This document shows, piece by piece, positions 1 to 64,000 of a DNA stretch of 64,000 nucleotides. Made by a program: the position numbers and the translations under genes. The notes under the pieces were generated by a model. It saw only the letters and a list, made by a program, of their open reading frames with translations, was not told where the DNA came from and ran no database searches. The first letter of the stretch is position 1; each line of letters begins with the position of its first letter. Source of the DNA: Coffea arabica (lineage: Eukaryota; Streptophyta; Magnoliopsida; Gentianales; Rubiaceae). The stretch is from assembly GCF_036785885.1 (NCBI RefSeq), contig NC_092323.1, positions 15,012,501 to 15,076,500 of the forward strand. The letters are read 5' to 3'.

Positions 1-209
1 CCATATTCATCTTTAAACAATGAATAGACAGGAGAAAACAAATATGATGCAGTTCTTTCTTTTCAGCTCCTCATATGTTCAAAATAAATCCAATTCCAAT
101 TGTAAGATAAACACATGCACTTAAGTTTGGACAGCTGCTTGAAAGCAGTGACCATTAAAGATTAGTAGCAGTATCAAAATGAGAAATAGTGTCACAAGTA
201 CCATTCAAC

Positions 210-2188
210 CTGAAACGAACAACTCTGACAGGTCAAGATGCTACCAAGGATCCCATCAAAAGGTCCAAGGAAACTACGCCGCCATCTTTGCTGTTCAGAT
301 TCCCTTAGCCTCTTTCTTGGAGCAAGAATTCTGGAATTATCGAGTACAGTTGCATCAGCCAAGGAGCTGGGCCTGTGAACATAAGATTCTGACAATTCTT
401 CCCTCAAAGAAGAGAGAAGATGAAAGAATGCTTCCTCTGCATCCTACACATAGAACAGCTTGACCATTAAGCTGATAAAAAGTAACCCTAGCACAACCTA
501 TTCCAGTGCTGATTATTAAAATGTCCACCTGCTGGCTAGTTAAGCTGAAACTTGGCATGTAATTCTCCATAGCAACCATCACCTTTCGTGGACTTCGTAC
601 AGATCTCACATATTGAACCATACATAGTTCTGCAGGATACAATTAAACACATAAACTTGCCATGAAAAACCGAAAAAACAACCACTATTAATGAGACCCA
701 CAGGGTAAGCTGAAAGCTGCTTATAATTTAACACATCCGAGTTGCAGAAATACTCTCTCTATTAATTTATTCACTACTTGGTGCTGATGTTGCTATATCT
801 TAAACCAGTGCAGATTTGAGGATTACAGGATAAAATTACATCAGATTACCTCAGGTACAAAACAATGAAGGACTTAAACATTAAGTTGCCACAAAATGCA
901 AATTCCCTTATGGCTAGACATGACTCTTCCCAATGTGACAAAACAGCCATTTGAGTGCAATTTCTGGCATGAATAAAGAATCATATCCTTAGCTAGTTAG
1001 ACTAGAAAATTGTGGCAATTTTCTGGCCTGCCCAATAACAAATCGTATTCATGATTTGCAGCAAGACGGATCATAAAGCACTCGTTAACAACCATTTATT
1101 ATTATTAAAATAACTTTCAGAGCATTCCTTCAATGAAATCTATACAAAGCAATTAAGCAAGACCATCTGAGTTCATATCCAATTATTAATTGCCATAAGT
1201 AGTCATTGTCCAAAGGCATAAATGGGCAGGCATGCTCATTCATTTAGCATGGAATTACCCAAATTCAAAGCAATTTCCATTTATACACAAGTTCTACACA
1301 AACCTTCCAGCAGGGATGTCACGGCAGCAGTAAGAGGCAATGCTTTAGCACTCTCTTCTACTGATGGAAACTTATAGTCCTCAAAGACGATATCGAGGAA
1401 TCTTTGAAAACTCGAACAACTAGCCAAAGCCTACGAATAAAGGTAAGCATAAGACGAAATACTCAAAAAAAAAAAAAAGTGTGCTAGAGCTCTCAATATA
1501 TATTCCAACTTAATACAAACAACATGCAATCTTTAATAACTTAGCAGATGAAAAACCAACGATATATTTGAAACAAGAAGGAACCAACACAAAATTCCAA
1601 AAGCATTCAATAAGCTCAAAAACAAACAACCCAATGAGGTGTATATTAATTATAAAAAGACAATTATAAATTTGATCTATCTGAAGAATAGATTAAATAA
1701 ATCTTAATCAAAGACTTTGAAATCCGAATTTATGTAAGAAGTAGATGACCATGGTAGGCCAAAGCAAATAAAGTTCCCAACTTTACTACAAGTCGGCATA
1801 AAATTAGCTCAGAAACAAACATCCATTGAGGTAAAGCCACAAAAAATAAAATAGAATAAAAACAAGAGCCATGTCATGAATTTGAATATACCTGCAAAAC
1901 AACATTCAAGAAACAATTGTTTCCAAGGTTTTGCAATCCGGGCACAACCCAATTTTTGTCAGAACTAACAAGTCCATCAGATGATGACCATGGTAGACCA
2001 AAGTTGACAAAGCTTCCAACTTTACCATCTTTGACAGCCAAGATCAAGCCAGTAGCACCCAAAAGGCTTGCAGCCACTGATATGTGAAGCCCGGTTGGTG
2101 AACTCCAGTTCACTTGGGGCAAAAATTTGGCTCCAAATTTCAATTTTTCTACAAGGGACTGAATATCTATTCTTCCTTGAATTTTCAT
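210..2188 (-). CDS. UBP27: UBP27-like ubiquitin C-terminal hydrolase, 5' part (partial)
   Basis: Cysteine protease of the USP/C19 family that removes ubiquitin. In Arabidopsis UBP27 is anchored in the mitochondrial outer membrane. Visible coding exons on the minus strand, in order: 2188-1892, 1430-1304, 629-529 and 443-210, all with GT-AG borders and continuous frame. Residues about 37-51 form a hydrophobic segment that fits the N-terminal membrane anchor. The Cys box NLGNNCFLN follows, with the catalytic Cys at residue 92. Exon 3 encodes SPRKVMVAMENYMPSF. Exon 4 starts DAEEAFFHLLSSLREE, the usual block after the QQ of exon 3, and ends with the zinc-ribbon-like LTCQSC. The His box and C-terminus lie beyond the left edge, so the protein is incomplete here. 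The start at 2188 is the first Met before the anchor. Family assignment is firm; orthology to UBP27 is inferred from the anchor-plus-Cys-box order. Confidence 0.88.
1741..1792 (-). repeat. Diverged copy of an exon 1 segment inside intron 1 of the UBP27-like gene
   Basis: On the minus strand this piece reads as SKVGNFICFGLPWSS. It parallels GKVGSFVNFGLPWSS encoded by exon 1 at about 1979-2030. The two share blocks such as gaccatggtag and ccaaag. It has no obvious splice sites of its own and looks like an old partial duplication. Confidence 0.6.
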
Positions 2189-2650
2189 GGCTCATAGACA
2201 AAAATTACCTATCCCAATTCTCAAGTACTTCTGTATCTCTTCGTCGGTACTATGGGGAATCTATCGCGCCTTCGTTGGCACTCGTTCTTTCCATTATTTA
2301 CCAATTGCCCCAAAAATATGGGAATTGGCAATTTGACTGCTTTTTTAACCTTTTGCAATTTGACTGCTATGGTGCTGTATTATATGGTTCATGCTAATTT
2401 GAAGCTCTAAATTATACACTTGTTTTTTCCAGTTCTAATAAAGTTCTTTATAATTTTGCTTTTTTTATGAGAGTGTGTAATTTAAAATTTTTTATGCTAA
2501 TTTTTTCAATATGTCAACTAATAATTGCCACCTTCACACTTGATCTTATGTTACTCTACTAAATTATCGGTTACGAACTTAACATCAAGTTAGTAGGAAC
2601 AATAATCTTACAGTAAATTTTTAGGTTTGTAGCAATTGTTCCTTGCAATA

Positions 2651-3006
2651 ATAACTTATAATTGTCAAAAAGAAAGGAAAAAAAACTATATCATTCATTA
2701 GAAATGTATATGCTTTTTTTTTAACGTTGTAAATAGGGTTTGGCAATTGTATCCTGGTTGAATTGTATAAGTTGATGCTTAATTTAAATGCTTGGTTTGT
2801 GATATATAAAGTGTGATGTTCTTTTTTATAATAACTTATAATTGTCAAAAAGAAAGGAAAAAAAACTATATCATTCATTAGAAATGTATATGTTTTTTTT
2901 TTAACGTTGTAAATAGGGTTTGGCAATTGTATCCTGGTTGAATTGTATAAATTGATGCTTAATTTAAATGCTTGGTTTGTGATATATAAAGTGTGATGTT
3001 CTTTTT
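2651..3006. repeat. Two-copy tandem duplication, 180-bp period
   Basis: Bases 2651-2826 and 2831-3006 are almost identical (two mismatches seen by eye) at an exact 180-bp offset. The unit is AT-rich and non-coding. It lies between the divergent UBP27-like gene and the snoRNA locus. The near identity implies a recent duplication. Confidence 0.93.
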
Positions 3007-3980
3007 ATATTTCATAAAGAATTCTCACTTATGAGGATCTGTGCATATAGTTTGTGATTCAAATGGTATGCATTATAAAAGAGATGCAAATTAATATATG
3101 TTCATGTTGTTTTCTTACAATTGAGATTATCTATTCATATTACAGAAACATAACTGTTTGTTTGTGGTGTAATCTGGATTTTACATTTATACCCTAATGA
3201 AACTGCATAATTGACTTTTTTTGTTAGTTAGGTTAATTATTTATATATATTTTACATTTTGTAACCCAATGAAAATGCACGACAAATTTTGTATGGGTTA
3301 GGTTAAATTTTTTTTTTAACAACCTTAAGGTCATCAACATAGTTTCAAGTATTAAATTTTCAAAAATATAAACACTTCAATTTTTTCTTTAAAAAATATT
3401 AGATATATATATTGTTAGTAATATGAGAAAATTTAAATTAAGTATAAGTAAAATGTTCAATTACATGGAGTAATATATTACAAAGATCAGGGTTAGTTAT
3501 GACAATTAATAACGTTAAATAAATTAAAGGACGTTTTCACAAGGAGAAGGTATAATTTTACAAAACTCTATTTTTTGGAAAATTGGCATGAATTAGTTAG
3601 ATTTGCAAATTGTCTTATAGTTTTCCTATTCTAATAACAAAAGACACCCATAAAATTGAGTTAAATGAATTTTCTTCCCTCAATGTCCTAAAATACCTAT
3701 TTGTTATTTGAAAAACTATATATCATCTACTCTCTTTCTCTCTCTTTTTCTACCCCCTGTAAGTCTTCTCCTTTAGCAATGCCTCAATAAGCCAATGGCC
3801 TAAATCTAAAATTTTTTGTAATTAATAATATTAACAATCACCATATAATAATATTGATTCAAATTTCTTTTTTTAGTGTTCTTGATTTATTTTGCAGTAC
3901 CAGTGGAGGTAAGTGTAATTATCGAAATATATAGGTACCTGTACTGACAATAATTATCAAAGTACCCTAGGAAATATTTT
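3007..3980. other. AT-rich intergenic DNA
   Basis: Poly(T)/poly(A) runs and short TA-rich stretches. No coding potential, RNA gene or transposon ends were recognised. Confidence 0.5.
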
Positions 3981-3998
3981 GGTCCTCATGAAATAATT

Positions 3999-4200
3999 TG
4001 GGCCCTTGGGAGGAGGGCTACAACACGAAGTTTAAACCCCAAGCACAGCAACCGAGTTCACTCTGGGCCCAATCAGAGACCCTGAAGAGTCCAGATTGTT
4101 CCGGAACTGTAATCCATATCTCAGCCGTCCATTTTCCGTAAAACCCTAAACCCATTCCGGAACCAATATAAACCCTAGACTCCTTTTCTTCTATATAACT
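3999..4200 (+). promoter_or_regulatory. Promoter of the snoRNA cluster: site II, telo-box, TATA
   Basis: Two site II elements (TGGGCC) lie at 3999-4004 and 4064-4069. A telo-box AAACCCTAA is at 4141-4149 and a second AACCCTAG follows near 4171. TATA-like boxes are TATAAA at 4167-4172 and TATATAA at 4192-4198. Site II plus telo-box is the known signature of plant ribosomal-protein and snoRNA gene promoters transcribed by Pol II. The pairing with a TATA box just upstream of the first snoRNA supports a dedicated promoter rather than an intronic host gene. The transcription start is probably close to 4200, by inference. Confidence 0.75.
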
Positions 4201-4295
4201 ATCCCAAAACCCTGTCGTTGCCTTCATTGGTAGCTCTCGCCAAGTCCGCCGCAGAATTACTTCCGATTCATTTCTGAGCTCGTTCTTTTCTGATG

Positions 4296-4550
4296 ATTTC
4301 TGGTTCTGGATTGAATTCTACTCCGGTAGCTTGATTTGTTCGTTGGTTTTTTAGTTTTTCCGTTGAAAGGTTGAAAATTTTGATGGTGTTTTTGCTAATT
4401 TTACTCCGCGGAATCAGCATCTCCAATTCACTTGCGAGATTTTTTTTTCTGGTCTCATTAGTGGTTGGATCTGGATCTAATTCTACTCTGGTAGCTTGAG
4501 TTTTTTAGTTTCTGATGCTTTTTGATTGAAAAGTTGAAAACTTTGATTGT
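4296..4550 (+). repeat. Imperfect direct duplication in the leader of the snoRNA transcript
   Basis: The block around 4296-4380 recurs, diverged, around 4465-4545. Both copies share attctactc, ggtagcttga, tttttagttt and a gttgaaaa motif. No function is recognised. Confidence 0.6.
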
Positions 4551-4623
4551 ATTCTGCTATTCCGATTTCATTGTTTTTTATTAGATTTTTTGCACGAATT
4601 TCTCGTTATTTATAAAATTTCTA

Positions 4624-4720
4624 GGTGTCTAAGATGACACAAAAAGGCTCGAGAGCTTTCGCCTACGCCAGGCTTGAAAGCTTATGCTGCCTTTTTATTC
4701 TAATTTCTATCTGAGGCACC
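4624..4720 (+). ncRNA. U14-like C/D-box RNA without the U14 rRNA-pairing domains
   Basis: A six-pair terminal stem (4624-4629 with 4715-4720, one U-G pair) closes a degenerate C box AAGATGA (4631-4637) and a D box CTGA (4711-4714). The middle, from gagagctttcgcc to gcttatgctgcc, closely matches the central hairpin region of the three U14 copies downstream. The two U14 signatures are missing: domain A (CATTCGCAGT) and domain B (TCCTTCCTTGGATGT). The bases before the D box have no rRNA complement that I recognise. It may be a diverged U14 paralogue with a new target or a decaying copy. The intact terminal stem argues for a processed RNA. Confidence 0.6.
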
Positions 4721-4810
4721 CCCTCCATACCTCCATTATTACAACTTTTTTTCAAAAAACTTTAACGTGTAAGGATAAATGCTACAGGCATGTATGTTTA
4801 TTTGTTTAGG

Positions 4811-4953
4811 AGGGACTATTAACGTTGGCCCTTTAGCATTGGATTGAATTATTGCTTCAGGGATTTAGAAGTTCCTGATATGCAATTTCATCCATCCAAT
4901 CACTTTGTCAGCAATACCATATGTTTTGCTGGTCATTCAAGGATGGAATACCA
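4811..4953 (+). ncRNA. H/ACA snoRNA family, copy 1 (divergent, ATA box)
   Basis: Two hairpins: the 5' one closes with AGGGAC (4811-4816) and GTTCCT (4871-4876), the 3' one with CCATCC (4892-4897) and GGATGG (4941-4946). The terminal box is ATA (4948-4950) followed by three bases, where the sister copies have ACA. The region between the hairpins (gatatgcaa) has only a weak H box. It aligns with copies 2-4, sharing ttttgctg and the closing stems. It could be functional (ATA is tolerated in some H/ACA RNAs) or decaying. Confidence 0.6.
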
Positions 4954-5004
4954 AAACTATTGGTTCTGTTTTTGTTTTGGATATGTTTTGCTAAATTGGA
5001 AATT

Positions 5005-5127
5005 AGCAATGATGACAAATGCAAGGGCTTGTTTCTCAAAACATTCGCAGTGGCCGCCTAAGAGCTTTCGCCTTCGCCGGGCTTGAGAGCTTATGCTGCT
5101 TCTATCCTTCCTTGGATGTCTGAGCGT
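5005..5127 (+). ncRNA. U14: U14 C/D-box snoRNA, copy 1
   Basis: C box ATGATGA at 5009-5015 and D box CTGA at 5120-5123. Domain A CATTCGCAGT is at 5042-5051 and domain B TCCTTCCTTGGATGT at 5105-5119. Both domains are conserved in U14 from yeast to humans. Domain A pairs with 18S rRNA and is needed for pre-18S processing. Domain B next to the D box guides 2'-O-methylation of an 18S cytidine (C414 in yeast). The central segment with gagctttcgcc is the plant-type variable domain. The RNA acts in the nucleolus as a box C/D snoRNP. Ends are approximate. Confidence 0.95.
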
Positions 5128-5271
5128 TTACTCTTTCTTCGTTCTTTCTTTTCTAATTCTTGGCTTTTTTTCCTTTTCTGTTCCTTGGCTTAAGTTTTGA
5201 AGTCTGTTCTTGTTTCTGGTTTAGGATAGGATCAATGATTCGAGTTTCAGTTGTATGAGTTATAACATTTG

Positions 5272-5394
5272 GTTTATGATGACAAATCCAAAGGCTTGTT
5301 TCTCAAAACATTCGCAGTGGCCGCCTAAGAGCTTTCGCCTTCGCCAGGCTTGAGAGCTTGTGCTGCTTTTATCCTTCCTTGGATGTCTGAAACA
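5272..5394 (+). ncRNA. U14: U14 C/D-box snoRNA, copy 2
   Basis: C box ATGATGA at 5276-5282, domain A at 5309-5318, domain B at 5372-5386 and D box CTGA at 5387-5390. It is nearly identical to copy 1, with small changes after the C box and in the central loop. All rRNA-pairing bases are intact, so it should be functional. It follows copy 1 after about 145 bp of spacer. Confidence 0.95.
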
Positions 5395-5730
5395 TTTATT
5401 TATCATCATTCAGTGTGTTTCTTGTGCTGTGGTATGTTCAAGATGTACACCTTCTGTTGGAGAAGGTTAGAAGATTACTTTGGGCTTGTCAGTTGCCAAT
5501 TAGGCTTTAAGGTCTTTATTTGGACCATGTTGCAGTTTTAAATTTGTAGTGATGCTTGTTTCAACCATTGTTGAGCTAACACCGAGAATTGTGTTGTAGA
5601 ATTATGTCCCTCTGTTAGCAACGACAGTGAATTTTAATTGATTATGAAGTTGCATTTAGGACATGGGTGTGAGTTTGCAGTAGCTATCAACTACTAAATT
5701 GGTTACATTCCTGTAGGGGCTTTGGATTTT

Positions 5731-5869
5731 GGGACTTTTGATGTCTGCCCCTTTTGCATCAATTTGAGTTGCTTTTGGGATGAACAAGTCCCCTATATAC
5801 AATTATTCATCCTATACGTAATCTGCACTTCTTTTGATGTTTCACTGATTATGCAGTGATGGAACAATT
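5731..5869 (+). ncRNA. H/ACA snoRNA family, copy 2
   Basis: The 5' hairpin closes with GGGACTT (5731-5737) and AAGTCCC (5786-5792), seven pairs. H box ATACAA is at 5797-5802 and matches ANANNA. The 3' hairpin closes with TTCATC (5806-5811 region) and GATGGA. ACA box at 5864-5866 with three bases to the predicted 3' end. A full two-hairpin H-hinge-ACA layout makes it a likely pseudouridylation guide. Its target was not determined. H/ACA RNAs are known partners of U14 in plant clusters. Confidence 0.75.
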
Positions 5870-6025
5870 TTTTTAGCTCTTGGAATGTGACTGTGTTTCT
5901 CGCATGATATGTTTGGTCACCATCTTTGTGTTATGTTTCTTTAGTTGTTTCTTGATGCCTCGTCCCAATTTTTATTTTGTCATCTAGTTAGCATACTTTT
6001 GTATTGTTGCAGTTATTAATTTTTG

Positions 6026-6148
6026 GTTAATGATGACAAATGCAAGGGCTTGTTTCTCAAAACATTCGCAGTGGCCGCCTAAGAGCTTTCGCCTTTGCCG
6101 GGCTTGAGAGCTTATGCTGCTTCTATCCTTCCTTGGATGTCTGAAGCA
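6026..6148 (+). ncRNA. U14: U14 C/D-box snoRNA, copy 3
   Basis: C box ATGATGA at 6030-6036, domain A CATTCGCAGT at 6063-6072, domain B at 6126-6140 and D box CTGA at 6141-6144. The sequence matches copy 1 across almost the whole RNA. Copies 1 and 3 are closer to each other than to copy 2 just after the C box. Confidence 0.95.
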
Positions 6149-6539
6149 ATCTCCTACTATTGCTTTGAATTGATCTTGTTTAATTTTGTTTGTTCTTTTA
6201 TTTGATTTATTCTTTTTGCCCTGCAGTTACTTGATAGATGGAACATTGCATGGTTTTATCTGATTAGGTAATTTATCTGTTGTGTTTTTGCTTGCCTGTT
6301 TTCTCTTTCTTAAATATTGATGTACAAGTCCTTGAGAGATTTTTTTGCTTCACGCGAGCAAGTTGGTTGAAGAGAGGCCCACTTACAGTGTGTCAGTGGA
6401 TAGGATAGATAATTTTTACTTTGTACTTTCATTAATTTTGGTCCTCTGAATTAGGGTTTCAAGATAGGATGAATTAGTTGCCTATGAAATTGCAACCTTT
6501 GCGTGTTTAGGACTATGAAACATGGAAGAACTATTATCT

Positions 6540-6682
6540 GGGACTTTCAACGTCTGCCCCTTTGGCATGTATCTGGGTTGCTTTTGGGATGAACAGGTCC
6601 CTTACATCCAATCATCATTCATCCTATACTTAATCTGCATTGCTGGTATATGTTTTGCTGATTATACGGGGATGAAACAAAA
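6540..6682 (+). ncRNA. H/ACA snoRNA family, copy 3
   Basis: The 5' hairpin closes with GGGACTT (6540-6546) and AGGTCCC (6595-6601). The 3' hairpin closes with TTCATCC (6618-6624) and GGATGAA (6670-6676). ACA box at 6677-6679. The hinge at 6604-6609 is ACATCC, one base off the ANANNA rule. Loop sequence is close to copy 2, including gttgcttttgggatgaaca and gtctgcccc. It is probably functional, with a weak H box. Confidence 0.72.
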
Positions 6683-7110
6683 TTTTCCTTCTTGGTGTTG
6701 TACTTTTTTGTTGCTTGGGACTATTCTTTTTTCTAATTGTTGTTAGGGATTTAATGCTGTTGAGAACTTTGAAAACTTATAAACGAGAAATGGGAAAAGC
6801 GAATTCTGTTTGCTTCCTGATGTTTATTTGATAGTGGCTCTTTAATGACGATTCTTTGTATTGGGGCGAGCTGCTGTTGTGCTTGTAAAACCCACGAGTT
6901 TTTCAATAATCGTCAGACATAAAGCACTTGTTTTTGTGGTTGAGGCTTCTAATGAAGAATCCCACTGTGATGAGTTGCGTTCTCATATCCTATCGCCTTG
7001 TGTAGCAGAGTCTCTGCTATGACCTCTTGGGATTGGCCATGAGAAATACATTCAACACACACACACACCGACACATTTATTACAGGTTTATCAAAGTTCA
7101 AAGAGAAAAT

Positions 7111-7202
7111 ATGCCTATGATGAGATCTATACCAAAAATACCATCTTTCGGGACTGAATGGCTTGTTAATAGCCTTGCTGTCATTCTGCAATTCTGAGGC
7201 AT
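7111..7202 (+). ncRNA. C/D-box snoRNA with 25S and 5.8S guides (snR39BY type)
   Basis: A terminal stem ATGCC (7111-7115) with GGCAT (7198-7202) encloses C box ATGATGA (7117-7123) and D box CTGA (7194-7197). An internal D' box CTGA is at 7154-7157. Before D', the guide ACCATCTTTCGGG is complementary over 13 bases to the conserved 25S segment CCCGAAAGATGGT. The fifth base from D' pairs with its G, the site guided by snR39b in yeast (Gm805). Before D, the guide TTCTGCAATT pairs with 5.8S AATTGCAGAA, and the fifth base pairs with its G, equivalent to human Gm75. Both targets match what I recall of plant snoR39BY. rRNA sequences are from memory, not computed. Confidence 0.8.
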
Positions 7203-7372
7203 TCTATCTTATTGATAGCCCTTTAATTCACGTATTTGATTAGATTATCCCATTATCTCAACGGCCTGACCATTTTTGCTTTGAAAACTTTGTTGCAAAA
7301 CTTTGTTGGTTAGTAAAGAATTTAAGATCAAATATTTTTCTATACCTGTAGTGATTCCACTACAGCTAATTT

Positions 7373-7428
7373 AGTGCTTATGGACGGTCCGGTGCTGTTT
7401 AGTTTTTGCACAACAGCACTTAACATAA
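7373..7428 (+). ncRNA. Possible half H/ACA element (hairpin plus ACA)
   Basis: AGTGCT (7373-7378) pairs with AGCACT (7415-7420), followed by an ACA trinucleotide (7423-7425). A perfect 8-bp hairpin with a 4-base loop lies just upstream (ctgtagtg and cactacag, about 7346-7365). No convincing H box joins them, so an H/ACA call is weak. Confidence 0.25.
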
Positions 7429-8343
7429 TCATAAGCTACATTTAGTTTGGCCACCTTTTCTTTGAAGCCTCTTTCTCAATTTAACCTAGAAGAGGCTATC
7501 CTGTAGTGGCTGATATCTCATATGTAAATTATGAAAATGTACATGGATTAATACTGTTCATTCAATGTGCTGAATATGGGTTCTGCTTTCAGTTTGTGAT
7601 AATTCTATGATTTCGAATTGCAGGTCTTTGATTTTGCTGTGAAGGATATTTTAGTTTATTGTTTTGCCCCCATTCACCTGATGATTTGACAGGTTCAAGT
7701 AAATCATCTGGAGAACCGACCCACACAAAAGCTACAAGCGTGTATTACATCAATTTAGATATAGTACTATTGGTGTCATTATATCAAGCGATCAAGACCC
7801 AATAGATCTTAGAAAATATTTCTGCCAAATGTATATTCTATCATCCAAGAAATTGAGTGATTCCTTCTTTCTTCTAACTTTGAAATGAAAGTATCGATAG
7901 ATACTGTCAAGGGGCGAGTGGATGTCCTTCAGGCTGTTCCTACCAGTTAGAAGGTTTAGGGTTTAATGGATGCATAATGTGTCAGGATTGTATCTGTAAA
8001 TCGCAGTATTGAATCAACTTTGATGTACTGTGTTGATTTAATTTTGAGTTTGACAGAGTAATAGTGGTACCAAATTTGCCTGGATCTTTCTATGCATTGT
8101 GCTGTATTTTGTTTTCTTCTCCTGGTCGTATCGATCACATTAAGAGCATTTCCATTATAGATCAATTATTTTTTTCGTAGTCAATTAGAGGATTCGACAA
8201 AGATGTAGTACACATAATTGAAGGAACCCTGAATACGGGTTTTACTGTTTCATTTTCCAATGGTTATATATTCGTCCAGAGATTTGTTCTATTGAAGCTC
8301 AATATGCTCGCAAGAAGCTGAGAAGGTTAATTGAACTGTTTCA

Positions 8344-8489
8344 GGGACTTGTGAATGTCTTGCCCTTGAGCGTGAAATCAATTGCTCGAGGGAATAAAAG
8401 GAGTCCCTTACATGAAGATCCATCCCTTTGCTTGGTCAGCAATCCTTCTTGACATTATGCTTTGTTGACCACTCAGGGATGGAACAATT
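8344..8489 (+). ncRNA. H/ACA snoRNA family, copy 4
   Basis: The 5' hairpin closes with GGGACT (8344-8349) and AGTCCC (8402-8407). H box ACATGA at 8410-8415 fits ANANNA exactly. The 3' hairpin closes with an 8-bp stem, CCATCCCT (8420-8427) and AGGGATGG (8475-8482). ACA box at 8484-8486. The stems and boxes are the best of the four copies, although the inner loops differ most, so its target may differ. It is the last recognisable member of the array. Confidence 0.75.
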
Positions 8490-10158
8490 CCTGGTTCTTC
8501 TTTCCTTTTTCCCTCTCCTGTATTGGATATGTATGCTTTCAACTTTTATGTTCACTTTTGATGGGTTAGTTTTCATAATCGTCAACAATGGAAGCCCATT
8601 AATATATAATTTGTTTCTGGAGAAATTTCGCTTTGGCCAATTAATAATAGCTTTCAATTTTTGCTGGATAATTTGAGCAATTCAATCATGGTAACTTATT
8701 AGGGCTTTTGATTATTCTTTTTTCATCCAAATTTGCATGTCACACTAGAAATTGGATACCATATGCAAATAAATAATGATTCAAAATAGTCCAAAAAGTG
8801 TACCATAGAGAATTTATGCAAGGGAAGAAGTGGCTACTTGCAAGAAACAAGAGAGTTTTTGTGCAGATTTTCTTGCTTATTTGGGAGCCACAAAAAAAAA
8901 GAAGGAAAAAAAGATTTGTTGGAGCTTTGGCTCCCAACTTCCTAGTAATTTTGGAAGAATATGTGTTAGCAGATTTTAGTGGCATGTCTATTCAGTGCCT
9001 TGATTTGGCTTCTGAATTCTGCTCTCCCGATGCGTGCCCCAAAAAAAAAACGCATATGAAAGAATTAGCTAGATATGGATAATTTTGGAAACGTCAAGTG
9101 AATGCTACGTAATTGATTAATGGTACTGTATAAATTTTTTTTTTGAGAACATGTAGCAATATCAAAAAAGTATTTATTGTCAATTTCAAAAAAATGAAGA
9201 AGAAGCTGTCATTTATTTAATACCAAGTACAAAAAGAAAATGGTTTAAAAAAACACTTTTCAATGTCAGTAATGTGTTGAATTTTTCATCTCAACTCATT
9301 TTTGGCTATTTAATTTACCACTTGGAAAAAAATTTGGTAATAACCAATTTTAGATCAATTAGGCATCTGAATTCTCATTTCATGTGTAGAATTTGTGTTA
9401 AATCCCAATAAACTATAGAAAGAGCAATTCTTTCTGAATAAATCATGTCTTCTTTGGATCATAAAATTTCCCCACATTAGAGAGAGAGAGTAAGATCTCT
9501 TAGCCCTATCATTTTTTTTACATCAAATGTGAGATTCACAAAATTTTGTTCTATAGTTACACGTTGTGTAAAGTGAATTATATCGTATGTAGCTAAGTTA
9601 CTTCTTGTACAAAATACATAAAATCGATTCGAACGATTTCTCCGTTAACTGTTTCTGTCTCAAATCCTAATCTTATCAATATGAACTCATTCAATCCTAT
9701 AGATGAGAATTCAGTAAAAAAAAAAAAAAAAAAAACAGTTTAGATGATTAGTAAGGAAAATGAATAAAAGTTTTAAAGGTTAAAAAAAAATCTTCACTTT
9801 TGAATTTTCAGAGCGTATCATTGCAACGGCGAACAACCTTCAAAATGAAGAAATGATGTTCATCTTTTGACCCCATAAATATGAAAGAAAGAAAAATAAA
9901 TAAATAAAGCAAAAGCAAAAGTGAGCAAAGAAAAGAAAAGCCACTCGATGACACAAATACGGAGCATGCAAGAGCAAGACCAATAGCCATCATGAAATCC
10001 ACAGCACTTGAACCCACATTCCGCCATCCTGACGCGAATTTTCATGCAAGAATAAGGTCAGCAAAACCAAAAAGCCAAAACAACCGAATTCCCAAATCCT
10101 AAATAAAGCTAAGCATTCTCCTTCTGGAGTAAACAGTTGTCAAACAAATTCATTCCTC
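8490..10158. other. Intergenic region and promoter of the palmitoyltransferase gene
   Basis: Downstream of the last snoRNA the DNA is AT-rich with homopolymer runs, such as poly(A) near 9717-9735 and an AG run at 9480-9490. Short open frames here show no recognisable protein features. The last few hundred bases should hold the promoter and 5' UTR of the next gene, but no clear TATA box could be picked. Confidence 0.4.
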
Positions 10159-13100
10159 ATGGCCCAGCCAGTGTACAAGGTTTGGAAAGGAAGAAACGTA
10201 AGTAATATAAAATTTTTGTTTTTTTTTTAATTTTGATGTTTTTAATATAATGTGATTGTCATTTGCTTATATGCGTTGTGATTAAATCACCAAAATATGA
10301 TCTGGGGTTGTGCTATTTTTGAGGTTTTGATTTTTTGGTCGATTTATTGGTGAATTTTTGTTTGTTTCTAAGTAGCTTTTAGTTTTTGTAATTTGGAGTT
10401 AAGAGTGAACGTCTGTTTTTGTTTTTTGCGTGAAGTCCATTCTTTTATGCTAGTACAGTTTGCTGCTCAAAGAGATGAATGATCTAGCTAATGTTATCTG
10501 AATTGTGCTTTAAATTAGGATTAGGCTTCATATGGTTAAATGAAAGATAAGATTTATTTGCAGCAGGTTGAAAAGCTGGGAGAGGCTTTTCTTCAGTTGA
10601 GTTACTACGTGAATGAAATTAACTTAGGGATTAGTTCTCATTGTAGTGTACCTTTAAGGATCAAAAGGTGATATGTCACTCGAATAGGGATCAAAATCAG
10701 AGATCTCGAAGATAGGGAGTACATAATCAATTTATGGTATCAGAAATTTTCATCGTTCGTCTGTTCATTGGGTTTCAATAGGAGAGGGGTAACTTATGGA
10801 TGAAGGGGTCTATTCTAGAATTTGATTGAGAAGATCATTTGTTTATGAAGCAGAAAGGTTAAGGTTTTTTGTTATACAAAGTAGGTGCTTTTTCCTCAAC
10901 CACTTAACAAGAGGGCAAGGGCATACTAGCTAAGAAGTTAGAGGAAAAGACTGATTCACAGAAAGGGCTCTCTGATGCAAAGGATGGAATGCTTCTTGTT
11001 TCGGGAACTGGAAAATCTGAATTGCATATCTTGATTCTTTATGAATAAATAAGGAGATATCACAAGCCTCAATGTGTTGTTTTATCTCAAAATCTTTGAA
11101 AAAACATTATTTAGGTTCAATTTCAACTGTATTGCCAACTGTTTATTAAGAATTTAGTTGCAGTAACTCAGCAAAGTTTTAGCTGGGTAATTGATTTTTC
11201 TTCCTAAAAACCTCTTGTTGCTGGATTGTCTCTCTCTTTCTAGATTGTTCCTTTGTTTTTTAATTTGTTTTAACCCTTTTTGTCCATCTATTTGCTTCTT
11301 AAGTTAAATCAAGGTGGATAATAAGTTGGCTAAGGTCTCTTTCACTCTTTGCCTTATAGTGTGCATGCAGCTGGGGTGGAAAACTACTGTCTTTTTCTTT
11401 TTCCTCCCCAGTTGTGGCTCCTATTTTCCATTTCTGTTTTCCATTGACAGTGAATCTATGTTTTTCTACCCACTCTGATTTCCATTCCTTTAAGACATGC
11501 TTTGGAACATCATAGACATATGTATGTGCATTATGTGTCTCTTTAAGGGTATTATTGAGATCTGGATCACCTTATTTCATTGATGAACTGTTGTCTTGAA
11601 ATATAGTTTAATTATATGTGTTTAAGGCTACTAGTTGGAATGCTGTCAAGCCAAATTGACAAGGCCCAGAATGACATAGTTGAGCTTATAGAATTGTTCC
11701 TTGGTTTACTTACCAAGGAATGGTTGGATTCTTTTGGGTAATGCCTCTTTATAAGCTGTCAAAAAGAAAATGAAACAGAACGTATTCAGGTGTACCAAAT
11801 TCACCAACCAAGAAAAGGAAGAATCAATTCAACCAAGCTTTGTCCAAGCTACTCATTGGCGACTCTTTTTTCTCCAATTTTGCTTGGTTAGAGAAAAGAG
11901 AAAGGAATACAAAAAACAACAAAGGACAATGAGGTTGTTACCTTTTTATTTCTAGTAACTGACAGATAGAATTGTTGAATAAACAAAGATTCTAACATTA
12001 TTCTTTCTTTCTTTGCTATCATATATATCCAAATTAAATTTACAGCAGATTGATCAATTTTACGTCTTAAATTCAAGATTTCTTTTTTTTGTTTGTGGTG
12101 CAGAAATTCTTACTCAATGGGAGGCTGGTATTTGGGCCAGATGCTAGCTCATTGATTGTCACCTTATTGCTTATTCTTGTCCCTGTTGTGATTTTCTGTG
12201 CATTTGTAGCAAGGAATCTCATTCATGAATTTCCAACAGAGAATGCAGGATATGCAGTGTTTGTGGCGGCAGTTGTATTCACTGTCTATGTCAGTTCTAT
12301 TTATCTCATTTTGCATTGCATTTCATTATTTTCACTACAGTTAGATGTGCTGTTCCATTCTTTTTCTCTCACTTGATGTTTGAACTCTTCAAGAGTTCAG
12401 CTTTTACTCCTATCCGTTCCTTTCTGTAAGATACCTTAGAAAGAGGTAATCAGTGGAAACCTGATATGGTAAACGGAGATTGTACAGACTATCAGTTCCA
12501 AATTTAAACAAGTATGCACTGTTAGAAGTTTCAGTTGAGCTGTCCTAGTTTTTTAATTTCCAGCTGTAGATTTTAAGTGGCTTCAGCTCCCTTTCTATAC
12601 ATGATGGTTTTTAGCTTACTTTTCCTGCTCAAGTACTCAGTAGCTGAGACAGACAGAGACACACACACACACACACACAAAAGAAAAAAGGACATAGATG
12701 GAGATTACAGCATTGTTAACTTAACATGTCTTTATTGAGTGACATTCCATGATATTTCCAAGGTCTTTAAATGCATAACGCATTCTGATCTTGTGTGTGC
12801 TTGCATATTGGATGCTTGCTATGTACACACAAGCACATGCGCATAGAATGGGACCTGGGGGTAAAATAGTGAAAAGTAAAGTGGTGGAAAGAAGAATTGG
12901 ACATTCTAAATGAAGGAAAAGATGAGATAATTATTTGTAATGGTTTTTCTTGCAAAGCTTGAAGTTTTTTCTTGCTTAGCTTGAAGTTTTGGTGTTGTTT
13001 GATTCTTTGTCCTTTTGTGTTAATGCTGTTAGTGGTTGTAACAGGTGTTGCTGCTTCTACTTTTAACCTCAGCATGTGATCCTGGCATTGTTCCTCGTAG

Positions 13101-15163
13101 CCCTCATCCTCTAGAGGATTTGTCTGGCTATGATTCTTCTGCTTCTGTTGAAGTTGGTGGGAGACAAAGCTTGCAGTTACCTCGCACCAAAGAGGTCTTT
13201 GTTAATGGTCTGCCTGTCAGAGTCAAATATTGTGAAACATGCATGATTTATCGTCCTCCAAGGTGCTCTCATTGCTCGGTGTGTGATAATTGCGTGGAGA
13301 AATTTGATCATCATTGCCCTTGGGTGGGACAGTGTATTGGAAAGGTTTGTTGTTCTTGCATAGTTTTCTGCCCTATGCCTTTTTCTGATTGTTCCTCTCG
13401 CATTTGCTCCTTAGCTATTGTTGCATGGTCTTCTTAATCTTGCCTTGAAATTAAAACTCCACTAGCGCTGTGGTTGTTTTTAGTTTAGTTGCATTCTTTT
13501 TCTGAGCAATGTATCAGGACGCAAGGTGAAGCACCACAGAATATTGGGGTGTAAGGAAGTGGATAAAGTCTTAGTCCGGGAAAATCTGTTGCTTATGTTG
13601 GAGATTAAATAAAGCTTGTAGTAGATGTGAAACGTGAAATTAATGATGGAATTTTTTCCCCAGATTATGCAATTGAAAAGTTTTCTGATAGTGAACTTCT
13701 ATTTTTTCTGGTACAGCGCAACTATCGTTGCTTCTTTCTCTTCATATCTTCCTCGGCACTTTTGTGCATCTTTGTCTTCTCAATGTCAGCTTTGTACATG
13801 AAATTTCTCATGGATGGCAATGGCACTGCTTGGGAGGCTGTGAAACAATCACCGGCATCAGTTGTGTTGATGGCCTATTGCTTTGTCTTGTTTTGGTTTG
13901 TTGGGGGCCTCACAAGCTTCCATTTATATCTCATAGCCACAAATCAGGTGAATTGGGTCTTCCTTCTCTTTGTATGACTACATATTTGTTTGTTGCACGG
14001 GTCCATGGTAATTAACTAATTATTGTTATATATAAAACCTGAGAAAAAGTTTTATCCATCTTGGATCAGTTTGATATTATCAAAATCAAGTTTGGTCAAT
14101 TTGATTACAAGAAATCAATAAAGATTCTGAAGTCTAGACCTGGGAAATATAACCTATTTTCTACTCTGTTAGTTTAATGCATCAAGCTGGACTATTTCAT
14201 CTTTAGTCTACACCTGCTTGATGCAAAAGCTGCTTCTTCAGATTGCCTCTCTTTTGCACCTTAATGTTGTTTATTGTCTTCATGTATGATAGCATTCCCA
14301 AGTTCTTTATTTGGTTTCACTCCGTGTTCTTTCTTTTATTTGGTTTCACTCTGAGTTCTTTCTTTTACTGGGGTACAATCATGGGATGTCTTTGCCTTGC
14401 CAAATTAGATGTTACAGAGTCGCTTTTCTGTTGGAAAGTTTGCATCTTAACTCGACATCTAATATTCTCCCTCATTTTATGTTTTCCTGGAGTAACTAGA
14501 TGCTTTGATAAGGTTCAAAAGTTGTGGAAAATCTTATTCAATTATTTAACGTCATACTATTGTTGAAGAAAGAAATGCCTCAAACATGAATGTCACTACA
14601 AGTTAGCAGACCAAGTGAAGAGAGTAGAAGCTAATTTCAATGTCTGTATGACCATTAAGCTTAACTTGGCTATTTTGTCATTATTTTCTGTCCACATAAC
14701 CTTCTCAATTTTGTCTGATAATCTATGATATCTGCAGACCACGTACGAGTTGTTTCGGTATAAAGCAGAGAATAGGATCAATGTTTATGACCGCGGCTGT
14801 GCAAACAATTATGGCCAAGTATTCTGCGCGAAAAATGAATCTTCAAGAATTAATTTTCGTGCATATGAAACTGAGGAGGCATCGAAGCCTCCCTGTGCTT
14901 TAATCCAGGGATTGCTAGTCGGCGATACTGATGAGGGCAGACGAGAGAAGGTAGAAGATAATCTTGAGATGGGTAATGATCTTTTGAAGATATCCCAATG
15001 TCCTGATACTGAAGAAGTCACTGATGTTCGAAGTAGAGCGACTGACAGCCAACCTCAGCAACTTTCTGAAGTTGACTATGCATTGGGGTTAGAATCACAT
15101 GTTTCCTCATCTAAATTTGATAGACATCATTCTAACATGCGTAGGAAGAATGAGAGAAGATGA
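10159..15163 (+). CDS. DHHC-type protein S-acyltransferase
   Basis: Membrane enzyme that attaches palmitate to cysteines of target proteins. Five coding exons with GT-AG borders and phase-0 junctions: 10159-10197, 12104-12289, 13045-13344, 13717-13947 and 14738-15163, giving 393 aa. The start [11 protein letters not shown] resembles plant PAT N-termini. Two membrane segments lie in exons 2-3 (about residues 28-50 and 62-85), then DPG at 87-89. The cysteine-rich domain spans about 138-168, with the catalytic DHHC at 163-166 in [14 protein letters not shown]. Two more membrane segments are in exon 4 (residues 176-252), and TTYE is at 253-256. The C-terminal tail is polar and predicted cytosolic. 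Length and motif order match plant PAT05-PAT07-like proteins. Which membrane it occupies cannot be read from the sequence. Intron 1 is about 1.9 kb. Confidence 0.93.
12658..12679. repeat. (AC)n microsatellite in intron 2 of the palmitoyltransferase gene
   Basis: An uninterrupted AC run of about ten units within the intron. Confidence 0.9.
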
Positions 15164-15724
15164 AAAACAGGGGATGAGAAAGGATTACGAATCCAATTCC
15201 TTGTCTTCTGATGGACTTTTGAGCCTTGAAAGCATGATTTTCAGCATATGTTGGATGAAGCTGGATGGGGGATTTTTGGATATTGATGCGGTCACATGTA
15301 CAAAGGATGGTTATAGTCTCTTGAAATGTTCATTCGAAACAGCATTCATCGTCTTATCATTCATCATATTCATCCCTTTTTGCACCTTGGCCATCCAATT
15401 TTCTGAGGCTTCTAAACCTGATGGTTCATAGATTAAAATTTAAATGACACTGGACAGGTTTTGCTTGTAGAAGTTTTTGCCCCTTGAACAAAATATACAC
15501 TTCCAATGCCCGAGTTATAACATCACCGTCGTCATTCTTTAATCGGGATTTTACCAGTTGAAAAGATAGATTAATCTCTCACTTATCAATTTAAAGTACC
15601 TTGTTATAAAATATATCAACCAAAAAAAAAAGAAAAAAGAATATGATTCTAAATAGGCCGCAGCCCATGTTGGTTCAGTATGGGAAAACGAAATGCAAAA
15701 CCTAACATCGTAAAGAAGAAAGGA
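15164..15724. other. 3' UTR and downstream region of the palmitoyltransferase gene
   Basis: The open frames here have no recognisable domain. The stretch probably contains the 3' UTR up to about 15.5-15.6 kb, then AT-rich spacer before the Copia remnant. Confidence 0.4.
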
Positions 15725-16860
15725 GTTTTGGCAGAAATATTTTCTCTATATTTCACTCACCAATATTACAATGGTACGAGACCAATATATAGACTAACAA
15801 TAGAGTAAAATACAATGAATTTAGATTATCTTTAAAATAGTAACTATCATTAATTTGATATACTTCAAAAACAAAAACAATTTCAACAACCCAATATCCA
15901 ACAAGTAATAACTCACTACAACATTCCCCCTCAATATCCAATAACTAACAACTCATTACAATATTCTCCTTCAATTTGGCGCATAGATGTCATGCATGCC
16001 CAACTTATCAAGTGAGTTATAGAAACTTTTAGCTAGCATAGCTTTTTATGAGTATATTGGCCAATTGATTTTCAGATTTCACGAATGGGACCGCATTACA
16101 TTATATTCAAGATTTTGTTTGATAAAGTTCCGATCCACTTCAATGTGTTTGGTGCGATTATATTCAATGAAATTATAATTGATATTGATAGCTACTCTGT
16201 TATCATAAAATAGATTCATTTCTGACTTTAGAGAAAGACCGATACCAGTTATCAATCTCTTAAGTCACAGAAGTTCACACATATCCTTAGTCATTCCTCT
16301 GAACTTGACCTTCACACTAGAAAATGCCTCCTCGTTTTGTCTCTTATTCATTTAAATAACTAAAATGTTCTCGATAAAGGTGAAGTATCCTCAAGTCGAT
16401 TTTCAATCGACAATATGTCCCGCCCAATCGGCATCAATGTAACCATCAATACCGAGATGATTGTTCTTGAAAATAAAAAAATCTTTCTCAGATGAACCCT
16501 TTAAATATCGAAAGATACATAAGTTCAGTGATTAATCTTTGATAACTTTCTCTATCAGTCGGCTTTTAATTTCGATATTTTTCAAATCTATGGTTCTCGA
16601 TAATCAGGGTGTCAACAGGTTTACAATCTAGCAATCCAACTTTTGCCAATAGATCAAATACACACTTTCATTGCCGTATTTGGATCTTGCCACTTCTTTG
16701 CATAAAAAGTTTTTAAACTGAAAATTTTTCATGTCGAATTCAACTGATAGTTTGACCTGTAACTTAGAAATTTTCTCAACATCATCACACGTGATAATCA
16801 CATCATTGACATGAATAATCAGTACTATCACCTTTCCAAACCAATGTTTTAAGAATAAAA
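15725..16860 (-). mobile_element. Decayed Ty1/Copia retrotransposon 3' end (RT, RNase H, partial LTR)
   Basis: Read on the minus strand, 16831-16628 encodes a reverse transcriptase piece with HVNDVIITCDD (the YVDD-box region of Copia) and KEVARSKYG. Further along, GYIDADWAGH (about 16430) and HIEVDRNFIKQN (about 16145) are RNase H blocks. A piece ending KLGMHDIYAPN and a stop lies at about 15975. Several stops and frameshifts break the frame, so it is dead. After the stop, a purine-rich tract and a likely LTR portion (about 15935-15725, with a TATATA motif) follow. The upstream gag, protease and integrase regions were not recognised. Confidence 0.85.
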
Positions 16861-17595
16861 TGTGGTTGGCATTACGCTTTTAAAAAATCATATTTTTTTT
16901 AGGATTTTGAATTAATAAATTATTGAGTATTTGTTTGTGTGTTTATTCTCCTACTCTTTCCATATATTGTTTTTATATGTGTTAGAATTGCTTCCGCTGT
17001 GTGTGTATTTTTTTATGCCAAGAATTAGGCCAATATCGACATGGAACATTTGCTCCAATTAGCAACGTGTGAGCTATTTCCATTATGTGCCAATTTTTTT
17101 GATCTATTCTATTTTGTTGTGGTACAAGAAGTTCCATGTATGACTATTACTATCAAAGAAATTTTGAAATGGTCGATTGTCATACTCGCCATCATTATTA
17201 GACCGTAAAACCTTGATTGTATCTAAGAATTGTATAATGAATCATTGGGTACGTTTGGACTGCATAATTTGTTTTGCTTAATTTAGCATGCAAAATTTAA
17301 TTTTAAATCTTTTTTTGGACACGTCATTTTTTGCATTTGGTTGGACAAGCGGATATTTTCAAATACCCACCAAATTAACAGACAAAACTTGTGTTGGAGT
17401 AAGGGTTCACGTGGTAGAGGGACCTATCTTGTTTGTTTAATTCTCACTCAACAGCTTTATTGCCTCTGTACTGACACATGAAACCTTTTGCCTAAAATCT
17501 ATCCATTGTTGTCAAGAGCGTTGAGGATTCTCTGAGTTACTTTCCTTGCTTCTTCCGCGTACTCCAGCCACCACTGCAATTCGTATACCCCTTCG
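16861..17595. other. Unassigned AT-rich DNA beside the Copia remnant
   Basis: Probably includes more decayed transposon sequence: the minus strand still carries short Copia-like fragments near 17.1-17.2 kb. No intact feature was seen. Confidence 0.35.
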
Positions 17596-18871
17596 AGCAA
17601 TAAAAAGTTTCATCCAAAGCGATGGTGCCCGGCCATTCTATTCCAGATAACGTTAATTAGTGTGCCGCAAAAGCCACCAATGGAGGCACAAATAGACAAC
17701 CAGATCTGGGATTTGTATACGTGCGAGTGCCAAGTTATTTACCAGAGTTATGTTCGGTTGATGTTCAAAAAAGAGCAAGTCATCGTAACTGGAGCTTATA
17801 AAGAGCAAATTCAAAGGTGTCATCTGAAACAATTTTGCAACCAATTTGAGAACCAGGTTAGTTGCGGGTCTTTTTTTAATCCCGCTTCACGCACGCATTG
17901 CCTTCAGAGTTGCCGCATATAGGCACCTATACACACGGAATTTGTGAGTTATGATGAAATTTCATGTTTATTTGTAAATCGAGTTAAGCCAGCATTAGCG
18001 TTAGCCACAAAGTGAATGCCTGATGAACTGAATTATCTCGTTAGATGATTCATTCTTGACTGTCGCAAATCTTCTATTTTTTGACAGTATACATTTCAAA
18101 GAAATCCCATAAACGGAATTTGAGGCTTGCTGAAGTATAGCTACTATTTGAAAAAGATATTAGAATTTCTGTTGTTTAGAAATATGATGAAGTATGCTGA
18201 AGCTGTTTATATGCTGAAGTTTAGAAATAGCTAAGTATGCTGAAATTTTAATTAACCTGTTATCTCCTATAGCTGAAGTATAAACAGAATGCCTGCTGTT
18301 GCTTGAAAAAGATATACAAGAATAAGTCCATTAACTGTTCCATTTCCGGTGATGTTATATTTCCTATATGTTGAAGGAAAAATACAAACTTGTTATGTAG
18401 ATGTGGGATTCAAAATCAGTTTCCTAGAGCTACGTTTGATACCTTATGCTTGGGTTGTCAGTTATTGTGCAGCTTCGCAGTTGTGGATTTGCCTTAACAG
18501 TCTGACTAGATAATTACAGATTGAGAGAGAGAGAGACAGAGGTTTATTTTATAAGGGAAACCAGCTAAAAAGTATCCTGCTTTTTTAGAAAATTAGGGGC
18601 GAGCTCTCAATGACCAGAAGTCATAATAGTAATGCTCTTTTAGAGATAATTTTTGAAGAATTGAGTAAAAAGCGAAAACGAATAAATGCTTTGTGTTTTC
18701 ACAAAGAAATACCATAGGCAAGATCCCCAGGCGGTCATCCATTTCCCTCCCCCATCCGGTAACGAAGATTGAGAATAGAAGATAACTTGGAACCTTCCTA
18801 TTTTAAACTACTTCATTCGAGTGTGTGATACTCATGAGCTGCATCCTCTTAACACACCCTGACGTGGAGTA

Positions 18872-18997
18872 AATGCCTAACAAGCGCAGGCTATCATTGT
18901 CCGGTCCACCAATTCTCGCCCGTGCATCCGAGACTTCTTCCGTTCACTCATTCACAGTCTCAAACGACTACATCGAATTTCTAATTAACTACTTCAA
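18872..18997 (+). other. Possible extra exon with good splice donor
   Basis: An ATG opens a 42-codon frame beginning MPNKRRLSLSGPP and ending at a consensus donor (AAG, then GTAAGT). It lies between pieces of the Myb/SANT-like locus. No domain is recognised, and its downstream partner exon was not found. Confidence 0.3.
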
Positions 18998-19296
18998 GGT
19001 AAGTCCATAGCTGTTATGTCATCTAATGTGCAAAAACAAGTATTTGCTTTGCATTTTCATGATGGTGTCTTCAACTTTTGACCCTGTATAAGCATCTTCA
19101 TACATCCATTTATGATCATTCTTCGGTCTACTTGTTGAACATGGCTAATCATTCTCCAACTAAAGCTGTTTACTCCACTGGATTTTTGTGCTTTGTCTGT
19201 CATTCACATGATAGTTTGAGGTATGCAAGAGTTCAAATTAGCACCAATTTGGCTGATTCGTTCCCCTCTGCCGACGTATTGTCCAGCAATTACAGA

Positions 19297-20668
19297 TGAC
19301 AGGGTGTCAGCCTGTGCAATAATAAAACTTGCTCAAACTAAAAGTAATTTCTGTAGATAGTGGTGAGTAAGGTCGAATCCACAAGGATTGGGTGTAACTG
19401 TTTCTTTCCAAATTCACAGTGACAAGGGGGGTGTTTTTGTGCAGAAAGTGACAATCAAATAAATTCAAATAAAATCTAAGAAACTACTAAAAATTAAATA
19501 ACAAATTACTAAAATCAAATGAGTAATAATTAAGGATCTAACCAAGAAATAACTTCAGTAATGGTGCACCTAATTGATCATCGAAACAAAGGCAATTCCA
19601 ATTATTTATCAATAAATAGGTTATAACTACCAAACAAGCGATGGCAGTTAACCCCTCCTTACTGTGTCAGTGATTAAGGTACGCCCGTTAATCACTGCTC
19701 TAATTAAGAGATAATCTTAGGTACGCTTATAAGATTTAATTCCCCAATTGCCTTACGTATTAGAGGAGCCCTATTCTAACCAAATAACGCACTACCAGTG
19801 TTATTTTAGGTTAGCCCGCGTATCCCCCTGACACAAATCTAATCATGCCAGTTGCCACTATTTTGAGACAATTAAACAATTACGGATTCAACGTCCCAAT
19901 TGACAATAGATTATCAAATTAACTAATTATCCGGATACAAGATAATCAATTAATTAAACAATCATAAGCACTGCAACCAAGGAATATGCGAATACCAATA
20001 AATAGAGAAAAAGATAAAATTAAATCGATCTCACAATTTTTAGACGACCCAAAGCATCCGTTGTTTCTTGACTAGAGTGGTGAAATTAGCTCATGTTTGA
20101 TGAACAAAATCCACGCAAAATTGCGGCAATAGTTACAACCTTCGTATCCATGAATTGGGCAAATTCAATTCGCTCTAATCAATAAGAAAAGTAAGCTATA
20201 GGAGTTGATTGATTGCTTTTACTCTTGTCTGACATACGAAGGAAGACAATAAACTACTAAAAGCTAAAAAGAAAGAAAAGTCAAAAGCTCCATGCTACGC
20301 TACAAGATGAAAAACTAAAAAAGACCAAAAAGATAGTGCTCCTTCTCTGCAATTCTTATTCTAGTTCCTATCTATTGCTCCTGCCTTGTGCGGCGGCTCC
20401 CCAAGGGAAAGGAACAACCCCTCTTCAGTTCAGCCGTTGCCAAAAGAAAGGGCAAAAGATTTTTTCCTTTGCCAACAATGCCCTTGGGCTAAGCTCTGTG
20501 ACTTGGGCTCCTTTCCTGACAAATTGGCACCTGTTATCATATTTTCGTTCTACTTCCTGAAATAAATGCAAAATACTAAAAGTGAGTAGAATCTAATAAT
20601 TAATTCACATTGGGTTAGGTAATAGAGGAAATTAATAATAAAATAAATGATAAAATTGCAACCTATCA
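19297..20668. mobile_element. Solo LTR with perfect 5-bp target-site duplication
   Basis: The element begins TGACAGGGTG and ends ACCTATCA, the TG...CA ends of an LTR. It is flanked by the identical 5-bp repeat ACAGA at 19292-19296 and 20669-20673. Length 1,372 bp. There is no internal coding region, so it is a solo LTR left by recombination between the two LTRs of an inserted element. A diverged relative lies at 42298-43696 with the same ends and many shared blocks, such as aataacttcag and gcaacctatca. Confidence 0.85.
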
Positions 20669-22461
20669 ACAGATGTTATTATTTGATAGCTGCTACAACC
20701 ACTTGGAACTTTTAATTTTCTGCAACCAATACTTTGGCATTTTGTTGCCTTCGGTTAGATCACTTGAAGTAGTGCATATGTCCAAGTTTGAGTTCGGCCT
20801 GATTACTTGAAGTATTGCTGTTATGATGAGTTATGCATTTTGTTTACTTTGACTAGATTACTCGGATTTAGCTGTCATCTAAGCCTTAGCTTTTTGTTAG
20901 TTCCAGCCAGATTAGTAGAAATACCAATCTGTAATTAGATATAAGCCTGAGGAAGTTATGGGGCCATCCACACGGATTTTGCGTTTGGTGTTTTCCAGTT
21001 GCTGTATTTGTTTGGATTAGGACTGCATGCCACTGTTGTTAATTAAATGGGGAGATTTGAACAGAAATTATGACAATACTTATATAAGTACATGAAATAT
21101 AAAAACTACTTCACTTGGGACTGCTACATTTATAATGTGATTGCAAAAAATAGCATGTAATGAGTCACAATATATATTAGTGTTGCGCTGCAATTGTTGG
21201 AGAGTTTAATTTTTGTTATGCACTACTAAGAACTGATATGCATTTCCTTTGATCTTTAATCTGCAGATGCCTCATGACCACACCACCGCAAAAGTTCATT
21301 TGGATGAAAACATGGAGATGCACTTCTGTATGACATACGTTGAGTGAAAAAAAAGTGGGAAGTGGAATCCAAACATCGCCACCGAGGCAAATTAGATGAA
21401 ACTGGCTGCCCACCTTAATTCCGTCTAGGGAAAGTAGTATGGTTGGACTGTCTACCATTCGAAATACACGTGTTTGAAGAGGATTTGACATGCATTTGCC
21501 AAATTAAAAGGTTTGCGACTCTCGGTCGAAACTGGAATTGGGTGGGACGAGAATAGGAGATACTTCTTGACCGATGAATCTCAGTGGGCCAATCTGCAAA
21601 TGGTAATAACCTATCCAACTTATAATTGTTATTGACAACAGAATTTGTTTTCATTTTTTTCCCATGATGCTTAATTCATAACTGCTGGGTTGACTTGTGA
21701 CTTGTTACTTGACTTTGTAATATTTTAAATGCAAATATGTAGGCTGCTATGGTAGAATAGGATGGATAGGTACTCGTTTGCTCACTTTTTAGTCTTGACT
21801 TTAACATATGAGATGTATGAGACTAGAAGGATTATTTTTTCAAATTGGAGAGAAGAATGAAGATTATCGGAACTTCAGATACCACCAGTGCGTCGACAAA
21901 TATTCGATACTATCTAAGATCTTGGAAGGAGAAACTGCCACTGGAATCCAGGCAACTTCTTCTGCATCTCCATCTTCGCGTGGGGCTCGACATATTCCAG
22001 TTATTCATTTCAGAGGGCAATCAAGTTTGCATTTTAGCGAGGAATTGCTCACTAGTAACCTAGATGTCGAATACTACGATTATGCTCCTAAAGTTGGAAG
22101 AAAGAGAGGATCGGCCAGTGTAGGGCCTACGACATCGGCACACAGATCTTGCCAGAGCAAGTCAAGCAGAAGTTTCGACAATCCATTCGTTGAGTGTGCC
22201 AACTCGCTCAACAACCTAGCCTCAGTGAAACTGCAGATTAAGGATCGTCGCTCCAACGACTCTGAGAAATATGATGTTACAATGGCAAATCAGGTTACAG
22301 AGTCGTTCGAAGGCGTGTCCAAAGGGAGGAAAGTCACAGCTCTTTTACAACTTCAGGATGACAAATGGTGTAAGACTTTCTTGACTATGGCACGTGATCT
22401 TCAGGAGTATTGGATTAACTCTCCGGAGGTTGCCCCACAGAAGGGGTCAGATCAAGAGTAG

Positions 22462-23712
22462 TTCCTATTTCCAACTTGAAATTTGATCCGTATAACCCAT
22501 ATTCAAAAAGATTCAACCAAAAATTACTTGCAAATGAAAGTTAAATTACTTTCTCTTCATAGAAATTTGTTTGAGCCACCTCATAGTGAGTTTAACAATC
22601 ATTGTTCTCTTAATTGAGTTCAACAATATTGAATATTGCATGTTAGGTACTTGTGCATTATCATATCCAATCACACTAATTATATATGGCCTCCTTTCTT
22701 TAGTAGTAATAGTTACTTGACATGTAAGATCTAACTTACATAATTGATAGATAAAAAATTAGCTGATCTGAGATCTCTACAATGTAGTTGTAGATGCAAC
22801 CGCAAAAAGTTGCTCATGGCTCAGAATGGTTGAATCTGCAATTGCATCGATCCCTCTTTCATGATTGGCGATCAACCTAAATATGTTTTTTCATGGTACT
22901 TCCATGTGCTACCCTATGAGTACTCAATACTTCTCTTTCTGTAATAGTCATTTTTGGCCATTTGACATATATGACCTAACTTACATAATTGGTAAAGCGT
23001 GATTGGTGATGGACACCCATTGAGTATTCACAATACTTTTCTTTTTTCTTTTATCGTCATCACATTCACTTGACATTTAACATATAAGACATGCATATTT
23101 GGTAGGTGGTGATTTGAGTAGAATAAAAGGACCAACAGAACAGAATCACATGTTGCTTCATGAATGTTGGATACTTTTTTCCTTGGATAAAGTAGGATGA
23201 CGGACAACAACCCTTATTTCATCTAAGAAATATGTAGAGGTGGAGCGCACCATTTTGCCCTCTGCGAGAGAAAAATCTTCGCTAGCATCGAAAAGGTTAC
23301 TTAAGATGAGTATCCAATCTATAATTGGTCGTTAATGTCTACATTACTCCCAAGCTGGCCTGTACTATAAAAGGGTTCAATTGCTAAAAAAAAAAAAATG
23401 TTGTTCAAGCGATAAAGTGTGACTACCTTAAAGTTAAGGGGCAAAAATGTTATTAACTCTATTTAAAAACCAAATGACAGCAAAAAGTAGGCGCGTGCCC
23501 CAACCACCAAATATCTCCTTCTTGAAGAAGAGGCAATCTGAAAAAGCAGGCTACAAAAGTACTTTCACTATTTATATGTTTTCTTTTTCATAAATTACAC
23601 CAAAAATACTTTACTGCGACTACTGGCTTTCTTCTTCACACATTCTCTCTCTAGGGTTCTACGTTGAGGACGAAGCAATCCATAAATACTCAGTCAATTG
23701 AAGTCAACAAAA
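22462..23712. other. Intergenic region with degenerate repeats; promoter and 5' UTR of RPN5
   Basis: A motif around ttgacat...taacttacataattg recurs, diverged, near 22717, 22962 and 23072, hinting at old local duplications. The last 250 bp should hold the RPN5 promoter and 5' UTR. No clear TATA box was seen there. Confidence 0.4.
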
Positions 23713-26700
23713 ATGGTAAATTAAATTTCGTCGAAGTTTTACAGTTTTGGTTCCACTGACTCAGATCTATTCATATTGTATTTTGATTTTTGGAAATTTT
23801 CTGTATTTAATTTGGGGTTTCTTCCCGGTGGTTTAGGAAGGGGTTGCGAATAGCAGCAATAGCAAATTGGACGAAAGAATTGAAGCTTTATTGAATGAGG
23901 AGAAGCAGATGAGGCAGAATGGCGACGTCGCCGGCACCAGAAAGGCCGTTACTGAGATTCTTCAGCTTTGCTTTGAAGCTCGCGCTTGGAAAACCCTAAA
24001 TGATCAGATTGTTCTCTTGTCCAAACGCCGAGGACAATTAAAACAGGTTTGGTTTCTTTCGTCTCCCTGTTTGTGGTTTAGAAATTTTAATTATACACGT
24101 GTCTAGAAATATAGATTTGGTTTCACATGAATAATAAGCATTTGTTGTTTATTTGTTCAGCTATAGGTTTTGTTTTTGAGTTAATTGGTTTCTTTTTAAT
24201 TTCGATGTTCTGTGTAAACTGAAATTGATTTGTCGGAAAAATGGTTGTTTGGTGACTTAAATTACCATACATGTAGATGTGAAAGGAAGGTTTTATTGGA
24301 TTATTGACTTAAAATCAGCTTTTTTTAGTGGGTGTGTACTTTGATTGGTTGACAGGTTTCTCTGGGGAAAATGTTAATGTGATTGGACAGTTTTGATCTT
24401 CAGTGCGCTCTGCGTTTCCTAGCTTTGATTGGTTTACTATGATTTTTGGTCCAAGTGATGGGAGATATGAATTAATTGTAGACATATTCACACGTTTATT
24501 TGATTTTTTTTGTGTATTCAGAACATGTTTATGAAAATATTCCAGGAGATATAATGTATGTAGATTGCAGAACTTTGAGCAAGCTAATGCTTTCTGTTTT
24601 AGTTGGTGTTTATTTACAATTGCAAAGCTAGCGGTGTTTGTAGATCAGGTGAATTAGTTGTAAGTTGGAGAATTTTGACTGCTTTAGGATTGTCGATTGG
24701 ATTTTTTAATATACCGAATTAGTTGGCCTTTTATAGCTTTCTTTGAATATGTATAGTTCAGGCAAAGATATTTGTAGCTGGGCGGAGGATCTATATTGAA
24801 CATGATGACAGAAGTTCCACAAAAGAATATATGTGTGTGCTTTTTCATGCATTCAAGTATTCTAAATAAGTTGGATCTTTATGCTTTACCTTGAAAGTAT
24901 GTCTTTTGAATTGATTTACTTTTGTGATGAAAATGGTTTTAGCGCAATTGCTTGGCTTCTTTACTCATGATTGTGGCTTGTTACACTGGTTTGAAGTACA
25001 GTGACTTGTTCCAGTTTGACAACCATACATATCTTGTAGTGGAAAAGTAAATTGATATGTCATGCTTTATCATAATCTCAATGACCCTGTTTCGAGTTCT
25101 TTTCATTCTATAAGATCAAGGATTACGGACAAATTTGTACTGGAGCAGAAGATTTTACTGGGTTTTGAAGTATAGTTATCTCAGATAAATTTATGGAACA
25201 GGAATGTACGGGATGGAACCCCTATTTCAATGGCTTGTAGACTTTTCATTGAGAAGTATTTGGCACATTTGTTAGTTATATTGGATTTAGGGGGCTATTT
25301 ATGACTTGCAACATTTGTTGTTGGCTCTCATGTAACTCTTCTGTAGGCAGTATGAAGCTCCTTTCTCGTGTTGCCCCCTGAGAACTCTGTGAAGAGTCAG
25401 AAGCTAAAAGTATGCTATCACTTGTTGTACTTATTTGAAGTTTGGAGAGAGAGAGAGAGAGTGTGTGTGTGTGGATCTTTAGGCACAGCATATAGCATGT
25501 TTGAGCAAAACATCCATACTCAGTGACAACTTTTTAAATTAAATATACTGTTAGTTGAGGCCACACTGTGTGTTAATATGAGTTTATGAACTTGGAAACG
25601 CTGTTTTCTGTTGGATCCCCTTAAAGAGATTGGGTATAATTCATTTCCTGCAAGCCATGGAAACATTGAATCAACCATTTTATAGTTGGGTTGATGGGGC
25701 CTTTTCATTCGCTGACTTTTCATTGACTTAAGCTGGATTCAGTCATAGCCAAGTGTAATTTCTATATTATTTTGGCTTCTGTGGGTGGATTTAAGTATGT
25801 TTACTGGTATCCACAGCTATCAACACTAGGTTGTGTAAAATCACTTTTTCTTTTTTTGAAGGTATGAGCACCTATTCTTAAGAGACCGTGGGATTGATTG
25901 TGTACTTTTCTTTCTTTTGCAAAGGATCAAAAGCTAAGATCGGAGTGAGATATTTTTGTGCCTTTCAAAAGTTTTATTTTAATAATGGGCACTTGAACAA
26001 ATTCTTGGTTAATGATCTGTTTTACTTAGGCATCAGGCGTGCCCTACTGTTGGAGTGTCCTTGTATTTTTCTTTTGCTCGTAGTTGTTCTTCTGTGCTTA
26101 GTCATATACCTTAGGAAGAGTAGTGTGTGTAAAGACAGAAACAGATATTCTTTCTGTAAATTCTAGTGTCACTATGAAGAGAGACAGTAACATCTGCATT
26201 GGATGGTTGTCGCTGTCTGGTAGTGCTGGCTTAGTAAGTTGTACATCTGAAATGATCCATCTACAATTTCAGTTTTTAACTTCAGTTTGATTTTTTTATT
26301 TTTTATTTTTTTGGTCTGTATGTGGTTCTAAACCACATCCTTTGCCAAAACCCCGAGTAATAGTTTCCAATCTGCCTTCCTTTTCTGCAGGCTGTACAAG
26401 CCATGGTTCAGCAGGCAATGCAATATATTGATCAGACACCAGACCTAGAAACGAAGATAGAGCTCATTAAGACTCTTAACAACGTATCTGCTGGGAAGGT
26501 GAATCAGTAGTTGAATTTGTAAATTGGTGACCTATTTATTTTTTGGAAACTTCTTTTCTTCATCTTACTCGGGTCGTTCTTGGTGACCCCGTAGATTTAC
26601 GTTGAGATAGAACGGGCTCGGTTGATCAAGAGACTTGCAAAGATCAAGGAAGACCAAGGATTGATTGCTGAGGCAGCTGATCTGATGCAAGAGATTGCGG

Positions 26701-29700
26701 TTAGTGTGCCAAGTTCCATATGTTTAGATATGTATCTAGATATATAGATGTTTGTTGTGTTTGGTTGTTGTGAACTGGGCATGCTGTTAATTTTGATTTT
26801 TTGTCAACGTGTTCCTTTTTCCTAATTAGTAGCAAATATGATGTTTCAGGTGGAAACTTTTGGTGCAATGGCGAAAACGGAGAAAATAGCTTTTATTCTT
26901 GAACAAGTACGCTTTAAACTCTTTCCATTACTTGTTCTTAAAGCCAGGACAGATATCAGGAACTTTGTGCACCATTTGATGTCACGATTTTGCAGGTTCG
27001 TCTTTGTTTAGATCGCAGGGATTATGTGCGTGCACAAATACTCTCAAGAAAGATCAGTCCAAGAGTTTTTGAAGCTGATACTTCAAAAGAAAAGAAAAAA
27101 CCCAAGGAAGGTGAAAATATAGTGGAAGAGGCTCCTGCTGATATTCCATCACTCTTGGAGTTGAAGCGAATCTACTATGAATTGATGATTCAGTATGGGT
27201 TCTTGATTGCCCTTTTACTACTGTCAGTTTTAGGCCTCTGTTGGTTTTTTGGTGTGAAAGAAGAAATTAAAACAAAAGCAGCTAAGAGAAGGCATTCGGC
27301 TGCCTGCTTTTAGTTGCTGTTTGGTGAATATCAATCTCTCTATCTCTCTCTCTCTCTCTCTGTGCCAAAGATAATGGGTTATAGTTTAATTTGATGAACC
27401 TTTAGCCAGTAGAGGTATTGTGCAACTGCAGTTAGATTATAAAATCATTGATAAGCTTTTAAAGGGTACTAATATTCGAGTGGAACTTCAGCAATTCTAG
27501 CTAATTAGTGATATTGGGGGCTTCAAGTAGTTCTGCTGGCAATGCTTTCAAAGCAATGCGTTGTGTTCTTTTTAGCAGTTTTTGAGATGACAAAAGGTTG
27601 TGGCCTTGGATACTTTACTATGTTCTGATGTTTGGTAACTTTTCACTGCCAGTCTCATAAATTTGCAAACAATTGTAGCAATCATGTGACGTTTTAATAA
27701 GATCTCTATCAGAGAGTCCACCCCACCTCTAAAGAATGATTAAAAGTATTCATAGTTCATAAGACATTCATATCCTTATTTGAAGAAAATCAACATCAAG
27801 GACCAATTTGATCATTTTACAAATTCTAAGCCCCTCTTAATTGACTGAAGGTTGCCATAATCAGTATGGGAGGCGACTGTAATATTGCTTGGAGCTTGAG
27901 CAAGTACATGAATTTGAAAAAGGAAATATGCCTGTACTTTTGTAACCATTATTAGGACTGCACCCTAGGTAAGTTTCGAATTTGGTTTATGCAGTAGCGT
28001 GACAAACAGTGAAACGCGTGAAGTGGTGCTTTCCTGATTTTTAGGCAGTTTTGAACTCATTGAGATTGAGTCTGGTGTTGTGATACATTGAGTGTGTCTC
28101 ATAATGGTGTCTTTTATGTACGGTTTTGATAGCTGTATATCTTTTACCTGACAGGTAACATGGTCATAATTCAAAAATTTGTTGGCAAATAGTTTCCAAA
28201 ACCAACCTGTCTGCTTACTATTTCAATCTTATCTGTATAGGTACCATTCACATAGCAATGATTATCTTGAAATATGCCGCTGTTACAAGGCAATATATGA
28301 CATCCCCTCTGTTAAAGAGGACCCTACACAATGGGTTCCGGTAAAGGACCTCTTCCATGAACATATCTTTATTCTACTTGATTAGATATTGTGTCATAAA
28401 TTAAAGATTGGTTGACAGTTGAACAGATTTTCTTTCAGCTCTGCTGATCTCTTTCATTACCATCATTTGTGCAGGTGCTTAGGAAAATATGCTGGTATTT
28501 GGTGCTTTCACCACATGATTCTATGCAGTCAAGTCTTCTTAACTCAACTTTGGAGGACAAAAATCTTTCAGAAATTCCTCATTTTAGGTTTGTCCTGTAT
28601 AAGATTTTTCAGTTTCCTCTGTTTTCCTTGTGGCCTACTCTTGTCTGTGCTGCATCTGAGTTACACTAATTTGGGCCTGATTCTGTGATAAGGCTGCTTT
28701 TGAAACAATTGATTACAATGGAGGTCATCCAGTGGACAGCCTTGTGGAATACATTTAAAGAAGAGTTTGACAATGAGCAGAACATGCTTGGTGGCTCCTT
28801 AGCTGATAAAGCAGCTGAGGACCTTAGACTCAGAGTAATAGAACACGTAATTTCCTGGAAATCTTTAATCTATGTGATATGTCTAATTTTCATAATGACT
28901 ACACCCCCTGAATTTACTGCTGTTATAGCAGTCTGTTGTCTCTTTTGATTTTCTTAGTAAATCAATGATCACTAATCTACAGAAGTATTCTTGCAATGCA
29001 GAATATCCTTGTTGTCTCAAAGTATTATTCACGAGTAACCTTGAAGAGACTTGCAGATTTACTGTGTCTAAGTATCCAGGTTTGTTTCATTTCTTGTAAC
29101 ACTAGTAGTTCCATCTGCATTTGTTTAAAAAAAATAGAAGTTACGGATGGCTATAAAACTACCGTGAAGTATTAGGGGTAGTTATAAAACTACCTTGATA
29201 TTCCATTAATTTTGTGTGAGAGGTTTGTCCAATTTCATCTTTCATTACATGGGTTGTGTTGGTGTTTTCAGTGTTATGATTTGTGGTAGTTTCTTAGTGG
29301 TTGATGAATTGGGGGTTAAAAAACTTCATTAACATCAGACTCATGCTTTATATATAGAAAGATATTATACTTTGTTCCCCATTCCTGCAGAAAGTAAATC
29401 AATTCTAGTTATAATTTTTATGTACTTGCAGCAAACTTGTTATTCCTCAGCGACGCCCCCCCCCAAAACAACAACAAAAAAACAAAAGCAAAAATCTTCT
29501 TTCTTTTTTGTACATCTTGTGGTTTTTACACTTAAGCTGTTTCATATGGTGATATAAATAATGATGATGGTGACAAAAACAATACTGGTGAATGAAATCT
29601 TCCTTTTATGTGAAAATTCCTTTTTCTTTTGAATGGAAATGATTGAACTGATGATGTGCTGGACATGGATTGCTAGGGCTTACGTCTCACCAGGTGTTGC

Positions 29701-31890
29701 TTTATGTCAAATAACCTTCCTTCTCTCTTCCAATTTTTTTTCCCTTTTGTCCTTTCTTTCCCCATTTCTCCTATGGTCTTGTGCTAGCAGCTGCGCAATG
29801 TGGTTAACAAAACACGGATTATTGCTGTATCAACTCTACTGGGTTCTAATTATTTTTCAACTTCATTTGTAAGATGAGTTTAATCAGGATTCTGGATCAT
29901 TTTGTGTTTGGTCAGTAAGAAGCTTCTAATAAATATTAATTGCCCATGCCCATACCATACGATTTGTTTCTGTAACTTGAACTTGAAATTAAGATGAAAA
30001 AATTGTTTGACATGATATATGATACATTGTTCAAGTTAATGACAGAATTTTCTGAGTATTTTGGTTTTAAAGATGTTTGGCATGATACGTCAATTAAACT
30101 TTTTTCTTGTGCTGAACTGTAGAACAGTTATGAATGTAATAATGTGAAAAAGTCTTAACACCAAAGAGAATGGCTTAGTTTTGTAGTAGGTGCATGTTTT
30201 GGTTCTTTTCTGAAACTGCATACTGGATGTATGTTGAAATCAGTTTAAAGTGCCCTTATTTCACCTAAGTATCTATACATGCTTTTGAGCCATTTCATGT
30301 CTCTCATGGTTTATGACGTGCACCTAGAATTTCTTATATTCATTTCAGCTGTGTTATATATAGAGACTAGGATGGTAAACCACCACCCCCCCCCCCTTTT
30401 TCGTCCTTCCCTATACCAATTGAAAAGAAAGCCTTAAACTTGCTGCTATTGTGCTATAGGAAGAATTTATGATGGAAATTCTGTACCCTCCAAATCTCTA
30501 TTTAATTTATCATCTGCTATCCTCTTCCTGCACATATAATAGACTTTATGGTGCTTGGTTACTTTATGTCTTTCCTCTTTCAAGACCCTTACAAACTTTA
30601 ATTCCAATTCATTTGTCCCTCATGCTTTTTAAAGCTGGGATGATTGTAGATTTAGCCCCCAAAGTTCTTGACTGGTTTCCATTTTGGTTCCTGTGTTTCA
30701 GCTGAACACTTTTACTTGCTTATATTATGTAATTGTTCCTATGTAGGCCCTTGTGTTTAAATTTTGAAACATCTGGTGCCATTTGTTTTTGTAACTATGG
30801 ATGTTGGTATATTTTAGCCGTATCAAATAGAATCATGGAAACTCTAGTGATCAAGCATGTTGAACATGGAAACATGAGATGTAAGTGCCATGAAACCAAA
30901 CATGAAGGGCCAAAAGGATTTCTTTGGATCATGATGGACCTGGACTGGATTGTAACAAAGGAGAAAAAGTGGGATGCTAGCATTTTTTTCTCAGATTTTC
31001 TCCTGTTTCACTGCTTTAGCAGTACAGACTTTTCCATCGTTCATCCTACTGCATACTCTATATAGAAGCATATACTGTACCCCATCATCATATATGCATA
31101 ATGCAGTTCTGCAAAGGCATTTACCCTGCATAATGAACCCTTGGTAGGTCCTTTTTATCTGAATTTACCTTTTAAACCGGGCTTTGTGGTTTTGGGATAT
31201 CTATGTGCCTATAAGCTTTAGAGGGCTATGTCATAATTATTCAGTGATTCAGATCTATTATATCTAGTTGTCCTCTTTTGCCTGGTGTTTCCATTTTTTC
31301 CCATTCAATTACATGATCTGTCCTTTCTTTTTCCATCCTTCGTGCAAGAAATCCTTTTGCAAGATTTTGTTTTTCACTTCACCAAGTAGAACTCCCTTTG
31401 GGAGTTAACTTTACAGCAATCTTCTTTTTTTTTTTTCAAATCAAAGAACCCGTAATTTCTTACTGTCTGGTAACTGTATTTTGGTTATTTAGCCAATATT
31501 TGCATAGAAAGAGTGTCGTTATACAATTGAAACCCTGGCCGTGTTTCTTTTACAGTCTCGGAAGATTTGCAGTTTTCTTGAAAATGTGATTTTGCAGATA
31601 TTTCGAACACATTGTTTTCGTCGTCTTCTCTAATGTTATACGTGTTTCTATTCGATTTCTCCCTATTGCAGGAGGCTGAGAAGCATCTGTCAGATATGGT
31701 TGTCTCCACAGCACTGGTTGCAAAGATTGACAGGCCACTGGGAGTAGTCTGTTTCCAAAAAGCAAAAGATAGCAATGATATCTTGAATTCATGGGCTATG
31801 AATTTAGAAAAGCTTCTTGATCTTGTGGAAAAGAGTTGCCATCAAATTCACAAGGAGACGATGGTTCACAAAGCTGTCTTGAAAGCTTGA
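23713..31890 (+). CDS. RPN5: 26S proteasome lid subunit RPN5 (non-ATPase subunit 12)
   Basis: A scaffold subunit of the 19S regulatory particle lid, needed for degradation of ubiquitinated proteins. Eleven coding exons: 23713-23715 (the ATG alone), 23837-24046, 26391-26498, 26595-26699, 26850-26906, 26996-27192, 28241-28340, 28475-28587, 28693-28846, 29002-29079 and 31672-31890. They total 1,344 nt, 447 aa, close to the usual 440-445. Recognisable blocks in order: [79 protein letters not shown], then the C-terminal PCI region from about residue 300, and [16 protein letters not shown] at the end. Frames and phases close exactly across all junctions, so the gene looks intact. Introns 2 and 10 exceed 2 kb. 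Confidence 0.96.
27332..27361. repeat. (TC)n microsatellite in RPN5 intron 6
   Basis: CT-rich run, interrupted once by TATC, within the intron after the sixth exon. Confidence 0.85.
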
Positions 31891-33288
31891 ATACATGCTG
31901 ACATCATGACATCCGCGTAAGATTTTATCTGTGACTTTTGTTGGGAATGCATTTGGCGATTACTTTTGCATGTTACAGAGATATGTCCAATAATGTGAGA
32001 TTGTAATTACATCCTCGCAGGTTGGCGTTGGGGTCCCTTTTGGCAATATTTGCCTGAGAACATGTTGGACTTGAATTCTAGCCGAAAAGCTATGCGTGAA
32101 TTTTTTCCTTCTGCAGATTGGTGCTGATGCTTCTACATGTTTCTGCCGAGCCTTCTGTGATGCTTTGTATCTGTTTCGCGATTTATTCATTATCACAAAA
32201 AACTTCTACACTTTAGTGCTTAGGAATCGCTTGGTATTGGCGCCTGTACTCCTTTTTGCACATTTAACTTGCGAATTAGGGCCTCAAAATCATATTTTAT
32301 CTCATGATCCATTACTGTTTCAAGTGTTTTTCATGTTCTTGTTTATACCGGTGTCGGGATCGAGATTTGGATACGGATCTTCAATTCGCCATCACAAACT
32401 GATTTTTGTTTAATGATTTAGTGGCCTTTAACGCTTTGCAAGAGGCTGTATCGAGAGTTACTGGTAGTTTTCGAAGGCTTCTTTCCACTAGTGGCTGTTA
32501 CGTTTTTGCATTAGCTCTTGAAACTTCTGTTGCGTCTGGAGAAATCTCAATTCCATTTTCTCATGAAACAAAAAGGCGTTCCACATACTGATACAGAACA
32601 GGAGCAAACCACCCACCAACTTTGCCTGGCAATTCAAAGCCTACAACAATAAGTAAACACTTTTGGCAATGTGACACGCTCGTATGCTTTTCAGGTCAAA
32701 ATACAATCTGGGGTATACTTTCGAGGCTATTTCAAATATGAAACGTGGAAAAACTATAGAGACTATTTATCGAATTTTTCCCTTCTTTATTTACACCGAA
32801 GTAAAAGTGTAAAATCCCAAATTGCTCGACTTGTGGTTTTGTACTGCATATAGCTTTTTGTTTTCCCTATCAATTAGTGTCCTTTGCCCTTATTATTTTA
32901 CGGAAAGTGCTCGGTTTCAATAAAAACTAAGCGAGTTATTCAAAGTTTTGATCAATAGGTAGGGAAAATGGATGAAAATCTCATAGTTGTACGATTCTCA
33001 TGGATGAGAAATTGTACAATGAGGAGCCCTCCTAATGATCATACGAGAACACAGGATCCAATATTCAAAAAGATGTTCATGTCCCCTGTTCAATGTATTA
33101 TGCAATCCGTGCAGTTCACCGCAGCAATCAAGTTTAGCCCTTTGAAGCCACTTACCAACTGTTTACACATATCCTTCCTTTGCTGTCTGCTGCAATTTCT
33201 GCTGAAGAACACTGCTGACTTCTCATTGTTGATGCTTTTTCCCTGATGCTTTCTCATATTTGGTGAGCAATTCCTGTAGTGCTTGGGC
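31891..33288. other. Downstream region of RPN5
   Basis: Likely 3' UTR directly after the stop, then sequence without recognisable genes. Open frames near 32.1-33.2 kb show no domain. Confidence 0.4.
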
Positions 33289-33626
33289 TTCTATATCATT
33301 TTAAATAACTGAGAAACACAGAAAATATTTCCCCATTTCTTTATCTACTTTTATAGCTTCTACTCTTTCAAATTAACATGCATACTTTATAAGAGAATAT
33401 AAAAGAAAAATGCAGTAATCCTAATTTAAACTGTACAGAATTTGTGAAAAAGATTCCATCTTTCATACTTTATAAGTGACAAAAGAAGAAGCTTTTAAAG
33501 TACTTGGTTCTGTCATGAATACCTACCTATTCTTGACAACCATTTATCATTTCAAGAACTTAGCAGAGTAGACCTTAATATATAAGGTGCAATATAGAAA
33601 TAGTATGCATCTCAAGACCTGCTTAA

Positions 33627-35519
33627 TCATTTGCTCAATCGATATGTTGGAATAGCCATCAGATGCTTGGCCCTGGTCATCACAAGGCCAAATTCCTCGG
33701 TCATGTCTAGCTCTGAAGGCAGCATCCCATTTGGAAGTTCCCAATTGAAACAATGCACCATTCGTGCCAACATAAGACGGACCACAGTTAGCCCCAACTG
33801 CATTCCAGGGCAGCTTCTTCTGCCTGAGCCAAAGGGAATAAGCTGGAAATCATGTCCTCTTACATCTATGTCGCTCCCAATAAATCTCTCTGGTGTAAAC
33901 TTCTCAGGATCAGACCATGCATTTGGATCTCTTCCGATTGTCCAAACATTGATCGTCACTCGGGAATCTTTCGGTATATGGAAACCGTCAACTATGCAAT
34001 CCTCCAAGGCTGCATGAGGAAGAAGTAATGGTACAACAGGATGGAGCCTTAATGCTTCCTTTACAACCATGTCTAAGTATGTCAGGTTTTCCAATTCTGA
34101 TTCCTCAACCATCCTGTGTAGGCCTACTTTTTCGTCCAATTCTTGCTGGACTTTCTTCATTACTCGGGGGTTTTTCAAGAGCTCCGCGAGTATCCATTCA
34201 ACAGTTGTAGCTGTAGTGTCCATTGCTGCAGTAAGCAAGTCCTGAAATGAAGATGCATATTTTTTTAATCTCTATGTTTCAGGAGATTAACTAATGTTAA
34301 GGGAAAGCAATGGCAGAAAGTTCTCACACCCTAGTGGACTAACAATAGAACACCATCAGTCAACCTGACACTTGTCAATCATGATTAGAGAGAAGTTGAT
34401 TTAGAATTCAGAAAGATCCTACTGTGACTTGAGCTAGTAAATATAAAGACTGATGGAAAGTAAGACGCAAGAAATGATCACCAGGAGCAAACTAAAAATG
34501 TTGTATTGGCTATGTAAACGACAAAAGCTTTGGCCTTTCAGAAAGTAAGCCACGGATCATTGCAGACTTGAGAAAGAAATGGAGCATCCAACTTAAGAGT
34601 AGATTGTAAACTTAATTCATGCATTCCTTACCACCAAAACTGCTTTGATGTGGCGGCGATCAAATTCAAATTCAGTTTCTTTAGATTTCATGAGGGCCAA
34701 AATGGTATAGACAAAGTCATCAGCTTGCCTAGCTTGGTTTGCAGATTGCTCGTGTTCATCAATAATCTTCTCTAAGAATTCATCAAAAATTTTGCCGACA
34801 GTCTTCATTCTCCTGGTCAAGCCTTGAAGATCAAGTACCTTAAGAAAAGGATAGTAATCTCCAAGGTTAGGTGTTGCCATTAATTGCATAGCCTCTTTAA
34901 TTACTGCTTTGAAGCCTCTGTCATCGAATTCCTTATCAGCATACTTCTTTCCAAACACCATCAGACAAGTCATGTTCGCGCTTAAGGCAGCAACTTCAGC
35001 ACCAATATCAACAACATCATGATTAAGAGCCGCCTGTTTGAGTGATTCAACAAACAATCCAAGCTCTTCCTTTCTCACAGACTGAAATGAACCGATCTTA
35101 AGATTACTAAGCAAATTTAAGGTGCATAATTTACGCATGTTGCGCCAATATGGACCATACTTCCCAAAGGCCAGGCTTCTTTGCCCAAACATCAGATACT
35201 TTGCAGCTTCATGAGGTGGCCTACTGGCAAAAACAAGATCATATGTCTTCAGGAATTGCTCAGCCGCATGGGGGGATGAAACAACGATGTTTGATATGAA
35301 TCCGAATCGTAGATGCATGATAGAACCATATTGCTTAGACAGCTTATGCAGATCCTGGTGAGGATTTTTCCCCAACAGATGAAGATGTCCTAGAATAGGA
35401 ACTCCTCTTGGACTAGGGGGCAATTTCTTCTTCTTGTTCTTTCTGATCAACAATGAATTGAAGAGAAGAACAGTTGCAAGTACTGTGAAAGTTATCCAGA
35501 CCAAAGCTGAAAACATCAT
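33627..35519 (-). CDS. Cytochrome P450, CYP71 clan (CYP736A-like), copy 1
   Basis: A microsomal heme monooxygenase; its substrate is unknown. Two exons, 35519-34632 (888 nt) and 34241-33627 (615 nt), phase-0 junction, give 500 aa. A hydrophobic N-terminal anchor (about 3-25) is followed by a lysine-rich stretch and the proline hinge [15 protein letters not shown]. The I-helix is AAMDTT at 301-306, with Ala where most P450s have Gly at 302. ExxR is at 358-361 (EALR), PERF at 413-416 and the heme loop [10 protein letters not shown] at 433-442 with the ligand Cys at 440. The single intron position is typical of A-type P450s. Text such as [11 protein letters not shown] and [15 protein letters not shown] resembles CYP736A members. 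Intact by all visible criteria. It has a close sister at 44994-46885. Confidence 0.93.
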
Positions 35520-35740
35520 GATTTGGAAGATCCTTGTTGCTTTCTTGTCTTTTTCAGCTTGAATTTATGCAGATGCTTGAAGTGATGATAGGTAACAAAT
35601 GTTATTTAGCAGAATAAAAATGTAACACAAACTTTATTCAGAATTTTTGGCTGTTTTCTTTTCTTTGAACTTCTAAAAAACCGGTCAATTTGTTTCCTAT
35701 TAATTTTGTTATCTAAATTCAAACGGAACCGTTAATTTTC

Positions 35741-36002
35741 TTTGATTTCTAAATCAACTGAGGATTAGAAGTCGCATCTGGTGGCTTAAATAAAATAATA
35801 GGAATTCCTCTGTTTACCAATTGAATATGTGTTACTATTAGGTAGTAAATCACATCAGAGGAATTATTTTCTTTGATTTCTAAATCAACTGAGGATCAGA
35901 AGTTGCATCAGGTGGCTTAAATAAAATAATAGGAATTCCTCTGTTTACCCATGGAATATGTGTTACTATTAGGTAGTAAATCACATCAGAGGAATTATTT
36001 AT
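35741..36002. repeat. 131-bp tandem duplication upstream of P450 copy 1
   Basis: Two adjacent units with a 131-bp period, each starting tttgatttct and ending gaggaattat, with a few mismatches. The sister gene has a single unit at about 47170-47315. Each unit also contains a short inverted pair (aattcctctg and cagaggaatt). It lies 200-500 bp upstream of the start codon, within probable regulatory DNA. Confidence 0.9.
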
Positions 36003-36009
36003 CAAAATT

Positions 36010-36145
36010 TATCTCAGATAATCTACCGTCATTTATAAATTACATTTTCTAACCGTCATTTTATCTCATGTACATCATATCAAAAAAAAATGCTATAGTA
36101 TTTTTTTAAAAAAATTATCTCAGATAATCTACTATCCGATGGCTT
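36010..36145. mobile_element. AT-rich MITE remnant, family member in unit 1
   Basis: Carries the family blocks tatctca, gtacatcatatcaaaaaa and atctactatcc that recur at about 47325-47455, 54630-54750 and 56855-56965. The ends are too decayed to place. Confidence 0.5.
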
Positions 36146-36917
36146 ATAGTGTATTATCATTAAAGTACCTTTATTGGAAAATTAATTTTAAAAAAAGCCC
36201 TGCTTGACGTATTTAACATATGTTGGAATATTTCAAAAAATGAAAAATTTTTGTCATTATTAATCACAATTTTAGTCACAAATTCTTTGTAAAAGTCAAG
36301 AATTTTTATTGTTGTTAGGGTTGATATTAATGCCAATTTGATATCATAGAATGAATCTAGACAAATATGTTTTGTAACAAAAAGAAAAAAAAGAAAAAAG
36401 TCAATGATTATGCATTAAGGTTGTAACTCCTATACGTTTTCAAAAGGATTGCGAGTTTTAAAAGGATTATTATATCATTCTTTTACATCTATCCTGCAAA
36501 AGTAATAAATTAAAGAACTGTTTAACTTGAATATTTTTATATAGAGCAAGAAACAGAATTGGGTCACGCCTTATCTTGGACTATTAATAGGCTACAGAAA
36601 TATTACTTTAATATTATGTTGGACTATTAAAAGCCATAGTAATATTGTGTTGGACTTTGTATGCTAGAAGCAATGTGCTAAAACTTTCTATATCAGGTCA
36701 CAAATAAGAGAGCAAATTAGTTCGCACCTCTTCCTATTCCATTGTATAGTACTAAATCTATTAGAGTTTTTTAGCAAGTATCTAATAAGCACTCATTAAC
36801 ACACTCAAATTTGACCTAACATATCATGTATATATATACATACTAATAGTTATTATCCTTATATTTATACAAGTTTTCAAATTAATATCATATTTTCAAA
36901 AATATAACACCTGAAAT

Positions 36918-38177
36918 TAGGGGTGGACACGGGTCGGGTATCCGCCCCTATTATGATTTGGTTGATCCGACCCTAATATATCGGATCAACCATTTTGCAA
37001 TCTTAACCCGCTTCTAATGTCTTCGGGTACCCGAAAAAAAGAGGCGGATCATAGGGTACCCGCCACTAAAAAAAAATTTACTTTCCAATGAAAAAATTGC
37101 TTTCCACCTAATATCAATATGTTTTTCAATATAAAAAAAATCCGCTTTCCAATTAATATTAATAGAGATATTGTAATCAAAGTCCATACATCACCATTCT
37201 CATGCATTTCATCCAACAATGAAACCAATCTCATAAATTTAGTACATTTTAGAATTATAATATCTAATAGATAAAAGAAAATTTCATGATAATTTTGAGT
37301 ACATTACCATTCTCACACATTTCATCCTTCTACAACACAACAAACACAAGGGTAATAAGTATTCGGCAACTTTTCCAACTTCCTTAAGGATGTTATGGTA
37401 CAAGACTGCATCCCAAATGAATCGACTGTGTAATCAAGTCCGAAAAATAATTGAACAGAGCTGATTATTTTTGGAGAAAGTATATCCAAAATAAGTTTGA
37501 AAAACCCTCCCGAACTTCCTTACATCTTTGGAATAGACCTTATGGCACTAAAGGTGATGAAAAAGAAAAATAAATTTCTTGCATTAAAACAAAAGAGAGA
37601 AATTTAAGTGACATAATTCCAATAAAATAAATCAAATAAATAAATAAATGAAAGACACAAATTTTTTAATTACCTAGCTAACAGAAAATTGGATCTTCAA
37701 ACACAAATATTTGATTGAATTGATGAAAAATTTGCAAGAAAGATCAATGCAGGTAGAATAAAAATGAAAAGGATGAAGGGATGAACAATTCTTATGATAG
37801 AGTTTCACAAATTTTTTTTCATTTTGTTCATTTGGTTCAGGCTTCATTGAGAATATTCGCTTTCTTCAAACAAGATAAGGAGAGGCGGATCATATGGGAT
37901 TAGAATATGAGGCTATGAGCCATTTCACTTACATTTAGGATTAAAATTATAAAATTATAAAATGACCACTAATTTTTTAAATATTTATATAATATACCTT
38001 GCGGGTTGGGTACCCATGGATTTTTATCTTTTTTATCCGTATCAGTACCCATTTTTGTGGGTACCCGATCCTCATTTGCCTCGCTAAGAAAAATCGAATC
38101 GGATATCCTATTTTTCGGATCGAATTGGATCGGGTTCATCAGGTTTTCGGATCGGCAGGTTTTTTTGTCCACCCCTA
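36918..38177. mobile_element. hAT-like non-autonomous element (1.26 kb) with TIRs and 8-bp TSD
   Basis: Terminal inverted repeat TAGGGGTGGACA at the left end and its exact reverse complement at the right end (TGTCCACCCCTA). It is flanked by 8-bp direct repeats CCTGAAAT (36910-36917) and CTTGAAAT (38178-38185), one mismatch. The subterminal parts are rich in gggtaccc- and cggatc-like motifs. There is no transposase frame. The paralogous unit 2 has the uninterrupted empty site at about 48567-48585, which defines the insertion borders. Confidence 0.9.
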
Positions 38178-39797
38178 CTTGAAATAGATTTTTATGAGTA
38201 TTCAATAAGCACCCGTTAAACAAACCCAACATATTATTATACTATAATACTACTCACAAGTATTTCTTTTCTTCCCTTTATGTGATGCCATATATAATCT
38301 TACTGATTAGATTTCTCATCATCAGCCAATTATTATACTACTGTATAAGCTATCAAAAGTCATAACTGGCATGAACCATCAAATGTGGAATGCTTCTCCT
38401 GCCATATTCAAATTTTAGACTTGGTAGCTTTGTCTTGATTATACAACTTTTGATTAATCTTTTTTTTTTAAAAGGAAGTTTGACTATCTTCAATTTTAAT
38501 AGTCATGCTTGACAAATTAATCGCAATCCAAGCCATATATTTGTTCTTCTGCTTCTCTGTGCCAATTGAGAAGCAATTGCCTTTTGGAAGCCCAAACTCT
38601 TTTAGTTCCAATCTTAGAACGCAACCAATTTTTCTGTGCGGCCTTTTGACCTTTCAGATGCTCTTATTTTAAGTAATATGTAATTTCCAAATGCTTTTTT
38701 TTTGTGTCTCGAAGATCATAATTTATTTTTCGAGCTTTAATTTCTTAAATCAGAATATGTCAATTGACCATTTACAATTACAACTTCAAACAACTATCTA
38801 ATTTTCACATTTACAAATTAAACAAGATGTTTGATGATGTTTCTTCTCCTTTTCTTTTTCCCTCTTTAATCGGCAAACTCCAAATGTTTTGGGCACGATT
38901 TAGCTGATTATGTTTTTTTTTTTATTTAAAAGCTTTGCAGCCGTGCAATATTTCATTTCCATGACTTTAAGTAGGTTATATAATTGAATTAATTTTCCAA
39001 TGTCTTTTCCCTATTAAAGTATTGATAGAAGAAGCACGAATCCAATTTTTTCAACCCTAGTACTGCCAACTAGAGGTTTTAAGGAGTTTGATTATTATTT
39101 TGATAATAAGGAGTTTGATTATTTGCATGTTTGAATCTTTCAAGGATGTTAGCTTGCAGCTTGTAGTTAGCTGAAAGTGGAATGGCTTATAAGAGAAATT
39201 GGGAGCTTAGAATTAAATGTTAATTTGAATTTTGTTCAACGCACTTTTATTTAATGTGTTTTCTGTGTATTTCTATTTTTAATTTATTTGTAATTTGTAG
39301 TTCATTGAGATTACTCAGTCTCCTTGTGATGAGTTGTGGGATTTATCCAGTTTGACTATGCTTTACTGATCGAGAAAATGTGGGTTTTAAGGGGAAACAA
39401 AGAAAGACAAAAGATGAAATCAAGAAACTTATAAATCAGCTACAAATCCATATAAACTCTATCACATCATTTGTACTGCTAACTTTTATTACATCCTAAG
39501 CCTGAATCATCCCAACACCAAGAATCAACTCCAAATAGACAGTTGAGGCCATTTGTGCAGGTTCTATTATTATATGAAATTATGATGTGTTTTATTTAAA
39601 AAAGAAAAGAAAAGATTGCTGAGATCTATTATTAAATAAAATGTTATTCTTTTAGGTATAAAAAAATTTTTGGGTGGATTCATTTCCAACCACCACCACG
39701 AATTAGGGCATATTTTCGAAACCATAAATCATTTATAGGGATTCTATATCACCTACCAATTCAGTAGTCATATTGACAACAATATTCGAACAGACTA

Positions 39798-39909
39798 TTT
39801 TACTTGTTGATATATGTTTTACTTAGAGTCAAATGGAATATATGTTTTACTCATTGATATTATGTTTTACATAGAGTCAAATGGTATATATATTTTACTT
39901 GTTGATAGC
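39798..39909. repeat. Short tandem repeat, 47-48-bp unit, 2.3 copies
   Basis: Units begin ttttact, carry ttgatat then atgttttac and end agagtcaaatgg plus atata. It sits exactly where homology between the two P450 units stops. Confidence 0.8.
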
Positions 39910-42200
39910 TCTTGGCCATTCCAAAGTCCAATGCCACATAGTGGGCCATTGTTATGGTCCCAACCCCTACCCTTACGCCTGCTGCTACCTCTACCTCTCC
40001 AATTAACTCTAGTTGGGCCTCTTGCAGTAGTAGAATTAGTTATATCAGCATTTCAGCACTCATCCCAACACTAGAAATCAAAATAGGCTCAACATTAATT
40101 TTAGAGTGGCCCTTACCAGCTCCCCTTCCTACACCCCTATTGGTACCACTTTTTTCACCTCTATCTTGTGCTAGAAGTCTAGCAGCTCGTTTAGTAGGTC
40201 CATGTACCTTGCAACACATCAAAAATTGACAGCTAGATGTAGATATAAAAAACCCAACAAGCATATATTTTAGCTTTTACATGTGCATTCACTAGTTTCT
40301 TTTGCCGAGTGACTTTGCAACTTCTATTATTGTGATCAGTATGACCACAATGACTACAATGAATTAGCAGCCCTATTTTAGACCCTTTTTTAACATGTAA
40401 ATCCTCTAATGGAGCCTTTTTTCTCAATTTCTTAGGTCTACCTGAGGCTATCCTCCTACGAGATGGGAATAATAAATCAAAATCTATGTTCACCTAATTT
40501 GCTTGGTCTGGCATAGGCATAATAACTTTTGCATATGCCTTTTTATATGTTTCCACTGAGTATCAATCATTAACATATGCATATGGATTTTTATTGTCTT
40601 GCACAAGTCCAGCATATACATGGACACACGGAATTCCTGTCATATCCCACTCACTACATGTGCAAGACCTTTGAATTGCATTAACAACAAAAGTTTCAGC
40701 TATACCAGTCACCTCATACATCTCTCTTATGGACACAAATGCGTCAAACTGAGCTAATTATTTTTTCCTCTCTTCAATTTTCTGACAAATCCTCGGACAA
40801 TTGTGAGACTTCACCTTCTGAATCCAGTCTCTTTTTTCTTGAAATCTACACATTATTTGCCTTCAAATGGCTTCAAACATAGTCAAAACAAACTCCTCCC
40901 TAGCATCCTTAACCTATTGATTGAAGCTCTCACATGTGTTATTACTTAAGAGGTCACATTTTGCCCTTGAAGAAAAAGTGTGTCTAGCCCACAGGTTAGC
41001 TGGTATGGCTCTGAGCCATGCATGTGCTTCTGGTGGTACTGTTTGCAACTCTCTCATTTTGCTTTTATAGTGACTAGGCAAATAAACCCTGGCTGCTGCT
41101 CACATTAAGTCTCTTAGCTGCTTATCCTTGAATTTTAGATTGAAATCAGCATACATGCGTCTAACACAAAATCGACGCTCCACTTCATGATACTTATTCT
41201 CAATGCAATCAATTAATCCCTAACATAAAAAAATAAATCATAGAATTAGTGACATGAGTAAGTGAGAAAAAAAGAAAATAAAGCAGATTATAGTGGTGCT
41301 AACATTTTGTCTATCTGACAAAAATACCCAATTCCTTTCAAATGGAATCCAAATGGCATCAATAAGCTGTCCAAAAACCACCTCCAACTATCTTTGCTCT
41401 CAGACTCAACAAGAGCCATAGCAATTGGGAACATCTGGTTATTTGCATCCCTACCAATTGCAGACATAAGCTACCCTTCCATGACCCCCTTAAGGCGACA
41501 TGCATCCAACCTTATTACAGGCCTATATGCATTTACAAAACCTTTCTTTTGTACAGTAAACATCACAAACATTCTCTTAAAGATTGGACTTTTACAAAGT
41601 TGGAATTTTTCAGTTACAAGAAATGCCACTGAATCTGGATTTCTTTGAAGAAGTGTAGCACAATAGTCTCTTAATCTTGCATACTGCTTTGCACATGACC
41701 CTGTGACTGCTTCCTCTGCCTTCTCTTTTACTCTATATATTTGAGAGTTTGTACAATTCAGGTTATACTTTTTTTTATGCTCTTTATTAGGATTCAAATT
41801 TTGTTTACCATCAACCTCAACATTATCTTCTACAATAATTTCACCAGCATGCATATCTTCTTCAAGAATCTCACCAACATAAAGTTGTATGATAGTTTGA
41901 ATTTTATTTGTCACAAAAATTTCTAAAATTATCTAGTCACTGTTTAACAGCCTAAGACCAACCTAAAAATCAAGATTTCCAACCCTGTAGTACACTGATG
42001 TTTCATATGGAATTCCGGTTTCTTAAAAAGCATCTTTAAACTCAAAAATTGACATCAAACCAAGGTCAACATCATCAAAATTAGCAACTTCTCCCCCAAT
42101 AAATTTGGGACGTGGGCAAAATGGCCTCCATAGTGAACCTCTAAAACAAAAGTTTTAAAATTCATTTTTCTATAATCACACAGACAAAGGCAATTTTTCA
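39910..42200 (-). mobile_element. Decayed Mutator-like (MULE) transposase
   Basis: On the minus strand, 41914-41471 encodes the MULE N-terminal region, with KQYARLRDYCATLLQRNPDS and then RPVIRLDACRLKG, where the Asp is the first catalytic residue. Further down, SCTCSEWDMTGIPCVH (about 40675) is a SWIM zinc finger. A CCHC knuckle, HCSHCGHTDHNNRSC, is at about 40350. In-frame stops (for example just after NPYAYVND and before VNIDFDLLFP) show it is dead. Upstream fragments to about 42140 (RPFCPRPKFIGG) belong to the same protein. It resembles plant MuDR-type MULEs. Confidence 0.85.
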
Positions 42201-42297
42201 ATGCATGCAAAGGTAACATAAAACATTCATCTTTTATTGTCCCATAAAAACATCTTAGTTTAGTCTATCTAATAGCTGATATATAACCAAACAAAAA

Positions 42298-43696
42298 TGA
42301 CAGATGTCGAATCTGTACAATAATAAGTACCTATTCGAGAAAAATATATAAATTTTGTATACAGGGTGAGTAGGGTTGAATCCAAAAAAATTGGAGATAA
42401 TTCATTTCTTCTAGAGTTCAAAGTAAGGAGGGTGTTTATAAAATCAAGAATAATCAAATAACTCAAATAAAATAAATAAATAAAAACTGAATGAAAATTT
42501 ATTAAAATTGAATTAAGAATAAATAAATTCTAGTAAAGAAATAACTTCAGAGATGGTTCACTCAATTGATCATCGATGTACTGATAATTTCATTTACTCA
42601 CTGATAAACAAATTATAACTGCCAAATAAGCGATGACAATCAACTTCTCCTTATTGTATCGGTGATCAAGGTACGACCGCTAATCACTTCCCTAATCAAC
42701 AAATAATTCTATGTACGACCGTAAAGTTCAATTTTTCAATTGCCTTAAAAATTACAGAAGCCCTGTTCTAACCAAATAATACGTTACAAGGGTTATTTTA
42801 AATTAGGCCATATGTTTCCCTAACACAAATCCAATCATGTCAGTCACCACTAATTTAAAGCAATTAAATAATTACGGATTTAACTGCTCTAACTAGTTTT
42901 AGGTTATTAGATTAAATTAAATATCGGGCCATTGATATTCAAATAACATAATAATCATAAGAAATTAAATCAGAGACCATACGAATACCAGTAAATAAAA
43001 GAAATAATTATAATTAATTCAATTTCACAATTTTAGATGAACCAAATCCTCCGTTCTTCCTTGACTAGAATGAGAAACTTAGTTTATCGCCATGGAAAAA
43101 GCCAAGTGCGAAATATTGGAATTTATTGCTGCGGCCATTCTCCAATTGAGATGAATTCCTGAGAAAAAGAGAAATGAATTCGGTACTCATGTTTCTTCCT
43201 AAGAAGAAACGAGACCTATTCACCACTGATTAGTTCCTCGTTTCGATAAAAAGGAAGAACAAAGAAACGATAATGCTCCTTTGTTTCCTTTCCTACTACT
43301 AGTCAACTACTACTACTTAGCGAAATCAAATTGTAACAAATCAAGTCTTATTCCAACAAAAACAAAACGTCTTAGTAGACAAAATAGACTAGCATTCTAG
43401 TAGGAATAAAACACTATCCATCTGGTGAGACATTCGACCGTTGTGACTTCAATTCAAATTTTGGAGAACACGTGCCAAATTCCGAGCATCCCAAACTTGC
43501 AAAATTAGACTTTGATGCGCCCATGCCACATTGCATAGAAATTAGTTACAGTTCACGTTCTTAACTCCTTTTCGCTCCAAATCCCTACAATTAACACAAT
43601 TATCAAATATAAGTAGAATCTATCAATTAATGCAATATTTGACTATAATCAAGAGGGAAATAATCATAAATTTTATGACAAAAATGCAACCTATCA
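42298..43696. mobile_element. Solo LTR, relative of the one at 19297-20668
   Basis: Begins TGACAGATGT and ends ACCTATCA. It shares scattered blocks with the first copy along its length, in the same orientation (aaagaaataacttcag, attgatcatcga, gcgatg, caatcatg). The length is 1,399 bp and the divergence is substantial. The flanks (caaaaa left, caaagt right) are only partly alike, so a TSD is uncertain. It is inserted in the 5' part of the MULE remnant. Confidence 0.75.
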
Positions 43697-44660
43697 CAAA
43701 GTAAACAAATAATCCAGCAAATTAATAATTAAAAAAGACAAAAATTGCTAAAAACCCATCATTTTCATTCTAACCCGACAATGACATAGCAACAAAATAG
43801 GGGACCACAGCAACATATGATTCAAACAGTAATTGTCTACCACATTAAAGGCTATGAAGCCACTAAAAAAACCCATACCCTGCTATTGTTGTTTCTACTA
43901 AGATCGAGAAAAAATTGCAAAGCCAAACCTTAAGGACTGCCCTTGCTACGATCTACTTCCACAATCTTCAAATTCAATTTTGTTGTCTGCTACGCAAGTT
44001 CATCGATTGACTTCATCTTTTCCATTCAAGATTCTGGCGAATTTCAAGTTCTTTAATGGAGGTTTTGTTAGGGATTCAGCCAAAGGAGAAAGTGGCTGAT
44101 AGAGGACAAAGTGAGAAATTGACCGACAACAACAAAAAGAAACTTTTTGTCCTCCTAATTTCTTTTTTTTTTTTTTGTCGCATGTGGCAGAAGGAGGGAG
44201 ATTTCCCTTCTCCATTTTGTCAGGGTAATTTTGGAAACTTGTATTTCATGAACCTAGAGATATGGGTAATTTGGTTTGTTCATTATTTTCTTAAGGATAT
44301 TACTGTCTTTTCATTTTTCTGTTTATCTCCATTGGAGTTGACCATCAATCTTTGGGGTAAATTGAGGAAAAACAAACGTTGAGGGGTAAAGTGAGAAACG
44401 ACCCATACCTAAAGGGGATAAAGTGCGATTAGCCCTAATTAGGATGTGACAACACAAGCTAGTGAAGAAGCGATTCTTTTATCATTAGCACACATTTAAT
44501 TAGGTTCAGAATAGTAATATTTTACCCTATAACTCAATAATCCTAACTGAAAGACAAATTTGTATATATCTTATCAAAACTTTTTACTTGTATAGTTATA
44601 GATTCGAATTTGATTAGGTTCAATATATCATATCTCATTGTAAACCTATAAGTACAGCCA
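43697..44660 (-). mobile_element. Probable 5' part and terminal region of the MULE remnant
   Basis: The sequence between the solo LTR and P450 unit 2. The segment 44370-44440 (ggggtaaagtgagaaacgac then aaagtgcgattagcccta) looks like a MULE terminal inverted repeat. No matching end was found near 39.9 kb, so the left end is probably lost. No separate gene is seen. Confidence 0.45.
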
Positions 44661-44993
44661 TTCTATATCATTGTAAATAACTGAGAAACACAGAAAATAT
44701 TTCCCCATTTCTTTATCTACTTTTAGAGCTTCTATTCTTTCAAATTAACATGCATACTTTATAAGAGAATATAAAAGAAAAATGCAGTAATCCTAATTTT
44801 AATTGTACAGAATTTGTGAAAAAGATTCCATCTTTCGTACTTTTTAAGTGACAAAAGAAGAAGATTTTAAAGTACTTGGTTCTCTCATGATATCTATTCT
44901 TGACAACCATTGATCATTTCAAGAACTTAGCAGAGTAGACCTTAATATATAAGGTGCAATATAGAAAAAGTATGCATCTCAAGACCTGCTTAA

Positions 44994-46885
44994 TCATTTA
45001 CTCAATCGATATGTTGGAATAGCCATCAGATGCTTGGCCCTGGTCACCACAAGGCCAAATTCCTCGGTCATGTCTAGCTCTGAAGGCAGCATCCCATTTG
45101 GAAGTTCCCAATTGAAACAGTGCACTGTTTGTGCTACCATAAGACGGACCACAGTTAGCCCCAACTGCATTCCAGGGCAGCTTCTTCTGCCTGAGCCAAA
45201 GGGAATAAGCTGGAAATCATGTCCTCTTACATCTATGTTGCTCCCAATAAATCTCTCTGGTGTAAACTTCTCAGGATCAGACCATGCATTTGGATCTCTT
45301 CCGATTGTCCAAACATTGATCATCACTCTGGAATCTTTCGGTATATGGAAACCATCAACTATGCAATCCTCCAAGGCTGCATGAGGAAGAAGTAATGGTA
45401 CAACAGGATGGAGCCTTAATGCTTCCTTTACAACCATGTCTAAGTATGTTAGGTTTTCCAATTCTGATTCCTCAACCATCCTGTGTAGGCCTACTTTTTC
45501 TTCCAATTCTTGCTGGACTTTCTTCATTACTCGGGGGTTTTTCAAGAGCTCCGCGAGTATCCATTCAACAGTTGTAGCTGTAGTGTCCATTGCTGCAGTA
45601 AGTAAGTCCTGAAATGAAGATGCATATTTTTTTAATCTCTATGTTTCAGGAGATTAACTAATGTTAAGGGAAAGCAATGGCAGAAAGTTCTCACACCCTA
45701 GTGGACTAACAATAGAACACCATCAGTCAACCTGACACTTGTCAATCATGATTAGAGAGAAGTTGATTTAGAATTCAGAAAGATCCTACTGTGACTTGAG
45801 CTAGTAAATATAAAGACTGATGGAAAGTAAGACGCAAGAAATGATCACCAGGAGCAAACTAAAATGTTGTATTGGCTATGTAAACGACAAAAGCTTTGGC
45901 CTTTGAGAAAGTAAGCCGTGGATCATTGCAGACTTGAGAAAGAAATGGAGCATCCAACTTAAGAGGAGATTGTAAACTTAATTCATGCATTCCTTACCAC
46001 CAAAACTGCTTTGATGTGGCGGCGATCAAATTCAAATTCAGTTTCTTTAGATTTCATGAGGGCCAAAATGGTATAGACAAAGTCATCAGCTTGCCTAGCT
46101 TGGTTTGCAGATTGCTCGTGTTCATCAATAATCTTCTCTAAGAATTCATCAAAAATTTTGCCAACCGCCTTCATTCTCCTGGTCAAGCCTTGAAGATCAA
46201 GTACCTTAAGAAAAGGATAGTAATCTCCAAGGTTAGGTGTTGCCATTAATTGCATAGCCTCTTTGATCACAGCTTTGAAGCCTCTCTCATCGAATTCCTT
46301 ATCAGCATACTTCTTTCCAAACACCATCAGACAAGTCATGTTCGCGCTTAAGGCAGCAACTTCTGCACCAATATCAACAACATCTTGATTAAGAGCCGCC
46401 TGTTTGAGTGATTCAACAAACAATCCAAGCTCTTCCCTTCTCATAGACTGAAATGAACTGATCTTAAGATTACTAAGCAAATTTAAGGTGCATAATTTAC
46501 GCATGTTGCGCCAATATGGACCATACTTCCCAAAGGCCAGGCTTCTTTGCCCAAAACTCATATGCTTAGCAGCCTCATGAGGTGGCCTACTGGCAAAAAC
46601 AAGATCATATGTCTTCAGGAATTGCTCAGCCGCATGGGGCGATGAAACAATGATGTTTGATATGAATCCGAATCGTAGATGCATGATAGAACCATATTGC
46701 ATAGACAGCTTATGCAGATCCTGGTAAGGATTTTTCCCCAACAGATGAAGATGTCCTAGAATAGGAAGTCCTCTTGGACTAGGGGGCAATTTCTTCTTCT
46801 TGTTCTTTCCGATCAACAATGAATTGAAGAGAAGAACAGTTGCAAGTACCGTGATAGTTATCCAGACTAAAGCTGGACACATCAT
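44994..46885 (-). CDS. Cytochrome P450, CYP71 clan (CYP736A-like), copy 2
   Basis: Exons 46885-45998 (888 nt) and 45608-44994 (615 nt), 500 aa, with the same intron position and exon lengths as copy 1. All motifs are intact: proline hinge [29 protein letters not shown] and [10 protein letters not shown]. By eye about 24 residues differ from copy 1 (about 95 percent identity). Three adjacent changes at residues 107-109 (YLM in copy 1, HMS here) fall in the B-C region where SRS1 lies, so substrate preference could differ. The others are spread out, with a small group (LAR-M to VAQ-T) near residues 456-460. There is no sign of pseudogenisation. Confidence 0.93.
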
Positions 46886-47324
46886 GATTTGAAGATATTT
46901 GTTGCCTTCTCAATTAATTTGAGTGTTGATGTCTCTTTCAGCTTGAATTTATGTAGATGCTTGAAGTGACGATAGGTAAAAAATTTTATTTAGCAGAATA
47001 AAAATGTAACGCAAATTTTATTCAGCAGAATAAATATGTAACGCAAATTTTATTCAGAATTTTTAGCTATTTTCTTCTCTTTGAACTTCTAAAAACTTGT
47101 CAATTTGTTTCCTGTTCATTATGTTATCTAAATTTCAAACAGAAATGCATACCTTAGACCGTTAATTTTCTTTGATTTCTAAGTCAACTGAGGATTAGAA
47201 GTCACATCTGGTGGCTAAAAACCAAACAAAAGGGTATAAAATAATAGGAATTCCTCCGTTTACCAATTGAATATATGTTACTATTAGTTAGTAAATCACA
47301 TCGGAGGAATTATTTGTCAAAATT

Positions 47325-47455
47325 TATTTGTTTGCATCATTAACTCATTTTCCAACCACTTTTTTTTATTTCAAATATATTGTATAAAAAAAGTGCTACA
47401 GTATTTCTTTTTTCAAAAAAATATCTTAGATAATCTACTATCCAAACACACCCAT
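47325..47455. mobile_element. AT-rich MITE remnant, family member in unit 2
   Basis: Contains tttgcatcatta, ttccaaccac, agtgctacagta and atctactatccaaacaca, blocks shared with the copies at 36.0, 54.6 and 56.9 kb. Better preserved than the unit 1 counterpart. Confidence 0.6.
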
Positions 47456-48174
47456 GGCCTATAGTGTATTATCATTAAAATTCCTTTATTGGAAAATGAA
47501 TTTAAAAAAAAGCCCTGCCTGAGGTATTTAACATATGTTGAAATATTTCAAAAAATGAAAAAAATTTGTCATTATTAATAAAAATTTCAGTCACAATTTC
47601 TTTATAAAAGTCGAGAATTTTTATTGTTGTTAGGGTTGACATTAATGCCAATTTGACTATCATAGAATGAATCTAGACAAATATGTTTTGTAACCAAAAA
47701 AGAAAAAAAGAAAAAAGGTCAAGGATTATGCATTAAGGTTGTAACTCCTATACCTTTTCAAAAGGATTGCGAGTTTTAAAAGGATTATTATATCATTCTT
47801 TTTCCATCTATCCTGCAAAAGTAATAAATTAAAGAACTGTTTGACTTGAATATTTTTATACAGAGCTGGAAACAGAATTGGGTCACGCCTTACGTTGGAC
47901 TGTTAATAGGCTATAGAAATATTACTTTAATATTATGTTGGACCATTAATAGGCTATAGTAATATTGTGTTGGAGTTTGTATACTAGAAGCAACGTGATA
48001 AAACTTTCTATATCCGGTCATAAATAAGAAAGCAAATTAGTTCGTGCCTCTTCTTATTCCATTGTATAGTACTAAATCTATTAGAGTTTTTTAGCGAGTA
48101 TCTAATAAGCACTCATTAACAGATTTAAATTTAACCTAATATATCATGTATATATATATATATATATACCAATA

Positions 48175-48509
48175 CTCCCTCCGTCCCACTTTGATAGTTC
48201 TGGTTCTTTTTTCACACAGTTTAATAAAAAATAGTTAACTTTGTTGGAACAATCAATTTAGGTAGCTATTTTCCTAAAATACCCTCACATTAGTTAGAGT
48301 ACAACTTTATGGGAACTTGAATTGATGGTAAAAAAAGAATCAATTCTCATTAAATGGGGTAGGTTTATAGTAACAACAACTTACATTGAATAAGAGTATT
48401 TTAGGAAAATTAAAATACAACTACATTCTTCAATTGGAAAGTGGACTACAATTTGGGACAAACGAAAAAGGAAAACAGGATTATCAAAATGGGACGGAGG
48501 ATTTGGGAG
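48175..48509. mobile_element. Stowaway-like MITE (335 bp) with TA target duplication
   Basis: Starts CTCCCTCCGTCCCA and ends TGGGACGGAGGATTTGGGAG, the Tc1/mariner Stowaway terminal repeat with a short insertion near the right end. It is flanked by TA on both sides (48173-48174 and 48510-48511). Unit 1 lacks it at about 36843, so it inserted after the duplication or was lost from unit 1. Confidence 0.9.
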
Positions 48510-49909
48510 TAGTTATTATCCTTCATTACATTTATACAATTTTTCTAATTAATTTTATATTTTCAAAAATATAACACCTGAAATAAATTTTTATGAGTGT
48601 TCAATGAGCACCCTTTAGACAAATCCGACTTATTATTATACTATAATACTACACACAAATATTTCTTTTCTTCCCCTTTTTGTGATGCCATATATACTCT
48701 TACTGATTAGATTTCTCATCATCAGCCAATTACCATCCACAATTATACTACTGTATAGGCTATCAAAAGTCATAACTGGCATGAACCATCAAATGTGGAA
48801 TACTTCTCCTGTCATATTCAAATTTTAGACTTGGTAGCTTTGTCTTGATTATACGACTAAGTTTGATTAATCTTTTTTTTTTAAAGGAAGTTTGACTATC
48901 TTCATTTTTAATAGTCATGCTTGACAAATTAATCGCAATCCAAGCCATATATTTGTGCTTTTGCTTCTCTGTGCCAATTGAGAAGCAATTGCCTTTTGGA
49001 AGCCCAAACTCTTTTAGTTCCAATCTTAGAACGCAACCAATTTTTCTGTGCGGCCTTTTGACCTTTCAGATGCTCTTATTTTAAGTAATACGTAATTTCC
49101 AAATGCTTTTTTTTTTTTTTGTGTCTCGAAGATCATAATTTATTTTTCGAGCTTTAATTTCTTAAATCAGCATATGTCAATTGACCATTTACAATTACAA
49201 CTTCAAACCACTATCTGATTTCACATTTACAAATTAAACAATATGTTTGATTATGTTTCTTCTCCTTTCCTTTCTCCCTCTTTAATCGGCAAACTCCAAA
49301 TGTTTTGGGCACGATTTAGTTGATAATTTTTTTTTAATTTAAAAGCTTTGCAGCCATGCAATATTTCATTTCCATGACTTCAAGTAGGTTATATAATTGA
49401 ATTAATTTTCCAATGTCTTTTCCCTATTAAAGTATTGATAGAAGAAGCACGAATCCAATTTTTTCAACCCTAGTACTGCCAACTAGAGGTTTTAAGGAGT
49501 TTGATTATTATTTTGATAATAAGGAGTTTGATTATTTGCATGTTTGAATCTTCCAAGGATGTTAGTTTGCAGCTTATAGTTTGTACTGCTAACTTTTATT
49601 ACATCCTAAGCCTGAATCATCCCAACACCAAGAATTAACTCCGGACAGACAGTTGAGTCCATTTGTGCAGGTTCTATTATTATATGAAATTGTGATGTGT
49701 TTTATTTAAAAAAAAAAAAAGAAAAGATTGCTGAGATCTATTATTAAATAAAATGTTATTCTTTTAGGTATAAAAAAAAATTTGGGTGGATTCATTTCTG
49801 ACCACCACCATGAATAAGGACATATTTTCAAGACCATAAATCATTTATAGGGATTCTATATCACCTACCAATTCAGCAGTCATATCAACAGCGATATTCG
49901 AACAGACAG

Positions 49910-51646
49910 TTTCACCAGCTTGTGTTGGCAATAAAATGTTATTGGGTACCATTAATTGGAATGCAACCAGGATAAGGTTGCCATCCATTTGGTGAATTTT
50001 TTAACTTGCTACAAAGTAGAACAAATGAAACCTTTCCTAATGCAAATAATAAAAGTCCCTGGGGCTGTACCAAGAGTTGCCGGCTTTTGGTATTAGCTCT
50101 GGGATTAGGTTTATTTCATTCGACAAAAGTCAATTGCTTTGAGTCGGAAAAAATAATAATAAAAGCCAGACAACTTTTAAGAGTCTGGACTTTATCCTGT
50201 TATCCAGTCCTTGAATGATTCTACTCCTTCTGGATACATTGGAGTCGACATGGATAACAGGGTTTGTGTCTTTTTCCCACCAGCCATCCTCCATCTACCT
50301 TGTCAACTGTGAAGTGTCAAAGAAAATGCAAGGAAATGAAACGTTCGGATTCTGTGGGCTCTTCTTAATGTATATGCTGCATAGCCCACAGCAAAATTGT
50401 AGAAGAAATCAACAGCAACTTCAAAGTTGTTAAATTGTTTCAAAACCTGTGAAAAACCAAATTATATGGAAAACTCTGTGTGTGTGTATGTGTGTGTGTG
50501 TGTATATATATATGTATATAGAGAAAAGTGTTGATTCATTGCATATGCTGCATGAATTTGACCAACCACATATTCGTCTCAAATTGCAAGAGTCAAGATC
50601 AGGATGAAAGAAAGGCATTTTCATTTTTAATTCACCAACCACATGTTATTCTTATCCTTATCCTATTGCATTGCTAAAAAGCATGTAACAAGTTTTTTAT
50701 GCTTGTCTGGAAAATAGTACTATGTTTCTTATGGGGAGTATTAATTTTTTTATGAAATCGTGGAATAATGTAAAGAAAATAGTTTTGGACTGGATTTACT
50801 GTTGATTAACGATTTCAGAATCATATACACACAATTAATGCATAAACTAACTCAAATAATACATGCATACACATAAACTGTTGCTGTGATTTTGGCATTC
50901 TACATCATTAAAATATGTACGACTCAATTAATCTGATGATTGGATTGTTACCAATAACATTCTTTTCTTTTTTTTTTTGCCTCTTCTCTGATTAAGAAAT
51001 TTGGCATCTGCCGACTCTTCTTGAGCATACATCAGATCTTATCCAAAAACATACATTTTTTTCCCTCTTCGCTACAAAAGTCAATATCAAGAACATTCTT
51101 GTACAATGTAGTAGTTCGCCCTCAAGTCTTCAGCCAATTGAGTTCTATAACTTCTTTAACAGTTACAAGAAAAAGAAGTATAAACCTGCTTCGCAAGGAA
51201 AGATTCAGCACATACCAAATTGAGCTGTCCTTTGCCCTTCTGGATTTCACGAAAACGTAACATTAATTTACTATACCCTTGTTCTCGGTTGCTTTAAATT
51301 TTGTAACATCTAATTATGGAATGCGATTATAAAAAATAATCAGAATCAGCTATTCTTTGATTAATTATGAATTTTAGTTTTGTTGGCTTATTAAAATATC
51401 TATAATCTGAACACAGAAGCAAATGGGTAAAACTATAATCAACTGAGAACAACCTCTGTATATACCACGCATCGGAAAAAAATGGAAAGCTGATGCTACA
51501 TGCAGCAAAAAGTATATATAATACTTTTGAAATTTACCCCATATTACACTTCAATCATGCTTTTGGTTTTGCAGTGAAATAACAACGAAAATGGCCACCA
51601 AAATTTAGCCAAACTAAACTAAACCAGCCTAATCATGGGCTAAAAA
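49910..51646. other. Intergenic region between P450 unit 2 and the ERF gene
   Basis: AT-rich, with a GT/AT microsatellite at about 50476-50521 and no recognisable gene. The last few hundred bases before 51647 are probably the 3' UTR of the minus-strand ERF gene. Confidence 0.4.
50476..50521. repeat. (TG)n(TA)n compound microsatellite
   Basis: Alternating TG runs, broken by TATG, then a TA run. Confidence 0.9.
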
Positions 51647-52528
51647 TCATTCCGAAGAAGATTGATGATGTCCAGAATCGGACCAAGAGTTCATTGGAAA
51701 ATCTGCCGTGTTTTCGCTCCTGCTGCTTGAAGGCTTCAGAACTGGTGGTTGAACTGGCAAAAACAGAGGATAAGCAGGGGTTTGAGGAGAAGGAGCTGGT
51801 GCTGAAATAGTATAAGGGGGGAAGGAGGATGAAGTTGATTGAAAGGTAGAGCCCGTTGAGGAAGATGGTAAAAGAAACTGGTCCAACAAACTTGTTGGTT
51901 GTCTCGGCAAAAACCGGCTAGGATTTATGAAAGACATCTGATTCTGAGCAGCATTGGAATTCAAGAAATTGGCAGAATAAGCAGGATTTTGCATGTGATG
52001 AAGAACCTGATGAGTGTGAACGATTGGCTCAGAGGATGATACGATTGAGAAAAGGGCGTTTGGAGAATCAGAAACCATCAACTGGGAGGACGATAAGGAT
52101 GATGAAGATGAAGTAGAGGATGCAGAAGATGGCAAAAGTGTTACGTTTTCTGGGAAATTGAGTTTGGCTTTATTGCCTCGAAATCTTAGAGCTGCCTCAT
52201 CATAAGCTCTAGCAGCTGCCTCAGCTGTGTCAAATGTTCCTAACCAAACTCTTGCAGCCTTGTATGGATCCCTTATTTCAGCTGCCCATTTGCCCCACGG
52301 CCGCCGTCGAACTCCTCTGTATCTTCTCTTTGGCTCTCCTGTGTAGGGCTCTGTGCTGTTGGTACTTGTTGCAGCATATGTATATGTTGCTCCTGTTGCT
52401 GCCATGCTGGTTCTCATCAATGAACTCTCCGCTCCTGAATCATTCCATTTGAGAAGTTGTAAACAACAAAGCAAAAGAAGAAGATTCATTTCCAGATGAT
52501 AACCTATTAGAAATCAGAAGTGACCCAA

Positions 52529-52560
<32 letters not shown>

Positions 52561-53426
52561 TGAGAAGTGGTTTGGATAGAAATGAGATTTCATAGTGGCA
52601 ATCAAAATCCCATCACCAATTTTTTTTGAAAAAAAAAATCAAGAAATAAAAAAATGACACTAATAAAACTACAAAAAGGGTCCATAGAAATCATAAAAGG
52701 AAGCTTTCCAAATGCTAAGCTTCCTTAATCATACCTAAACTATCAGCATCGTTTTCTTATCATGTGAAGTCTAATACTGAGTATAACCTCTCTTTTCTGA
52801 ATCAGTTTGATTCTCATATGGCATTCATGTTTTCCCGCTTCCTCCACTTCTTTAAAAAGCATGCAAAATGAGAAGGGAATAGAGAATTTTTTTTTTTTTT
52901 TTTTTTTTGTGGGGGTGGGGGGTTGGGGTTGGGGTTGTCTGGGCTTGGGGAAAGAGATGTTTGGCATTCAGACAGAAGTATCAAAAGTCGACATACCTGA
53001 TCCCAAGTTCGAACCAACTGGAGGGCGATCATTAAATGCCCAGCAAACAGCCGAAACTGATTCTGACAATCCCACATCAGGATTCAGCTCTGGACGTCCT
53101 CTTTTTTCTCCAACACCACCACCCCAGGAAGAGCATGCAGATGGAGAACTAGAATCACCATTTGATGATGCTGCTGCTCCATAATAACCTCCGACAACTC
53201 CACCGCCGTCACCTTGGTTCATCACCACCAGTTCTTGATCAATATCCTCAGCTTCACCAGCAACTACACGAGCCAAAGCAGACACAATAGCTGAATTCTC
53301 CTGTTCTCTGTCGAACCCTGAAAGCATTGGCGAAACCAAGGACTCTAGCAAACTCTTCTCCCCATCACCACCTCTATTTTCACCCCTCGCTCGCTTGCCT
53401 GAATTCGCCACCTCGAAAACACACAT
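51647..53426 (-). CDS. AP2/ERF transcription factor, group X (ABR1/ERF113-like)
   Basis: A nuclear DNA-binding regulator; relatives act in ABA, wound and stress responses. Two exons, 53426-52997 (430 nt) and 52434-51647 (788 nt), with a Gly codon split across the intron, give 405 aa. The start [15 protein letters not shown] is the typical N-terminal signature of this group, and the Met at 53426 was chosen for that reason. [19 protein letters not shown] (about residues 50-70) is another group X block. The single AP2 domain spans about 180-238 and includes [19 protein letters not shown], the [16 protein letters not shown] helix and [11 protein letters not shown]. The tail is Ser/Pro/Gln-rich, as in activation domains. 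Intron phase and position fit the family. No breaks were seen. Confidence 0.93.
52530..52561. repeat. (TA)n(GA)n microsatellite in the ERF intron
   Basis: TA run followed by GA run, about 100 bp from the splice acceptor. Confidence 0.9.
52911..52934 (+). other. G-quadruplex motif in the ERF intron
   Basis: Runs of five, six, four and four G separated by one- or two-base loops, directly after a T tract of about 20 bases. On the ERF coding strand this is C-rich, so the G-rich strand is the transcription template. The TTGGGG-like repetition is unusual in this AT-rich region. Confidence 0.85.
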
Positions 53427-53578
53427 GTAACGAGTTTCAGAATTCAAAACTTGTAATCTTATGCTGCCTTATATTCCAAGGTAATAAGGCAACAACAGCC
53501 TTAAGAAGTAGTACTTCGCAAGAAGGTTTGACAACAACAACAACATCACCAATCAAGCTAGCTTCCACAACCGACCGT

Positions 53579-53587
53579 TATATATAG
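53579..53587 (-). promoter_or_regulatory. TATA box of the ERF gene
   Basis: On the minus strand this reads TATATATAA, about 150 bp upstream of the chosen start codon, leaving room for a 5' UTR of roughly 120 bases. Confidence 0.6.
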
Positions 53588-53599
53588 ACTGCAAGTTGA

Positions 53600-54850
53600 G
53601 AGTTGAAAATTTTTAAAGCACTACAGTTAATATTAGTAGTAATAAACAATCCTTCTCCGCCGCCATGAATATTAAGACCGTCCACCGTTCATCAACAGGA
53701 AGAAACGTCTTGGGTTCTAGTCTTCTAGACTAGTAGATAGAATAGCTCTAGCTCTTTGTTGCCTTTTCTACGTAGTCTGACATCTGAATAGAACCACTCA
53801 AGCTCATAAATGGATATTACTCACAAATGATTCTTCAAAAACAAAAACAAAAAAAAATTTTGGTTAGATGTAAACCCTTCGTTCGGCTTCTATCTCCCTT
53901 CCTGTCCCAACTTTTATCCCGCTTTAATTTTCAGTCAAACATGGATACATTGCACATTAAAAGTAATAAATAAAAACGTAGAAAAGTGGGATCAAAAATC
54001 TTGAACGTTCATTTTATTTTCTATATCGCATATAAACATATTACATAATAAAAAGATAACTAAAAATTGACACAGAAAGTGAAATAGAAGATCATATCGT
54101 CCGTCTGACCTCCTGCACAAATTAAACTATCATTCTCTTATTGAAAAATTCAATTTTTGTTTGAATTGGCAAGTGGGATTTGTCAAAGCTGTAAAGGGGT
54201 GGTGGAATATTGTGAAAACGGTAAAATTTGTGGTTCGAGTTAGCTAAGGTTTAGGTGTTTGAATTTGATTGAGTCAAAGGGTTGGACTAAGTGTGAATCT
54301 AGAGCCAGTGGGCGGTATCTGCTACAGATATTTAGGAACCTCCCAGACGCTTTCGGGCAGGTCGGCCTTGGGATTTTCACAGCCGACATAGGCACATCTG
54401 GGCTTGGTTTTGTTTATATTTTTGGGAGATAATCCCGGCCCAACCAGTGTCTCTCAATATGTGAACTAGTGTGGGACTAAGTTTTGATATTGGTCAATCA
54501 AACTTACACTTGATTTCCAACACGTTTTTTTTTTTTTGTACAGATTAATGCGTTCATATGATTTTGGATAAGAATTGGATTGGCAATTATTCCACTTTAT
54601 TTACACCTTATTCACACACACTGATTTGCTTGCATCATCAACACATTTTCCAATCACCTTTTTATCTCACCGTACATCATATCAAAAAAGTGCTACTGTA
54701 CTTTTTTCACAAAATTATCTCAAATAATTTACAATCCAAACACACTCTGCATTATCCAAATAGTATTTAGTTATACTTGTTAGTGCAAAATAAACTTTAA
54801 ATTAATTTGTATACGAGTCAATTTTACCCAAATGAATTCCATAGATTTTT
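53600..54850. other. ERF upstream region and unassigned DNA
   Basis: The segment 54300-54460 is richer in GC than its surroundings (cgctttcgggcaggtcggcc and similar) but shows no protein or RNA feature that I recognise. It may be part of an unknown repeat. A MITE remnant of the family seen at 47.3 kb lies at about 54630-54750. Confidence 0.4.
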
Positions 54851-54859
54851 TTAATGTTT

Positions 54860-54985
54860 TTTTTCCAGCAAGAAAATAATGGGATTTAAGAAGCAGAGAA
54901 GGGGAAAGGGAGTTAGAATCTAGGATTTCTAAATCGTACAGTCTTAATCTCAATCACTAGATCAAGGCCTCCTAAAATGCTAAAA
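54860..54985 (-). mobile_element. Possible SINE-like sequence
   Basis: On the minus strand it has a tRNA-like A-box region (ttgatctagtgattgag) and, about 40 bases on, gattctaactccc, a decayed B-box-like motif, then an A-rich end. No clear TSD was found, so the call is tentative. Confidence 0.3.
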
Positions 54986-55218
54986 ACTAAATTTTTTTTT
55001 TTTAATCATTGTCAAATCAGTTGGATAAACTGTAAGGTTTAGTTGACTATTGATAAAAAATGACAATTTTCTAGATTCTAATTGACATCTTGTGACATTT
55101 GACCAAAAAAAAAAAAAATTGACATCTTGTGACGCACTAAACACCAGCTATGTTTGATTTCCTTCTGGCTGTTAATTGGACCATCAAGTCAATAATCTAT
55201 GGTTGCAAATACATTTTG

Positions 55219-57124
55219 AAGGGTTAATTTCACTTGCACCCCTGTAGTTGTACAGTAAATCACTTTACGCTCTGCAAATTTTTTTAAGGTAGCAATTAAC
55301 TCCACGTAAGATATTTCTTAACACAAACTTCCTCCACATTTTAGTTGTACCATATTTCCTTTATTCCTTTATTTCCTTTGACTTCCCTCTATCTTCCTTC
55401 TTGCCAAGCCGTTCTTCATTGTATGCACAAGTATAGCAAAGGCAACTTGTCCAAAAAAAAAAAAAAAGAGGGGACAAAAAGAACAAAGAAAAATAGGGTG
55501 TATTATTTAATTGTAAGGAGGACATCTAAACCAAAAATATCAATATATAGTTGCTAATAGATTGGCTAAACTATGAGTTTGAAGAGGTTGTGGTGAATAT
55601 CTAATACTAGTGCATAACTAGAAGGGCTTAAGTTTAATTTACCAACTTTTAGCTTCTTAATTATGCTACTAATTTCACTTTAACAACCATGCCTTCCCTA
55701 TTTTTTCATAACAACAAAATATTTCCTCATGCCTCAATAAAGAAATACATATCCAAGTACGATGCATAAATGGATGAAATAGATTAATGACAAAGTTGAT
55801 GAAAAATGTGACTTTGCATGTTCCTTTTAATTGTCCTCTTCAAACCTTAGGATCTTTTTAATTACTAAAACTTGTTGTTTGCCGACTTAGTTCCATTAAA
55901 CAAATGAGGGACTAACAAGCAAAGTTGAACTCTCTTCATTTGAACAAGATAGATTATTCTTCTTATATTCTAAGCACCGAACAATAATGAACACATAATC
56001 CAATTCTTGTTTTTACATTTCAAAAAATAGAAACGTGGAACCATAATCCCACTAACAACTTTGCTTAATTGCTTATATATATTTCTTTTGACCTTTTCCA
56101 CATTGTCACATTCAAGCCAAACCACCAAAGGTGGTGATTACCAATTAAGCTCCATTAATTATGGAACAAGCACATGATTAAATGATGTGAAACCTAATTC
56201 TTTTTTACAAAGTCATATCTTACTCAAAAAAAAAAAAAATTAAGAATAGAAGTTTGTACCTTTCAACACATTAAATGAACATGGCAATATATCACAAAAA
56301 AGAATCCTTGGTTGTATGACATTCATATTTTTTGAACATGTTAGTCAAAGTCACATTAAATAGACTATTTTGACTGGAACTAATTTTGTAATTGCAATAA
56401 TTTTATTCAAATTTTCCTGCCCCTCTCCGCTTCCTAAATCCCACTCTTTCTTTTCTGGGAAAAGAAATTAGTAAAAAAAATAGCAATAGTTTTATTCACT
56501 GCAAATATGCCTATATTTCCTTTCTTTTTAAAAAAAATATTTTCCGTGATATGGATTTGCGGGGGACAAATTTGATTGGTGGATGGGACGGTGTTGACAA
56601 CATCGAAATGGATAAGTGGATTTTCAACGTTGACTTCGGTCAAAGCCTCCCATTTGCAGACGCGGTTTCTTGCCGTACGTGAAACAGTGTATGGGTTGCA
56701 TTGCACATTTGCACCTGATTACTCTCTGTCTTTTTCCAACCAAAAGATAGAATTTATTGATACTACTACTATCTAGGGATTAATTAATTAATTAAACTTT
56801 ATCCACCGGTCTCAAAAAAAAAAAAAAAACTTTATCCACCGAAAGTAGGCCCTTGCTTGCATCATACACATAATTTTCAACCACTTTTTTATCTCACATA
56901 CATTACATCACAAAAATTACTACAGCAATTATTTCAAATAACTTCCTATCCAAAGGAAGCATTAAGGCTCCATCCTGTTGTACCATTTTATATCACATAT
57001 ATATATAAATTGTCAATTTTTCTAATTTTTTTAATCAATTTTCAAAAGAGGTAATTAAAGTGTGCATCCTAGGCGGATAAAGTACAACAGTGAGTTTTTA
57101 GGAGGTAAAATGTAAATTAACCCT
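55219..57124. mobile_element. Possible MULE-like element defined by short inverted ends
   Basis: gggttaatttcacttgcac at the left and ttaggaggtaaaatgtaaat plus taaccct at the right form an imperfect inverted pair 1.9 kb apart. No transposase and no good TSD were seen. The interior is AT-rich and without genes. It may be two unrelated ends. Confidence 0.25.
56855..56965. mobile_element. AT-rich MITE remnant
   Basis: Shares cttgcatcat, tttttatctcaca, tacatcaca and ctatccaaa with the copies at 47.3 and 54.6 kb. Confidence 0.5.
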
Positions 57125-57880
57125 ACTGTTTAAGTACTCAATATGAAAAAAAAAGAATTTGAGTTCAATGGATGAGCTTATTTTTATTTATAAACTTATT
57201 ATGCCTAATATAGAACACCAAACCAATGATTAAAAAAGTAAAATAAAACAATTTGATGATCTCAAACACTACTAGATGTGTAAAAATAATCATTAAATCC
57301 AAATTCAAAATCTAATTGTTGTGGGTAAACGTTTGACGTAATAGTTATGGTTGCAGATGATAGTACTGTTTTGGACCTCGGACTACCGGCATAGGATTGT
57401 TACCTTATGAATTATCTAAGAGCAGGTCAACTTAGTACAATATTGAACTACTACTATTTGCCCTTAAATAAAAAAAAAAAAAAAACTACTACTATTTGCC
57501 AACATCCCACGAGATGACCCAAAGATTGCAACCTTTTTTCAACTCTTTCATAGACCATTTGTAGCTTGGATTGTGGATTTGAATATTGTCAACCCATCAA
57601 ACTTGGAAATCTGTGTATTTACATAATTTCACCAAATTAGTTCATATTATTATTCAACATAAGTTGTCTTTAATAATAATTATCACATTTTGTACGATGA
57701 TACACCAGAATCACATTCATAACTTACTATTCTAATGACTAACACATTTTGTGTCTCCAAAAAGAAAAAGACATTTTTTCAATTGACAGGCTAGTTGTCC
57801 TTGCAAGAACTAGAAAGCCTCACACACACACACACATATATGAGAGTTCTAGAAATCAATTATTCGGTCCAAATCAGCTT

Positions 57881-57968
57881 TTTTTTAAAAAAAAACTTTT
57901 TTATCCCTCCTCACACCCTTCCCTATCTCTAATTGTCAGGATTCGAACTTTGAGCGTGACAGCAAATT
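57881..57968 (-). mobile_element. Short tRNA-derived SINE fragment
   Basis: Flanked by 11-bp direct repeats caaatcagctt (57870-57880 and 57969-57979). On the minus strand it carries a Pol III B box (AGTTCGAATCC) and ends in an A/T-rich tail. It is likely 5'-truncated, since no A box lies inside. Confidence 0.5.
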
Positions 57969-58195
57969 CAAATCAGCTTAGTTTACCTTTAAGCAGCAAT
58001 ATTGCTGTACCTAATTTAACAACGGCTAGCTAGTTAAGGAGATTCTTGATTTTTTGAAGTGCATTCTTGTAGAATCTTTTGGTGGCTGAATTGTTCAATG
58101 ATCAATATCCGCATATGCCAAATTGACAATTAAAGATGCATAGTCTAAAAACATACAAACTTTAAAGTTATTAGTTTGTCTATGAAGCAATTAAC

Positions 58196-58400
58196 GAACT
58201 TAGTCAAAGTCAAAGTCAAAATTCAGAAGAGGAAGCCTTAACCACCACAAAAAAGGACTCGAGTGGTAGAAGAAATAAACAATTATTTGGGTAGAAGAAA
58301 TATGAGTTCCAGATGATGGAGATTGCTGAAAAGTGAAAACCCCTCATGATAACATGAAGTACTAGGTACTTTTTTTTAATACAGCAAAAGTCATAAGATT
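58196..58400. repeat. Diverged duplicate segment, copy A
   Basis: Starts with a triple gtcaaa block (58203-58220), then shares gggtagaagaaat, agattgctga and catgat motifs with 62440-62790. Non-coding on inspection. Confidence 0.55.
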
Positions 58401-60234
58401 TACCAGTTTTCCAAGTTTGATATCTTTGCCAAGTATTGATTATGATAGATTGTTCCTTAGCTCTACTTTTTCTTTCTTCAATTTGACATGATCGCGAGTT
58501 GAAATATTACCTAGTTCCACAGACGACTATGTCCTTATCCGCTGCAAAAACTTGCTGAATGTTAGATTTTTGTGGGGAGAAGAGTTGTAAGAACTAAGAA
58601 GTAAATTTCTTTGACAAGTTATGTGTACAAATGTCTAAATTCTAACCACATGTAATCCTACTAATAACTTGGATAAATTATAAATAAAAATTGCCTTACT
58701 GCTTTATGTCATTATCCACGTAACCAGTTTGATTTCTTCTGTCAAGTGTATGTATATAATTATTTATAATTATGCATGACAACCGGACAACATCTATATA
58801 TAATATATGGTCACACTAACTTGTGGTGTTGTATGCAAGTCTTACCATAATCTGGCAAATAACCACAAGCTTAAGCAACCAAAAAAAGGTTCATAATTGA
58901 ATATCAAAACAAAAAGCCCAAGTGTACTTACTATTTGAGCCACCATTCCCATGCAAATACCTAACATTTTGGGTACGTAATGCATTGAATACCTAACATT
59001 GCTTGCCCTATTGTCTAAGCATTTGGTCCATCCCTAATTACCAGTACCACCTCTCAATCACAACCAAAGAAAAAGTGGGACAAAAACAGCCAAACCCTCT
59101 AGAATTTGTCAATGGCACATATTCCAAAAGAAGTAAACGGCGAAAATGAAAAGTTGGATAGGCAACTTGCTTATATATTAGTTGACAGTTGACACAGACA
59201 AAATGTAGTGGTGATAATTCGATTAGTTGCGTAAGGATTATTGCTTTGCATGTGGATTGGATATTATCAAAGTTTCTGATTTTATAGCCTTCACGGGTTA
59301 TGTTCTTTGAGAAAAAATTTGTGAATCAATTTTCGTACATTCTTGAGTTAACAACTGCACTAGTATATACTTAGATTTATTATCATAAACGAGCCAGGTA
59401 CTGATATAGAATAGAGCAGTTACATTATTCTAGATGTAAAATCAGGAAAAGAAGAGCATTGACATATCTACTGCGTACCTTAACAAACTTAGTTCGTATC
59501 AAAGTATTCAAACAAAGAAAACTTCTTAACGTTCAAATGCAGCAGAACTTTACCTGGTCATGAGCCAAAATTTAAGATGCAGAGCGTGCGAGTATACTTT
59601 TCCTTCTCTTAGTTTCTCTTAAACCACAAATATTTTTCAAGTTTCAAGAAAAAATCCTACGAAATGGTCCTTTTTAGCACCCTTGTATTCATTCACACCT
59701 GCTTGACTCTTCCATCCATGTTTCATCAAAGGACCTCTATGAAAATTGCCTCTTTTACTAGTCCATATAGAACTTACTTCATTGCCATGAAAAGGGTTGT
59801 TCTTTTTTTGTGGTTACGATTTCCATGAGGATCGGATGATAGTTTTAATTACCAATCAAAGATTGTTTCAGGATGAAAGCTACTATTCTTCCTTCCAAAC
59901 TACAACGAAAGGAACTTTTATAACATTTTAGAAAGCTAATTACACATTACAAAGCCTAGGAAGACAAGACCATTGGGAGCTTTTACCATCAAAAGGGATG
60001 AAGTGAAAATTTTGCAGGATGGTAAATTGTGCGTGCAACAATTTATAGATTGTCCTCGTGTAATTGCTCCTCCTGCTCACACCATCCCATAGTAATGAAT
60101 CACCAAAGGAAAAAATGGAAGTATTGAAACTCATATTTAACGATTAATCTGTCAGTTTTCTTTATTTTATGTTTAAGGAATTGCTCATATTTAAGGTAAC
60201 TTATCACAAGCATCCCACCCCATATACTTGGGGA
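58401..60234. other. Intergenic DNA without recognised features
   Basis: AT-rich, with scattered short open frames that have no domain features. No RNA gene or element ends were seen. Confidence 0.4.
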
Positions 60235-60353
60235 CAGGGCTGCAAACGAACCGAACTGCTCGCTAGCGGCTCGATTGAGTTCGAGTCGAGCTCGAGCTTG
60301 CTCGAGTTGAAATCGAGTTCGAATTCGAGCTCAAAATATTAAGCTCGTCTCGA

Positions 60354-60392
<39 letters not shown>

Positions 60393-60646
60393 TTTTAAGT
60401 ATATATATTTTTTATTTTTTATTTTAATAGTAAAATTACATATATATCCTTAATATTTTATTATTTATTAACAAAAAAATATTATTTTATTTATTTTTTA
60501 AAAAATAAAATAATTATTTTTTATTTTTTTCGAGCTCGGCTCGAATCAAGTCGAACTCGAGCTCGAATTCAAGTTCAATAAAATTAAGTCAAGACTCGGC
60601 TCGATAAGACCAAAACTAGACTCGGCTCGGCTTGTTAGCAGCCCTA
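60235..60646. mobile_element. hAT-like MITE (412 bp) with TA-rich core
   Basis: Ends CAGGGCTGC and GCAGCCCTA form inverted repeats. The 8-bp flanks CTTGGGGA (60227-60234) and GTTGGGGA (60647-60654) differ by one base. The subterminal parts are dense in gctcgag-type motifs in both orientations. The centre has a (TA)n run at about 60355-60389. No coding capacity. Confidence 0.85.
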
Positions 60647-60889
60647 GTTGGGGAGATGTTGGCCTTTTAGTAACCACAAAAGTTAAAATAAACAAAATCA
60701 ATAAAATTGTTAAGTACACACTACAAGAAATAGATACATATTTACATAAAAATAATTACATGGTTGTGTTTTCAAAATCCATTTTTTAATCAAATGAAAA
60801 CAAAAATAGTTGATGATTTGGATTGGTTGCAGATGGAAGTTAATATTCATAAGTTTTTATATATTTTACCAGAGGCATATATATATGAG

Positions 60890-61034
60890 TAAATTTTATA
60901 TACACTATCAGTGTATACACTATCACTGTTGGATAGATGATACATGAGTAAATTTTGAATTTAAAATGCAAATTTTACACATGTATCATATATCTAATGG
61001 TTATAGTGTATACGCTGACAGTGTATATATGATT
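60890..61034. mobile_element. Foldback MITE
   Basis: An imperfect palindrome of about 145 bp. The left arm, with tatacactatcagtgtataca and then gatgatacatg, pairs with the right arm, with catgtatcata and then tatacgctgacagtgtatata. Such AT-rich foldback elements are common in plant genomes. Confidence 0.75.
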
Positions 61035-61369
61035 AATCTTTTTTATACATATATTTAAGATTATGGATAATTAATATAGTATAATGGTTAAATTAGATTG
61101 GTTAACCAATAAGGATTATCTTACCATTTCTATAACAACGATTACTACTTCCATAGCTCAATTTATGACTTATTAACAAAAATTACCATGCAATTATATA
61201 CGTCTAAAAATTCCCATGCACCACAGCATTTTAATTACCAAAGAGTTTATGCTTATATAGCACAATTTCGTTCTTTTTTGTTTTGTGTTGCCTTTCTTTC
61301 CCCGGGCTATTGTCATATAAAGAGGTACTATTGACTAATTAGCTAAAAATAGGTAAACATAGGCTACAC

Positions 61370-61565
61370 CAACAGCCCAGGTTAGTACCACCAAGACATT
61401 TAAATCTTGATGGGGGTAAGAGGTCAAGGGTTCAACTCTTGTCTTTCACCTTGTCACTTAATTGTGGTTTCTTCCGATGAAAAAATTCCGTCCATTCCCC
61501 CTCCCCTAGACTAAATTAGAGTAGGTTATACAAATGTTATCTTTGCGATAAAAAAAAAGAAAAAA
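61370..61565 (+). mobile_element. SINE with 19-bp target-site duplication
   Basis: Perfect direct repeats aggtaaacataggctacac at 61351-61369 and 61566-61584 flank a 196-bp body. The body has a Pol III B box in gggttcaactc (about 61429-61439) and ends in an A-rich tail. The perfect TSD suggests a young insertion. Confidence 0.88.
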
Positions 61566-61584
61566 AGGTAAACATAGGCTACAC

Positions 61585-64000
61585 GATGCTAGGTGATGAA
61601 AAGTCGCAAGAAGACTCGAGAAAGCGGGACAACGTTGCTCACTTTTTTCGGAGTCAGAGACCTTTGATTCTGACTGTTCTTGTGTTTTTAACTTTGGGTT
61701 AACTTTTGCAATGTCAACTTAAAAACTTATTTGATTTGTGGAACACAAAATAGGACAAGGATTGTCATGCCAAAATTGACCCTTTAATATGCATGCAAGC
61801 TCCTTGTCAAAACGAACGATCACCAACTTTGAACATTTTTAAAGTGCTTTGACCGTGAAAAGAAAGGGAAGAAAAAGGAAAAGAAAAAGAAAATGTGGGC
61901 AATGCAAGACTATGCCAAAAGATACATAGAAGGAATTGGTAATACAAGGGAAATTGAATAATAAAAACATTAGATATAAGATTTAGACTATTTCAAATAC
62001 GAGTTTTCACTCATTTGATAGCCAAAATTGTTAGTAGATCCTCTAAAATTTTAGAATTAGAGAGAAAAAACATTTATATACGTACGAATAGCTTGGAAGA
62101 ATTTAGTTCAAATTTTGAGTGGGAAAAATCTTAATCTTGTTAAGTGTCTGTTTGGGCAAAAAAATCAATAGCAAAAAGAAAGTTTCGAAGTCTTTCAAGG
62201 AACATGCTATAGAGGCTGATTGCCCTTGAAAGAACATGCTATTACATGCATGACATCGCTTCATCCCTTGGCCCTGGATTATGCTGCAAAGTTTAGCTTT
62301 ATGCTATGTATTTTGTTAATAGGCAGCCAATTCAAGTGGAGGAGACATTCTTGATTTCTTAAGGTCAGTTTCTTTAATTTTAGTGGCCTTCTGTTGATTG
62401 TAGATTCAAATCTGTGCAATTTAGAATTAGAAGGAATCCATTAACTTAGGTCAAAGTCAAAGTCAAATTTCAGACAAAGGCCTTTTATTGAAGTTTAAAT
62501 AACCAAAATTGGATTGTGGGTTCAAATGTATACAATTTAGAATTAGATAAACGCGTATTAATTTAGGTTTAAGCATTCAATTAATTTAGGTCAAAGTCAA
62601 AGTCAAATTTCAGGCAAATAATCCAAATTAAACCCGCCACATACTAATAAAGACCAAAAGAAAAAAGGGAAAGAAAGAGAACATGAATGGTTTGAAATTT
62701 GCACAACTGTCTGGGTAGAAGAAATTCGTGTTCATGATAACGCAGATTGCTGAAGACGATCATCTCATGATGAAGTGCTGCTTTCTTTCATTTGTGAATG
62801 AATTAGATAATTTCAAGTTTGTAGTGTTGATTATTTCTTGTTCCTCTCATGCTTTTGTCTCGTTATTTCTTTTGATTATTTCATGATTTTCATTGGACTT
62901 CAGATTTTATTTATATCTACACGCCCACCGCATATTTAGCTACTTCAGAAAAATATGTAAAGTAAGAATCTGGGTTGAGACCAATTGTGAGAGGCAATCT
63001 TCTCTAACAACTTAGGGCTAAAAAATGCATGCAATCATAAGTTTTAGTGTGTGTGCCTGAAAAAACTAACTTTTGGGTGCAATTTAGAAGAATAAACTTC
63101 TAGTAGGGGGAAAAATGTGCCATATTCCGCTACAACTTGTGAAGTATTTTTCAAATGCCAAATAAAACAAGAATACACTGTTTTTAACCATTTCTGCTGT
63201 TATCTCCTACACTGATTGAAGCTACAAATTTTGAGCTCACAAAATTCTTGCTTAGGACATGAATTTGTTCCAAATTGAAGGTTTTCAGTTTTGAAGGGGG
63301 GGAGACGTTTGAATGTATATTATTTCAGTTGTGGAGTGCATTCACATTTGGAAGGGAATCAGACACATGCACACAAGGGTGTTATCCTTTGATGGTGTTC
63401 CAATTTCATTCAAATAATTGAAAATTTATACACAAGCTTTTCCACAAACATATAATTGTTACAAAAGATAAAATCTTATAAAACTAAAAAAATCAGCAGT
63501 TTCAACATCCACATTTATAAGTCAATGATTTCTATCTTTGAAACTACTCCACTAATCAATTATTCTGGGGAAAATGATAAAATGAATGCTTTATACAAGA
63601 AATGTCAATTTTTTGCATAAAAAATGTTCTCTTTGTCCCTTTTATTAGAAACTGCCATTTGGCTATACAGGTATCTCTGGTAGGCAAAACAAACAGATAA
63701 TCCGATATTTTATTGTAAAAAGTCTTTTGTCCCAAATTCCTGTATCATTTCTTGACCCAACATCTATTAGATCGCCATATATCCTTCATGAACCTCCCAT
63801 TTTAATTCTTTTTTCTTGTCCCATTATGTTCCAATAATTAATTATGGGGTAGAATGCAAAAAATAGCAAATTCAATAACAATATATAATCAGAAAATTCA
63901 TTAAAAACCAATTTTTTAGTTAAATTCTATCAAAACTAGTTTCATTCATGTTTTATTTTCTTTATCATTTCAAATAGAACCCAACAATGGCAAAAAGAGA
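61585..64000. other. Intergenic DNA to the right edge
   Basis: Apart from the duplicate segment at 62440-62790, nothing recognisable. AT-rich with short homopolymers. Confidence 0.4.
62440..62790. repeat. Diverged duplicate segment, copy B, with two triple gtcaaa blocks
   Basis: Triple gtcaaa blocks at about 62450-62467 and 62590-62607, each followed by tttcag, are themselves about 140 bp apart, so a local duplication is included. Downstream, gggtagaagaaat and agattgctga match copy A near 58290-58340. On the reverse strand each block gives several TTGAC cores. Confidence 0.55.

Follow-up and report, generated by a model that had tools for sequence, protein, structure and literature searches.

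Introduction

In yeast U14 the Y domain sits between domains A and B. It is an extra U14 element beyond these two domains that can matter on its own (PMC3950691 and PMC6315972), and the helicase Dbp4 was identified as a suppressor of its lethal mutations (PMC3950691); the Y domain is not known to be related in sequence to the central stem-loop of plant U14. Departures from domains A and B themselves are also described in PMC6315972. The Tetrahymena RNA TtnuCD32 is U14-like, lacks a canonical domain B and was proposed to have a new job in rRNA processing, and Drosophila U14 has lost domain B with the gene kept. These cases contradict the statement in an initial annotation of the present locus that domains A and B pair with 18S rRNA in all known U14.

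Here we describe a 97-nt box C/D-like frame at 4624-4720 on the + strand of the window, by which we mean the whole 64,000-nt stretch of Coffea arabica DNA that was analysed. This candidate resembles TtnuCD32 in being a U14-like C/D RNA that departs from U14. TtnuCD32 keeps a domain A-like segment, whereas the candidate keeps neither domain but has the central stem-loop; for the Drosophila gene only the absence of domain B is reported (PMC6315972), and the candidate is without both A and B. With plant U14 (SNORD14, RF00016) it shares the central stem-loop, a C-like box, the D box, the distance from the stem-loop to the D box and the array in which it lies. It differs from plant U14 in having no domain A, no domain B and no match to the Rfam U14 model at E values up to 10, in possessing an extra 8-pair helix, and in the sequence that precedes the D box.

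Judged from the sequence, we put the probability at about one half that the candidate is a U14-derived box C/D-type snoRNA, the first member of a polycistron, with a new single guide. That it is a functional C/D RNA appears fairly probable. U14 derivatives are already known; in the literature searched, whose coverage did not extend to the original plant U14 papers, we found no plant U14-like RNA without A and B and no derivative that lacks both pairing domains but has the central stem-loop, though a published description may exist.

Results and discussion

The snoRNA array and its upstream region

The window has the look of plant DNA in its snoRNA families and its translations. An Rfam search at the gathering score returned eight snoRNA genes, namely three of SNORD14 (U14), four of snoR99 and one of SNORD96 (Table 1); each is on the + strand, and together they fall within 4852-8489. 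The candidate lies 5' of all eight. The four snoR99 copies are interspersed with the U14 genes. The snoR99 gene is probably longer than its Rfam match since two copies have an upstream half in common (5730-5806 versus 6539-6615, 83%). In its targets the SNORD96 match behaves like plant snoR39BY. The D guide suits 5.8S G79 and the D' guide the region of 25S G814, and PMC8053127 assigns SnoR39BY to these two positions.

Other features of the window were recorded alongside. The segments 6840-6925, 6955-7055 and 7358-7524 look by eye like unannotated H/ACA RNAs, with hairpins and ACA-like ends. Four pieces from these segments were tested and folded only mildly better than their shuffles (z −1.24 to −1.63), and a snoR110 match at 7435-7518 stayed below the Rfam threshold (23.9 bits versus 44). 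On the − strand two ORF pairs about 10 kb apart (33627-35519 and 44994-46885) are alike by eye; their translations look like those of CYP71-type cytochrome P450 genes. The translation of an ORF at 51647-52489, also on the − strand, presumably contains an AP2/ERF-like segment, named by eye.

Upstream of the candidate a promoter-like region contains Site II elements, telo-boxes and a TATA-like box. Counted over the whole window, telo-boxes occurred 7 times with 2.89 expected, and Site II elements 30 times with 34.87 expected; it is the grouping of the elements, not their counts, that suggests a promoter here. The combination of telo-box and Site II has been described for plant snoRNA polycistrons (PMC4660826).

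Table 1. Positions in the window of the candidate's elements, the upstream motifs and the Rfam snoRNA genes
Feature	Position	Strand	Basis
Promoter-like region	3999..4198	+	Site II, telo-boxes, TATATAA
Site II, TGGGCY	3999 and 4064/4066	+	motif scan
Telo-boxes, AAACCCTA	4141 and 4170	+	motif scan
TATATAA	4192-4198	+	read by eye
Terminal stem, 5' arm, GGTGTC	4624..4629	+	sequence
C-like box, AAGATGA	4631..4637	+	one mismatch to RTGATGA
Extension helix, 5' arm, AAAAAGGC	4641..4648	+	fold
Stem-loop homologous to plant U14 central domain	4653..4690	+	pattern, alignment
Extension helix, 3' arm, GCCTTTTT	4689..4696	+	fold
Putative guide	4696..4708	+	pairs with 18S 758-770 (Arabidopsis numbering)
D box, CTGA	4711..4714	+	perfect match
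Terminal stem, 3' arm, GGCACC	4715..4720	+	sequence
snoR99 H/ACA	4852-4953	+	Rfam, 71.2 bits
U14 (SNORD14) copy a	5004..5127	+	Rfam, 75.4 bits
U14 (SNORD14) copy b	5271..5394	+	Rfam, 80.6 bits
snoR99 H/ACA	5769-5869	+	Rfam, 46.2 bits
U14 (SNORD14) copy c	6025..6148	+	Rfam, 77.9 bits
snoR99 H/ACA	6578-6682	+	Rfam, 59.2 bits
SNORD96	7111-7202	+	Rfam match
snoR99 H/ACA	8382-8489	+	Rfam, 44.0 bits

The box C/D-like frame

The six-pair terminal stem, the C-like box and the D box that had been reported for the candidate can be read directly from the sequence. One of the six stem pairs is a G-U pair, and the C-like box has A in place of the first U of RUGAUGA. The bases T4630, A4631 and A4632 would form a three-base bulge, so that the terminal stem and the two boxes can be drawn as a kink-turn in the usual register. 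In known kink-turns, that U of the C box is held by the 15.5K protein. The A for U exchange in the candidate would be expected to weaken 15.5K binding.

By itself, a C/D frame that has six or more stem pairs is not rare. Four were present on the + strand of the window and one on the − strand, as compared to a mean of 1.67 on one strand in 30 simulated windows; among 300 simulated stretches 4.5 kb in length, 77 contained one or more. All four C/D genes that Rfam identifies in the window escape the frame finder, since their stems do not reach its six-pair limit. Placed around the U14 stem-loop, such a frame is rare by chance: with a stem of at least six pairs it arose in 71 of 40,000 simulations with random flanks and in 3 of 20,000 shuffles of the candidate's own flanks.

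Homology of the stem-loop to U14

The central domain of U14 was written as a 37-nt pattern. Its matches in the 64 kb were 4654-4690 and the three U14 genes, four in all, and 100 dinucleotide shuffles yielded none; two positions of the pattern were degenerate (A or G), and one of these was opened to admit the candidate's own letter. A letter-by-letter comparison of the candidate with each U14 copy gave 34, 34 and 33 identical bases out of 37, and over 43 nt the identity was 88%, 91% and 86%. A U-G pair of the U14 stem is a U-A pair in the candidate, by which the pairing is kept. The close match of the middle segment to the central domain of the U14 genes of the array, noted earlier, is borne out by these numbers. 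On this similarity the homology of the stem-loop to the array's U14 is beyond reasonable doubt and shows descent of the stem-loop from U14; it is through the central stem-loop that the relationship of the candidate to U14, also proposed in the initial annotation, holds.

Exact patterns of the stem-loop or of plant U14 segments were also scanned for in viral and prokaryotic collections, which carry no information on plant homologues. One 20-base pattern alone gave hits, in three bacterial genome bins; with no Rfam match above the gathering score, these were attributed to chance.

Missing domains and probable origin from U14

To locate domains A and B, the window was searched allowing up to three mismatches. 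Domain A matched at three places, all in U14 genes, and domain B at five, which were the three U14 genes and positions 2169 and 33171. Neither search gave a match in 4624-4720, in agreement with the earlier report that both domains are missing from the candidate. Domain B guides a conserved 18S cytosine (C418 in Arabidopsis), and the candidate lacks this guide. No model, SNORD14 included, matched the candidate in an Rfam search of 4.5 kb with E values up to 10.

In the candidate, as in all three U14 genes, 20 nt separate GCTGC from the D box. These 20 nt have no sequence similarity between candidate and U14, since 40% to 64% of 5000 shuffles were as good. Between the C box and the stem-loop, CAA and a AAGGCTCG-like run are common to both, but of 5000 shuffles 4% equalled the similarity of the 5' flank to copy b, 28% that to copy a and 29% that to copy c. 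Outside the stem-loop there appears to be no clear similarity of the candidate to U14. The data fit a deletion of domain A together with an in-place replacement of domain B; a transfer of the U14 stem-loop into another C/D frame would be an alternative origin compatible with them.

The U14 copies differ behind the C box, where copy b (5283-5303) has CAAAGGCTTG and copies a and c have CAAGGGCTTG. Copy b may be the candidate's nearest relative in the array because the candidate carries the AAAGGC form at this place, as copy b does.

Predicted fold

The stem-loop of the candidate is lengthened from below by an 8-pair helix of AAAAAGGC with GCCTTTTT, which was absent from the initial annotation. 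An inner helix as long as 8 pairs arose with 955 of 40,000 random flanks and in 298 of 40,000 shuffles of the candidate's own flanks. The fold of 4620-4725 had an energy of −36.2 kcal/mol with a z score of −4.02, and none of 200 shuffles was as good, as compared to z scores of 1.05, 0.08 and 0.36 for the three U14 genes. The strong z score of the candidate is in part due to the extension helix. In the unconstrained fold (−35.2 kcal/mol) the C box pairs with the D box, whereas the fold with the boxes open reached −28.3 kcal/mol; this preference counts against a C/D RNA. With the boxes held open, the bases 4697-4710 were 79-100% unpaired. By eye, no D' guide is left by the long internal helix, and therefore one guide, before the D box, remains.

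The main rival explanation is that the candidate is a decaying U14 copy, a pseudogene that began as a tandem duplicate, in which domain A was deleted and domain B was altered by point changes and in which the terminal stem and the D box are in part leftover or fortuitous. U14 is indeed multi-copy in the array, the flanks of the stem-loop can no longer be aligned with confidence, and the C box is imperfect. However, the stem-loop is still identical to the U14 copies at 33-34 of 37 bases while the rest is gone, decay is not expected to produce an extension helix of 8 pairs or a terminal stem of 6, and relative to shuffles the fold is far better than those of the U14 relatives. We consider a pseudogene rather unlikely on these grounds.

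A second explanation is that the hairpin acts in cis and is no independent RNA: as part of the 5' leader it would mark where an enzyme (e.g. of the RNase III type) cleaves or enters the polycistronic precursor. Such a role would suit the long rod of the unconstrained fold and the location of the candidate, first in the array and some 430 nt downstream of the TATA-like box. It would leave the D box, the near-C box and the terminal stem in C/D spacing as unnecessary features, and the three U14 genes carry the same stem-loop between their C and D boxes, within the Rfam SNORD14 match, which makes the cis element improbable.

Predicted 18S rRNA target

For the reading that we prefer, a U14-derived snoRNA with a single guide, the bases before the D box were scanned by duplex energy over 18S, 25S, 5.8S, U2 and U6. 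The best site was 18S A760 at D+5 with −17.0 kcal/mol, and the next site reached −11.1 kcal/mol. The predicted duplex extends from D+3 to D+15 and consists of ten Watson-Crick pairs followed by a G-U, a Watson-Crick and a G-U pair. Base 4706 is at D+5, opposite A760, and base 4696 is common to the putative guide and the end of the extension helix. Among shuffled guides, 45 of 1500 (3%) reached −17.0 kcal/mol, or 25 of 1500 if the duplex was to start by D+3. With a simpler score applied to 18S alone, 17 of 1000 shuffled guides were as good. This first guide score, in which G-U pairs count half, gave values of 12.0 and 11.5; a score of at least 11.5 was obtained for 12 of the 449 20-mers that precede a CTGA on both strands of the window, three of them from U14 and one from the candidate. 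Since that many 20-mers reach the simpler score, we prefer the energy scan and call the support for the target modest.

The Arabidopsis 18S sequence used in the scan carries the right base at 35 of the 35 methylated positions of Table 1 in PMC8053127; the 25S sequence used was imperfect, with 30 of 74 check bases. As controls, U14 was directed to 18S C418 (−28.1 kcal/mol) and the D' guide of SNORD96 to the 25S G814 region (−27.2 kcal/mol; position 813 of the 25S sequence used, G814 of the published table). The D guide of SNORD96 was placed at 5.8S G79 with −17.1 kcal/mol, barely ahead of two places in 25S (−16.9 and −16.8 kcal/mol).

The orphan status that had been suggested for the candidate is doubtful in view of an 18S site in the D+5 register, but 3% of shuffled guides equal that site. 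The scan of the pre-D-box bases against rRNA and snRNA, recommended at the same time, thus yielded a best partner, 18S 758-770, at an energy within the reach of shuffled guides. A760 is not among the 35 Arabidopsis 18S methylation sites in Table 1 of PMC8053127, and a second Arabidopsis map has 35 18S sites in common with the first according to the review PMC8393311. No guide for 18S A760 was found in the literature searched; A760 may have been predicted earlier, as one of the 145 sites that PMC8053127 leaves unconfirmed. The assignment of A760 as target of the candidate guide is possible but tentative. Its place off the Arabidopsis list would mean either a site specific to other plants, or a pairing with another role, or chance.

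An Rfam search of 146 bases (4600-4745) gave only three matches, all sub-threshold, of which snoR113 (RF01420) was best (16.6 bits, E 0.23). A snoR113-like guide for U2 snRNA G13, the position assigned to SnoR113 in Table 3 of PMC8053127, in which AAAAAGGC, downstream of the C box, would pair with the 5' end of U2 (−17.6 kcal/mol with the U2 sequence used; 22 of 2000 shuffles as good, U2 alone), is highly improbable and was set aside, because the score is far under the gathering score of 47, the duplex requires a bulged base, no CUGA-like D' box is seen by eye directly behind AAAAAGGCTCGAG, tiles of 25S and 18S are nearly equal in energy (−16.9 and −16.5 kcal/mol), and AAAAAGGC is already taken up by pairing in the extension helix.

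Proposed biogenesis and implications

As a U14-derived snoRNA, the candidate would be transcribed from the telo-box/Site II promoter as part of a polycistronic snoRNA precursor and excised from the common transcript as an RNA of about 90-97 nt. The core C/D proteins would assemble on the kink-turn that the boxes form with the terminal stem. The D'/C' half would be taken up by the long internal helix, and only the guide before the D box would be used. By pairing with 18S 758-770 this guide would either place A760 for 2'-O-methylation or chaperone that segment of the pre-18S rRNA. Relative to U14, the central stem-loop would have been kept and domain A lost, with the position of domain B filled by a different sequence.

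We also considered a more far-reaching proposal, in which the plant U14 central stem-loop is a functional module of its own, like the yeast Y domain, that has been set on a new guide frame and acts in 18S maturation through the module and the 18S 758-770 pairing without the classical U14 domains. This proposal is speculative and we regard it as doubtful.

If the candidate is expressed and conserved, it would be a natural experiment that parts the U14 central stem-loop from the two pairing domains, by which the role of the stem-loop becomes a question that can be asked. It would also illustrate clearly how a guide RNA can arise from an essential processing RNA via loss and replacement of its antisense elements, with 18S A760 as a single testable modification site.
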